From Burkholderiales bacterium (GTDB lineage Bacteria; Pseudomonadota; Gammaproteobacteria; Burkholderiales; Burkholderiaceae_C): a stretch of DNA of 42,082 nucleotides. The stretch covers positions 1 to 42,082 of the forward strand of contig JABEVE010000003.1 of the NCBI GenBank assembly GCA_013044035.1, written 5' to 3'. A model generated the notes under the pieces. It saw nothing but the letters and a program-made list of their open reading frames with translations. It made no database searches and was not told where the DNA came from. The position numbers and the translations under genes are program-made. Of this stretch, positions 1 to 42,082 are shown in pieces. Every line of letters starts with the position of its first letter. Position 1 is the first letter of the stretch.

Positions 1-177
1 GCGATGCAGCTCGAACACCTTCCCCCACCACCGAGATCAACTAACCTTGCAACCCCGGACTTCCTCTTTATGAATGGCACGGCAGAAGGGGGCAGGTCAG
101 GCTCGTTGTGACGTCAAGTCGTTGACAAGGCGCTGTTGTCTTTGTCAAAAATCCGTCTTTGATCAGGAGAATCGAAT
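1..177. other. Upstream flank of fliO, no confident gene
   Basis: No complete gene is seen. Frame 3 is open from the window edge to a TAA at 42-44 and could be the last codons of an upstream flagellar gene such as fliN, but the 13 residues visible show no family signature. The rest holds a TGACGTCA palindrome at 110-117, a 7-bp inverted repeat at 122-148, and the fliO ribosome binding site AGGAG at 165-169. Confidence 0.4.
122..148. promoter_or_regulatory. Inverted repeat upstream of fliO, possible operator
   Basis: TTGACAA at 122-128 and TTGTCAA at 142-148 are exact reverse complements separated by 13 bases. The palindrome TGACGTCA lies just upstream at 110-117. A dyad this close to the fliO start (178) could be an operator, or a weak RNA hairpin in the leader. 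There is no U-run, so a terminator is unlikely. Chance occurrence cannot be excluded. Confidence 0.3.
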
Positions 178-531
178 TTGTCGGATCCCATATCTTGGAC
201 AGCCTTTCTGCGTATTGTGGGCGGGCTGGCGCTTGTACTGGTGTTCTTTTTCCTTGTTTTGCGAGGACTTAGGCGACTGCAGCCGAGATTCGCGGGAGAG
301 AATGCCGATTTTTGTGTGATTGCAACCCTGGCACTTTCGCCGCGGGAACGACTTTTGCTAATACAGGTCGGCGAACAGCAATTGTTGGTGGGTTCGAGTC
401 CACAGGGCCTGCGCTGTCTGCATGTGTTGCCGCAAGCGCTCAATGTACGAAAAACCGACGCCACCGTGGTTTTTTCGGACTGGTTGCGCAAAGCCACGGC
501 AAGAGGCGAGCCCCAAGATCGAAGTCCATGA
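178..531 (+). CDS. fliO: Flagellar biosynthesis protein FliO
   Basis: FliO is a small inner-membrane protein that helps assemble the FliP ring of the flagellar type III export gate. The 117-aa product has one N-terminal membrane segment (about residues 10-27, rich in V, L and F) followed by a Lys/Arg-rich cytoplasmic part with a beta-rich FliO-type core (LLLIQVGEQQLLVGSS). The start is TTG at 178, chosen because AGGAG lies 8 bases upstream and no ATG fits. The stop overlaps the fliP ATG (ATGA, 528-531), so translation is probably coupled. FliO is poorly conserved, so the call rests partly on its position before fliPQR. Confidence 0.88.
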   Translation: MSDPISWTAFLRIVGGLALVLVFFFLVLRGLRRLQPRFAGENADFCVIATLALSPRERLLLIQVGEQQLLVGSSPQGLRCLHVLPQALNVRKTDATVVFSDWLRKATARGEPQDRSP

Positions 532-1280
532 ACCTGTCCATCCGCAAACTTTGCAACACCATCGTTCTGTTCGCCCTGTTGCTCCCGGCGTGGGCGCAGG
601 CGCAGGGTTTGCCCGCGTTCACCAGCACACCCGCGGCGGGCGGTGGTACCGAGTACACCTTGAGCCTGCAGACCTTGTTGTTCATGACGGCGCTGGTGTT
701 CCTGCCCGCCATGCTGCTGATGATGACCGCATTCACCCGTATCGTCATCGTCATGTCGTTGCTCAAGCAGGCGCTTGGAACGACGACGGTTCCTCCCAGC
801 CAGGTCATAGTCGGTTTGTCCTTGTTCCTCACCTTCTTCGTGATGAGTCCAGTGCTCAACAAGGTCAACGACGTGGCGATCAAGCCGCTGATGGACAACC
901 AGATTTCCATGACCCAGGCGCTCGATGCCGGTTCGGCCCCGCTCAAGACTTTCATGCTGGGACAGACTCGCCAGGAGGATTTGGCCCTGTTCGTCAAGCT
1001 TTCCGGCCATAAGCCGCTGGCTTCTGCGGCCGAAACACCGATGGCGCTGTTGATTCCGGCCTTTGTCACCTCAGAGCTGAAAACGGCATTCCAGATCGGC
1101 TTCATCGTCTTCATTCCCTTTCTCATCATCGACATGGTGGTGGCGGCCGTGTTGATGTCGATGGGGATGATGATGCTGTCGCCCGTAACCGTGTCGTTTC
1201 CGCTCAAGCTCATGCTGTTCGTGCTGGTCAATGGCTGGGAGCTTGTGATCGGTTCACTGGTGCAGAGCTTCGTGCATTGA
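528..1280 (+). CDS. fliP: Flagellar export gate protein FliP
   Basis: FliP forms the pentameric core of the flagellar protein export gate in the inner membrane, together with FliQ and FliR. The protein has 250 residues, typical for the family. A cleavable signal peptide is visible at about residues 1-25 (ending AWAQAQG), as in enteric FliP. It is followed by the conserved stretch around TAFTRIVIVMSLLKQALG, a periplasmic loop, and paired C-terminal membrane segments around IPFLIIDMVVAAVLMSMGMM. ATG 528 overlaps the fliO stop; in-frame positions further upstream lie inside fliO and are not needed. An 11-base gap follows to fliQ. Confidence 0.97.
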   Translation: MNLSIRKLCNTIVLFALLLPAWAQAQGLPAFTSTPAAGGGTEYTLSLQTLLFMTALVFLPAMLLMMTAFTRIVIVMSLLKQALGTTTVPPSQVIVGLSLFLTFFVMSPVLNKVNDVAIKPLMDNQISMTQALDAGSAPLKTFMLGQTRQEDLALFVKLSGHKPLASAAETPMALLIPAFVTSELKTAFQIGFIVFIPFLIIDMVVAAVLMSMGMMMLSPVTVSFPLKLMLFVLVNGWELVIGSLVQSFVH

Positions 1281-1290
1281 AGGAGCCAAC

Positions 1291-1563
1291 ATGACGCCGG
1301 AAGCCATCACCACCCTCGGTCAGCAGGCGCTTTGGATCATGTTTCTCATCTCTCTGCCCCTGCTCGGCGCAGCGTTGGTGGTGGGCCTGCTGGTGAGCCT
1401 GCTCCAAGCGGCGACCCAGCTCAACGAGATGACCCTGAGTTTCGTGCCGAAGATTTTGGCCATCGGGCTCGCCGCGGTGTTCGCTGGGCCGTGGATGTTG
1501 CATGTGCTGATGGACTTCACCATTCGCCTGTTCCAGAGTATTCCGCGCCTTCTGGGCTCATGA
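1291..1563 (+). CDS. fliQ: Flagellar export gate protein FliQ
   Basis: FliQ is a small two-helix inner-membrane protein that packs around the FliP-FliR core of the export gate. The product is 90 aa, the standard length, with two hydrophobic helices (about residues 13-38 and 50-75) and the family hallmark LLVSLLQAATQLNEMTLSFVPKI. AAGGAG lies just before the ATG. The stop overlaps the fliR ATG (ATGA at 1560-1563), indicating translational coupling in the fliOPQR block. Confidence 0.97.
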   Translation: MTPEAITTLGQQALWIMFLISLPLLGAALVVGLLVSLLQAATQLNEMTLSFVPKILAIGLAAVFAGPWMLHVLMDFTIRLFQSIPRLLGS

Positions 1564-2354
1564 TCGACTTCACCTCCACTCAGATCGAGACCTGGATCGG
1601 CGCCTTCTTCTGGCCCTTCCTGCGCGTGCTCGCCATGCTGTCAACTGCTCCGGTATTCGGTGCCACACAAATCCCCATTCAGGTCCGGGTCGGCCTCGCG
1701 GTGTTGATCGCCGTGGCGCTCGCCCCGGCGTTGCCAGTCATGCCGCCAGTGCAACTGGGGAGTGGTCTGGCTTGGATGCTGGTGGTCCAGCAATTGCTGG
1801 TGGGGGCAGTAATTGGCCTGGCCATGACTCTGATCCTCAGCGCCGTGCAACTGGCTGGCAGCATCATTGGGCTCCAGATGGGACTCGGTTTTTCGACGCT
1901 GTTCGATCCGGTCCAGGGTGTGCAGGTCACAACCCTGGCGAGTTTTCTCAATCTGCTGGCGATGTTGCTGTTCGTCTCGCTCAACGGCCATCTGCTGTTG
2001 CTGGCCGTGCTTGCGCGCAGCTTCGTCCTCATTCCAGTCGGACCTGCGCTCGGTCTGGGGGCGGCCACCTGGCACGCGCTGGCGCTGGAGGGTTCTGCCC
2101 TGTTCAGTCTCGGCCTGGCGCTGGCGGCGCCAGTGCTGGGGGTGCTCATCATCGCCAACCTGGGGCTGGCCACCCTGAGCAAGCTGGCTCCGCAGCTCAA
2201 TCTGTTCGCCATTGGTTTTCCGCTGTTCTTCGCGTTGGGTTTCCTTGCTCTCTATCTGCTCATGCCGGTCATGCAAACGGTGGTTCGCCATCTGGTCGAA
2301 GTGGGCCTCGATCTGTCCACCCGCCTGCTGCAGGCGGGTGCTCATCCTGTTTGA
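1560..2354 (+). CDS. fliR: Flagellar export gate protein FliR
   Basis: FliR completes the FliP-FliQ-FliR export gate and contacts FlhB. The 264-aa product is a multi-spanning membrane protein with about six hydrophobic segments. Family features include the N-terminal WIGAFFWPFLRVLAMLSTAPVFG, the central MGLGFSTLFDPVQG motif, and the C-terminal NLFAIGFPLFFALGF. The start ATG at 1560 overlaps the fliQ stop. The reading frame is open further upstream inside fliQ, but the homologous part begins here. Only 3 bases separate it from flhB. Confidence 0.96.
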   Translation: MIDFTSTQIETWIGAFFWPFLRVLAMLSTAPVFGATQIPIQVRVGLAVLIAVALAPALPVMPPVQLGSGLAWMLVVQQLLVGAVIGLAMTLILSAVQLAGSIIGLQMGLGFSTLFDPVQGVQVTTLASFLNLLAMLLFVSLNGHLLLLAVLARSFVLIPVGPALGLGAATWHALALEGSALFSLGLALAAPVLGVLIIANLGLATLSKLAPQLNLFAIGFPLFFALGFLALYLLMPVMQTVVRHLVEVGLDLSTRLLQAGAHPV

Positions 2355-2357
2355 ACT

Positions 2358-3500
2358 ATGGCTGACGAAAGCGCCCAAGACAAGGAATTACCTGCCTCAC
2401 TCAAGCGCAAGCAACAGGCGCGGGACAAGGGGCAGGTGGCGCGCTCGCGCGACCTGACGTCGAGCCTCTTGTTGCTAGGCATCGCCGCAAGTGTGTTCTA
2501 TGGCGGGAACTGGGTCTACCAACAAGGCGGCACCATGCTGCAGACGGGGTTGACCATCCCCACCGTCGCCACCCGCGATCCTGCGCAGATGCTTCATTTT
2601 GTCGGGCATGTCGGCTTATCTGGGCTGACGATACTCCTACCCATCGTGCTTCTGACCATGATGACCAGTCTCGCAGGCAGCCTAGCTCTCGGGGGCTGGG
2701 TGTTCAGCGCGCAGGCCCTGGCGCCTGACTGGACGCGCCTTGACCCGGTGGCCGGCTTGCAACGCATGTTCTCAATCACTGGCCTGGGCGAACTGGGTAA
2801 GGCCGTGCTTAAGGTGCTGGTCATCGGCGTGCTGGCCAGCGTCGTACTGTGGATCCAGCGAGGCCCGTTGTTGCAATTACTGCAGATAGAGCCGAACCTG
2901 GCCCCGATGCAACTGGCGATTTTGTGCGGGCAAGCTTTCGTGTGGCTGGCGGCGGCCACGCTAGTCATCGCCGCGGTGGATGTTCCGTGGCAAATCCTGC
3001 AACTCGACAGCAAGCTCAAGATGTCACGTCAGGACATGCAGGATGAAATGCGAGAAAGTGAAGGCAACCCGCAGATCAAGCAGCGCATCCGCACCCTGCA
3101 GCGCGAGCGCGCCCGCAAACGCATGATGGCTGCAGTACCCAAAGCTGATGTGGTAGTGACCAACCCGAGCCACTATGCCGTCGCACTGGGCTACACCGAG
3201 GGGCGCAACCGGGCACCAGTGGTGCTGGGGCTGGGGGCTGACCAGGTGGCAGTGCGCATCCGCGCACTGGCCGAAGAGCACGGCATTCCCGTCGTCGAGG
3301 CGCCCCCTCTGGCGCGTGCGCTGTATCGCTATGCTGAGCTGGAACAGGAAATTCCGGTTGCGCTCTACAACGCCGTCGCCCTACTGCTGGCCTACGTGTA
3401 TCAATTGCGAGCGCTGCCGCAGCAGGCTGAACTGCCGAGCGATTGGGCCATTCCATCCGAAATCGATACCACTGCGGACACGGCCATGCCGGTGCATTGA
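2358..3500 (+). CDS. flhB: Flagellar export switch protein FlhB
   Basis: FlhB sits in the inner membrane and switches export from rod/hook to filament substrates after self-cleavage of its cytoplasmic domain. The 380-aa protein has the Lys/Arg-rich N-terminus (KRKQQARDKGQVARSRDL), four membrane helices up to about residue 215, and the cytoplasmic FlhB_C domain. The cleavage motif is N269-P-S-H272 at the canonical position. The family usually has NPTH; Ser for Thr keeps the Asn-Pro pair that is cut. A short tail follows the family core. flhA starts 2 bases after the stop. Confidence 0.97.
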   Translation: MADESAQDKELPASLKRKQQARDKGQVARSRDLTSSLLLLGIAASVFYGGNWVYQQGGTMLQTGLTIPTVATRDPAQMLHFVGHVGLSGLTILLPIVLLTMMTSLAGSLALGGWVFSAQALAPDWTRLDPVAGLQRMFSITGLGELGKAVLKVLVIGVLASVVLWIQRGPLLQLLQIEPNLAPMQLAILCGQAFVWLAAATLVIAAVDVPWQILQLDSKLKMSRQDMQDEMRESEGNPQIKQRIRTLQRERARKRMMAAVPKADVVVTNPSHYAVALGYTEGRNRAPVVLGLGADQVAVRIRALAEEHGIPVVEAPPLARALYRYAELEQEIPVALYNAVALLLAYVYQLRALPQQAELPSDWAIPSEIDTTADTAMPVH

Positions 3501-3502
3501 CC

Positions 3503-5596
3503 ATGGCGACATCTTCCTCGTCCTCCTCGATGGCATCCTCTGCACTGCGCACCCTGCGGCGTGCGGACTGGCGCGTGCTGGCCGCGCCGCTGTTGGTGGT
3601 GTTGATCCTGATGATGTTGGTGGTACCGCTGCCCACCTTCCTGCTCGACCTGCTCTTCACCTTCAACATTGCGCTGTCGTTGGTGATCCTTCTGGTCACC
3701 CTGTACCTCACTCGACCGCTGGACTTCGCCGCATTCCCGACAGCCATCTTGCTCACCACTTTGCTGCGCTTGTCGCTGAACGTGGCCGCGGCGCGGGTGA
3801 TCCTGCTCCACGGACAAAACGGCACCGCAGCAGCGGGAGAGGTGATCGAGTCGTTCGGCCAGTTTGTCGTCGGCGGCAACTATGCGGTGGGCATCATCAT
3901 CTTCGCCATCCTGGTGGTGATCAACTTCGTTGTGATCACCAAAGGTGCCGGACGCATCGCCGAGGTCAGCGCACGCTTCACCCTGGACGCCATGCCAGGC
4001 AAGCAGATGGCGATCGACGCTGATCTCAACGCCGGACTGATCGACCAGGAAGAAGCGCGCAGGCGCCGCAGCGATGTCGCTCAGGAAGCCGATTTTTTCG
4101 GCGCGATGGACGGCGCCAGCAAATTCGTCCGCGGTGACGCGGTCGCCGCCATCCTCATTCTGTTCATCGATCTCATCGGCGGCCTGGTCATCGGCGTATT
4201 CATGCACAGTCTGAGCCTGAGCCAGGCGGCGCAGAACTACACTCTGCTGTCCATTGGCGACGCGTTGGTGGCGCAGATTCCCTCGCTGATCATCTCCATC
4301 GCCGCGGGCATCGTCATCAGCAATGTGTCGACCGGACAGGACGTTGGGCGCCAGCTCATTGCTCAACTGTTCAACCACCAGCATGTGCTGGCCATCGCCG
4401 CCGGCATGCTCGGCTTCATCGGCCTCGTTCCCGGCATGCCGCATCTGTCCTTTCTGCTCGCCTCCGCAGTGCTCGGCGGCATCTTGTGGCTGCGCGGGAG
4501 GCGGGAACGCCAGGCGGCCACCGCTGCGGCGCCGCCGCCGGCCGCTGCAGCCGAACCCGAGGACGTGAGCTGGGCACAGATCGAGCCTGTGGACTTGCTC
4601 GCGTTGGATGTGGGCTATCGCCTCATCGCCCTGGTTGACCGCAACCAGGGCGGTGAATTGCTCGGCCGCATACGTGGCGTGCGCAAAAAATTCGCACAGG
4701 AACTCGGCTTCCTCGTTTCGCCCGTGCACATCCGCGACAACCTCGAGCTGCGTCCCGGCGGCTACCGCATTGCGCTGAAAGGTGTTGAAGTCGGGGCGGG
4801 CGAAGTGATTCCCGACATGCTCATGGCGATCAATCCGGGCCAGGCCATGGGTATGCTGCAGGGACAGGCCGCGACTGACCCGGCCTTCGGCCTGCCCGCG
4901 GTGTGGATTGCCGTCGGCCAGCGTGATCAGGCCCAATCGCTGGGCTACACGGTGGTCGATCCGAGCACCGTGATCGCCACGCATCTGAATCACCTGCTGC
5001 AGACGCACGCGGCCGAACTGCTTGGGCGCGAAGAGGTGGAAGGGCTGCTGGCACATTTGTCAACGCGCTCCCCCAAGCTGGTGGAAGATCTGGTGCCTAA
5101 GCTCATCTCCCCGGATCGCCTGCGCAAGGTGTTGCAGAACCTCCTGACCGAGGGTGTTCCCATTCGCGACATGCGCACCATCGCCGAAGTGCTGGGCGAG
5201 AACGCCGCACAGGTGCAGGATGCTGACGAACTCACCGCCCGTGTGCGCCAAGCGCTCGGCTCCTTCATTGTTCAAACCCTATCGGCGTCGCAAGCAGAGC
5301 TGTCGGCAGCCGTGCTCGATGGCCAGCTCGAGCAGATTTTGTTGTCCAGCCTGCGCGCCGACCCGGCCCAAGCCGCCATCGAACCCGGCTTGGCGCAGCG
5401 GGTGATGGAGCGCGCGCGCGAGTTGATGCAGCGCATGGAAGCCCAGGGCGCGAGTCCAGTGCTGCTGACGGTCGCCCCCCTGCGCCAGTTCCTCGCCCGT
5501 TTGCTGGCACGCACCGCACCGCGTCTGCGGGTGTTGTCGTATGCCGAAGTGCCGGACCGGAAACAGGTCAAGATCATCTCCACCCTCGGAGCCTAA
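3503..5596 (+). CDS. flhA: Flagellar export protein FlhA
   Basis: FlhA forms the nonameric ring of the export apparatus that uses the proton motive force and docks chaperone-substrate complexes. The 697-aa product has a membrane half with about eight helices (residues about 30-320), the FHIPEP-type loop (about 125-290, including GRIAEVSARFTLDAMPGKQMAIDADLNAG), and a cytoplasmic docking half. The start is ATG 3503, giving an N-terminus with an unusual run of serines; an upstream in-frame ATG would overlap flhB by about 60 bases. A 3-base gap leads to flhF. The linker at about residues 335-350 is Ala/Pro rich. Confidence 0.97.
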   Translation: MATSSSSSSMASSALRTLRRADWRVLAAPLLVVLILMMLVVPLPTFLLDLLFTFNIALSLVILLVTLYLTRPLDFAAFPTAILLTTLLRLSLNVAAARVILLHGQNGTAAAGEVIESFGQFVVGGNYAVGIIIFAILVVINFVVITKGAGRIAEVSARFTLDAMPGKQMAIDADLNAGLIDQEEARRRRSDVAQEADFFGAMDGASKFVRGDAVAAILILFIDLIGGLVIGVFMHSLSLSQAAQNYTLLSIGDALVAQIPSLIISIAAGIVISNVSTGQDVGRQLIAQLFNHQHVLAIAAGMLGFIGLVPGMPHLSFLLASAVLGGILWLRGRRERQAATAAAPPPAAAAEPEDVSWAQIEPVDLLALDVGYRLIALVDRNQGGELLGRIRGVRKKFAQELGFLVSPVHIRDNLELRPGGYRIALKGVEVGAGEVIPDMLMAINPGQAMGMLQGQAATDPAFGLPAVWIAVGQRDQAQSLGYTVVDPSTVIATHLNHLLQTHAAELLGREEVEGLLAHLSTRSPKLVEDLVPKLISPDRLRKVLQNLLTEGVPIRDMRTIAEVLGENAAQVQDADELTARVRQALGSFIVQTLSASQAELSAAVLDGQLEQILLSSLRADPAQAAIEPGLAQRVMERARELMQRMEAQGASPVLLTVAPLRQFLARLLARTAPRLRVLSYAEVPDRKQVKIISTLGA

Positions 5597-5599
5597 GCC

Positions 5600-7006
5600 G
5601 TGAAAATCAAGCGATTCACCGGAACCAACACGCGTGAAGTCCTCGCACGTATCCGCAATGATCTCGGTCCTGACGCGGTCATCCTGTCGAACCGCGAGAT
5701 TGTCGGTGGCGTTGAACTCATGGCGGCGGTGGATTTCGACGCGAACCACATTCAGGCCGATTCTGGCAGCGCTGACTTGACCACACCCGAGCGCATCTAC
5801 TCAGCGACATCGAGTGGGCTGCAGCCCGGCTCCGCGTCGCCAGCAGCAGCGCCGCGACAAATGCAAGCCGGCTCGCCTCTCGCCAGCCCCCAGGCGGCTG
5901 CGGCACGCTCTGCTATCGCTGCGGCACCGCTGCAGCGCGCAGCAGCGCCAGTTCACCATCAAGTACCCACGGCCGCGGTTGCGCCACGCGTGACAACCGT
6001 GCCGCCGCCCATGTCTAAGACCGCGCCCCAGGCGGCGACCCAACCGGCACCTCAGGCTTCAGCGAGTTCTCCAGGATCGGCGTCAGTTGCGCTAAGTGCT
6101 GCGCAGCCCGCCTGGTCGGGCGAGATTCGTGAATTGCGAGACGAAGTCCAGGATCTGCGCCAATGGGTGCTGTCTTCCGTCGCCAAGGGTGGGCCGCAAG
6201 CCGGCGAACCTGCCATTTCGCCGCTGGTCGCGCGTTTGCAGGGGCTGGGTTTTTCGCTCTCCAGCGCGCGCGCCATGGCGGGTGTCAGCGCTGACCTTCC
6301 TGCCGCGCTCACGGCGTACCTGCACGGCCTGGACATGGCCTCTGAGCCGCTCACTGAAGACGGCAACTATGCACTTGTGGGCGCAACTGGCGTGGGTAAG
6401 ACCACGACCATCGCTAAACTCGCTGCACGGCTGGTGTTGCGTCACGGTACGGCTGCAGTGGCGCTCATCACCACCGATACCTATCGCATCGGCGGCGTCG
6501 AGCAACTCAAGATCTATGGACGCATTCTTGGCGTGCCAGTCGCGGTAGCGCGCGATGCCGCAGAACTCAATCAACTTTTGCGGGAGTTCGCTGACCGCCG
6601 CTTCGTGCTCATCGACACCATCGGCCTAAGCCCACGTGACGCACGCCTGGCCGAGCAGATGCAGTGGTTGCAGGCCTGCGGTGAACGCATCACCCGCTTG
6701 CTTCTGATTAACGCCGGCATGAGCCAGGGTTTTTATGCCGAGCTCTGGAAGCTCTACCAGCACCTGCCCGTGGCGGCTTGCATCTTGACCAAGCTGGACG
6801 AAACGCCTGCGTTTGGCGCCGCGCTGCAATGGTTGGTTGAGCAGGGCCTGCCGCTCTGGTTCTACACCGACGGCCAGCGTGTGCCGGAAGATCTGCACGC
6901 ATCCGCGCCCGCTAAGATTGCCGATTTGCTGCAAAGGGATAGCGTCGAGCAGCACACCCTGGCGCCAGCCGGCCAAGAGCTGGCACGCGCTGCTTCCAGC
7001 CGTTGA
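5600..7006 (+). CDS. flhF: Flagellar SRP-like GTPase FlhF
   Basis: FlhF is an SRP-family GTPase that marks the site, usually polar, of flagellar assembly. The start is GTG at 5600. The 468-aa protein has the N-terminal B domain (MKIKRFTGTNTREVLARIRNDLG), a long low-complexity Ala/Pro/Gln linker (about 75-180), an N domain, and the GTPase G domain. The P-loop GATGVGKT is at residues 261-268, followed by TTDTYRIGGVEQLKIYG and LIDTIGLSPRD. The guanine-specificity motif appears as TKLDE. Its pairing with flhG immediately downstream is the usual arrangement in bacteria that control flagellar number and position. Confidence 0.97.
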   Translation: MKIKRFTGTNTREVLARIRNDLGPDAVILSNREIVGGVELMAAVDFDANHIQADSGSADLTTPERIYSATSSGLQPGSASPAAAPRQMQAGSPLASPQAAAARSAIAAAPLQRAAAPVHHQVPTAAVAPRVTTVPPPMSKTAPQAATQPAPQASASSPGSASVALSAAQPAWSGEIRELRDEVQDLRQWVLSSVAKGGPQAGEPAISPLVARLQGLGFSLSSARAMAGVSADLPAALTAYLHGLDMASEPLTEDGNYALVGATGVGKTTTIAKLAARLVLRHGTAAVALITTDTYRIGGVEQLKIYGRILGVPVAVARDAAELNQLLREFADRRFVLIDTIGLSPRDARLAEQMQWLQACGERITRLLLINAGMSQGFYAELWKLYQHLPVAACILTKLDETPAFGAALQWLVEQGLPLWFYTDGQRVPEDLHASAPAKIADLLQRDSVEQHTLAPAGQELARAASSR

Positions 7007-7010
7007 GGAC

Positions 7011-7874
7011 ATGACCGTGGACCAAGCCGAAGGACTGCGCCGCCTGCACCGGCCGGCCACCAAGGTCATCACCGTGGCCAGTGGCAAGGGTGGCGTGGGA
7101 AAGACCAATGTCGTGGCTAATCTGGCCATCAGCCTGGCCAAGGCCGGCAGCCGCGTGATGGTGTTTGACGCTGACCTCGGTCTCGGCAATATCGACATCT
7201 TGCTGGGCCTGACGCCGCGTCACAACATTTCGCACGTGCTATCGGGGGAAAAAACACTGGAGCAGGTGCTGGTGCGCGGGCCACGCGATATTTGGGTGTT
7301 GCCGGCATCCAGCGGCGTCAGCAGCATGGCCGCCTTGGATGCACATAGCCAGTCGCGCCTGATTGACGCCGTCAGCAGCCTGGAGCTGCCGCTGGACTAT
7401 CTGTTGGTGGACTGCGCCGCCGGCATCTCGGGCGACGTGCTCACGTTCAGCCGCGCCGCGCAGGACCTCATCGTCGTGCTGTCCAACGAGCCAGCCTCCG
7501 TGGCCGATGCCTATGCCCTCATCAAGGTGCTGTCCAAGCAGTATGGGCAGCGTCGTTTCCACCTGCTTCCGAATATGGTGCGCGACGCGCGCGAAGGCCA
7601 GTCGCTGTTCGCCAAGATCGTCGGCGTGACCGACCGTTATCTCGACGTCTCGCTTGACCTGGTCGGCAGTATCCCGCTCGACCCTGCCTTGCGTGCCGCG
7701 GTGCGCGCGCAGCGCGCCGTGGTCGAGTCAGCGCCGCAGGGTCCCGCCGCCGCCGCCTTTGCCCTGCTGGCATCGCGGGTGCGTACATGGCCCGTGCCCA
7801 AGGGATCGAGCGGGCAGCTTGAATTCTTCATGGCGCAGTGGCTGCAGGTCGAGCAACCCGCCGCGCCCGCCTGA
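7011..7874 (+). CDS. flhG: Flagellar number regulator FlhG (FleN/YlxH), MinD-like ATPase
   Basis: FlhG is a MinD-type ATPase that stimulates FlhF GTPase activity and limits flagellar number. The 287-aa product carries the deviant Walker A motif GKGGVGKT (residues 25-32), the switch motif DADLGLGNIDILLGL, and the membrane-facing MinD-like core including LVDCAAGISGDVLTF. ATG 7011 was chosen because it starts 4 bases after the flhF stop and just before the conserved N-terminal region; longer in-frame versions overlap flhF. The C-terminus lacks a long amphipathic extension that can be recognised with confidence. Confidence 0.95.
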   Translation: MTVDQAEGLRRLHRPATKVITVASGKGGVGKTNVVANLAISLAKAGSRVMVFDADLGLGNIDILLGLTPRHNISHVLSGEKTLEQVLVRGPRDIWVLPASSGVSSMAALDAHSQSRLIDAVSSLELPLDYLLVDCAAGISGDVLTFSRAAQDLIVVLSNEPASVADAYALIKVLSKQYGQRRFHLLPNMVRDAREGQSLFAKIVGVTDRYLDVSLDLVGSIPLDPALRAAVRAQRAVVESAPQGPAAAAFALLASRVRTWPVPKGSSGQLEFFMAQWLQVEQPAAPA

Positions 7875-7907
7875 CGCCAGTCCATCTGCATCGCGCCCGC
7901 CCAGTCG

Positions 7908-8639
7908 ATGACCCCAGTCTCGTATACCCCGGCTGAACCTCGCGAGGAGCGCCTCGCGCGCCATCTGCCGATGGTGCGGCGCATCGCCGGACAAATGGCG
8001 GCGCAACTGCCAGCCTCGGTGGACATCGCCGACCTGGAGCAGGCTGGCATGATTGGTTTGTGGGACGCGTTGGAAAGGGGGGTCGAGCAATCGCCGGCCC
8101 AGTTCGGCGCCTACGCCGCCATCCGTATCCGCGGCGCCATTTACGACGAGTTGCGGCGCCAGGATTGGCTGCCGCGCCGCAGCCGCACGCAGGAGCGATC
8201 CATCCAGAAATCCATTCAGGCGCTCACCCAGCGCCTGCGCCGCCCCCCGGAGGACGTCGAAATCGCCGCACACCTGGGTTGGGCGCTGGCGGAGTACCAC
8301 GCTGTGCTGGCGCAGAGCAGCCTGCAACTCGTCTACCTTGAAGACATGGCGTCCGGCGAAGGCCTGGATTTCACGGAACGCCATGCCGACACTTCCATTG
8401 CCCAGCCCGATGTGTCCTTGCAGGACGAGCAGCTCGAACGCGATCTGCAGGGCGCCATCCAGGAACTGCCCGAGCGCGAGCGCCTCATCCTCTCGCTGTA
8501 CTACCAAGAAGATTTGCAGCTCAAGGAAATCGGCCAGGTGCTAGAGGTGAGTGAGTCTCGCGTGAGCCAGCTCATGAAACAGGCCGTCATGCGTCTGCGC
8601 GCCAGTTTGCAAGCGCACGGCGCAGCGCCGGCGCGCTGA
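7908..8639 (+). CDS. fliA: RNA polymerase sigma-28 factor FliA
   Basis: FliA directs RNA polymerase to late flagellar and chemotaxis promoters. The 243-aa protein has sigma region 2 (HLPMVRRIAGQMAAQLPASVDIADLEQAGMIGLWDAL, then the FGAYAAIRIRGAIYDELRRQDWLPR helix typical of FliA), a region 3 segment, and the C-terminal region 4 helix-turn-helix (LILSLYYQEDLQLKEIGQVLEVSESRVSQL). It lies 33 bases after flhG. Its partner anti-sigma factor FlgM is encoded at 34843. Probable target promoters are annotated before cheY, flgM and the large GGDEF-EAL gene. Confidence 0.97.
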   Translation: MTPVSYTPAEPREERLARHLPMVRRIAGQMAAQLPASVDIADLEQAGMIGLWDALERGVEQSPAQFGAYAAIRIRGAIYDELRRQDWLPRRSRTQERSIQKSIQALTQRLRRPPEDVEIAAHLGWALAEYHAVLAQSSLQLVYLEDMASGEGLDFTERHADTSIAQPDVSLQDEQLERDLQGAIQELPERERLILSLYYQEDLQLKEIGQVLEVSESRVSQLMKQAVMRLRASLQAHGAAPAR

Positions 8640-8684
8640 TCGCTCAAACCCCATACGCACAGCAGGCCTAGCTTCTCACTGCCC

Positions 8685-9428
8685 ATGGACATCCTGAGTC
8701 TCGTCGGTCTCGTCGTCGCGCTCGGTTCCATCTTGCTGGGGCAGTTGCTCGAAGGCGGGCATATCGCGTCGATCATTCAGCCCACAGCCTTTCTCATCGT
8801 CATTGGCGGGACCACGGGTGCGGTCATGCTGCAGTATCCGCTGGTCGTGTTCATGCGTTCGCTCAAAATGCTGCCTTGGGTCATCAAACCGCCTGCGCTC
8901 GATCCGCAAACCGCCATCCGCATGATGCTGCAATGGAGCGACACGGCGCGCAAGAACGGCCTGCTCTCACTCGAAGCCTTGGTCGACGATGTGCCTGATC
9001 CTTTCACGCGCAAAGGACTACAGATGCTGGTGGACGGCACCGATCCGGTCAAGATCCGCACCACCCTGGAGCAGGAGATCGGCGCGGTGGAGCACCACGA
9101 CAGCCAGGCCGCCAAGGTGCTCGAATCCGCCGGCGGCTACGCTCCCACCGTGGGTATTCTCGGGGCAGTCCTCGGGCTCATCCACGTGATGGAAAACCTG
9201 GCCGACCCCAGCAAGCTGGGCGAGGGCATCGCCGTGGCTTTCGTTGCCACCATCTATGGTGTGGGCTCGGCCAATTTGTTTTTTTTGCCAGTTGCGAACA
9301 AGATGAAAGGTATCGTGCATGCGCGCGCTAAATTGCAAGAGTTGATAGTCGATGGTCTGGTGTCGATCGCCGAGGGTGAGAATCCACGCAGCATCGAGGG
9401 CCGCCTGCAAAGCTATTTCGCACACTGA
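8685..9428 (+). CDS. motC: MotA/MotC-type flagellar stator protein
   Basis: This is a second MotA-family proton-channel stator subunit. The 247-aa product has four membrane helices, two at the N-terminus (starting MDILSLVGLVVALGSILLGQ) and two in the second half (YAPTVGILGAVLGLIHVMENL and IAVAFVATIYGVGSANLFFLPVA), with a cytoplasmic loop between. It is shorter than the classical MotA at 32860 (286 aa) and resembles MotC of Pseudomonas, which lies in the same post-fliA context. A MotD/MotB-like partner is normally the next gene, but none follows here, so it may pair with the MotB encoded at 33724. The symbol motC is by analogy. Confidence 0.88.
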   Translation: MDILSLVGLVVALGSILLGQLLEGGHIASIIQPTAFLIVIGGTTGAVMLQYPLVVFMRSLKMLPWVIKPPALDPQTAIRMMLQWSDTARKNGLLSLEALVDDVPDPFTRKGLQMLVDGTDPVKIRTTLEQEIGAVEHHDSQAAKVLESAGGYAPTVGILGAVLGLIHVMENLADPSKLGEGIAVAFVATIYGVGSANLFFLPVANKMKGIVHARAKLQELIVDGLVSIAEGENPRSIEGRLQSYFAH

Positions 9429-9467
9429 AGGCGGCGAGCCGAAGCCGGCCGGTCAGGGAGATGAACC

Positions 9468-9695
9468 ATGAGCCAGAGCGATGACGATTCCAATCCGATC
9501 GGGCCGGTCGAGCCATACGCGCCGATCAAAACCGTAAGTGACCAGCCCGTAGGTCAACCCCGAAGCCAACCCGGTGACCAGCGCCAACAGCCCAAGCCAA
9601 GGAAATCGCCAAACGGCACTCACAAGCCCCCGGAGCCGGCGCCACTAACCGGCCCTGGCGGTTCGCGGGGTGGACAGATCGACGAATTGGCCTGA
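9468..9695 (+). CDS. Small Pro/Ser/Gln-rich hypothetical protein
   Basis: The 75-aa ORF has a good ribosome binding site (AGGGAG shortly before ATG 9468) and lies in the place where a motD gene would be expected. The product is hydrophilic, with no membrane segment, rich in Pro, Gln and Ser. It has an acidic start (MSQSDDDSNPIGPVEPY) and an IDELA C-terminus. The sequence looks intrinsically disordered. It has no OmpA/MotB peptidoglycan-binding domain and no plug helix, so it is not a stator partner. Its function is unknown. The good start site and position between flagellar genes favour a real gene. Confidence 0.6.
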   Translation: MSQSDDDSNPIGPVEPYAPIKTVSDQPVGQPRSQPGDQRQQPKPRKSPNGTHKPPEPAPLTGPGGSRGGQIDELA

Positions 9696-9762
9696 CCCTG
9701 GTTAAGCTTCGATGGACCTCGATTGATCCGACCGCCCCCCACGATCCCAGCCGACACGCATC

Positions 9763-10281
9763 ATGGTCAATCTCCTGCTAGTGCTCGCCGCGCTTATCGT
9801 CTTGCTCCAAATCGGTCTCATGTCCATGGTGCGCAAGCTCATCCAGCAACTCGACCACGAGCGCGGACGCATCACGTTGCTGGAAGATCAAGTGGCCTCG
9901 GGCCCGGGAGAAGCAGAAGCTCCACGGGCTGATACACAAGGGAACTCGAATTCATGGATGCGCAATCCATCCGGCAGCTTCCAGCTTGTGCCCGAAGTTC
10001 CCCAGCCGGTCGCGTCTTCCACAGCGCCGGCACCCATGCGGCAAGCTGATCTGACCCCACCACCAGAGGATTTCCTCGACACCGTGGGCGAAGCCCGGAT
10101 TCCGGCAGCCCAGCCCCAAGCTCAAGCAGCACCAACCCAGGCTGAATTGCGTACGCAAATGCTCGATCTGATGCAGCAACTCGTGGGACAAGGTATGTCG
10201 GTGCGGGAGATAGCTGCGCGCTGCGGGCTCAGCGAGGCCGAGGCTGAGTTGATGCTCAGCCTGCAAGGAACCCAACGGTGA
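9763..10281 (+). CDS. DUF2802 family membrane-anchored protein
   Basis: The 172-aa product has an N-terminal membrane anchor (about residues 3-22, LLLVLAALIVLLQIGLMSMV), a short coiled-coil-prone segment (LIQQLDHERGRITLLEDQ), a long Pro/Ala/Gln linker, and a C-terminal helical module ending MSVREIAARCGLSEAEAELMLSL. That module is the DUF2802 signature and looks like a small helix-turn-helix. DUF2802 genes commonly sit in flagellar or chemotaxis clusters, but their role is unknown. The stop overlaps the GTG start of the FliK-like gene (GTGA at 10278-10281), implying coupled translation. Confidence 0.82.
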   Translation: MVNLLLVLAALIVLLQIGLMSMVRKLIQQLDHERGRITLLEDQVASGPGEAEAPRADTQGNSNSWMRNPSGSFQLVPEVPQPVASSTAPAPMRQADLTPPPEDFLDTVGEARIPAAQPQAQAAPTQAELRTQMLDLMQQLVGQGMSVREIAARCGLSEAEAELMLSLQGTQR

Positions 10282-11522
10282 GCAGCGCATCGGTTCCGCC
10301 CGCCGGTCTGCCGCTTGCACAGGCGGGCGGTACGGCTTTCAGTGCCCGCGCCGCGTCGCAGCCAGGCAGCCAGGCAGTGCCACTGGCGCTGCCCCCTGGC
10401 GCGCGCGTGGTGGCTGAGGTGGTACGGACGCAGACCGGCGGCGAGGTCTTGCTCCGTTTGGGCCAGACCTTGCTGGCCGCGACCCTGCCCGGCGGGCACA
10501 CCGTTGGACAACAACTCTCGCTGGTGGTGCTGAGCGAACCAGGGGAACAACCGCTGTTGTTGTTGGCTCCTCCCGGCAATCCGGCTTCTTCGCAGGCTCA
10601 ACTATCAGCCACGGCGCTGCTACTCGGGCGTTTGCAGCAGCCGCCACAAGGCGCTGTCTTGCAGCCGACCGACCCCGTTTGGGCGCAGCCCAGCGCTGGC
10701 AGCACCGTGCAACTGGCCATGGCCCTGGGGCGAACCATCAAGGCCAGTGGTCTGTTCTACGAAAGCCACCTCGCTGCCTGGGCACAGGGCCAGTTTCCCA
10801 TGCCCGAGTTGCTGAGCGAGCCTCAGGGCCGGCTTTCGCCCGTACTCGATGGGTTGGCCCAGAAGCCCGCAGGCGCGACCGCCCCGCCCCCATCTGTTCC
10901 GGGAGCCACGCCGCCTGTTGCAGCCGAGACGGCCCAAGGGCCATTCGGGCGGACGGGACCATTGGCTCCACCGTTGACGCAAGCCGGGCGGAGCGTCACG
11001 CCCGGACTGACGCGAGCCACTTCGGGCCAGCCCCAAGTGGCAATGCCCACTGCTGATGGGGGTTCGCCACATACGGTTCGGCAGGCGCTGGACGCCTACG
11101 TCGGCATGCAGGCCCAGCCATTGCTGATGCAAACGGCGAACGCCGATTTGCCGGCGCAGTTGCAAGGCCTGGTGCAGCAGCAGCTTGCAACCCTGATGCA
11201 TGGCTCGGTCATGTGGGCAGGGTCGATCTGGCCGGGGCAGGATCTGCAGTGGACGATCGAGCCGGACGACACACATCGCCAGCCAGTGTCGGAGCCTGTG
11301 CAAAGTGGCTGGACTTCGGTGCTCAAGCTCGATCTTCCTCGCCTCGGCGCGCTACGCGCGACCCTGCATATCGGCGCCGGTCAGCATCTGCGCGTAAGCG
11401 TGGAGCATGCCAAGCAAGCAGCAAGTCTGCTGGCGCCGCAGCGCGAAACCTTTCGCCAGGCCCTGCAGGACGCCGGGTTGCAACTCGACGCATTGACTCT
11501 GCACACCCGGCCTGCGGCATGA
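10278..11522 (+). CDS. FliK-like flagellar hook-length control domain protein
   Basis: The 414-aa protein starts with GTG overlapping the previous stop. Its N-terminal and middle parts are low-complexity (Ala, Pro, Gln, Gly), with a short beta-rich segment at about residues 35-95. The C-terminal 90 residues form a recognisable FliK C-terminal (Flg_hook) domain: WTSVLKLDLPRLGALRATLHIGAGQHLRVSVE. FliK C-terminal domains interact with FlhB-type cytoplasmic domains, and the next gene encodes just such a domain (FhlB). A genuine fliK, which normally lies in the fliE-fliJ region, is not in this window, so this may be a paralogue. Export and hook-length roles are inferred. Confidence 0.78.
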   Translation: MSSASVPPAGLPLAQAGGTAFSARAASQPGSQAVPLALPPGARVVAEVVRTQTGGEVLLRLGQTLLAATLPGGHTVGQQLSLVVLSEPGEQPLLLLAPPGNPASSQAQLSATALLLGRLQQPPQGAVLQPTDPVWAQPSAGSTVQLAMALGRTIKASGLFYESHLAAWAQGQFPMPELLSEPQGRLSPVLDGLAQKPAGATAPPPSVPGATPPVAAETAQGPFGRTGPLAPPLTQAGRSVTPGLTRATSGQPQVAMPTADGGSPHTVRQALDAYVGMQAQPLLMQTANADLPAQLQGLVQQQLATLMHGSVMWAGSIWPGQDLQWTIEPDDTHRQPVSEPVQSGWTSVLKLDLPRLGALRATLHIGAGQHLRVSVEHAKQAASLLAPQRETFRQALQDAGLQLDALTLHTRPAA

Positions 11523-11926
11523 AGTCGACACGCCAGCTCAAGGGGGAGTCCCTGAGTGGTCCCCAAGACGAGCAGCGCGAAGGGCGCATGCTGAATCCGG
11601 CTTCGTTTCCATCCATGGCCACCACGCCGCTGCGCGAGGCCGTTGCCCTGCGTTACGAGTCGCATGAGGGCACCGCTCCGCTGGTGCTGGCCAAGGGGCG
11701 CGGGTTGATGGCCGAGGCCATCATCACCCGTGCACGCGAGGCTGGGGTCTACGTGCACGAATCGCCGCAACTCGTGCAATTGCTCATGGCCATCGATTTG
11801 GACTCGCATATTCCCCCCTCGCTCTACCTTGCGGTGGCCGAATTGCTTGCATGGCTGTGGCGCATCGAACAGCAAACCGCGGCTGGTCCGGGACAAGCAG
11901 CCCCAGCTACTGTCCGACAACCGTAA
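11519..11926 (+). CDS. fhlB: FhlB, stand-alone FlhB C-terminal domain protein
   Basis: The 135-aa protein resembles only the cytoplasmic C-terminal half of FlhB. The core LREAVALRYESHEGTAPLVLAKGRGLMAEA aligns with the region after the FlhB cleavage site, and HESPQLVQLLMAIDLDSHIPPSLYLAVAELLAWLW matches its last helices. It has no membrane helices and no NPTH/NPSH motif, so it is not self-cleaving. In other bacteria FhlB can replace the cleaved FlhB fragment. ATG 11519 overlaps the previous stop (ATGA); starts at 11588 or 11615 are also possible, since the conserved part begins there. Likely role: modulator of export specificity. Confidence 0.85.
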   Translation: MKSTRQLKGESLSGPQDEQREGRMLNPASFPSMATTPLREAVALRYESHEGTAPLVLAKGRGLMAEAIITRAREAGVYVHESPQLVQLLMAIDLDSHIPPSLYLAVAELLAWLWRIEQQTAAGPGQAAPATVRQP

Positions 11927-11966
11927 CTGCTCCAATTACATCCCCTCAGGGAGCACAGACAACAAA

Positions 11967-13652
11967 ATGTCCAAGATGACATCACCCGTTCAGATCGCCG
12001 ATTTGGCGCGGGCTACGCTCAAGCGCCTGGGCGAATCGCGCCTGCCGCCAACACCGGAGAACTACAGCCGCGTCTACGTAGAGATTGCCCAAGGGGCGCC
12101 ACAGCCGACCCCAGCAATCGATGCTGACTCAACGTTTGGGCGGCCTGCACGTTTTCCCGCCGCAGCTGTCGGGCAAGTGCCCTGGGGCGCGTTACTGCTT
12201 AATTTGCTGAGCGAATGGGAACGCTCGCAAACTGGTTTGACCCAGTTGCAAAAACGCCAAGCCATCGACGCCCTGGGTACCGCAACGTCACCTCTCCAGG
12301 ACGCGGTGACCCTGCAACAAAAAATCGCCCAACTGCTGAAGCAATGGGCTGCGCTACCCAGCCGGCAGGCAGTCAAAGGCAATGCCGACGAGACGACAGT
12401 CCAGGAAGCAGCGACAGACGCGCCTTGGCGTCAGCTTTGGGGCCAGAGTCTGAAATACGGCCTACTGTCGTATTGTCTCGATGCTGACTTGCAGTCGCGT
12501 GTGCAGGCACTCATCGCCTTGGCAGAACGGGGCGATACTGCAGAAACCGTGAACCCGGCCATTTTGACCACAGAGAATCGGGAACTGTGGTTGAAGTGGG
12601 ATCGACTTCGCGCCGAGGACGAGGCTGTGCGCGACGGGCTGGTCGGCCTGTTCGACCTTGTCCTGGGGAATCTCGGCGAATTCCTCGCTCAAGACCACTG
12701 GATCTGCGTGCAGATGGCCGCCATCCAGGACACCCTGCGTCCACCGCTGGATACCGAACGACTGGAGCAAGCACAGGGCAGTCTCAAGCAATTGTTGTTC
12801 CGTCAGGGGGTGTTGCAAAAGAGCGCTGACGAGGTCCGTGCCACGGCTAAGGAACTCATCGGGATGGTGGTCCGCAATCTAGCCGGCTATGTCGAATATA
12901 GCGTCAACTACAACCGAGCACTCGATGGTGACCTGCAGCGGCTTGAAGCCAGTAACGATTGGGATGAAATTCGTCGCGTGGTCCAGGGCATCCTGACACA
13001 GAGCCGTGAGTTGCAGGAGCGCAGCGGCAAATTGGGCGGCCAGCTTCTACAGGCACAACGACAGGCTGCCGAGGCACACGAGCGCATCCAGAGTTTGGAG
13101 GACGAGTTAGAACAGGCCAGCCAGAAATTGCAGGAGGATCCTCTCACTGGCGCCCTCAATCGGCGCGGACTTGATGTAGCATTCGCCCGCGATATGTCAC
13201 GCGCCGAACGGCAGCGTCAGCCGCTTTCTGTGGCCTTGCTCGACCTGGACCACTTCAAACGCATCAACGATACCTATGGCCATGACCTGGGCGACGAGGT
13301 ACTACGTTCTTTGGTGCAACTCACCCGTCGCGTGATGCGGCCGACCGACGCCATCGCCCGCATGGGAGGCGAAGAGTTCATGCTGCTGCTGCCCGATGCA
13401 GACGCCGAACGCGCCTGGGGCGTGGTCGAGCGTTTGCTGGAGGCGTTCTGCCATCAGCGCGTGATGCACCAAACCAGTGGCCAGTGCGTTGAAGCCGCAT
13501 TCAGCGCCGGTATCGCGCAATGGTGCGTGGGTGAAGACTTCGCCGGGCTCTACCAGCGCGCCGACACGGCCCTCCTAGCTGCCAAACAAGCCGGGCGCCA
13601 GTGCCTGATGCAAGCCTCTCCGTGCGCGAAATCAGACAAGCCTCATGCTTGA
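11967..13652 (+). CDS. Diguanylate cyclase, GGDEF domain with coiled-coil N-terminus
   Basis: This makes c-di-GMP from two GTP. The 561-aa protein is soluble. The N-terminal 430 residues are mostly helical, beginning with an ATLKRLGESRLPPTPENYSRVY motif found in a group of GGDEF proteins, and end in a coiled coil that probably dimerises it. The GGDEF domain (about 380-550) contains DPLTGALNRRG and a catalytic GGEEF at 467-471. An inhibitory-site RxxD (RPTD) lies five residues upstream, so product inhibition is likely. ATG 11967 was chosen over a longer frame that overlaps fhlB; the ribosome binding site is weak. A c-di-GMP brake (YcgR) is encoded at 36492. Confidence 0.9.
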   Translation: MSKMTSPVQIADLARATLKRLGESRLPPTPENYSRVYVEIAQGAPQPTPAIDADSTFGRPARFPAAAVGQVPWGALLLNLLSEWERSQTGLTQLQKRQAIDALGTATSPLQDAVTLQQKIAQLLKQWAALPSRQAVKGNADETTVQEAATDAPWRQLWGQSLKYGLLSYCLDADLQSRVQALIALAERGDTAETVNPAILTTENRELWLKWDRLRAEDEAVRDGLVGLFDLVLGNLGEFLAQDHWICVQMAAIQDTLRPPLDTERLEQAQGSLKQLLFRQGVLQKSADEVRATAKELIGMVVRNLAGYVEYSVNYNRALDGDLQRLEASNDWDEIRRVVQGILTQSRELQERSGKLGGQLLQAQRQAAEAHERIQSLEDELEQASQKLQEDPLTGALNRRGLDVAFARDMSRAERQRQPLSVALLDLDHFKRINDTYGHDLGDEVLRSLVQLTRRVMRPTDAIARMGGEEFMLLLPDADAERAWGVVERLLEAFCHQRVMHQTSGQCVEAAFSAGIAQWCVGEDFAGLYQRADTALLAAKQAGRQCLMQASPCAKSDKPHA

Positions 13653-13725
13653 AGCCGATCGACGCAGCGGTGCGGTTGCCCGCGACTTGGGCAGCCCCTA
13701 CCATCGCTGAAAGACCTAGCCGCTC

Positions 13726-15627
13726 ATGGAACTGACCGACCTGCAAGCCCGCAATCAGCAGATCCTCGCCTTGTTGCGTGAAACTGGCCGGCCCATGCCA
13801 TCGCCAGGCCCAGTAGCGCTGGAGCTGATGCGCGCGGTGGAGCGGCGCGATGTGAGCGTGTTCGAGGTCTGCAACATCGCCCGCACAGCCCCGATGCTGG
13901 TGGCCAGAACCGTGCAGATGGCCAACTCGGCGCTCTACAGTGGGCTGCGGCCAACGGCCGCGATGGAAGACGCCGTCATGCGCATCGGCGTGGCCGCATT
14001 GGCGCGTTTGGCCGTGGGCCTGAGTCTCGTGCATGCGGCCGGCGGCTGGGACGCCGATTTCGACCTCAATCAGCACTGGCGGTGTGCCCTTGCACGCGGC
14101 TTGGTGCTGCAACACCTGGCACGGCGTTTGCGCAATCTGCCGAGTTCGGAGGCATTCACGTTGGGTTTGCTTGGAAACGTCGGCCAACTGGCCATGGTGG
14201 CCGCCTACGGAGCACAGGCTGCAACAGCCAACGAGGGTACCGAGGACGGCTTGCTGCGTCACCAGCGTCGTCTCTGGGCTTTCGACCAGAACCAGGCCAG
14301 CGCTGCGCTCCTCGATGGCTGGGGTTTTCCGATCAGCCTGTGGCTGGCGGCCTTGCCGATCGGCCAGGACACGGCGCATGCGGCAGGCCGCGGTGGCGAG
14401 CTTTCGCTGACGGTCGATGTCGCAAGATGCATGGCCGCAGCCTTGTGTGGGCCGGTCGACCCGGCCGAATTGCCGCGCCTGTACATGGGCGCCGCTCGCC
14501 TGGGGCTGGACGCGCAGGCCATGATTGCCATGCTCGACCAGCTGCGCGCCGACTTTCCCTCGATGGCACGAATCCTCGATATCAGCACGCCCGATGCACA
14601 GGCCGAGGCTGAATTCCAGCGCTTGCGCGCAGCCCTGTCCACAACCCCGCCGATCGACCGCCCCGGGCCGGGGGCTGCATTGGTGATCGCCGCCGACAAG
14701 GCGCGTGCGAGCGAAATCGACGACGCGCTGCAAGCCGATGCCGACCTGCGCGTGATTGTCGCGCCCGACCTCTGGCACGGCCTCGAATGGCTGCGTGACC
14801 TCCAGCCCGATGTTCTGGTGCTGAGCGCGGAGCTTGCCGGCGTCGACGTCGTCGCTCTGTGCCGCGAGTTGCGCGCCGCGCGCGGACCACGCCTGTATAT
14901 CCTGCTGGTGACGGACGATCCAGCGGCCGAGATGGTCTTGCAGGCCATGGACGCAGGCGCCAACGACGTATTGGCCATGCCTGCCGACGCCCGCCTCCTG
15001 CTGGCCAAGGTGCGTCTCGGTGGGCGTACCGTGCGTCTGATCGACGCCCTCGAGCAGGAGCGCCACAATGCCTTCGACATGCAGCGTGAACTTGCCCGGC
15101 TGAACGCGAATTTGCGCGCCGCTGCCTACAGCGACGATCTCACCGGCCTGCCCAACCGCCGCGCACTCGACGACTTTCTACAACGTGTCTGGGCCGAATC
15201 GGCGCGAGTGCGGCAGGCGCTATCTGTCGTGATCGTCGATCTCGATGCCTTCAAGCTTGTCAATGACAACCATGGTCACGAGGTCGGAGACCGGGTGCTC
15301 GTTGCTGTGGCTCAGGTGCTAAGGGCACAGACACGAGCTTCCGACATGCTTGCTCGTTGGGGCGGCGAGGAAATCGTGCTTGTCTGTCCCGGAACCGATG
15401 CCGCCGCTGCGGCCCTGCTGGCCGAGCGCATGCGTGGCGCAGTCGAGCGGCTGCGCGGAGATTTTCCCCAGATCACGCTCTCAGCAGGTGTAGCCCAAGC
15501 TGGCCCTGAAGACGAGGATTTTGCAGACGTGATGCGTGCGGCCGATGCCGCTTTGCTGCAAGCCAAACGCGATGGCCGCAACCGCGTCGTGGTCGCCCGG
15601 GCTCCGCGCGTGCCTGCGGGCGGCTAG
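13726..15627 (+). CDS. HDOD / pseudo-receiver / GGDEF fusion protein
   Basis: The 633-aa protein has three modules. An N-terminal HDOD domain (about 20-215) carries PMPSPGPVALELMRAVERRDVS and TVQMANSALYSGLRP. A receiver-like domain (about 317-440) has Ser367 where the phospho-accepting Asp should be and Met in place of the conserved Lys (LAMPAD instead of LTKPF), so it is unlikely to be phosphorylated. A C-terminal GGDEF domain has DDLTGLPNRRAL and GGEEI at 546-550, with an RASD inhibitory site. The final Ile instead of Phe is a tolerated variant, so cyclase activity is probable. The 3' end meets a minus-strand gene remnant. Confidence 0.88.
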   Translation: MELTDLQARNQQILALLRETGRPMPSPGPVALELMRAVERRDVSVFEVCNIARTAPMLVARTVQMANSALYSGLRPTAAMEDAVMRIGVAALARLAVGLSLVHAAGGWDADFDLNQHWRCALARGLVLQHLARRLRNLPSSEAFTLGLLGNVGQLAMVAAYGAQAATANEGTEDGLLRHQRRLWAFDQNQASAALLDGWGFPISLWLAALPIGQDTAHAAGRGGELSLTVDVARCMAAALCGPVDPAELPRLYMGAARLGLDAQAMIAMLDQLRADFPSMARILDISTPDAQAEAEFQRLRAALSTTPPIDRPGPGAALVIAADKARASEIDDALQADADLRVIVAPDLWHGLEWLRDLQPDVLVLSAELAGVDVVALCRELRAARGPRLYILLVTDDPAAEMVLQAMDAGANDVLAMPADARLLLAKVRLGGRTVRLIDALEQERHNAFDMQRELARLNANLRAAAYSDDLTGLPNRRALDDFLQRVWAESARVRQALSVVIVDLDAFKLVNDNHGHEVGDRVLVAVAQVLRAQTRASDMLARWGGEEIVLVCPGTDAAAAALLAERMRGAVERLRGDFPQITLSAGVAQAGPEDEDFADVMRAADAALLQAKRDGRNRVVVARAPRVPAGG

Positions 15628-15915
15628 GGCTCCGTTCACGCCATTGCTGCGCCCGCGTTGCCACCAGGCGGAGGTGGCTGCAAGGCGGAGGGCGCCGGCA
15701 AGGGCGATTCCCCTTGCCAAGCCTGACAACGCCGCAGACGCACCGTCTTCGCCCATCTGCATGATGCTGGCGATGTGGCCGGGAACATGCGCCTCGGTCA
15801 GCCGGCACAGGATCGCGGCAAGGTCCTCGATAGCCGAGCCAGCGGCAAGATCGTTGAGGATTTGGGTGGGAAGGTCGAGCAGATCGAACGTTGCGGTGGC
15901 GGTCATCGCAGCCAT
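15628..15915 (-). pseudogene. Truncated GAF-type protein gene remnant
   Basis: The frame starts at ATG 15915, overlapping the previous stop by 13 bases. It reads like the first helix and strand of a GAF sensor domain (LLDLPTQILNDLAAGSAIEDLAAILCRLTEAHVPGHIASIMQMGEDG). After about 45 residues similarity is lost: a stretch resembling ALRLAAT appears out of place, then low-complexity Ala/Arg sequence. The open frame continues to 15481, over the 3' end of the HDOD-GGDEF gene on the other strand. A full GAF domain needs about 150 residues, so this looks like the 5' end of a gene whose remainder was deleted. Confidence 0.5.
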
Positions 15916-16310
15916 CTTTGGTTTTTGTGGCTCAGCAAGGTGATGACGAACACACGGTGCCCGTCATCCTCGGGGCGGCTGCCGCGTCGGCAGTCGGCGA
16001 CCTCGGCGAGGATGTGCTGGGGGTGCGCGACGGCGGCGGCGTTTTTGTCGATCATCACCGGGTCGCCGCGCTCGAGCGGAAAATCGGTGATCAGAGTGAG
16101 GCGCCCGTCGGCGTGTTCGGCAGCCAGCGTCGCAGTCTCCGCGGCTGCACCATCGTGCCAGCCACGGCGCAGCAGAATGCGCCGCGGCTGGAAGGTGCCG
16201 CGGTTGTCCAGGCGCAGGCCTTGGGTCTTTTCCAGCAATTCCTGTAGCCGCGGGTCGTCCCAGTCGACGTCGACCAGCTTGTTGGTGGGATCCTGGGGCT
16301 TGCCGCTCAC
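15903..16310 (-). CDS. Small hypothetical protein, possibly PilZ-like
   Basis: The 135-aa product follows the GGDEF-EAL gene with an ATGA overlap (16307-16310), so it is translated with it. It is soluble. Residues 40-130 alternate beta-strand-like segments: QPRRILLRRGW, ADGRLTLITDFPLERGDPVMID, HILAEVADCR and GHRVFVITLL. The layout recalls a PilZ barrel, with an early Arg pair and a GxxVxV strand, but the DxSxxG motif is missing. The C-terminal part of the 257-aa protein at 20968 has a similar strand pattern. A PilZ relationship is an inference; function is unknown. Confidence 0.6.
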   Translation of the reverse strand: MSGKPQDPTNKLVDVDWDDPRLQELLEKTQGLRLDNRGTFQPRRILLRRGWHDGAAAETATLAAEHADGRLTLITDFPLERGDPVMIDKNAAAVAHPQHILAEVADCRRGSRPEDDGHRVFVITLLSHKNQRWLR

Positions 16311-19300
16311 GACCCGATCTCCTCGGATACGACGTCATTGGCGGCCGGGGCGCGATGGCCGTGTTCGACCACGGCGCTGCTGCCTTCGAGCACCCATTGC
16401 CGGGCCAGGCGCCCGAGCGGAGTGCGTGGATGGCGTACGTCGATATCGGCGCGCAAGCCGGTGCCGAATCGGGTCATCCAGGCATGCAGGTCGGCCGCTG
16501 GCATGGGCTGCGCGAACGCAAACCCTTGACCCGCCTCTGCGCCGAGCACGGCGGCGACCTCCACCAGTTCCGGCGTTTCCAGCCCCTCGACCACCACGCT
16601 CAGGCCGAGGCTGTGCGCCATGCGGACCAGCGAGCCGATGAAGCGCACGACGCGCTCGGGGTCGCGCCCGGCTTCGCGCACCAGGCCCTGGTCGATTTTC
16701 ACGACGTGGAAGGGCAAGGTGCGCAGGCGCAGCAGGCTGGAGTAGCCCGAGCCGAGGTCGTCCATCACCAGATGCACGCCGAGCGCGGCCAGCGCGTGCA
16801 CCGCGACGTCGCGCAGGCCGACGTCCTGGAACTCCGCGTCTTCGAGGATTTCGAGTTGCAGCCGCGCCGGCGAAATGGCAAAGCGCTCCAGGGTCTGCCG
16901 CACCCAGTGCGCGCAATCGGGCTGCAGCAAAACCTCGGGCGGCAGGTTGATCGAGGCGTCCAGGCGCAGGCCCATTGCATCCCAGGCCCGTAGGTGGCCC
17001 AGGGTCTGTTCCAGGCCGAGGGTGAACAGGCGGATGAGTTCGGCTGCACCGAACCAGGGAAGAAACTGTCCCGGCGTGATGATGCGCCCGTCTTCGAGGC
17101 GCAGGCGAGCCAGCGCCTCGACTTTCTCGGGCTTGCCGCTGCGCAGGTCGACAATGGGTTGCACGAACATGTCCAGGCCGCCGTTGAACAGCCGTGCGCG
17201 CCAGGCGCGGCGTTCCTCCGCCGGCAACGCTGTGGCGTCGCCGGCATGGAGGCCGCGCGAGGCACGTTCGAACAGCAATTCCAGCGCCTGCATGAAGCGG
17301 CGCATGTCGGGCGCTTCGAACATGCCAGGCATGCCGCCGTACAACCCGAACACGCCGAGCATGCGGCCGCGCGCATCCTTCACCGGGATCGCGGCGGAAC
17401 TGCGGATGCCGATGGAGTGCGCGGCGTCGCGCCAGGGGGTCATACGTGCGTCTGTGACGTAACAAGCGTTGGTCTCGATGTGCTCGCTGCGCCAGCAGCG
17501 CGGGTGCGGTGTGTTGCCGGAGCTGCCGTGTTCGTCGAGAACCGGCAGAGCGATGCCGCGATCGGCGATCGCCTGCAAGTAGGCGTCGAAACGACTGGTG
17601 GTGAATTCGGGCACGAAATGGCCATCGGCGTCGGGCTGGAATAGCACAGCGGCTTTCATGCCCGGCAGTTCAACCACGGTGTCCAACGCGGTGCGCACGA
17701 TGTCGGCCCATTGTGTGGCGTCCTGCAGCATGCGCTCGAGCGCCACGAGTGCGAGCTGGTAATGCTCGTTCACGTCTCGTGCAGCGCCTATCTGGGCTTC
17801 GAGTTCGACCTGCATGCGGGCGGAAATGACGTGGGCGAGCTGCTGGCGGTCACGTGCGCGTCCGGGAAGATTGGCGGCGAGTTCCTGCAATTGCTGCAAA
17901 TACCAGCCCAGGCTGCTGACCAGGGTGTCGACCGTAACCCCAGCCAAAGCATTCTCGCAGGCAATATGCGCTGCCGCTTGGCGGTGTTCGATCTCGCACA
18001 GACTCGGGTTCATGATGTGGCGCAGGTGGCTGGCCTGTCGTCGCTTGAGTCTCGCAAGCTCTTCGGTGCTCAGCCAATGCAGAATGCGGGCGAACTGCGG
18101 CTCGCTTTCCAGGCGGGCGTGGAACTGCGCGACGAAAGCGTCTGCGGTCTGCGCCACCGCGTCCTGCGCCAGCATGAACAAGCGGCGGACCTCGTAGCCA
18201 TAGGGATCGAGGGCCTGCAGCGTGACGATCGTGGCGCTGTCATCAAGGCCAGGCTCGCTCCAGCGTGACCACCAGGTTGGGCGATCGGCCTTGCGGGCCT
18301 TGCTGGAATAGAGTGCGGCGTCGGCGTGGCGCAGTAGCAGATCGGGTTCGGATTCGTCGGCAGGATACAGCGTCAGGCCCATGCTCATGCCAACCTTCGC
18401 CGTTCTGTTTTCGCCGAGGTCGAATGGCGATTCGACGACGCCATGCAGACGGTCTAGCAACATGGGAAGATCGGTTTCACGCGCCAGTCCCTCAAGTATG
18501 ACAACGAATTCGTCGCCTCCCAAGCGTGCGACAAGGTCCGTTTCACGCACAGCGGCTTTAAGGCGCTGGCCAAGCTGGCGCAGCAATTCGTCGCCAGCCG
18601 GATGACCCCATGTGTCGTTCACAGGCTTGAAGTCGTCCAAGTCCATCAGCCCGACAGCGAGCAGGCTGCCGTGGCGCCTCGCGCGCGCCACGGCCAGTGG
18701 CAGATGGGTCTCCAGCGCCAAGCGATTGGGCAAGCTGGTGAGTGCATCGTGCCGTGCGAGATACGCCTGACGTGATTGTTCGGACTTGAGTTGAACCTTG
18801 AGATCGAGTTCCTCCAAGGCGCGGCTAAGAAGCTCGGGAACCCGCCGCAGCATCGGGAGCAAGGCATCGTCGAAATCGTCGCGGTTTTGTGCCACCAATA
18901 CCAGTAGTGCCCATGGCTCGTCACCACGGCGTATGGTCAGCACAACAACGCCTTGGGTCCACTCGGGAACCCCATAGGCCTTCCAAGGCGCCAGTAACGG
19001 TGAGGTAGCGGAAGTGTCCAAAGACAGCGCCTGAGTCTGCCATGCCTGTTGCAGTGCTGTGGTGGACTGCAGCGTTAGCGGTTCGGCGTCGACCAGGATC
19101 TCGGCGCCGTTACCCGCCGCGGCGAGAAGCTTGATGCGGTTCTGTGCGTCAGGCTGACCCACCCAGGCGGCGGCAAACATGCCTGTTTCAAGCAGCCTGG
19201 TGCAGGCCGATACCAGCAACTCAACCTCGCTGCGCGCTGCGATCAGGGTGTCGATCTCGGCCAGGATCGCGCGCAGAATTTCCTGCTGGCGTTCACGGCT

Positions 19301-20851
19301 TTCACGCTCGGTACGCTCGCCGGCTTGAATCGCCAGGCGCTCGAGGCCGCGGCCTAGCTCGAGGGCCATCTGTTCGAGAAGTTGCTGCAAGGTGTCTTCG
19401 AAACCGCCGCGAACGACGTGATACACGCTGAACAAGGCGCGGACCTGGCCTGATACCCGGATAGGCAAAGCGGCAATACTTTTGATGCCGAAGCGCTGTG
19501 CACGATCGGCCCAGGGTTGAAGACGCGCGTCGTCGTATGTCCAGACAAATTGGGGTTCGGCATCTCGCCACGCCGTCCCGGATGGCCCGCAGCCTACGGG
19601 TGTCGCGGCATCGCAGGAAATCACCTGGCCGTCCAGATACTCCACGAGGCCGGCCACGGCTTGAGCCACGAACCTGTCTTCCGTGTTGGGGCGCCCGACC
19701 CAGGCAAGCACCATGCCGGCCTGTCTCACGGCGATATCGCATGCGGCATCGAAAAGCTCTTGTTCCGACTTGGCCTGTGCGGCGGTCTGGCTCAACGCCG
19801 CCAGCGCGGCGTTGAAGCGCATTAGGCGATGCTGGCGCCGATGCAGACGGCTGACCCAGCCCCAGCCCACGACTTGCACGGCCAGCAAGAGCAACCACCC
19901 GAGGAGTAGCGGCGCAGACTGCATTGCCCATTTTGCCACCACGACGCTGCGAGGTAGGCTGACAAAGGCCGTGACCTGGCGGCCAGTGAGCCGCTGCCAG
20001 GCGACGACGAAATGGGCGTTGGCCGATGGCACCCAGCCCGAGATGACCCCTTGCTTGGCCTGCGGGTGCGCGGCGAGTTCTCTGGCCAACACCCCGCGCG
20101 AGGGCTTGTTGGACGCCTCGCGTGCAGTGCTCAGTGCGGTAGGGGGCAGGCGGGCCAGCAGGAATCCGTCGTCGCGTATCAGGCCGACGGCAGGCACGGG
20201 CAGGTTTCCATTGGCCGCGCCCACGCCGGCGCGCAAGGATTGCAGCAAATCCTGGGTCTGAACGGCGAAGCTGAGTACACCGAACTCGTTTGACGCGGGC
20301 CCGGGAACGGCGCAGCGCACTGGGGTGACGAGATGGCCGCCGAATTCGGGGGCGAACACGGCGCGCCCGATCTCCAGCTTGCCACTCTTCGACAGTGCAG
20401 TCTGCAGTTCGCGCTTTGCGTCTATGGCATCCGCAACGTCCTTGCCCTGGGCGCCCGCCTTGGTGGACGCGGCAATGCGACCTTGCGCGGAGATGAGCTG
20501 AATGCTGCTGACGAAAGGCAATTGGGGCAGGAAGCCATCGATCCAAGGCTGGGCTGCTTCGGGCTTGTTCCAAAGACTGGGGTGAGCACCGAGTTTCTCG
20601 CGTGTGACGTTGCAGACGGTCTGGATGCTGGCGTAGCGCTGGTTCATCGCATCGGACCAGAAGGCCGACTGCGCGCCGAGCACATTGCCGGTGGTGGTCT
20701 CGATGTCGCCGAAGCGCCAGCCCAGGAATGCGGCCAGAGCAAGCGCGAGGATGACGTTGACCCACAGCACCAAGGTGCGAAGTCGGCGCAGTTCCTTGGG
20801 GCGTGGGACCGTGACGGGCATGAGGGGAGGACTCGGGCGCAGTGAGGGCAT
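16307..20851 (-). CDS. Large membrane GGDEF-EAL protein with periplasmic sensor, GAF and globin-like domains
   Basis: The 1514-aa c-di-GMP enzyme has TM1 (about 27-46), a periplasmic Cache-like sensor (about 50-310), TM2 (about 312-335), two GAF-like domains (about 350-510 and 530-690), and GGDEF (motif at 778-782, RETD inhibitory site upstream). Then come a helical globin-coupled-sensor-like region (about 880-1040, candidate proximal His962 in the HIACENALAGV segment), another GAF (about 1040-1195) and EAL (E1245 of the EAL motif, MDDLGSGYSS, VVKIDQG, VVVEGLET). Both catalytic sites look complete, so it may make or degrade c-di-GMP. A sigma-28-like site ends one base before ATG 20851; if real, translation probably begins at the in-frame ATG 20821. 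Confidence 0.92.
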   Translation of the reverse strand: MPSLRPSPPLMPVTVPRPKELRRLRTLVLWVNVILALALAAFLGWRFGDIETTTGNVLGAQSAFWSDAMNQRYASIQTVCNVTREKLGAHPSLWNKPEAAQPWIDGFLPQLPFVSSIQLISAQGRIAASTKAGAQGKDVADAIDAKRELQTALSKSGKLEIGRAVFAPEFGGHLVTPVRCAVPGPASNEFGVLSFAVQTQDLLQSLRAGVGAANGNLPVPAVGLIRDDGFLLARLPPTALSTAREASNKPSRGVLARELAAHPQAKQGVISGWVPSANAHFVVAWQRLTGRQVTAFVSLPRSVVVAKWAMQSAPLLLGWLLLLAVQVVGWGWVSRLHRRQHRLMRFNAALAALSQTAAQAKSEQELFDAACDIAVRQAGMVLAWVGRPNTEDRFVAQAVAGLVEYLDGQVISCDAATPVGCGPSGTAWRDAEPQFVWTYDDARLQPWADRAQRFGIKSIAALPIRVSGQVRALFSVYHVVRGGFEDTLQQLLEQMALELGRGLERLAIQAGERTERESRERQQEILRAILAEIDTLIAARSEVELLVSACTRLLETGMFAAAWVGQPDAQNRIKLLAAAGNGAEILVDAEPLTLQSTTALQQAWQTQALSLDTSATSPLLAPWKAYGVPEWTQGVVVLTIRRGDEPWALLVLVAQNRDDFDDALLPMLRRVPELLSRALEELDLKVQLKSEQSRQAYLARHDALTSLPNRLALETHLPLAVARARRHGSLLAVGLMDLDDFKPVNDTWGHPAGDELLRQLGQRLKAAVRETDLVARLGGDEFVVILEGLARETDLPMLLDRLHGVVESPFDLGENRTAKVGMSMGLTLYPADESEPDLLLRHADAALYSSKARKADRPTWWSRWSEPGLDDSATIVTLQALDPYGYEVRRLFMLAQDAVAQTADAFVAQFHARLESEPQFARILHWLSTEELARLKRRQASHLRHIMNPSLCEIEHRQAAAHIACENALAGVTVDTLVSSLGWYLQQLQELAANLPGRARDRQQLAHVISARMQVELEAQIGAARDVNEHYQLALVALERMLQDATQWADIVRTALDTVVELPGMKAAVLFQPDADGHFVPEFTTSRFDAYLQAIADRGIALPVLDEHGSSGNTPHPRCWRSEHIETNACYVTDARMTPWRDAAHSIGIRSSAAIPVKDARGRMLGVFGLYGGMPGMFEAPDMRRFMQALELLFERASRGLHAGDATALPAEERRAWRARLFNGGLDMFVQPIVDLRSGKPEKVEALARLRLEDGRIITPGQFLPWFGAAELIRLFTLGLEQTLGHLRAWDAMGLRLDASINLPPEVLLQPDCAHWVRQTLERFAISPARLQLEILEDAEFQDVGLRDVAVHALAALGVHLVMDDLGSGYSSLLRLRTLPFHVVKIDQGLVREAGRDPERVVRFIGSLVRMAHSLGLSVVVEGLETPELVEVAAVLGAEAGQGFAFAQPMPAADLHAWMTRFGTGLRADIDVRHPRTPLGRLARQWVLEGSSAVVEHGHRAPAANDVVSEEIGS

Positions 20852-20878
20852 TTGTCGGCATTACAGCATCGCGCTTCA
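20852..20878 (-). promoter_or_regulatory. Candidate sigma-28 promoter of the GGDEF-EAL gene
   Basis: On the minus strand TGAA (20878-20875) is followed after exactly 15 bases by GCCGACAA (20859-20852). The sigma-28 consensus is TAAA, 15 bases, GCCGATAA, so 3 of 4 and 7 of 8 positions match. The predicted start of transcription is about 20845, inside the longest reading of the gene, and favours ATG 20821 as the start, with a leader of about 24 bases. Confidence 0.45.
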
Positions 20879-20967
20879 CTGACGAGGCCAGCGGAGCGCT
20901 GGTTTCAGCGCGGATTCGTGCGATGCCTCACGTTTTTCCTGGCTTCCTGATGCTTGCCGACCACGGA

Positions 20968-21741
20968 TCAGGCTTCCAGGTAGGCGATGAACACGCCTTC
21001 GTCCTGCAGCCCGCGTTGGCCGGGACGGCAGAGCTTGACGCGATAAGCGCGCTGGGGGGAGTCGGGCTTGGCGGCCTCGAGAACGGTCACCTTGTTTCCA
21101 GCGGATAGTCGTGCTTCCAGTGATACGGTCAGGCGTGCGCCTTGTTCGTGTTCCTGCAGCAGTGCAGCATCGATCCAGGCACCAGCATCGCCTTGCCGTT
21201 GCAGCTTGAGTGCAATGGGTGCCTTCTGCACCCACAGCGCATCGAGCAACAGGCTCACGCGCCTGCCGGCGTAGGCCCAGGAGCCACGGCCGGGCTTCAA
21301 CGATTCCTCCACCAGCAGGCGCCGCCCCTCATTGGCCAGGTCGATGAGGCGGGCGAGTTCCTGGTGCCAGTGGTCATGCCACATGCGCACATCGTCGAGG
21401 GTTTCGGCCAGGCCGGGAAGGTCGACGAAGCGCAGCCAGATGCCCACCTCACAGGCGAAGGAACCGGCAGCATGGCCGGGGTCGCCAAAGTCGGTTGTGC
21501 CATCGAGGATTTCCTGCAGATGCTTTTTGGCGCGCAGGCGCTCACGCTGCCACATCTCGGCGACCTCGTAATAGCTTTTGCCCTGCTGGTCACCGATCAT
21601 CGGCAGCATGATGGTGCGGCGATCCATCACGCCGGCTTGCGAAAACGCGGCGCGGTCAAGCTGCTGGAACCGGCGCGGCAGCAGGCGCGAGAGGAACTTG
21701 CGCAGGGGCTGGGGCATGAGGCCGGTCGAGGTGGTGTTCAT
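20968..21741 (-). CDS. CZB-type zinc-binding protein with unknown C-terminal domain
   Basis: The 257-aa soluble protein carries a chemoreceptor zinc-binding (CZB)-like core: H74, C97 in C-E-V-G-I-W (matching the family pattern C-x-[LFMVI]-G-x-[WFLVI]), and H122/H126 (HxxxH) at the expected spacing. Instead of an MCP domain it has a C-terminal beta-rich region (about 150-257) that I do not recognise; a PilZ-like fold is possible. The gene follows the MCP at 21759 by 17 bases, so it is probably co-transcribed. The start is ATG 21741; a longer frame would overlap the MCP gene. CZB domains bind zinc and can sense oxidants such as hypochlorous acid. The pairing with c-di-GMP genes is inference. 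Confidence 0.65.
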   Translation of the reverse strand: MNTTSTGLMPQPLRKFLSRLLPRRFQQLDRAAFSQAGVMDRRTIMLPMIGDQQGKSYYEVAEMWQRERLRAKKHLQEILDGTTDFGDPGHAAGSFACEVGIWLRFVDLPGLAETLDDVRMWHDHWHQELARLIDLANEGRRLLVEESLKPGRGSWAYAGRRVSLLLDALWVQKAPIALKLQRQGDAGAWIDAALLQEHEQGARLTVSLEARLSAGNKVTVLEAAKPDSPQRAYRVKLCRPGQRGLQDEGVFIAYLEA

Positions 21742-21758
21742 GATGGGTCGAGGCTGGA

Positions 21759-23252
21759 TCAAACGAAGGCGAACCGCACCGCGCCCCAGTGTTGACCGGC
21801 AAGCATCACCGGGCACGAGAGTTCGCGCATGATTTCCCCGGTGTCGCGGGCATAAACCTGGAGCAGGAAGTCTCGTCGGTTGCGTGCCGCCGCCAGGCCC
21901 ACTGGATCGTTGAAGAGGCGCATGGAGCGGTTGCCTGCAAGGTCTTTCTTCGGGTCGCCTGTGAGCGCCTGGTCGTAGATGGAGTTGTGCGCCGCGGCAT
22001 AGCCGTTGCGATCGACGAGCAGCACGTACTTGTACTGGTCAGACAAGGCGAGGTAGCGGTCTTCGATCGGTTGGATTTCGCGCTTGACCCAGGCGGTGAA
22101 GCGGGTCGTGTATTTCTGCGGATCGGTTCCAGAGACTGGCTGGTAGCTCTCGTCGAACAGGTCGCTTTCCGAGATTTCGCCACGTTCCATCGCCTGATGC
22201 AGGCGGGAGCCGATTTCGCCGACCACCTGATCGAGATGACCGAGCACGCGGCTGGCCTGCGAATCGGTGCGGAACAGCGTGGCCGACTCGAACAGGCGCT
22301 GGCTCTTGTTCAGAGCCAGTTCCAGTGCCTCGGCGATGCGGGTGGAAGTCTGCACGGTTTCGCTCGCATGGTTGCGAACCTGCGCGGCCATGGTGTTGAA
22401 GTCGGCATCAAGCCCGCGCAATTGCTGCGCCTGCCCAGTGATGGCCGTCGACGTGGCGGCGGCCTCCTTGGCCATGGTGTTGACGCCGCCGGCGATGTTG
22501 CCGAAATGCGCGGCAATGGCCTGCACCTGAGCCTGGTTGGCCTGCATGCGAGCCGAAAATTGCTCGGTGGCCTGGCCCACCGTCTGAAGCGATTTGTCGA
22601 TCACGCCGACCGCTTGGCCGATGTTGCCAACGGATTTTTCGGCCGTCTGCGCGAGCTTGCGGATTTCCTCGGCCACCACGGCGAAGCCACGCCCGGCCTC
22701 GCCCACGCGCGCCGCCTCGATGTTGGCGTTGAGTGCGAGCAGATTGGTTTTTTGCGCGATGTCGCGAATCATGCCCATCTGCTGCACCACACCAACGAAC
22801 TGCTGCTGCAGCGTCTGGATTTCGGCGTGGTTGCGCGCGTTGTGCTCCACCAGTTCGGCGAACATCGCGCGCATGCCCACGCTCTGGCTCGAACCTTGTG
22901 CGGCGAGTTGGTCGATGCGCGCCGCCTCGGCATCGACCTTCTGGACCTGGGCCAGAATGCCTTCGATACCCTGCAGCACGGATCCCAGTTCCTGGCCGAC
23001 ACTCGCGATGCGCTCGGTCTGCTGCTGCGCATGCGCCTGGCTCTGCGCCTGCGCAGTCTTGGAGTCGAAACGGATGCGGGCGATGGTGTAGGCCACGTCG
23101 GTGGCGCTGTCGGTCACATGGTCGACAAAATCGCGAACCACGCCGTGGAACCATTGCGCGGCCTCTGGCCGCTGTGCAATGCAAGCTTGGCGCAGATCGA
23201 TGGGTACCGCATTCGCTGCGGGCGGTTCAACTTTGGGGGCGGCGCTTGACAT
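21759..23252 (-). CDS. Soluble methyl-accepting chemotaxis protein with C-terminal Cache-like domain
   Basis: The 497-aa receptor has no membrane helix. The MCP signalling hairpin is at about 90-330, with the tip [19 protein letters not shown] and [15 protein letters not shown]. The sensor-like module is C-terminal (about 385-497): [51 protein letters not shown] and HWGAVRFAF. This reverses the usual order. The same tail is found in the MCP at 26815. ATG 23252 is chosen because AAGGAGGAA precedes it; two upstream in-frame ATGs would place that ribosome binding site inside the gene. It lies just downstream of the truncated MCP tail. Confidence 0.92.
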
Positions 23253-23280
23253 CGTGAGTTCCTCCTTGTCCATGTGCATA

Positions 23281-23421
23281 TCAATTTCCCGCGGTGAAGG
23301 TGAACACTGAGACGGCGTTCTGGAGTTGTTGCGCCTGGGCGTTCATTTCTTCGGCGGTGGCGGCGAGTTCTTCGGAGGCCGAGGCGTTTTGCTGCGTGAC
23401 GGCATTCTTTGGAAATTGTCA
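23281..23421 (-). pseudogene. Remnant of an MCP gene, last 45 codons only
   Basis: Directly after an in-frame TGA (23421-23419), the minus strand encodes a textbook MCP C-terminus: AVTQQNASASEELAATAEEM, then [14 protein letters not shown] and a stop at 23283-23281. QQNA-SA-EELAATAEEM is one of the most conserved MCP stretches. Nothing upstream encodes the rest of the receptor: the frame runs back into the truncated STAS gene. A deletion that removed the end of a STAS gene and almost all of an MCP gene explains this best. Confidence 0.8.
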
Positions 23422-23652
23422 AAAAAGGCATTGAGAAATTCGATGCGCTGGGTTAGAGGTGGCTCCGCTTGTTTGAACACGATCCCGGGGTGAGATAAGT
23501 GGATCGGCTGCGGATTGAAGTCCCTGCTGCAGCGGTTGTTGCTGCACCAGGGCGACGAGACGCTCGCGCACAGTGGAGGCAGCGTAGATGTCAAGCGCGC
23601 CGCGCATGTGCACGCTGCCAGTGGTTCCTGAGGGCTGCTCAAGCGTGGTCAT
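23419..23652 (-). pseudogene. Truncated STAS-domain gene
   Basis: The frame begins with ATG 23652, overlapping the previous stop (ATGA), and encodes the N-terminal half of a STAS (anti-sigma factor antagonist-like) domain: SVHMRGALDIYAASTVRERLVALVQQ. After about residue 40 the family similarity ends and an unrelated tail runs to a TGA at 23421-23419. The second half of the STAS fold, including the DxxGL loop, is missing. The stop is followed in the same frame by the MCP tail, so the two remnants were probably joined by a deletion. Confidence 0.7.
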
Positions 23653-24047
23653 CGTGGAGCAATCAGTTTGGATACGGCCGCCAGCATTTGCGCGGACTGG
23701 AAGGGCTTGACCACCCAAGCGCTTGCCCCAGCGGCCTGACCTTGCGCCTTCTTGTCTTCCTGGCTCTCGGTGGTGAGCATGATGATGGGGGTGAACTTGT
23801 AGTCGGGCTTTTGCTTGACCTCCTTGACCAACGCGATGCCGTCCATATTGGGCATGTTCACGTCGCTGATGATGAGGTGAATCTTGCGGCCGTCGAGCTT
23901 GGTCAGAGCATCGACGCCGTCACAGGCTTCGATAACCTCAGCCCGCGCTGGCGAGTGCAATATTGACCACTTGCACGCCCGGGCCTGAGCACAGTCGAGG
24001 CGCGGCGCATCAAGGATCTGGAAGCGCCTCGCCGCAGAGGGATGCAA
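23649..24047 (-). pseudogene. CheY-like response regulator missing its N-terminus
   Basis: From about 23945 downward the frame encodes a good receiver domain: EVIEACDGVDALTKL, LIISDVNMPNMDGIALVKEV with the phospho-accepting Asp, PIIMLTTESQ, and WVVKPF with the conserved Lys. The first strand and helix, including the acidic pair that binds magnesium, are absent. What precedes is a non-homologous 35-residue stretch with only a TTG start (24047). In another frame just upstream, VVNIALASAG resembles the lost alpha-1 region, suggesting a 2-base deletion before EVIEA plus further decay. A functional receiver is unlikely. Confidence 0.65.
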
Positions 24048-24152
24048 TCTGCTCGGATCGCGGTTTCTGTAGGTCTTGACTTTTTGCAGGGTCTGACATG
24101 GGCATCAATATTCCGTCGTGATGGCTGGCTGACAACCGAATGAGGATGACGC
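24048..24152. other. Gap between cheV and the receiver remnant
   Basis: No gene was recognised. A minus-strand ATG at about 24100 opens a 29-codon frame (MSDPAKSQDLQ start) that ends in a stop and does not match a receiver N-terminus. The stretch probably holds the decayed 5' end of the receiver gene or a junction left by rearrangement. Confidence 0.4.
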
Positions 24153-25118
24153 CTAGGCGCGCTGCGTGGCGGTATCGATCGCCTTCCGCAGCGCAGTGCC
24201 AAGCTCTTCGGCGACGAACTTGGCCACGTAGCCTTCGGCACCGACATTTCGCGCGTGGTCCTCGTTGGCCTGACCGGTGAGCGAGGAGTGAATCACAACC
24301 GGAATGCGCTTCAAGCGTTCGTCATCCTTGATCTTGCGGGTCAGGGTGAAGCCATCCATCTCGGGCATTTCCAGGTCAGTCAGTACGGCCGCCACCTTGT
24401 CGCCTACGCTCTTGCCTTCGGCTTTCGCATCATTCGCCAGCGCCTGCAGCTTGTCCCAGGCTTCCTTGCCGGTCTTGGTCATGACGTAGGGCGCATGTAG
24501 GGCCTGCAATACCTTTTCGATCTGGCTGCGAGCGACGAAGGAGTCGTCAGCGGCAAGGATCAAGGACCCGGGCCTCAGTTCCAGCTGCTGGCCTATCTGC
24601 AGGGCATTAACCTCCTGCACACGCGAAGGCAGCACATCGCGCAGAACTTTCTCCACGTCCAGTACGAGGGCCAGACGAGTTTTGTCGCTGTCCGCATCAA
24701 GCCGCGCAATGCTGGTCACCATACCGCCCACTGCATTGGCTTCGGCCGAGAGCACTTGGCTCCATTCCAGGCGCATGATTTCCTCGACTTCCTCCACAGC
24801 AAAGCCTTGCACCGAACGTTCGTACTCGGTCACGATGAGGATGTTCAGCGCCTTCGGCTTGCAACCAACCAGTGCGGGCAGGTCGATCACGGGCACGATC
24901 TGCCCGCGGATATTGGCCACGCCAAGGACATGCTGCGGTGCGCCCGGCATCGCCGTGATCGATGGCATCACCAGCGCCTCGCGCACCTTGAACACGTTGA
25001 TGCCGAAGATCTCGCGCCGCCTTCCGTTGTCTTCGCCGAGGCGGAAGAGCAACAGCTCAAATTTATTGGTGCCCGCAAGGCGCGAGCGTTCGTCGACTTC
25101 CTGGAGAACGGTGGACAT
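24153..25118 (-). CDS. cheV: Chemotaxis coupling protein CheV (CheW-receiver)
   Basis: CheV links receptors to CheA through a CheW domain and is tuned by phosphorylation of its receiver. The 321-aa product has a CheW domain (about 15-165: INVFKVREAL, VLGVANIRGQIVPVIDLPAL) and a receiver domain (about 190-315). Acidic residues are in AADDS, the phospho-accepting Asp248 in LTDLEMPEMDG, and Lys in EGYVAKF. GGAG precedes the ATG. It sits 47 bases after the CZB-MCP gene. No separate cheW is present in the window, so CheV may be the main coupler for this array unless cheW is elsewhere. Confidence 0.95.
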   Translation of the reverse strand: MSTVLQEVDERSRLAGTNKFELLLFRLGEDNGRRREIFGINVFKVREALVMPSITAMPGAPQHVLGVANIRGQIVPVIDLPALVGCKPKALNILIVTEYERSVQGFAVEEVEEIMRLEWSQVLSAEANAVGGMVTSIARLDADSDKTRLALVLDVEKVLRDVLPSRVQEVNALQIGQQLELRPGSLILAADDSFVARSQIEKVLQALHAPYVMTKTGKEAWDKLQALANDAKAEGKSVGDKVAAVLTDLEMPEMDGFTLTRKIKDDERLKRIPVVIHSSLTGQANEDHARNVGAEGYVAKFVAEELGTALRKAIDTATQRA

Positions 25119-25165
25119 GGGAGGCTCCGTGTGCTGGATGGATTGGATGGGTTGGAATGTCGGGA

Positions 25166-26581
25166 TCAGGGCACGAGCGCCATCAGCGCTTCAACACGTT
25201 CGGTGATGGCGTTGCTTGCGAGTTCGAGTTCGGCGGCGAGTTTTTCGATGCGCGGCAGGTCGCCGGCGCGAAGCGCCTCGACCAGCGCCTGGCCGGTGGT
25301 GTGCACGTTTTTGTGCGCGCCCTCGGCTGCGCCGAAACCTGCGTTAGAGCCGAAGTAGCTTTGGGCCGGACCGTAGTACCACTTGCCGAAGTAGCAGGCG
25401 CGGTCGTTGGACAGGTCCAAGTCGACGGTCTTGCCGGTTTGCGCCGCGGCGAGCAGGTCGCCGATCCAGGCGTCGTGCATCGCCAGAGAGATGCGAAGAG
25501 CCACTCCTGGGCTGCTGAATTTGCCCATTTCGGCTGCGCCCTGTTTGAGTTGGATGCGTGCCTGACCTACGGCTTCGAACATCGCTTCGAACTGGTCGGC
25601 CAGGGTCTGCAGTGTCTGGCTGGCGAGTTCGCCGCTTTGCTGCTGGTCGTGGGCATCGGCGACGAGTTTTTCCATCTGTGCACGCTGCGCGGCCGCGACC
25701 TGCAGCACGCTGTCCATGGTGCGGCGCACGCCGGTGGTGGCTGCCTGCACATTGCCCACGAGGTTGCCCACCTGTTCGATGCGCTGCACGGCGCCATCCA
25801 TGTCCCGTCCGAGGTCGGCGGAGTGGTCGCGGATGGCCAGGGTCAGATCGTCGATCCGGCGGGTGATCTCTGCGGTTTTGCGCGCAAGATTCCGCACTTC
25901 GCCGGCGACGACTGCGAACCCCCGGCCCGCCTCGCCTGCACGCGCAGCTTCGATCGCGGCGTTGAGCGCGAGCAGATTGGTCTGGTTGGCCACATCCTGG
26001 ATGCCGGCGGTGAGTTGCTCGACGGTCTGTACCGACTCGACGAAGCTGGCGAGCTTGCCCTGGGTGGAGGCGACGAAGCGGCTGACGTCATGGACCTCTT
26101 CCTGAACCGCGTCGAGCGCCTTCTGGCTGCGTGCAACGTTCTGCGAGGTGACATGGGTCTTGTCCTGCAAGTCCTGCATGCCCGCGGACGCGGTCTGCGT
26201 GCGGGTGGCTGCGAGTTGAAGGCGCTGCGCTGTGCCGAACACCTGGGAGGAAAGCTCGGCCAACTCGGTCTGAAAGCCTGAGACCTTTGCCTCGGCGAAT
26301 GCCAGGCTGCGCGTGGTGTGGCGCACGGTGTCCGTTCCGGCGAGGAGGGCTGAGCGCACGGCGGCGAATTGCCGCACCCAGTGGTCGGCGTCGATCAGGT
26401 CGATGGCCCGCAGTGCGCCGTCGCCCTTGCCGGTGAACAGAGCCAGCGCAGCCTGCAACACGGTTTCGCGGTCGCTTTTCAATCGAGCGAGCAGGCCGTC
26501 GGCCTGGGTGCCGAAGGCCGCACTGGCTGCGGGTTGCGCAGCCGAGTCCGCCGGTGCCGGAAGTTCCAGAAGGCTTTCCAT
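25166..26581 (-). CDS. Soluble methyl-accepting chemotaxis protein with CZB domain
   Basis: The 471-aa receptor lacks membrane helices. The signalling hairpin is central (about 90-340), with the tip [20 protein letters not shown] and [20 protein letters not shown]. The C-terminal CZB domain (about 360-440) has the full zinc set: H369 in HDAW, C396 in CYFGKWYYG and an HxxxH (HKNVH). CZB receptors are cytoplasmic sensors that respond to zinc, pH or oxidants. The start is ATG 26581 with GAGGAA upstream; a 13-residue N-terminal extension is possible but overlaps the small ORF before it. The next gene is cheV. Confidence 0.94.
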
Positions 26582-26597
26582 GATGCTTTCCTCGGGT

Positions 26598-26780
26598 TCA
26601 GTGCGACGTGCCGCCCGCATGGATCGACTGGTGGAGGCTGGCCATGGTGTCGACTGCCGTGCGATTCAGATTCATATAGAAGACCTTGTTCTCCATCGCT
26701 TCGTCGGCCTCAGCAAGCATTTCAGGCGCGCCCAGCGGGACAAGACGCGGTTCCGCGTAGGGCAATAGCGTGGAGTACAT
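26598..26780 (-). CDS. Small hypothetical protein between two MCP genes
   Basis: This 60-codon ORF fills most of the 233-base space between two receptor genes and ends 16 bases before the CZB-MCP start. GAGAG lies shortly before the ATG. The product is hydrophilic, with a probable helix over residues 18-55 ([32 protein letters not shown]). It has no membrane segment or family signature that I recognise. The sequence looks like coding rather than intergenic DNA, but it is short, so confidence is moderate. Confidence 0.5.
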
Positions 26781-26814
26781 GTTGGTTCACTCTCGTGGAG
26801 TATTGGCGCTTGGC

Positions 26815-28323
26815 TCACTGGAAACCCAGGCGCAAATTGCCCCAATGGCGGCTCCCGATCCGGATGGGAACGTCGAGCTCGCGCAGAACTTCGCCCGTGT
26901 CACGGGCGTAGATCATCAGGTGGCTGGGTTTGGTGTTGTGGGCCGCTTCCAACCCGAACGCGTCGTTGAAAATGCGCATGGCGCGGTTGCCAATCAAGTC
27001 TTTCTGTGGGTCGCCGGTCAGCGGCTTGTCGTAAATGCTGTTGTGTGTGGCGGTGTAGCCATTGCGGTCGACGGCGAAGGCAAACCGGAAGTTCGCGCTC
27101 TGTGCCAGGATGTCGTCAAGCACGGATTGCACACGCTGCTTGAACAGATTGGTGAAACGGGTTTGGTATTTCTGCGGCTGAGTGCCGGGAACCGGGACGT
27201 ATGCCTCGTCGAACAGATCGGCCTCGGCAATGCTGCCGTCCGAGATGGCTTGTTGCAAGACGCGGGTGATGTTTGCTGCGCCTTGCAGGGCCGAGCGCGA
27301 CGCCATGCTTAACTCGGAACCGGTGTCGAAATCCAGGTTCATTTCAAGCAGGGTCTTGTTCTCGTTCAAGGTTTCTAGCAAATTGGCCGAAACCTCTTCC
27401 GATCCCTTGATGCCATCTTCCGTGGCTTGACGAATGCCATCAGTCATTTGTCCAAAGCTGGCACTGAGTTCCGCAATTGTGTCCTGTGAGATACGGCTCA
27501 GGCGAGCAACTTCGGAGAACACCACCTGGTTATCGACGGTACCCTGTCTGATTTCGGCAAACCCTTTCAGCACGTCAGCCATCTGCACCGCGCTGCGGCT
27601 GACGGCAGTGCCCAGGCTTTCTGAGGAACTGTGCGCAACTGAGACGGAATCACGGATAGTCTCGATCGAAGTTCCGGCGTTCACTACGGTTTCGGCAACC
27701 ATTCTCGCCAGCCGTCGCACCTCGTCGGCGACCACGGCGAAGCCGCGTCCAGCCTCGCCGGCGCGGGCCGCTTCGATGGCTGCATTGAGCGCGAGGAGGT
27801 TGGTCTGGCCAGCGATGTCTTTGATGACGTGTAAAACCCGAGTGATGTCCTGCGCGTGCGTTTGGATGCGATCGAGATGTTCCCGGTTGCGGGTGGTTTC
27901 GGCCACTAAATTTTCGAACTGCTCGCGCGCAGCGCTGACGTCTTGTTGCCGTGTTTCGGTGACGCCGACAATGGTTTGGGCGCGTGTTGCGGCTTGCTGG
28001 ATTTGCGCTTCCATCGCATGCGTGGTCTGCACCACCTGCTCGAGATTGGCGCCGACATTGGCGATGAGTTGGTCTTGCTCAGCCTGCCGAGTTTTGATCG
28101 TTTGTACCGAGCCTCGCGGCGAGAAATAGCCTCGCGCCGCGGCTAGGCCGACCTTGGTGGAGCCGCGCTCCCAGGCCTGCGCTTTATCGCGCAGGAAGCT
28201 CAGGATGCTGCGATAGGGTTCCGGTAGGGCAGCGATGCGCTCTGTACGCGCGTCCAGAGGCCGGTGCGAAAGGGCGTCAATCAGATCGTCAGCTGCGTTG
28301 GGGGGTAAGTTGGCGTTGGGCAT
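26815..28323 (-). CDS. Soluble methyl-accepting chemotaxis protein with C-terminal Cache-like domain
   Basis: The 502-aa receptor has no membrane helix. An N-terminal helical region (1-85) precedes the MCP hairpin (about 90-330; [19 protein letters not shown] and [17 protein letters not shown]). Residues 385-502 carry the same C-terminal module as the MCP at 21759: [51 protein letters not shown] and HWGNLRLGF. The two look like paralogues that diverged at the N-terminus. The start is ATG 28323; a long upstream open frame runs antisense through the ODP gene and is a shadow. It is 37 bases after the ODP gene, in the same operon. Confidence 0.93.
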
Positions 28324-28360
28324 GGCATGGATCTGTGCTGGTGGATAGTGCGGCACGCAG

Positions 28361-29113
28361 TCAGGCAGCGACGCTGCCAACGTCAAGCGCGTCGAACCAT
28401 TCGATGAAGCGCTTGACGTTCTCGCCGGCGTAGATGGCGCCGTGTTGCGGGCATAAGAACTCGATGTCGAGCTTCGAGACGCGTTCGCACCAATGACGCT
28501 TGGCCGCGTTGCTGGGCATCCAGCGTCTGTGGAAAAACGTGGCATGTTTGATGTGCGCATCAAACGCCGATGAACTTTCGACATCGCGGCGGTCGACGAA
28601 TGCTGAATGGCCGGTGGGCAGCATTGCTGCGCCAACATCGCCAGAGAACAGCACCTTGGCTTGTGGGTCGTAGAGGTGGAAGTTGGCCGAGGAATGCAGG
28701 TAGTGCGCCGGAATGATCTGAAGCTTGGCGCTGCCCACGACCAGTTCGCCACCTTCGTCCGCAATGCCCTGAATGTTGGCTTCCAACGCCCCGTAGTGAC
28801 GGATAAAGCTCACCCACAATTGCGAGGTATGCCAAGTGATATCGGGATTACAGGCATTCCAAAGCGGCAGGCTCGAGGCGATGTCCGGGTCCTGATGGCT
28901 GACGAAGGCCTGTTTGATGGAGGATGGAGGCAGTACATCGACCAAGGCCGAGAACACTTGGGGAAAGATCTCGAAGCCACCCGGATCGCACAGCAGTGTG
29001 TGACCATCGACCTGCAAGGCGTAGACGTTCGAGTCGACAACGCGGGGTTCGTCCTGGTCGTAGACGGTGAACCATTGGTGTTGACCTTCGGAGTAGAACT
29101 TTTCAGCTTTCAT
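28361..29113 (-). CDS. Metallo-beta-lactamase-fold diiron oxygen-binding protein (ODP-like)
   Basis: The 250-aa protein has the metallo-beta-lactamase fold of flavodiiron proteins without the flavodoxin domain. Likely metal ligands are H73, D75 and D77 in [10 protein letters not shown]137 or H140 in [11 protein letters not shown]159 in LFSGD, and H224 in PQHG. ODP of Treponema denticola has such a site, binds oxygen as a peroxo species, and acts with chemoreceptors in aerotaxis. The gene lies between cheA and an MCP gene, overlapping the preceding gene by ATGA, which strongly suggests a chemotactic oxygen-sensing role. Metal content and partner are inferred. Confidence 0.85.
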
Positions 29114-29724
29114 GGAAGAACCTTTTCGATGTGTTCGGCATAGGTACGCAGGAGGTCGCGCACCTGCACCACGGCGTTGTCCATATCGGAGGAAACCTGG
29201 GCCAGCGCAGCGCGCCCATCGCCCTTGAGCGCAGCTTCGATGCGGCCGTTGACGACCACATATTCAAGTTCTGCAACGACGCTCTCGAAGCGAGCTAGCG
29301 CTTGGCGCAAACGCATACCAGCACGTCTGCTTTGCTCGTTGCGAGCGAGCAGTTGTCGCTGATGTTGCTCGAGAGCGCGTTCCAGCCCAGAAGCCTTTTG
29401 CCGCACGGCATCCGGCAGGACACTGAGCTTTTCGATCTGTTGGGTGTCACGCAGTGTTTGCATGAAACCCAGCATCATCGGCTGGATGGCGTGCTGCACA
29501 TCGGTTGCCGCGACTTGGAGTTGTTGCGCGCCTTCGCGAAACGATTGCGCAACCACGCCATAGCCGGCCAGCACCTTGCCATGGCGCTTGACCAGAACCT
29601 GGGCGTTCAGGGCTTTTCGATCAATTTCGCGCAGCCGACGCTGCAGCTGCCCCTGAAAGGCAAAGGTGGCATCGGCGACACCGACGAAGCCGTGACGCAT
29701 TTGCGATAGAGTGGGTGATGTCAT
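29110..29724 (-). CDS. Coiled-coil protein with an MCP-tip-like motif
   Basis: The 204-aa protein is all-helical with no membrane segment. Near the C-terminus (about 155-180), VVVNGRIEAALKGDGRAALAQV can be aligned without gaps to the MCP hairpin tip ([19 protein letters not shown]): Asn, Ile-Glu-Ala-Ala, the second Gly and several following positions agree. The rest, about 150 residues of helix, is not typical MCP, and the glycine hinge is weak. It lies 10 bases after cheA (AAGGAA site) and overlaps the ODP start by ATGA. It may be a reduced receptor or adaptor that connects ODP to CheA. No named family is recognised. Confidence 0.7.
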   Translation of the reverse strand: MTSPTLSQMRHGFVGVADATFAFQGQLQRRLREIDRKALNAQVLVKRHGKVLAGYGVVAQSFREGAQQLQVAATDVQHAIQPMMLGFMQTLRDTQQIEKLSVLPDAVRQKASGLERALEQHQRQLLARNEQSRRAGMRLRQALARFESVVAELEYVVVNGRIEAALKGDGRAALAQVSSDMDNAVVQVRDLLRTYAEHIEKVLP

Positions 29725-29734
29725 GCTGGTTCCT

Positions 29735-31615
29735 TCAAGCGGCCTGCGCCGTGCGCATGGCTCGGGTGAGTGACTGCATGTCGAGGATGAGCACGACGTC
29801 ACCACTGCCGGATATGGTGGCGCCCTGGTACCACGACGACTGGGCGGAGATATCGAGTGGCTTGACCACCGAGTCCTCGGTACCCACTGCTTCGGAGACG
29901 ATCAGCAATCCCTGTTCCGTGAGAATGCCTTCGCAGGGGTCACGCCCCAAACGCAATGGCACGCCCTGCAACTGCAGACCGAGGTCGACGTAAGGGACGA
30001 TGCGGTCTTGTCCTACCTGCGCCATCAACCTTCCCGAGATGCTGTGGACTTGTTCGGGGTCGACTTCCATCAGGTTGTCGACCACGGACACCGGCAAGGC
30101 ATAGGTTTCACGCCGCAACTTGAAGTACAGCACCGGCAGCACGGCCAGCGTCAAGGGCAACTCCAGCGTCATGGTGGTGCCTTGGTTGGGACGTGTCGCG
30201 ATGTCCACACGGCCGCGCAGCTGCTGCACGGCCGAACGCACCACATCCATTCCAACACCGCGCCCGGAGAGTTCGCTGACCTGCTCTTTGGTGGAAAACC
30301 CGGGGAGGAAGATCAGGTCGAGCATCTCACGTTCAGACAGGCGCGCGGCGTCAGCCGCAGAGATGATGCCCTTGCCGAGGGCCGACTGCATGATCTTGTG
30401 CGGGCTCATGCCGCGCCCGTCGTCGACCACCAGAATTTGAACCTTGTCACCCAGGTGGATCGCGACAACTTTGAGTGTGCCCTCCTCGGATTTTCCGGCG
30501 GTCTGCCGAACTCGCGGTGTTTCCAGGCCGTGGTCCAGCGCATTGCGCACCAGGTGGATGAGCGGGCCGGATAGGGCGTCAATCACGGTCTTGTCGATTT
30601 CCACATCCTCGCCCTCGAGCTCCAGGCGCACCTTCTTGGAGAGATTGCGGCTGGCGTCACGCACGACGCGCGGCAGACTTTGGAACAGGCGTTTGCAGGG
30701 TTGCATACGCAGGCGCATGACGGTGCTTTGAAGGTCGTTAACTGCCAAGTCGGTCTCGCGCACCATGCGCACCAGGGCCTCGTCCCCCTGGTGTAGCCGC
30801 GCTACGGCGGCCGACAGGCGGTTGCGTAGAAGCACTAGTTCGCCAACTTGGTTCATCGCCTGATCCAGGCGCGCGGAATCGACGCGGATGGTCGTGTCCT
30901 CACGGCTCTGTGATTCGACGCTCTGGGTGGCTGGCGCGGGTGGCGTCGAGCTGGCGGCCGTGTGCTGCGCCGTGGCTGGGGCCATTGGCAAGGTGACGAT
31001 ACCTGGTGCGCCGCCCTTGCCATAAAGCGAGTCAAGTGTCTGGTCGAACAGGGCTTCCAGAGCGTCCGCGTCTTGGGTCTCTGCGACAGGAGCGGTACTT
31101 GCCTGTTTTTTCTCGACATACAGGCCAATCTGGCCGGTGACATCGGCCCGAGGTTCCAACCAAGTGTGCTCAGTTTCAGCCTGTTGAGGCGCCTCGTGTT
31201 CTACGAACTTTGGCTGGGACGAGGTCGTTTGCTCCCCGCGGGCGCAGGCCTGCACCAAAGCCCCAAGCTCGGCAGGTCCAGGTTGGGGATTTTCCCCTTG
31301 GGCCATTTCATCAAGCATGCGCTCGATTACGTCCGTGGAGCGCAGGATGGCGTCGATCATGCCGCTGTTGGCGGTCAACTGGTGCGCGCGTAGTTTGTCG
31401 AGCAGATCTTCAAGGTGGTGGCACCACTCCACCATATGTTGTGCTTCGAGGAAACCAGCGCCGCCCTTGAGCGTATGGAACGCACGGAAGATGGCGCCGA
31501 GCACGCCTGTGTCAGTGGGTGTGGCCTCCAGGCGCAGCAACTGGGCCTGAGCGTCAGCCAGCAGTTCGCGGGATTCGGCAATAAATTCCTGCAGAATGTC
31601 ATTGTCCATGGCCAT
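29735..31615 (-). CDS. cheA: Chemotaxis histidine kinase CheA
   Basis: CheA autophosphorylates and passes phosphate to CheY. The 626-aa protein contains P1 with phospho-His47 (FRAFHTLKGGAGF), a linker of about 130 residues where P2 is degenerate or absent, P3 dimerisation (DSARLDQAMNQVGELVLLRNR), and the P4 ATPase: N box HLVRNALDHGLETP, G1 VVDDGRGM, F box FLPGFSTKEQ, G2 GRGVGMDVV. P5 regulatory domain is at about 490-626. The start is ATG 31615 with GAGG upstream; ATG 31609 is an alternative. It follows cheZ by 8 bases. The minus-strand order cheY-cheZ-cheA is typical of beta/gammaproteobacteria. Confidence 0.97.
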   Translation of the reverse strand: MAMDNDILQEFIAESRELLADAQAQLLRLEATPTDTGVLGAIFRAFHTLKGGAGFLEAQHMVEWCHHLEDLLDKLRAHQLTANSGMIDAILRSTDVIERMLDEMAQGENPQPGPAELGALVQACARGEQTTSSQPKFVEHEAPQQAETEHTWLEPRADVTGQIGLYVEKKQASTAPVAETQDADALEALFDQTLDSLYGKGGAPGIVTLPMAPATAQHTAASSTPPAPATQSVESQSREDTTIRVDSARLDQAMNQVGELVLLRNRLSAAVARLHQGDEALVRMVRETDLAVNDLQSTVMRLRMQPCKRLFQSLPRVVRDASRNLSKKVRLELEGEDVEIDKTVIDALSGPLIHLVRNALDHGLETPRVRQTAGKSEEGTLKVVAIHLGDKVQILVVDDGRGMSPHKIMQSALGKGIISAADAARLSEREMLDLIFLPGFSTKEQVSELSGRGVGMDVVRSAVQQLRGRVDIATRPNQGTTMTLELPLTLAVLPVLYFKLRRETYALPVSVVDNLMEVDPEQVHSISGRLMAQVGQDRIVPYVDLGLQLQGVPLRLGRDPCEGILTEQGLLIVSEAVGTEDSVVKPLDISAQSSWYQGATISGSGDVVLILDMQSLTRAMRTAQAA

Positions 31616-31623
31616 ATGCGTCC

Positions 31624-32118
31624 TCAGATTCCAAGTTCGGCGAGCAGGTCGTCGACGTTGCTCTGGTCCATGCGTTGGCCGCAGAAAGTGTCGTCGGCAG
31701 CAGTCGCGTCGCCTTGCAAATAACCGAGTTGCAGCAAAGCGTCCTGGATGCGTTGCTCCACTGCTTGCAGCAGGGAGATGGTTTTTTTCAGTCTCTGGCC
31801 GGCCAAGTCCTGGCCCTGCTGACTGGTGAGAATGGCCTGTAGATGCGCGTCCAGAAGGTTGAGGCGGGTGTCGATGAAGTCGCCGTTGGTGGCACGAATT
31901 GCGGCCACTTCCGACTGTGCGGCTTCCACCGCTTCCAGCGTCGCCATGGCTTGTTGTTCGCTCAAGGCCAAAGCTTCCTGCAGTGGATGGCTGGCACCGG
32001 GAAGATCGTGGGAAGCGTGCATGATGCGCTGCACCCCTTCCGTCAGCAGCGCATCGGCCTCTCGCAGATTGTTAACGGCTGCAGAGGGCGGCGCTTGTTG
32101 GGCCACTAGGTCGTTCAT
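31624..32118 (-). CDS. cheZ: CheY-P phosphatase CheZ
   Basis: CheZ dephosphorylates CheY. At 164 aa it is shorter than enteric CheZ (about 214 aa), mostly through a reduced N-terminus. The long-helix active site is clear in [18 protein letters not shown], with the catalytic Asp and Gln four residues apart (DxxxQ). The C-terminal CheY-binding peptide is [11 protein letters not shown]. Its ATG overlaps the cheY stop (ATGA at 32115-32118), so the kinase output protein and its phosphatase are co-translated. Confidence 0.93.
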
Positions 32119-32513
32119 GACGCCAGCCCTCCATGGAGTCGCTGAAGGATCACATCAATCTTGGCCTTCAGGGTGTCAGCCGGGAAAGGTTTGACGATAT
32201 AGCCGTTCACCCCTGCCTGCGCTGCCGCCAGAATGTTCTCTTTCTTGGCTTCCGCTGTCACCATGAGTACAGGTAAAGCGCGGATGATCGCCTCGTCGGA
32301 GGCACGAATGTGGCGTAGCAGATCGATGCCCTGCATGTTGGGCATGTTCCAGTCGGTCACGACAAATTCAATGCCTCCGGCCTGAATACGCTTCAAAGCC
32401 TGGACGCCGTCCTCGGCCTCGTCGATGGTGCCGGTGACATGTCCGGTCTGCATCAGTAGACCCCTAACGATGCGCCGCATCGTAGGGAAATCGTCAACAA
32501 CAAGGAATTTCAA
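32115..32513 (-). CDS. cheY: Chemotaxis response regulator CheY
   Basis: CheY-P binds the flagellar motor switch. The 132-aa product has the acidic pair D8-D9 ([10 protein letters not shown]), phospho-accepting D54 ([10 protein letters not shown]), Thr in MVTAEA, and Lys in GYIVKPF. No ATG fits: TTG 32513 lies 6 bases after GGAG and yields MKFLVVDD, the usual CheY N-terminus; an in-frame TTG 32525 would add four residues but has no ribosome binding site. A sigma-28-like promoter ends 42 bases upstream. This is the only intact CheY in the window. Confidence 0.95.
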
Positions 32514-32525
32514 GGACCACTCCAA

Positions 32526-32859
32526 GGCAAGTCGTGAAACAAGGGCTTACGAGTGATGACGGCACAACTCGGGCAGACTTGATGGCGGGTGTGACAGGAG
32601 TGATGATGGTGTTACGCAGTAAGTAGGTCAGTCAGAGGATTGCCTCACTACTATGGATGTTGCGTCAGCAATGCGAGATCGTCGTCACAGCTCACCGGCT
32701 GAATTCGATGGCACGTTCAGCGCAGCCCTAAAGATGCCATCCGCACTCAAGCCGTGGTGCGCCGTGTCGTTATCAGCGTTGAAGGTCGAGTAAGGCTGAA
32801 GCGGCCTGCGCGACCGGCCGCCAGACCTGTCAATCACAACTTTCCCAGCTCCTGCCGCC
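32526..32859. other. Divergent intergenic region between cheY and motA
   Basis: This 334-base region separates two divergent operons. It holds the sigma-28-like site for cheY at 32556-32582. On the plus strand TGGCACG (32709-32715), four bases, then GCGCA (32720-32724) resembles a sigma-54 promoter (TGGCACG, 4 bases, TTGCA) with the GG and GC pairs at the right distance but two mismatches; it would give a motA leader of about 125 bases. No good sigma-28 site was found for motA. Short open frames here look non-coding. Confidence 0.4.
32556..32582 (-). promoter_or_regulatory. Candidate sigma-28 promoter of the cheYZA operon
   Basis: On the minus strand TCAAGTCT (32582-32575) is followed after 11 bases by GCCGTCAT (32563-32556), so TCAA and GCCG are exactly 15 bases apart as in sigma-28 promoters (TAAA, 15 bases, GCCGATAA). 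The motif before flgM has the same form. Predicted transcription starts near 32549, giving a 35-base leader that contains the GGAG site of cheY. Confidence 0.5.
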
Positions 32860-33720
32860 ATGTATTTATTGATCGGTTATGTCCTGTCCCTTGGCGCGAT
32901 TTTTGGCGGATATGTGCTGGAGGGCGGGCATATCGGTGCTTTGATTCAGCCTTTCGAACTGCTTATGATCGGGGGCGGAGCCTTCGGCGCATTCTTCGCG
33001 TCTACATTCCCGAAATCATTCAAGGCCACACTCAAAGCCCTACCCATGGCGATGAAGGGCACAACTTATTCCAAGGCGGCTTATCTGGAGTTGCTGTCGT
33101 TGCTGAATGAGTTATTCACCCGCATGAGGCAGAACGGATTGATGGCGATCGAAGGCGATGTGGAAGATCCGAAGAACAGCGAGATCTTCAAAAAATACCC
33201 ACTGATCTCGGCTGATCACCATGTGCTCGAATTCATTACCGATTACCTGCGCTTGATGATCGGTGGCAATCTGGGCGTGATGGAAATGGAAAACCTGATG
33301 GACGTCAACATCGAAACACATCATCGTGAGATGGAAATCCCCATTCACGCCATGACACGTACCGCGGACAGCATGCCGGCCTTCGGTATCGTCGCGGCGG
33401 TGATGGGCGTGGTGCATACCATGGCTTCGGTCGACAAGCCGCCAGCAGTGTTGGGCGAGTTGGTAGGCGCTGCGCTGGTAGGAACTTTCCTAGGCATTTT
33501 GATCGGCTATGCCATCCTTGCGCCAGTTGCTTCGCGTATGGAGGATCGTGCCCATGAAGGTAGCAAAATGCTGGAATGCATCAAGGTTGCATTGCTCGCG
33601 ACGATGAATGCTTACCCGCCACAGGTGGCCGTGGAATTCAGTCGCAAGGTTCTGTTCTCCGGTGAGCGGCCTAGCTTCAGCGAGCTCGAATCGCATCTGC
33701 GCGAAGCCAAGGGGAAATGA
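32860..33720 (+). CDS. motA: Flagellar motor stator protein MotA
   Basis: MotA forms the five-subunit ring of the proton-driven stator. The 286-aa protein has the family length, four membrane helices (two at the N-terminus, two around FGIVAAVMGVVHTMASV and LGELVGAALVGTFLGILIGYAI), and a large cytoplasmic loop that contacts FliG (TRMRQNGLMAIEGDVEDP). The Pro pair of the motor interface appears in the PAFG and PP segments. It is followed by motB after 3 bases. The longer plus-strand frame starting at 32754 is in another frame and is not real. Confidence 0.96.
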   Translation: MYLLIGYVLSLGAIFGGYVLEGGHIGALIQPFELLMIGGGAFGAFFASTFPKSFKATLKALPMAMKGTTYSKAAYLELLSLLNELFTRMRQNGLMAIEGDVEDPKNSEIFKKYPLISADHHVLEFITDYLRLMIGGNLGVMEMENLMDVNIETHHREMEIPIHAMTRTADSMPAFGIVAAVMGVVHTMASVDKPPAVLGELVGAALVGTFLGILIGYAILAPVASRMEDRAHEGSKMLECIKVALLATMNAYPPQVAVEFSRKVLFSGERPSFSELESHLREAKGK

Positions 33721-33723
33721 ATC

Positions 33724-34758
33724 ATGGCCGACGCAAAGCCGCAGCCAATCGTCATCAAGAAGATCAAAAAAATCAGTGGTGGCGGACACGGGGCCGCCTG
33801 GAAAATCGCCTATGCCGACTTCGTCACGGCAATGATGGCGTTTTTCTTGTTGATGTGGCTGCTGGGCTCGACCACCAAAGCGCAACTGCAGGGTATTGCT
33901 GAGTATTTTCAGAATCCGGAAAAGGTTTCGCTCGAAGGCGGCTCTGGCGCTGGAGCAGCAACCTCGGTGATCCAGGGTGGCGGTACTGATTTGACACGCA
34001 CAGCTGGCCAAGTCCGCAATGGCGCGACGCCGGGAAAAACCGTGGCGCCGAATGCGACGACCATGCGCGAGGAACAGATCGACAAGCAGAACCTCGAAGC
34101 GTTGAAAAAGGCTTTGGATTCACAAATTGAAGCTAATCCCCAACTCAATGCGTTTCGCTCGCAACTCTTGATCGACATCACCCGCGAGGGCTTGCGTATC
34201 CAGGTTGTTGACAGTGACAAGCGACCGATGTTCGGCCTTGGAGGGGCCGGGCTGGAAAGCTACGCCCGAACGATCTTCCAGGATATTGGGCCAACACTGA
34301 ACCGTTTGCCCAACCACATCAGCATCACCGGACATACCGATGCGCTCAGCTACCAGAATCAGGGCAAGGGCTACAGCAATTACAACCTGTCGGCAGATCG
34401 GGCGAATGCGGTGCGGCAGGTGTTGGTGCAAGCCGGCCTGGATGAGGCCAAAGTTCTTCGAGTCGTCGGCATGGGCACGGCTGCTCCCTACGATCCGAGG
34501 AACCCGAATTCACCGCTCAATCGGCGGGTGAGCATTGTGGTCTTGTCCAAGCAGGCTTACGCTCGTATCCTTGCAGATCAGGGCGCTGAGCAGACGGCTG
34601 GCACTTCGGCATATGCGCAGGAACAAATCCGGCATGTAGGTCAAACTACCGGATTCGCGGCAGCTGCTCCTGCGACTGCGCCAGTTTCAGTAGGAGGGAT
34701 GGTGCGGTTGCCGATTTCGCAGGGCGCAGTTGCCGTACCACTGGCCGCGGCACATTGA
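33724..34758 (+). CDS. motB: Flagellar motor stator protein MotB
   Basis: MotB anchors the stator to peptidoglycan and carries the channel proton site. The 344-aa product has one membrane helix (about 28-48) with the proton-binding Asp32 in YADFVTAMMAF, a plug/linker segment, and an OmpA-type peptidoglycan-binding domain (about 150-280: ISITGHTDALSYQN, NYNLSADRANAVRQVL, NRRVSIVVL). The C-terminal 60 residues are Ala/Gln rich and extend past the domain. A TGG-rich run before the helix (SGGGHGAAWKIAY) is typical of the family. Confidence 0.96.
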   Translation: MADAKPQPIVIKKIKKISGGGHGAAWKIAYADFVTAMMAFFLLMWLLGSTTKAQLQGIAEYFQNPEKVSLEGGSGAGAATSVIQGGGTDLTRTAGQVRNGATPGKTVAPNATTMREEQIDKQNLEALKKALDSQIEANPQLNAFRSQLLIDITREGLRIQVVDSDKRPMFGLGGAGLESYARTIFQDIGPTLNRLPNHISITGHTDALSYQNQGKGYSNYNLSADRANAVRQVLVQAGLDEAKVLRVVGMGTAAPYDPRNPNSPLNRRVSIVVLSKQAYARILADQGAEQTAGTSAYAQEQIRHVGQTTGFAAAAPATAPVSVGGMVRLPISQGAVAVPLAAAH

Positions 34759-34790
34759 AGTGCGGCCACGGTCTGCCAAGTACATGATGT

Positions 34791-34817
34791 TCAAGTCCCG
34801 CCGGATTGTGCCGTCAC
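34791..34817 (+). promoter_or_regulatory. Candidate sigma-28 promoter of flgMN
   Basis: TCAAGTCC (34791-34798), 11 bases, GCCGTCAC (34810-34817): TCAA and GCCG are 15 bases apart, as in sigma-28 promoters. The same layout occurs before cheY on the other strand. Predicted start near 34824 leaves a 19-base leader with AGGAG before ATG 34843. Control of flgM by sigma-28 is a known feedback loop. Confidence 0.5.
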
Positions 34818-34842
34818 GTCGAATATCAGGAGTATGTCAGCG

Positions 34843-35169
34843 ATGAACCCTATTCAGAATTCCATCACGAACCCGACGAGTGGAAGCGCCCGGAAAGTCG
34901 AACTTGGTACCAAACATGGCCGTGGTGCCGCCAAGTCGCCGGGCGCCAGTACAGTTGGGGTCCCGGCCGGAGGCGATATGGTTTCGATTTCGAACTCTGC
35001 CCGCTTGCTCAATACTGCGTCGTCAGCCCCGGTTGCAAGCGTCTCCGTGCAACGCATCTCCGAATTGAAGGCGGCCGTTGCCTCAGGCCAGTACACGGCC
35101 AATACTCAGAAAATTGCTCAAGGACTGCTGCGCGATAGTCTGGCACTGCAAAAGGCCACACGCCAATAA
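34843..35169 (+). CDS. flgM: Anti-sigma-28 factor FlgM
   Basis: FlgM binds and holds FliA until it is exported through the completed hook-basal body. The 108-aa product has a disordered Ser/Gly/Lys-rich N-terminus and the conserved helical C-terminus (VSVQRISELKAAVASGQYTANTQKIAQGLLRDSL), where the YTANTQKIAQGLL motif is the FliA-binding family signature. AGGAG lies 10 bases before ATG 34843; ATG 34834 is only one base after it, so the shorter start is preferred. flgN follows after about 70 bases, the common pairing. Confidence 0.93.
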   Translation: MNPIQNSITNPTSGSARKVELGTKHGRGAAKSPGASTVGVPAGGDMVSISNSARLLNTASSAPVASVSVQRISELKAAVASGQYTANTQKIAQGLLRDSLALQKATRQ

Positions 35170-35239
35170 ATTCCTCATCGTCTCCAGACTGTGAACAGAT
35201 TCGCTGCAGCGAGAACGCGAGTAACACGCAAGGGTCATG

Positions 35240-35701
35240 ATGCGGCGTGAACAACTCGATATCATCATGCAATCGCAAATTCGGTTGCTTGAGACCATTG
35301 GGCAGGTTTTGCAAGTGGAGTTGGAGTCGCTGCTCGCTGGTAATACGGTCGAGTTACCGGTGCTGAGTGCGCGCAAGCTAGCCATTTGCGGCGAGTTGCA
35401 ACAGCTTGAACTGGCGAGACTACGATGCAGAGATGAGGCCGGGCCAGGGCTATTACCCAATCCTCCAGCATCCATGGAACTGGACCATGCCGTTCGAGCC
35501 AGCAAGATCCGCGAGTTGGTTCAGACGGTTACTGCCGCTAACCAGCGTAATGGGCTGGTCGTTTCTGCGCTTATCCGCAACGCCCAGGGCGCACTCGATA
35601 TTTTGCGTGGCATTCCCATCGCCGAGGCTGCAGGCATGTATGGACCATATGGTCAGGCGCTTGGCGGCCATCAGACCGGCCAGCGCTTGGCCAGCGCCTG
35701 A
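35240..35701 (+). CDS. flgN: Flagellar export chaperone FlgN
   Basis: FlgN is the cytoplasmic chaperone for the hook-filament junction proteins FlgK and FlgL. The 153-aa product is helical: an N-terminal coil (QIRLLETIGQVLQVELESLL), then the conserved region IRELVQTVTAANQRNGLVVSALIRNAQGALDIL, where the NxRNG segment is typical of FlgN. It ends in a Gly/Gln-rich tail (MYGPYGQALGG) like the binding peptide of the family. Two adjacent ATGs exist (35237, 35240); the AGGG at 35231 is better spaced for the second. csrA starts 15 bases after the stop. Confidence 0.9.
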   Translation: MRREQLDIIMQSQIRLLETIGQVLQVELESLLAGNTVELPVLSARKLAICGELQQLELARLRCRDEAGPGLLPNPPASMELDHAVRASKIRELVQTVTAANQRNGLVVSALIRNAQGALDILRGIPIAEAAGMYGPYGQALGGHQTGQRLASA

Positions 35702-35716
35702 TCACTGCTAGCCGGC

Positions 35717-35950
35717 ATGCTCATTCTCAGTCGTCATGCCGGCGAGGCGATTCGCATCGGGGAGGATGTCCGTATCGTAGTCGTCCATGTTGGCGGTGGC
35801 AAAGTACGGTTGGGCATCGAAGGGCCGAAACAATTGCGCATCCTGCGCGAAGAGCTCTACACCTTGGTCAGCGAACTCAATCAACAGGCGCGGGCGCCAG
35901 ACCAGGGCGCTCTCGATGCGTGGCTGGAAAGCACCAAGACACGGCGTTGA
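35717..35950 (+). CDS. csrA: Carbon storage regulator CsrA
   Basis: CsrA binds GGA motifs near ribosome binding sites to control translation, including flagellin. The 77-aa protein has the five-strand core (MLILSRHAGEAIRIGEDVRI, KVRLGIEGPKQLRILREELY) with the RNA-contacting L4, R6 and R44. The C-terminal helix and tail extend past the core, with N55 in SELNQQARA. In Bacillus subtilis CsrA N55 is needed for FliW binding. The next gene is fliW, so this CsrA is probably controlled by protein sequestration, either instead of or alongside Csr sRNAs. No sRNA gene was recognised. Confidence 0.94.
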   Translation: MLILSRHAGEAIRIGEDVRIVVVHVGGGKVRLGIEGPKQLRILREELYTLVSELNQQARAPDQGALDAWLESTKTRR

Positions 35951-35984
35951 AAAAGCCTGCGGCGATTATTCCGGGATCCTTGAC

Positions 35985-36512
35985 GTGACGATTTATTCCA
36001 CCCGATTCGGCCCTCAGGATATTGCACCCGAGCAACGCTGGGTTTGTGCCCAGCCGATGCCGGGTTTCGAGGCTATGCGTGAATTTGCGCTGTTACGGCA
36101 GACAGGTCAGGAGCCATTCATCTGGCTGCAATCATTGGAAGCCCTCGAACTGGCTTTCTTGATTGTGGATGCATCTTGCTTCGGGCTGCGTTTCCAACCC
36201 CCGACTGATGCCGAGTTTTCCGGTTTCGATGCACCGCCAAGCGTGCTCGTCATCCTTCCGTACAAACCGGGCGATGTGCTGCGCGTACACCGCTTGGCGC
36301 CACTTTTGTTCGACGTTGCGCATGCAAGGTTCGTGCAACATGTGTACGAGCCCGAACAAGTGTCTGGAGAGGGCCTGTGGGCAGGGTCGTCCGGCGCGTG
36401 GCCGGATGCTGCGGTTCAGGCCCGCATCGTGCAGGTGCCGTATTTGGTCAAGCCTGCGGCCAGGGTTGGCTCTAGGAAAATCGGATGCGAATCAGGTTCG
36501 ACTTTCCCGTAA
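35985..36512 (+). CDS. fliW: Flagellar assembly factor FliW
   Basis: FliW binds CsrA and flagellin: free FliW inhibits CsrA, and flagellin titrates FliW, which couples flagellin translation to export. The 175-aa product has the FliW core: MPGFEAMREFALL, QEPFIWLQSLEALELAFLIVDASCF and VLVILPYKPGDVLRVHRLAPL. The start is GTG 35985, with GGGA about 9 bases upstream; no ATG fits. It is a little longer than Firmicutes FliW (about 145-150 aa) through C-terminal residues. Its 3' end overlaps that of ycgR by 21 bases on the opposite strand. Confidence 0.93.
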   Translation: MTIYSTRFGPQDIAPEQRWVCAQPMPGFEAMREFALLRQTGQEPFIWLQSLEALELAFLIVDASCFGLRFQPPTDAEFSGFDAPPSVLVILPYKPGDVLRVHRLAPLLFDVAHARFVQHVYEPEQVSGEGLWAGSSGAWPDAAVQARIVQVPYLVKPAARVGSRKIGCESGSTFP

Positions 36513-37232
36513 CAGTTGACGGTCACGGTGCTGCACATAGTTCATGATGCGCTGCTCGAACGCTGGGGTCATGTTCAGGAACTGGATGCCGACGGGGCGC
36601 ACTGGCTGCCTTACTTTGTTGCTGCGAATTGCACCTATAAATCGGACTTGTGCCTCGCTGGCCAACTCTATACCGTCCAGGTCGAAGCGCACCAGAGGAA
36701 TGTATTCGCCTTGGGTCAGCGCAAAATCCATGGGTGAGGTCAGCAGAATGCGCATGCCGCTGCCGCTGAGATCGTGACATTGCCCCTGGACGGGGCGGGC
36801 GCCGCGGCGTTGCAATTCAATCTGTCCGATATCACCCGCATTCACCAACACACGGTAGTAGCTGCGCCGCTGCAGGTAATAAGTGGTTTCGGGATAGGCG
36901 ATGCGTAGAGCACCATAGCCTTCCCAGTCGACCGACTGAATCAAGCGACTCTGAAATCCAACGTAAACCCCTTCTGAGCGACCCAAACAAAAAAAAGGTT
37001 GACCTTCGGCCATGCGCCTATTGCCGTGCGCGGGGCTGAGTTCGTCAATGATGACTACTTCATTCTTACGGTCGATGTGCAGCAGCAGCGAGGTGAATTC
37101 TTCGGCGTGCTCGCTCGGAATCACGGCTAGTGCCTCGCGGGTTCGGACAATCTTGCCCAGAACATGTTCGGCTTTCTGGTGTGTGGTCAGGCGGAACTCG
37201 TCTTTAAACAGATTGTTGGCAACTTCACGCAT
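36492..37232 (-). CDS. ycgR: Flagellar brake protein YcgR (PilZ domain)
   Basis: YcgR binds c-di-GMP and slows or biases the flagellar motor. The 246-aa protein has the YcgR N-terminal domain (about 15-115) and a PilZ domain (about 118-235). The c-di-GMP binding motif RxxxR is present as RRSYYR (122-127), and DxSxxG as DLSGSG (154-159). It follows the EAL-HDOD gene by 20 bases, so the two are probably one operon. Several c-di-GMP enzymes encoded in the window could supply its ligand. Confidence 0.95.
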   Translation of the reverse strand: MREVANNLFKDEFRLTTHQKAEHVLGKIVRTREALAVIPSEHAEEFTSLLLHIDRKNEVVIIDELSPAHGNRRMAEGQPFFCLGRSEGVYVGFQSRLIQSVDWEGYGALRIAYPETTYYLQRRSYYRVLVNAGDIGQIELQRRGARPVQGQCHDLSGSGMRILLTSPMDFALTQGEYIPLVRFDLDGIELASEAQVRFIGAIRSNKVRQPVRPVGIQFLNMTPAFEQRIMNYVQHRDRQLLRESRT

Positions 37233-37252
37233 CTTCGCACATAAAAATGGAT

Positions 37253-38557
37253 TTAGATCCCTAAGCTCTCAGCCCAAGCTAGAGCTTCCAGGTGAGAAGA
37301 GATGACGCGCTGGCGGCTCAGCCCCAACAAGCTGATGTACAAATCGACATCCATCCAGCTCTGTTGTTCGCAGGCTTTAACAATCTGCAGGTACGGGCCG
37401 AAGGTGCCTTGATGGCTCTTCAGGGCCACGGTGATGGACTCTGACAGGGAGATTTCCTCGAGTGCCTTGTCTAGCGACACGCCGAGCATGGCGTCGAGCA
37501 TGGAGAACACGCCAACGACAAATGCGTTGTCGGCATCTTCGGCCGAAAGTGAGCCTTGCACCAGGAGTTCCATCATGCGGCCACGTGTGATGGCGTTGCC
37601 TGAGATGGCGGATGCGGCGCTGTTGCCAGGAGTTGTCGCCATCAACAGCACCAGCCAGCGGAACAGCTTTTTGTAGCCCAGGATCATCACCGCATGGCGG
37701 AACGAGGTGATTTCCGTCATCAGTCCAAATCCTGAGGAGTTGATATAACGCAGTAGCTTGAATGACAGAGCCGGGTCGCGCTTGAGTACTTCTTCGATAC
37801 GCGGAATTTCGGTTTGTTGATTCACCAGATTGATGAGATGCAGGACCGTGGAGTAAGCCGGATTGAAGACCTTGGCACTCACGGTCTGCGGTCGGGCGAA
37901 GTAATAGCCCTGAAACAAATGGAAGCCCGCGTCGAAGAATTCACGGAAAGCCTGAACCGTTTCCACCTTTTCGGCGATGAGTTTGAGGTTGCGCAGGTGC
38001 TCGACCTTGCGCATCAGTGCGGGAACGACGCCAACCGGCAATGCTCTGACATCCACTTCCAGGAAACTCAGAGTCGGTAGCCATGCCGCATAGGGGGCCG
38101 TTGCTGCAAAAGTGCCCGCTGCTAGTCGAAAACCGCGTTCGCGCAGCACCAGCATGCTTGGCAGTGCCTCCGCTATCAACTGCGCATCATCACTTGTCGC
38201 GCGCGGCAACTCGAGCACGATGCGTTCAGGATGCACGATATCGAAATGCTCACCAGTCAAGTCTTCCAGCCGTACGTTGATGAATGCAAGTTTGTCGCCA
38301 AACAAGTTTTCCGAGGAGATGTTCGACAGCGCGTTGAACAGAAAAGCCGCGTCAGAGGCACGCGTGTGGATGGTGGGCGCGTCCGCACTGGTGGCCGTGG
38401 CGCGCGACAGTAACTCGTAGCCCGCGATATGTTGCTGCCGGTCAACGATCGGCTGGCGTGCAATGTAGGTGTAACTATCGTCGTTGCTGACCGCCACCGC
38501 CTTGCTGATGATGTTCGGTGATGACGATTGGGTAGATGATTCGGTAGGTGATTGCAT
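37253..38557 (-). CDS. EAL-HDOD domain signalling protein (YuxH type)
   Basis: The 434-aa protein joins a degenerate EAL domain (about 30-230) and an HDOD domain (about 230-420). The EAL motif reads ELL in GYELLSR instead of EALLR. The MDD metal site is lost: LEVDVRAL stands where KIDxxL would be. Phosphodiesterase activity is therefore unlikely, and the domain may bind c-di-GMP or proteins instead. The HDOD part has DPALSFKLLRYINSSGFGL and a characteristic RHAVMILGYKKLFRWL. This YuxH-type architecture often regulates motility (for example CdgJ of Vibrio cholerae). The N-terminal 25 residues are Ser-rich. Confidence 0.92.
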   Translation of the reverse strand: MQSPTESSTQSSSPNIISKAVAVSNDDSYTYIARQPIVDRQQHIAGYELLSRATATSADAPTIHTRASDAAFLFNALSNISSENLFGDKLAFINVRLEDLTGEHFDIVHPERIVLELPRATSDDAQLIAEALPSMLVLRERGFRLAAGTFAATAPYAAWLPTLSFLEVDVRALPVGVVPALMRKVEHLRNLKLIAEKVETVQAFREFFDAGFHLFQGYYFARPQTVSAKVFNPAYSTVLHLINLVNQQTEIPRIEEVLKRDPALSFKLLRYINSSGFGLMTEITSFRHAVMILGYKKLFRWLVLLMATTPGNSAASAISGNAITRGRMMELLVQGSLSAEDADNAFVVGVFSMLDAMLGVSLDKALEEISLSESITVALKSHQGTFGPYLQIVKACEQQSWMDVDLYISLLGLSRQRVISSHLEALAWAESLGI

Positions 38558-38668
38558 GCTGAAATGGCGTTGAGATAGTGGCGATGTGAGGAGGTTTCAG
38601 TTTGATTCCGATGCTATCAGCCCGCAGTCCTGCCGCCTTGGCCAGACTCGATCGGGTGTTCGGGTGGC
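38558..38668. other. Gap between the EAL-HDOD and glycosyltransferase genes
   Basis: No gene or terminator hairpin was seen. On the minus strand GCTGATAG resembles a sigma-28 -10 element (GCCGATAA), but the best -35-like match, CCAA, is 16 bases away, so the call is not made. Confidence 0.35.
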
Positions 38669-41600
38669 TCAGGCTGTCCAGGTCTTGAGCCAGGTATCCA
38701 GGTGGTCTTCCATCATCCAGTTCGCCCGGACCTTGGCGCATAGCGCATCGCCCTGGGCGCGCAGCGCCGTGCGGTCGGCCACGGCGTCGCGAATGGCGCG
38801 CAGCCAGTCGCGGTAGCGGTTCGCCACACGCGTGACGGGAAAATCGCCCTGGTAGGGCAGGAGGTCCGAGCAGATCACCGGATAGCCGAGGACGCCGTAC
38901 TCGAGCAGGCGCAGATGGCTCTTGGCCTCGTTGAAGGCGTTGTCCTCCAGCGGGGCCACGGCCAGGTCCAGATCCAGGCTGGCCAGCTTGGCCGCGTACT
39001 GGTCCAGCGGGATGCCGGGATGGAATTCCTTGACCAAAGGTTTGAGCGCTTCCGGGCACATGCCGAAAAAGATCCAGTCCACTTCGGACGCGGTATCGCG
39101 TACCACGTCGACGATGATGTCCAGATCGCCAGTGTGGCCGATGCCTCCGGCCCAGCCCACGCGGGGTCTGGCGCGTTCGGCGCGGGCGGGCTGAAGCTGT
39201 CCCCAGCGCGCGGCCTCCAGGTAGTTCGGCTGCACCACGACCTCGTCGCTGAAGCCTGCGTAGGCCTTGGCCAGCGGCCCGGTGGCCACCACCAGCCGGT
39301 GGCACAGGCTGGCGGCCTTGCGGAAACGCTTGGCGATGTCTTTGTGGATGGTGCTCTTGTGCACGCTCTTGAGCGGCAGGTTGGTGATGAGGTCGTCGAT
39401 CTCGAACACGCGGAAGGCGCGGCTGGTGCGGGCATGCCGTTCCAGCGCCTCGATCTGCGGCCATTCCATCTGGCGCTGCACGACCAGGCTGTCGGGCTGC
39501 ATGCGCTCCATTTCGGCCGGTTCGTACAGGCGCATGGTTTCCCAGCCCTGGGTCAATCCGGCGCGGTTGAGCGCGCGCATCGGCGCGATGATGCGGTATT
39601 CGCCGCAGCCTTCGCGGTCGGCCGGGTGCACAAGGATGCGCGGGCGCGGCCGCCAGGCCGGATCCCACGACAGCGGCGGCTGGTCTTCGAGCAGAAACTC
39701 CGTGCTGGCCAGGCTCAGGTGCCGGTTATACGCGGGATCAAACGCAAGTTTGGGTAGCCACTTGGCGTACATCGCGTCCTTTTCGGCGGCGAAGCGCTTG
39801 AGCTTGGATTCGTCAGGCTTGCCTTCAACCTGGCCCTTCTGGCTGGCTGAGCCTTCATGCATCAGCAGGGCGTAAGGCGTCCAGACAATGCGCAGGCCCG
39901 CCTCGCGCACCTTCAGGCACAAGTCGATGTCGTTGTACGACACCTTGAAGTCGCCGTCGTCCAGTCCGCCAACCTGTTCAAACACGCTCTTGCGCACCAG
40001 CAGGCAGGCGCCCGTGACGGCGGAATAATTCTGCGTCAGTTGCGCGCGGCCGAAATAGCCGCGGTCTTCCGGGGGACGGGCGATGAAGGGGTGCTCGGCC
40101 GGGCCACGCATGCCGAGGACGACGCCTGCGTGCTGGATCTTGCCGTCCGGGTACAGCAGCTTGGCGCCGACGATACCCACGTCCGGGCGCAGGGCATGAC
40201 CCATCATCTCGTCGAGCCAGTCCTCGTGCAGCACCGCCGTGTCGTTGTTCAGCAGCAGCAGATAGTCGCCGCGCGCCGCGCGCGCCGCGGCGTTGTTCAT
40301 CGCCGAGAAATTGAATGGGCCGGGCTGGCGGATCACGCGCAGACGGTCGCCGAGTTCGGCCTCCTTGGTTTCGATCGCGGCCAGGTATTTGCAGGCATCG
40401 TCGGCCTGGCTGTCGTTGTCGATGATGAGAATTTCATACCGTGGCCAGCGCGTCTTCTCGATCAAGGTCTCGATGCAGCGTTGCAGCATGGGCAACTGGT
40501 CGCGCGTCGGCACCAGGATGGACACCAGCGGCCTGTCTTGCGGCAAGGGCCAGTGGACGCGGAACGCGGGCGGAAACGGCCCTGGTTGCACTTTCGCGGC
40601 GATGCCCAGACGCTCGAAGTGCCGCTCCAGCGCCGACTGCCCGGCGGCCAGAATCTCCGGCACGGACTTGTGGGTGTGTCCGGATCCCTGCAGGCGGTGG
40701 TAGAGCACCTCGGGCACATGGCCGATCGCAGCATCCCCCGCTCCGGTCGCGTGCAGATGCTCCCAGGCGCGCAGGACGAGGTCGTAATCCTCGGCGCCTT
40801 CGTGCGCGGCATCAAAGCCTCCCAGCGCCTCGAACAAGTCGCGCCGCACCAGCATCAGACCGCCGATATAGGGCAGGCTGCGCAGGTAGTCCAGATTGAA
40901 GTCCGGCTTGCAATGCGGGTTCACATGCTGGCCGTCGGGCGTGAGGTTGTCCTCGTCGGTATAGACCAACTGCCACTCGGGGTGCTCGCGTACGGCATGG
41001 GCGATGCGGAACAGCGCGTCGGGCGCGAGTTGGTCGCCAGCGTCGACCAGGCCGAGCCAATCCGCACCGCTGTCTTTCAGCGCTTGGTTGGCCGCATGCA
41101 GCAATGCAACGGCCGATTCCGCTTGCGGAAGGTTCAGAGCCTGCCCACCGAGCCATTGGGTGTCGAAGCTGGCCGCCGTGGCCTGGGCAGGCAGCGTGGC
41201 ATGCGGGAGCAAGGCGAGGGCGAATCGCGGCAGCGATGGCTGGGCGCTGGCCCAATTGCCGATGGCCTGCAGCGCCCAGTCTTTTTCCCGCGGCAGCCAA
41301 CGGCCTTCGGACAACCAGGGCTGGATGGCCCGTGGGGGTTCGGCCAGGATGTTGCCAGCGGTATCGGCAATCTGAAAACCGGCCTTCTCGGCACTCAGCG
41401 CGAACAAGCGCTCCACGGCATGCGCCAAGGTCGCATCGGTTTGGCCTTCCTCCACGTCGAAATCGGCTTCGCCCAGATTCAGCGCCAGCAGGGGATCCAG
41501 CGCCTGAGGGCGGCACCAGAACATGGACCCGGCGAAATAGCCATGACGCGAAACATCGGGGGCGATGCCCATGCGATGGGTCAGCCCGGCCAGGCGTGGC

Positions 41601-42082
41601 AGATTGGGGTCGCCGCGCAGGCCGAGCCAGAAACCCGAAGGCCCGATCAATCCAAGCCTGGGGTTGCGCGCGAAAGCGGACTGGACTTGTTGTGGCGTTT
41701 CCAGCAGCGCGGCCATCAGTTCCTGGCGCCAGCGATCACCGTCCCGATGCTGGAGGAAGGGGATCTGAATGTTCTGGACTTCGCGTAGATGGGGAGACCT
41801 TTTGCCGTGAAGAAACAGCAACTGGTCATAACGCTGCATGCGTGCATGGCGCAACAAGGCCAAGCGCGGCGCGATGTCGCGGCCCCGGTTGGGGTGGCTG
41901 AGAACAAAAGCCTGCGGTGTGTCGCGCGCGATGTCGGCGAGAACATCCTCGCGCCCCGCGCTGAGCGAGATATAGAGATCCTTGGGCTCGGGCAGGGCGG
42001 CCAGCATCCGGGCGAATTCGGGCCAGAGATCGGGGTAGTAGAGGTGCAGCAGGACGGCCGTTCCCGCGCCTTGCTGCTGGCC
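38669..42082 (-). CDS. Giant multidomain glycosyltransferase (RgpF-GT2-GT4 type), 5' end cut by window edge
   Basis: The frame is open from the window edge (42082) to the stop at 38669; about 1137 residues are visible and the start lies outside. It begins with an RgpF-like rhamnan-synthesis domain (VLLHLYYPDLWPEFARML, HPNRGRDIAPRLALL). It continues with GT2-type segments (YTDEDNLTPDGQ; VSILVPTRDQLPMLQRCIE with IIDNDSQ; LLLLNNDTAVLHEDW; GGLDDGDFKVSYNDIDLC). It ends with a GT4-like domain (VGWAGGIGHTGDLDII, APLEDNAFNEAKSHLRLLEYG). Such proteins build cell-surface polysaccharide or glycosylate flagellin; proximity to flagellar genes fits either. Confidence 0.85.
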   Translation of the reverse strand, partial: GQQQGAGTAVLLHLYYPDLWPEFARMLAALPEPKDLYISLSAGREDVLADIARDTPQAFVLSHPNRGRDIAPRLALLRHARMQRYDQLLFLHGKRSPHLREVQNIQIPFLQHRDGDRWRQELMAALLETPQQVQSAFARNPRLGLIGPSGFWLGLRGDPNLPRLAGLTHRMGIAPDVSRHGYFAGSMFWCRPQALDPLLALNLGEADFDVEEGQTDATLAHAVERLFALSAEKAGFQIADTAGNILAEPPRAIQPWLSEGRWLPREKDWALQAIGNWASAQPSLPRFALALLPHATLPAQATAASFDTQWLGGQALNLPQAESAVALLHAANQALKDSGADWLGLVDAGDQLAPDALFRIAHAVREHPEWQLVYTDEDNLTPDGQHVNPHCKPDFNLDYLRSLPYIGGLMLVRRDLFEALGGFDAAHEGAEDYDLVLRAWEHLHATGAGDAAIGHVPEVLYHRLQGSGHTHKSVPEILAAGQSALERHFERLGIAAKVQPGPFPPAFRVHWPLPQDRPLVSILVPTRDQLPMLQRCIETLIEKTRWPRYEILIIDNDSQADDACKYLAAIETKEAELGDRLRVIRQPGPFNFSAMNNAAARAARGDYLLLLNNDTAVLHEDWLDEMMGHALRPDVGIVGAKLLYPDGKIQHAGVVLGMRGPAEHPFIARPPEDRGYFGRAQLTQNYSAVTGACLLVRKSVFEQVGGLDDGDFKVSYNDIDLCLKVREAGLRIVWTPYALLMHEGSASQKGQVEGKPDESKLKRFAAEKDAMYAKWLPKLAFDPAYNRHLSLASTEFLLEDQPPLSWDPAWRPRPRILVHPADREGCGEYRIIAPMRALNRAGLTQGWETMRLYEPAEMERMQPDSLVVQRQMEWPQIEALERHARTSRAFRVFEIDDLITNLPLKSVHKSTIHKDIAKRFRKAASLCHRLVVATGPLAKAYAGFSDEVVVQPNYLEAARWGQLQPARAERARPRVGWAGGIGHTGDLDIIVDVVRDTASEVDWIFFGMCPEALKPLVKEFHPGIPLDQYAAKLASLDLDLAVAPLEDNAFNEAKSHLRLLEYGVLGYPVICSDLLPYQGDFPVTRVANRYRDWLRAIRDAVADRTALRAQGDALCAKVRANWMMEDHLDTWLKTWTA

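Follow-up and report, generated by a model that had tools for sequence, protein, structure and literature searches.

A candidate single-chain mini chemoreceptor with two MCP hairpin tips and ODP as presumed oxygen sensor

Results and discussion

The gene at positions 29110..29724 (minus strand) of the window, which is the whole analysed stretch of 42,082 nucleotides, encodes a protein of 204 residues, here called the mini receptor. According to the profile comparisons described below, both of its halves are homologous to the hairpin tips of MCPs. The reading put forward here, with a probability of roughly 0.7, is that the protein is a single-chain chemoreceptor bundle with two tips, that ODP (oxygen-binding di-iron protein) is its sensor subunit, and that the bundle is docked in the array and alters CheA activity.

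The two MCP hairpin tips in tandem would fold into one antiparallel four-helix bundle, and the single polypeptide, a built-in pseudo-dimer, would mimic that end of an MCP homodimer which contacts the kinase. Such a mini receptor would do without membrane, sensing, HAMP and methylation parts. ODP, encoded by the overlapping gene, would serve as the sensor subunit, and its oxygen or iron state would be relayed to the bundle. The bundle would dock into the array through its tips and thereby alter the activity of CheA, with one tip pointing at the trimer axis while its counterpart would face CheA/CheW (here CheV). A fixed place for each tip is probable, since the conserved residues differ between the tips. 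We infer the binding of ODP, the docking into the array, the control of CheA together with its direction, and the fixed orientation of the bundle. Together, mini receptor and ODP are probably a compact device by which swimming bacteria sense oxygen.

Gene layout

The reading frame of the mini receptor starts with the ATG at 29724 and ends after 204 codons with the stop TGA at 29112-29110 (minus strand). The gene of the presumed partner ODP (28361..29113, minus strand, 250 amino acids) starts with the ATG at 29113-29111, and stop and start therefore overlap in the four bases ATGA (29110..29113, minus strand). CheA (29735..31615, minus strand, 626 amino acids), with Hpt, H-kinase_dim, HATPase_c and CheW domains, is encoded upstream in the same operon. 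These coordinates confirm the original prediction of a 204-residue gene flanked by cheA and an ODP gene and coupled to the latter by ATGA. Genes for a CheZ-like and a CheY-like protein also lie upstream of the mini receptor; ODP, three MCPs and CheV are found downstream.

The window ODP matches PF19583 with an E-value of 1.4e-65 (221.3 bits, cut-off 27.2) and the ODP of pdb entry 6qrq with an E-value of 4.2e-58. The stretches HQDPD, AHYLHS, SGD and PQHGA, which presumably hold the di-iron ligands, are aligned between the two proteins.

Two probable MCP tips in one chain

Tip 1 comprises residues 31-67 (LREIDRKALNAQVLVKRHGKVLAGYGVVAQSFREGAQ; 29524..29634, minus strand) and is assigned by a weak MCPsignal match, the profile search of the PDB and column counts. 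Tip 2 comprises residues 152-181 (ELEYVVVNGRIEAALKGDGRAALAQVSSDM; 29182..29271, minus strand) and is assigned by the search of the PDB with a profile of the C-terminal half, by column counts and by a predicted helix break at residues 167-171. Within tip 2 lies the motif singled out by the original prediction, NGRIEAALKGDGRAALAQV (residues 159-177), which contains NGRIEAALKG and aligns without gaps with the MCP tip. This alignment is real. The profile of the C-terminal ~100 residues, built from 24 C-terminal halves with the divergent member L062 excluded, retrieved MCPs at ranks 1-9 in the PDB (best E 4.7e-9).

The original prediction also held that the rest of the protein is not a standard receptor, and thereby missed another tip, the stronger of the two, LREIDRKALNAQVLVKRHGK-LAGYGVVAQ-FREGAQ. 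The weak Pfam match falls in this region: MCPsignal aligns with residues 38-95 (E 3.5e-4) at 20.9 bits, below the cut-off of 34.6. A single hairpin with the C-terminal tip alone was ruled out, as the N-terminal tip is the stronger one in both the Pfam match and the PDB profile search. All 11 members scanned stay below the MCPsignal cut-off, and the best of 10 relatives scores 28.9 bits. These low scores may explain why no name was found for the family: neither name nor description was found in Pfam, NCBIfam or the open-licence literature searched. The earlier remark that no named family has this design thus holds for Pfam and NCBIfam, but sensorless ODP-coupled receptors and single-chain MCPs have been published as ideas.

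Low-complexity helical proteins yield many weak matches, and the resemblance to MCP tips could be an accident of helical composition. Among 177,635 PDB sequences, however, MCPs occupy ranks 1-12 with the whole-family profile (best E 2.8e-13), in addition to the top nine obtained with the C-terminal half. Both profiles place their motif on the same tip of 3g67 and 3g6b. These entries, together with the fragments 3ur1 and 4jpb, we take to be the soluble receptor Tm14 of T. maritima. Alignment with hhalign gave the same register against MCPs, scoring above heptad-block shuffles. The match is lost when the profile is block-shuffled or reversed, and the conserved columns are the columns of the MCP tip. 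Convergence of coiled coils is therefore highly improbable, and homology of both halves with MCP tips is the reading retained.

Direct alignment of the N-terminal with the C-terminal half is borderline (score 27.8; best of 50 shuffles 28.4) and is not counted as proof of a repeat. MCPsignal was absent from the best 25 of 88 families when the 24 C-terminal halves were scanned singly, and the single mini receptor sequence found no match in the PDB with phmmer at E<=1.

The most conserved stretches of the family, residues 37-60 and 157-168, have a mean column entropy of 1.6-1.9 bits compared to 2.4-3.2 bits elsewhere. The former falls in the region of the weak MCPsignal match and the latter corresponds to the motif of the original prediction. 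The highest hydropathy over 19 residues is 0.92 and no Pfam domain scores above its own cut-off, which indicates that neither a membrane segment nor a sensing domain is present.

Divergence of the two tips

Positions are numbered from the MCP tip Asn (position 0). Asn at 0, Glu at +4, Arg at +7, Gly at +9 and Gly-Arg-Gly-Phe at +12 to +15 are invariant in a comparison set of 73 MCP domains from 37 fetched loci, which are mostly kin of the window's genome; invariance here applies to this set. The complete canonical tip (N..E..R.GE.GRGF) is found in neither tip of the mini receptor, and each tip is without different residues of the invariant set. Tip 1 of the window protein retains Asn40, Arg47, Gly49 and Gly54-Tyr55 and has Leu44 in place of the Glu at +4. 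Tip 2 retains Glu163 and is without the Arg at +7 and the Gly-Phe at +14/+15.

The same columns were counted in 25 divergent members. Tip 1 has Asn in 25, Glu at +4 in none, Arg in 21 and Lys in 4 at +7, Gly at +9 in 21, Gly at +14 in 22 and Phe or Tyr at +15 in 24. The corresponding numbers for tip 2 are 14 for Asn, 23 for Glu, 5 for Arg, 13 for Gly at +9, none for Gly at +14, and 22 with Leu at +15. Members outside the alignment, six of seven of which were read by eye, have the Glu at +4 in tip 2 (6/6) and lack it in tip 1 (0/6). The tips of L062 (genome G164) are degenerate, yet this member lies directly upstream of an ODP gene; both L062 and its ODP are on long branches. By these column counts the two tips have diverged in a complementary manner.

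In MCP arrays, the +4 Glu of one dimer forms an ionic lock with the +7 Arg of a neighbouring dimer (E385 and R388 of Tsr; PMC8144572). Within an MCP dimer, one subunit occupies the trimer axis, whereas its partner is peripheral and open to the binding of CheA/CheW (Mowery et al.; PMC4692393). For the mini receptor, the divided conservation suggests that either tip may have one of these places as its fixed position. It is tentatively proposed, as a history we hold to be somewhat less than an even chance, that the proteins constitute an unnamed, widespread family of minimal receptors in which a duplication fused two MCP tips. The tips would then have split the work, with the ionic-lock Glu, the Arg and the Gly-Phe turn each kept mainly by one tip.

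The incomplete tips can also be read differently. A tip-like bundle could enter receptor trimers or CheA/CheW rings as a docking platform, bringing ODP to the array or spoiling kinase activation, without any conformational signalling and thus without being a receptor. The lack of set-invariant residues (+4 Glu in tip 1; +14 Gly and mostly +7 Arg in tip 2, relative to the 73 MCP domains) fits this explanation. So does cryo-electron tomography of T. denticola with and without ODP, which suggested an effect on the ordering of CheA and no obvious place of ODP in the array (PMC7666581). The strong conservation of the two tips and the pairing with ODP, on the other hand, suggest more than a tether, and an ODP-coupled receptor of the same organism, TDE2496, is said to be able to modulate CheA (PMC7666581). 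A mere platform is therefore considered unlikely, and a signalling receptor is preferred.

Predicted fold

The AlphaFold2 model of the mini receptor (pLDDT 89.0, pTM 0.82) predicts a single-chain antiparallel four-helix bundle. The loop joining the two hairpins (residues 102-113; 29386..29421, minus strand) is the break between model helices 6-101 and 114-166 and includes a short helix, 105-110. It would sit at the end of the bundle opposite the tips. The turn of tip 2 is visible as a helix break at residues 167-171. DSSP assigns a continuous helix 1 (6-101 and 4-106 in the two models) that passes tip 1 without a break; we infer a turn at tip 1 from the bundle match and a dip in pLDDT. The antiparallel hairpin of the original prediction is thus retained as a predicted helical bundle, but as two hairpins in tandem instead of one with a C-terminal tip.

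The hairpin arms measure ~29-53 residues in the model. In MCPs, the methylation region is farther from the tip than these arms are long. As modelled, the mini receptor is without methylation helices, its arms being too short for a methylation region. Each hairpin corresponds to ~12-14 heptads by length. MCPs have been grouped into heptad classes from 24H to 64H (PMC6943060); the tip homology is common to these and the mini receptor, but its hairpins are shorter than the smallest class listed there.

The structural neighbours found with VIA-align are common four-helix bundles and do not indicate a function. The chemoreceptor ligand-binding domains McpS and PilJ are among the matches listed. An MCP signalling domain is absent from the best 50 rows of each of two lists, which excludes nothing because a lone MCP chain contributes only one hairpin.

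Family members and pairing with ODP

A locus search of named genomes gave 36 loci from Thiomonas, Tibeticola sediminis, Burkholderiaceae, one 'Acetofilamentum' and metagenome assemblies. The gene order CheA-mini receptor-ODP is intact in 32 of these, in addition to the window. Two further loci (L038 and L043) run into a contig edge. The remaining two (L037:2123-2761 and L041:472-1080) are orphan second copies that keep both motifs, in assemblies that also carry an operon copy; neither ODP nor CheA was found within the stretches fetched around them. The gene following both orphans looks like a nickel/cobalt transporter, by our own reading. A tblastn search of plasmids with the mini receptor gave no match at E<=0.01.

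The overlap of four bases between the mini receptor and ODP genes is kept in 32 of 33 cases (the window and the 32 operon loci), the exception being L024 with a gap of 41. Twenty more distant pairs comprise 13 with an overlap and 7 with a spacing of 8-25 bases. Profile searches extended the family to three members of 34-37% identity in the same operon (L052-L054) and to further members of 10-22% identity located beside ODP alone or beside other che genes. Frame length alone led to several weak matches being classed as ordinary MCPs or as long proteins of helical type and discarded: L005-L007 (E-values of 1e-4 to 9e-4; frames of 617, 526 and 1528 amino acids) and L051 (7.2e-6; 709). The 214-residue frame of L154 reads as a piece of a frameshifted ordinary MCP.

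A profile search that disregarded gene position, carried out in 158 genomes of the class, found 15 members in 14 genomes (E 4e-19 or better; frames of 191-321 amino acids). The next matches (1.8e-16 and weaker) are mostly long frames as expected of ordinary MCPs. All 15 members are directly upstream of an ODP match, which is partial in G621. Eight of the 15 had been part of the profile or the query. The other seven, of which those from G604 and G613 have a congener in the profile, are likewise directly upstream of an ODP gene without exception (7/7), given a search profile built mainly from ODP-linked members, with which unlinked ones could be missed. The linkage to ODP proposed at the outset thus held for all members retrieved without regard to position. 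A constant neighbourhood was borne out in the 32 of 36 operon loci; it does not extend to the dispersed pairs, in which cheA is not linked, or to the two orphans without a nearby ODP. These two departures are weak forms of outcomes that the original prediction named as refuting it. Genome G571 carries two separate pairs (C104 and C214).

Starting from ODP, a member of ~200 residues was found directly upstream in 15 of 59 loci and was absent in 44, counts that refer to top-scoring ODP matches and not to a random sample. No full MCP was present in any of the 59 loci within the <=1.5 kb fetched on each side of ODP. In an ODP tree of 65 rows, the 24 ODPs coupled to a mini receptor are all on one side of a branch with a support of 100/99, and the label corresponds to one change. 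L105, L111 and L116, in which the script did not find the motif, and L079, which is the same place as L057, were excluded from this tree. The mirror-tree correlation of 24 pairs is 0.90 and was reached in none of 2000 permutations; shared species descent is uncorrected in this value and the branches of two rows are very long. As computed from these alignments and trees, the mini receptor and ODP are paired and descend together.

ODP matches also occur within frames of ~590-1730 amino acids in many genomes of the same phylum (for example G739:C1:112863, G736:C141 and G622:C6) and are possibly fusions to other signalling domains.

Probable link to CheA

The CheA family PF02895 is present in all 24 carrier genomes tested compared to 78 of 143 genomes of the class, a sample that includes some carriers and a family that also matches CheA-type kinases of other pathways. 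Six genomes with members from outside the search profile (G604, G613, G615, G658, G627 and G621) are also CheA-positive. In 10 of the 24 carriers cheA lies in the operon or the fetched neighbourhood, and in the remaining 14 it is elsewhere in the genome. By computation, the mini receptor thus co-occurs with CheA. As dispersed pairs have their CheA elsewhere, the pair of mini receptor and ODP is the unit and its link to CheA is not positional.

Nine of 14 fetched neighbourhoods (L122-L124, L126-L128, L131, L132 and L134) contain the mini receptor and ODP and no other homologue of the window's chemotaxis proteins, which served as queries. Five of these nine loci have atp, racemase, kinase, tyrosinase and nucleotidase genes among their neighbours. 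Such surroundings would suit a mini receptor that serves ODP outside chemotaxis, with the MCP tips being a relic reused as an ODP-binding bundle. The CheA-type kinase in 24 of 24 carriers (including all 14 without a nearby cheA) argues against this explanation, as do the tips, which retain those positions that are most conserved in MCP tips. A role outside chemotaxis is thus improbable compared to that of a receptor acting on CheA.

Comparison with known receptors

The closest described arrangement is that of T. denticola, in which the ODP TDE2498 has a cognate sensorless cytoplasmic receptor, TDE2496, capable of modulating CheA (PMC7666581). Both systems couple a receptor gene to ODP and lack the membrane and sensing part. 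The published description of TDE2496 is that of an MCP homologue, whereas the mini receptor has two degenerate tips in a chain of ~200 residues that scores below the Pfam MCP cut-off; the two are set apart here by the description in that source. Tm14 is the best match in the PDB for both the whole profile and the C-terminal half, and its chain is of similar length (213 residues). It has one canonical tip per chain, whereas the mini receptor has two differing tips.

Natural (R. centenum) and engineered single-chain MCPs resemble the mini receptor in that a single polypeptide contains two MCP signalling parts. They are described as signalling-domain versions of unknown function or as fusions of whole subunits (PMC4692393). 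In contrast, the halves of the mini receptor are cut down to the tip and unlike each other, and a sensor gene is paired with it; the R. centenum protein was compared by its description. Two other proteins were considered and set aside. Campylobacter CheO is named beside ODP in a paper whose consulted part gives no sign of a linkage to ODP, and T. denticola CheWS, as described, is different from the mini receptor. Profiles named MAC1 and MAC2 exist in MiST3 (PMC6943060).

Sensorless receptors coupled to ODP have thus been published already, as have single-chain MCPs of natural origin; the family, its minimal size and the complementary tips were found in neither Pfam nor NCBIfam nor the open-licence papers searched. 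The roles of the subunits in MCP dimers are hard to separate because the subunits are identical. Engineered single-chain receptors were made for this separation and showed subunit swapping (PMC4692393). If the mini receptor is a natural single-chain receptor with two unlike tips, subunit roles would be separable by one point mutation per tip. As a candidate receptor it is also very small and comes with a defined sensor of oxygen or iron in the cytoplasm, and the family profile can find ODP-linked receptors that the Pfam MCP model misses.

Chemotaxis cluster of the window

The first MCP downstream of ODP (26815..28764, minus strand; PF00015 E 2.7e-29) has a listed start that overlaps ODP, and its real start is probably downstream of 28361. 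It is followed by an MCP with a C-terminal CZB domain (25166..26620, minus strand; PF00015 and PF13682), by CheV (24153..25118, minus strand), which consists of a CheW domain and a receiver (PF01584 and PF00072), and by a third MCP at 21759-23279. Hydropathy indicates no membrane-like segment in any of the three MCPs, and the che cluster therefore looks wholly cytoplasmic. Within the cluster, CheW domains are present in CheV and CheA only. Thus, CheV is the sole stand-alone protein with a CheW domain and the coupling protein of the cluster.

No CheR was matched in the window's genome (95% complete) at E<=0.001 or in three genomes with the same operon type (G025, G688 and G893) at E<=1e-5. This operon type may therefore operate without receptor methylation. 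CheR is present in 20 of the 24 carrier genomes.

Visual comparison of the MCPs at 21759-23279 and 26815-28764 shows that the ~120 residues following the MCP domain at their C-termini resemble each other; these residues have no Pfam match at E<=1. An open reading frame at 23649-24047 was judged by eye to be receiver-like. Upstream of cheA, the CheY-like response regulator (32115..32525, minus strand) matches PF00072 with an E-value of 2.8e-27. The CheZ-like phosphatase (31624..32118, minus strand; PF04344 E 2.7e-8) is short, with 164 amino acids, and its best stretch covers the C-terminal half of the CheZ profile only.
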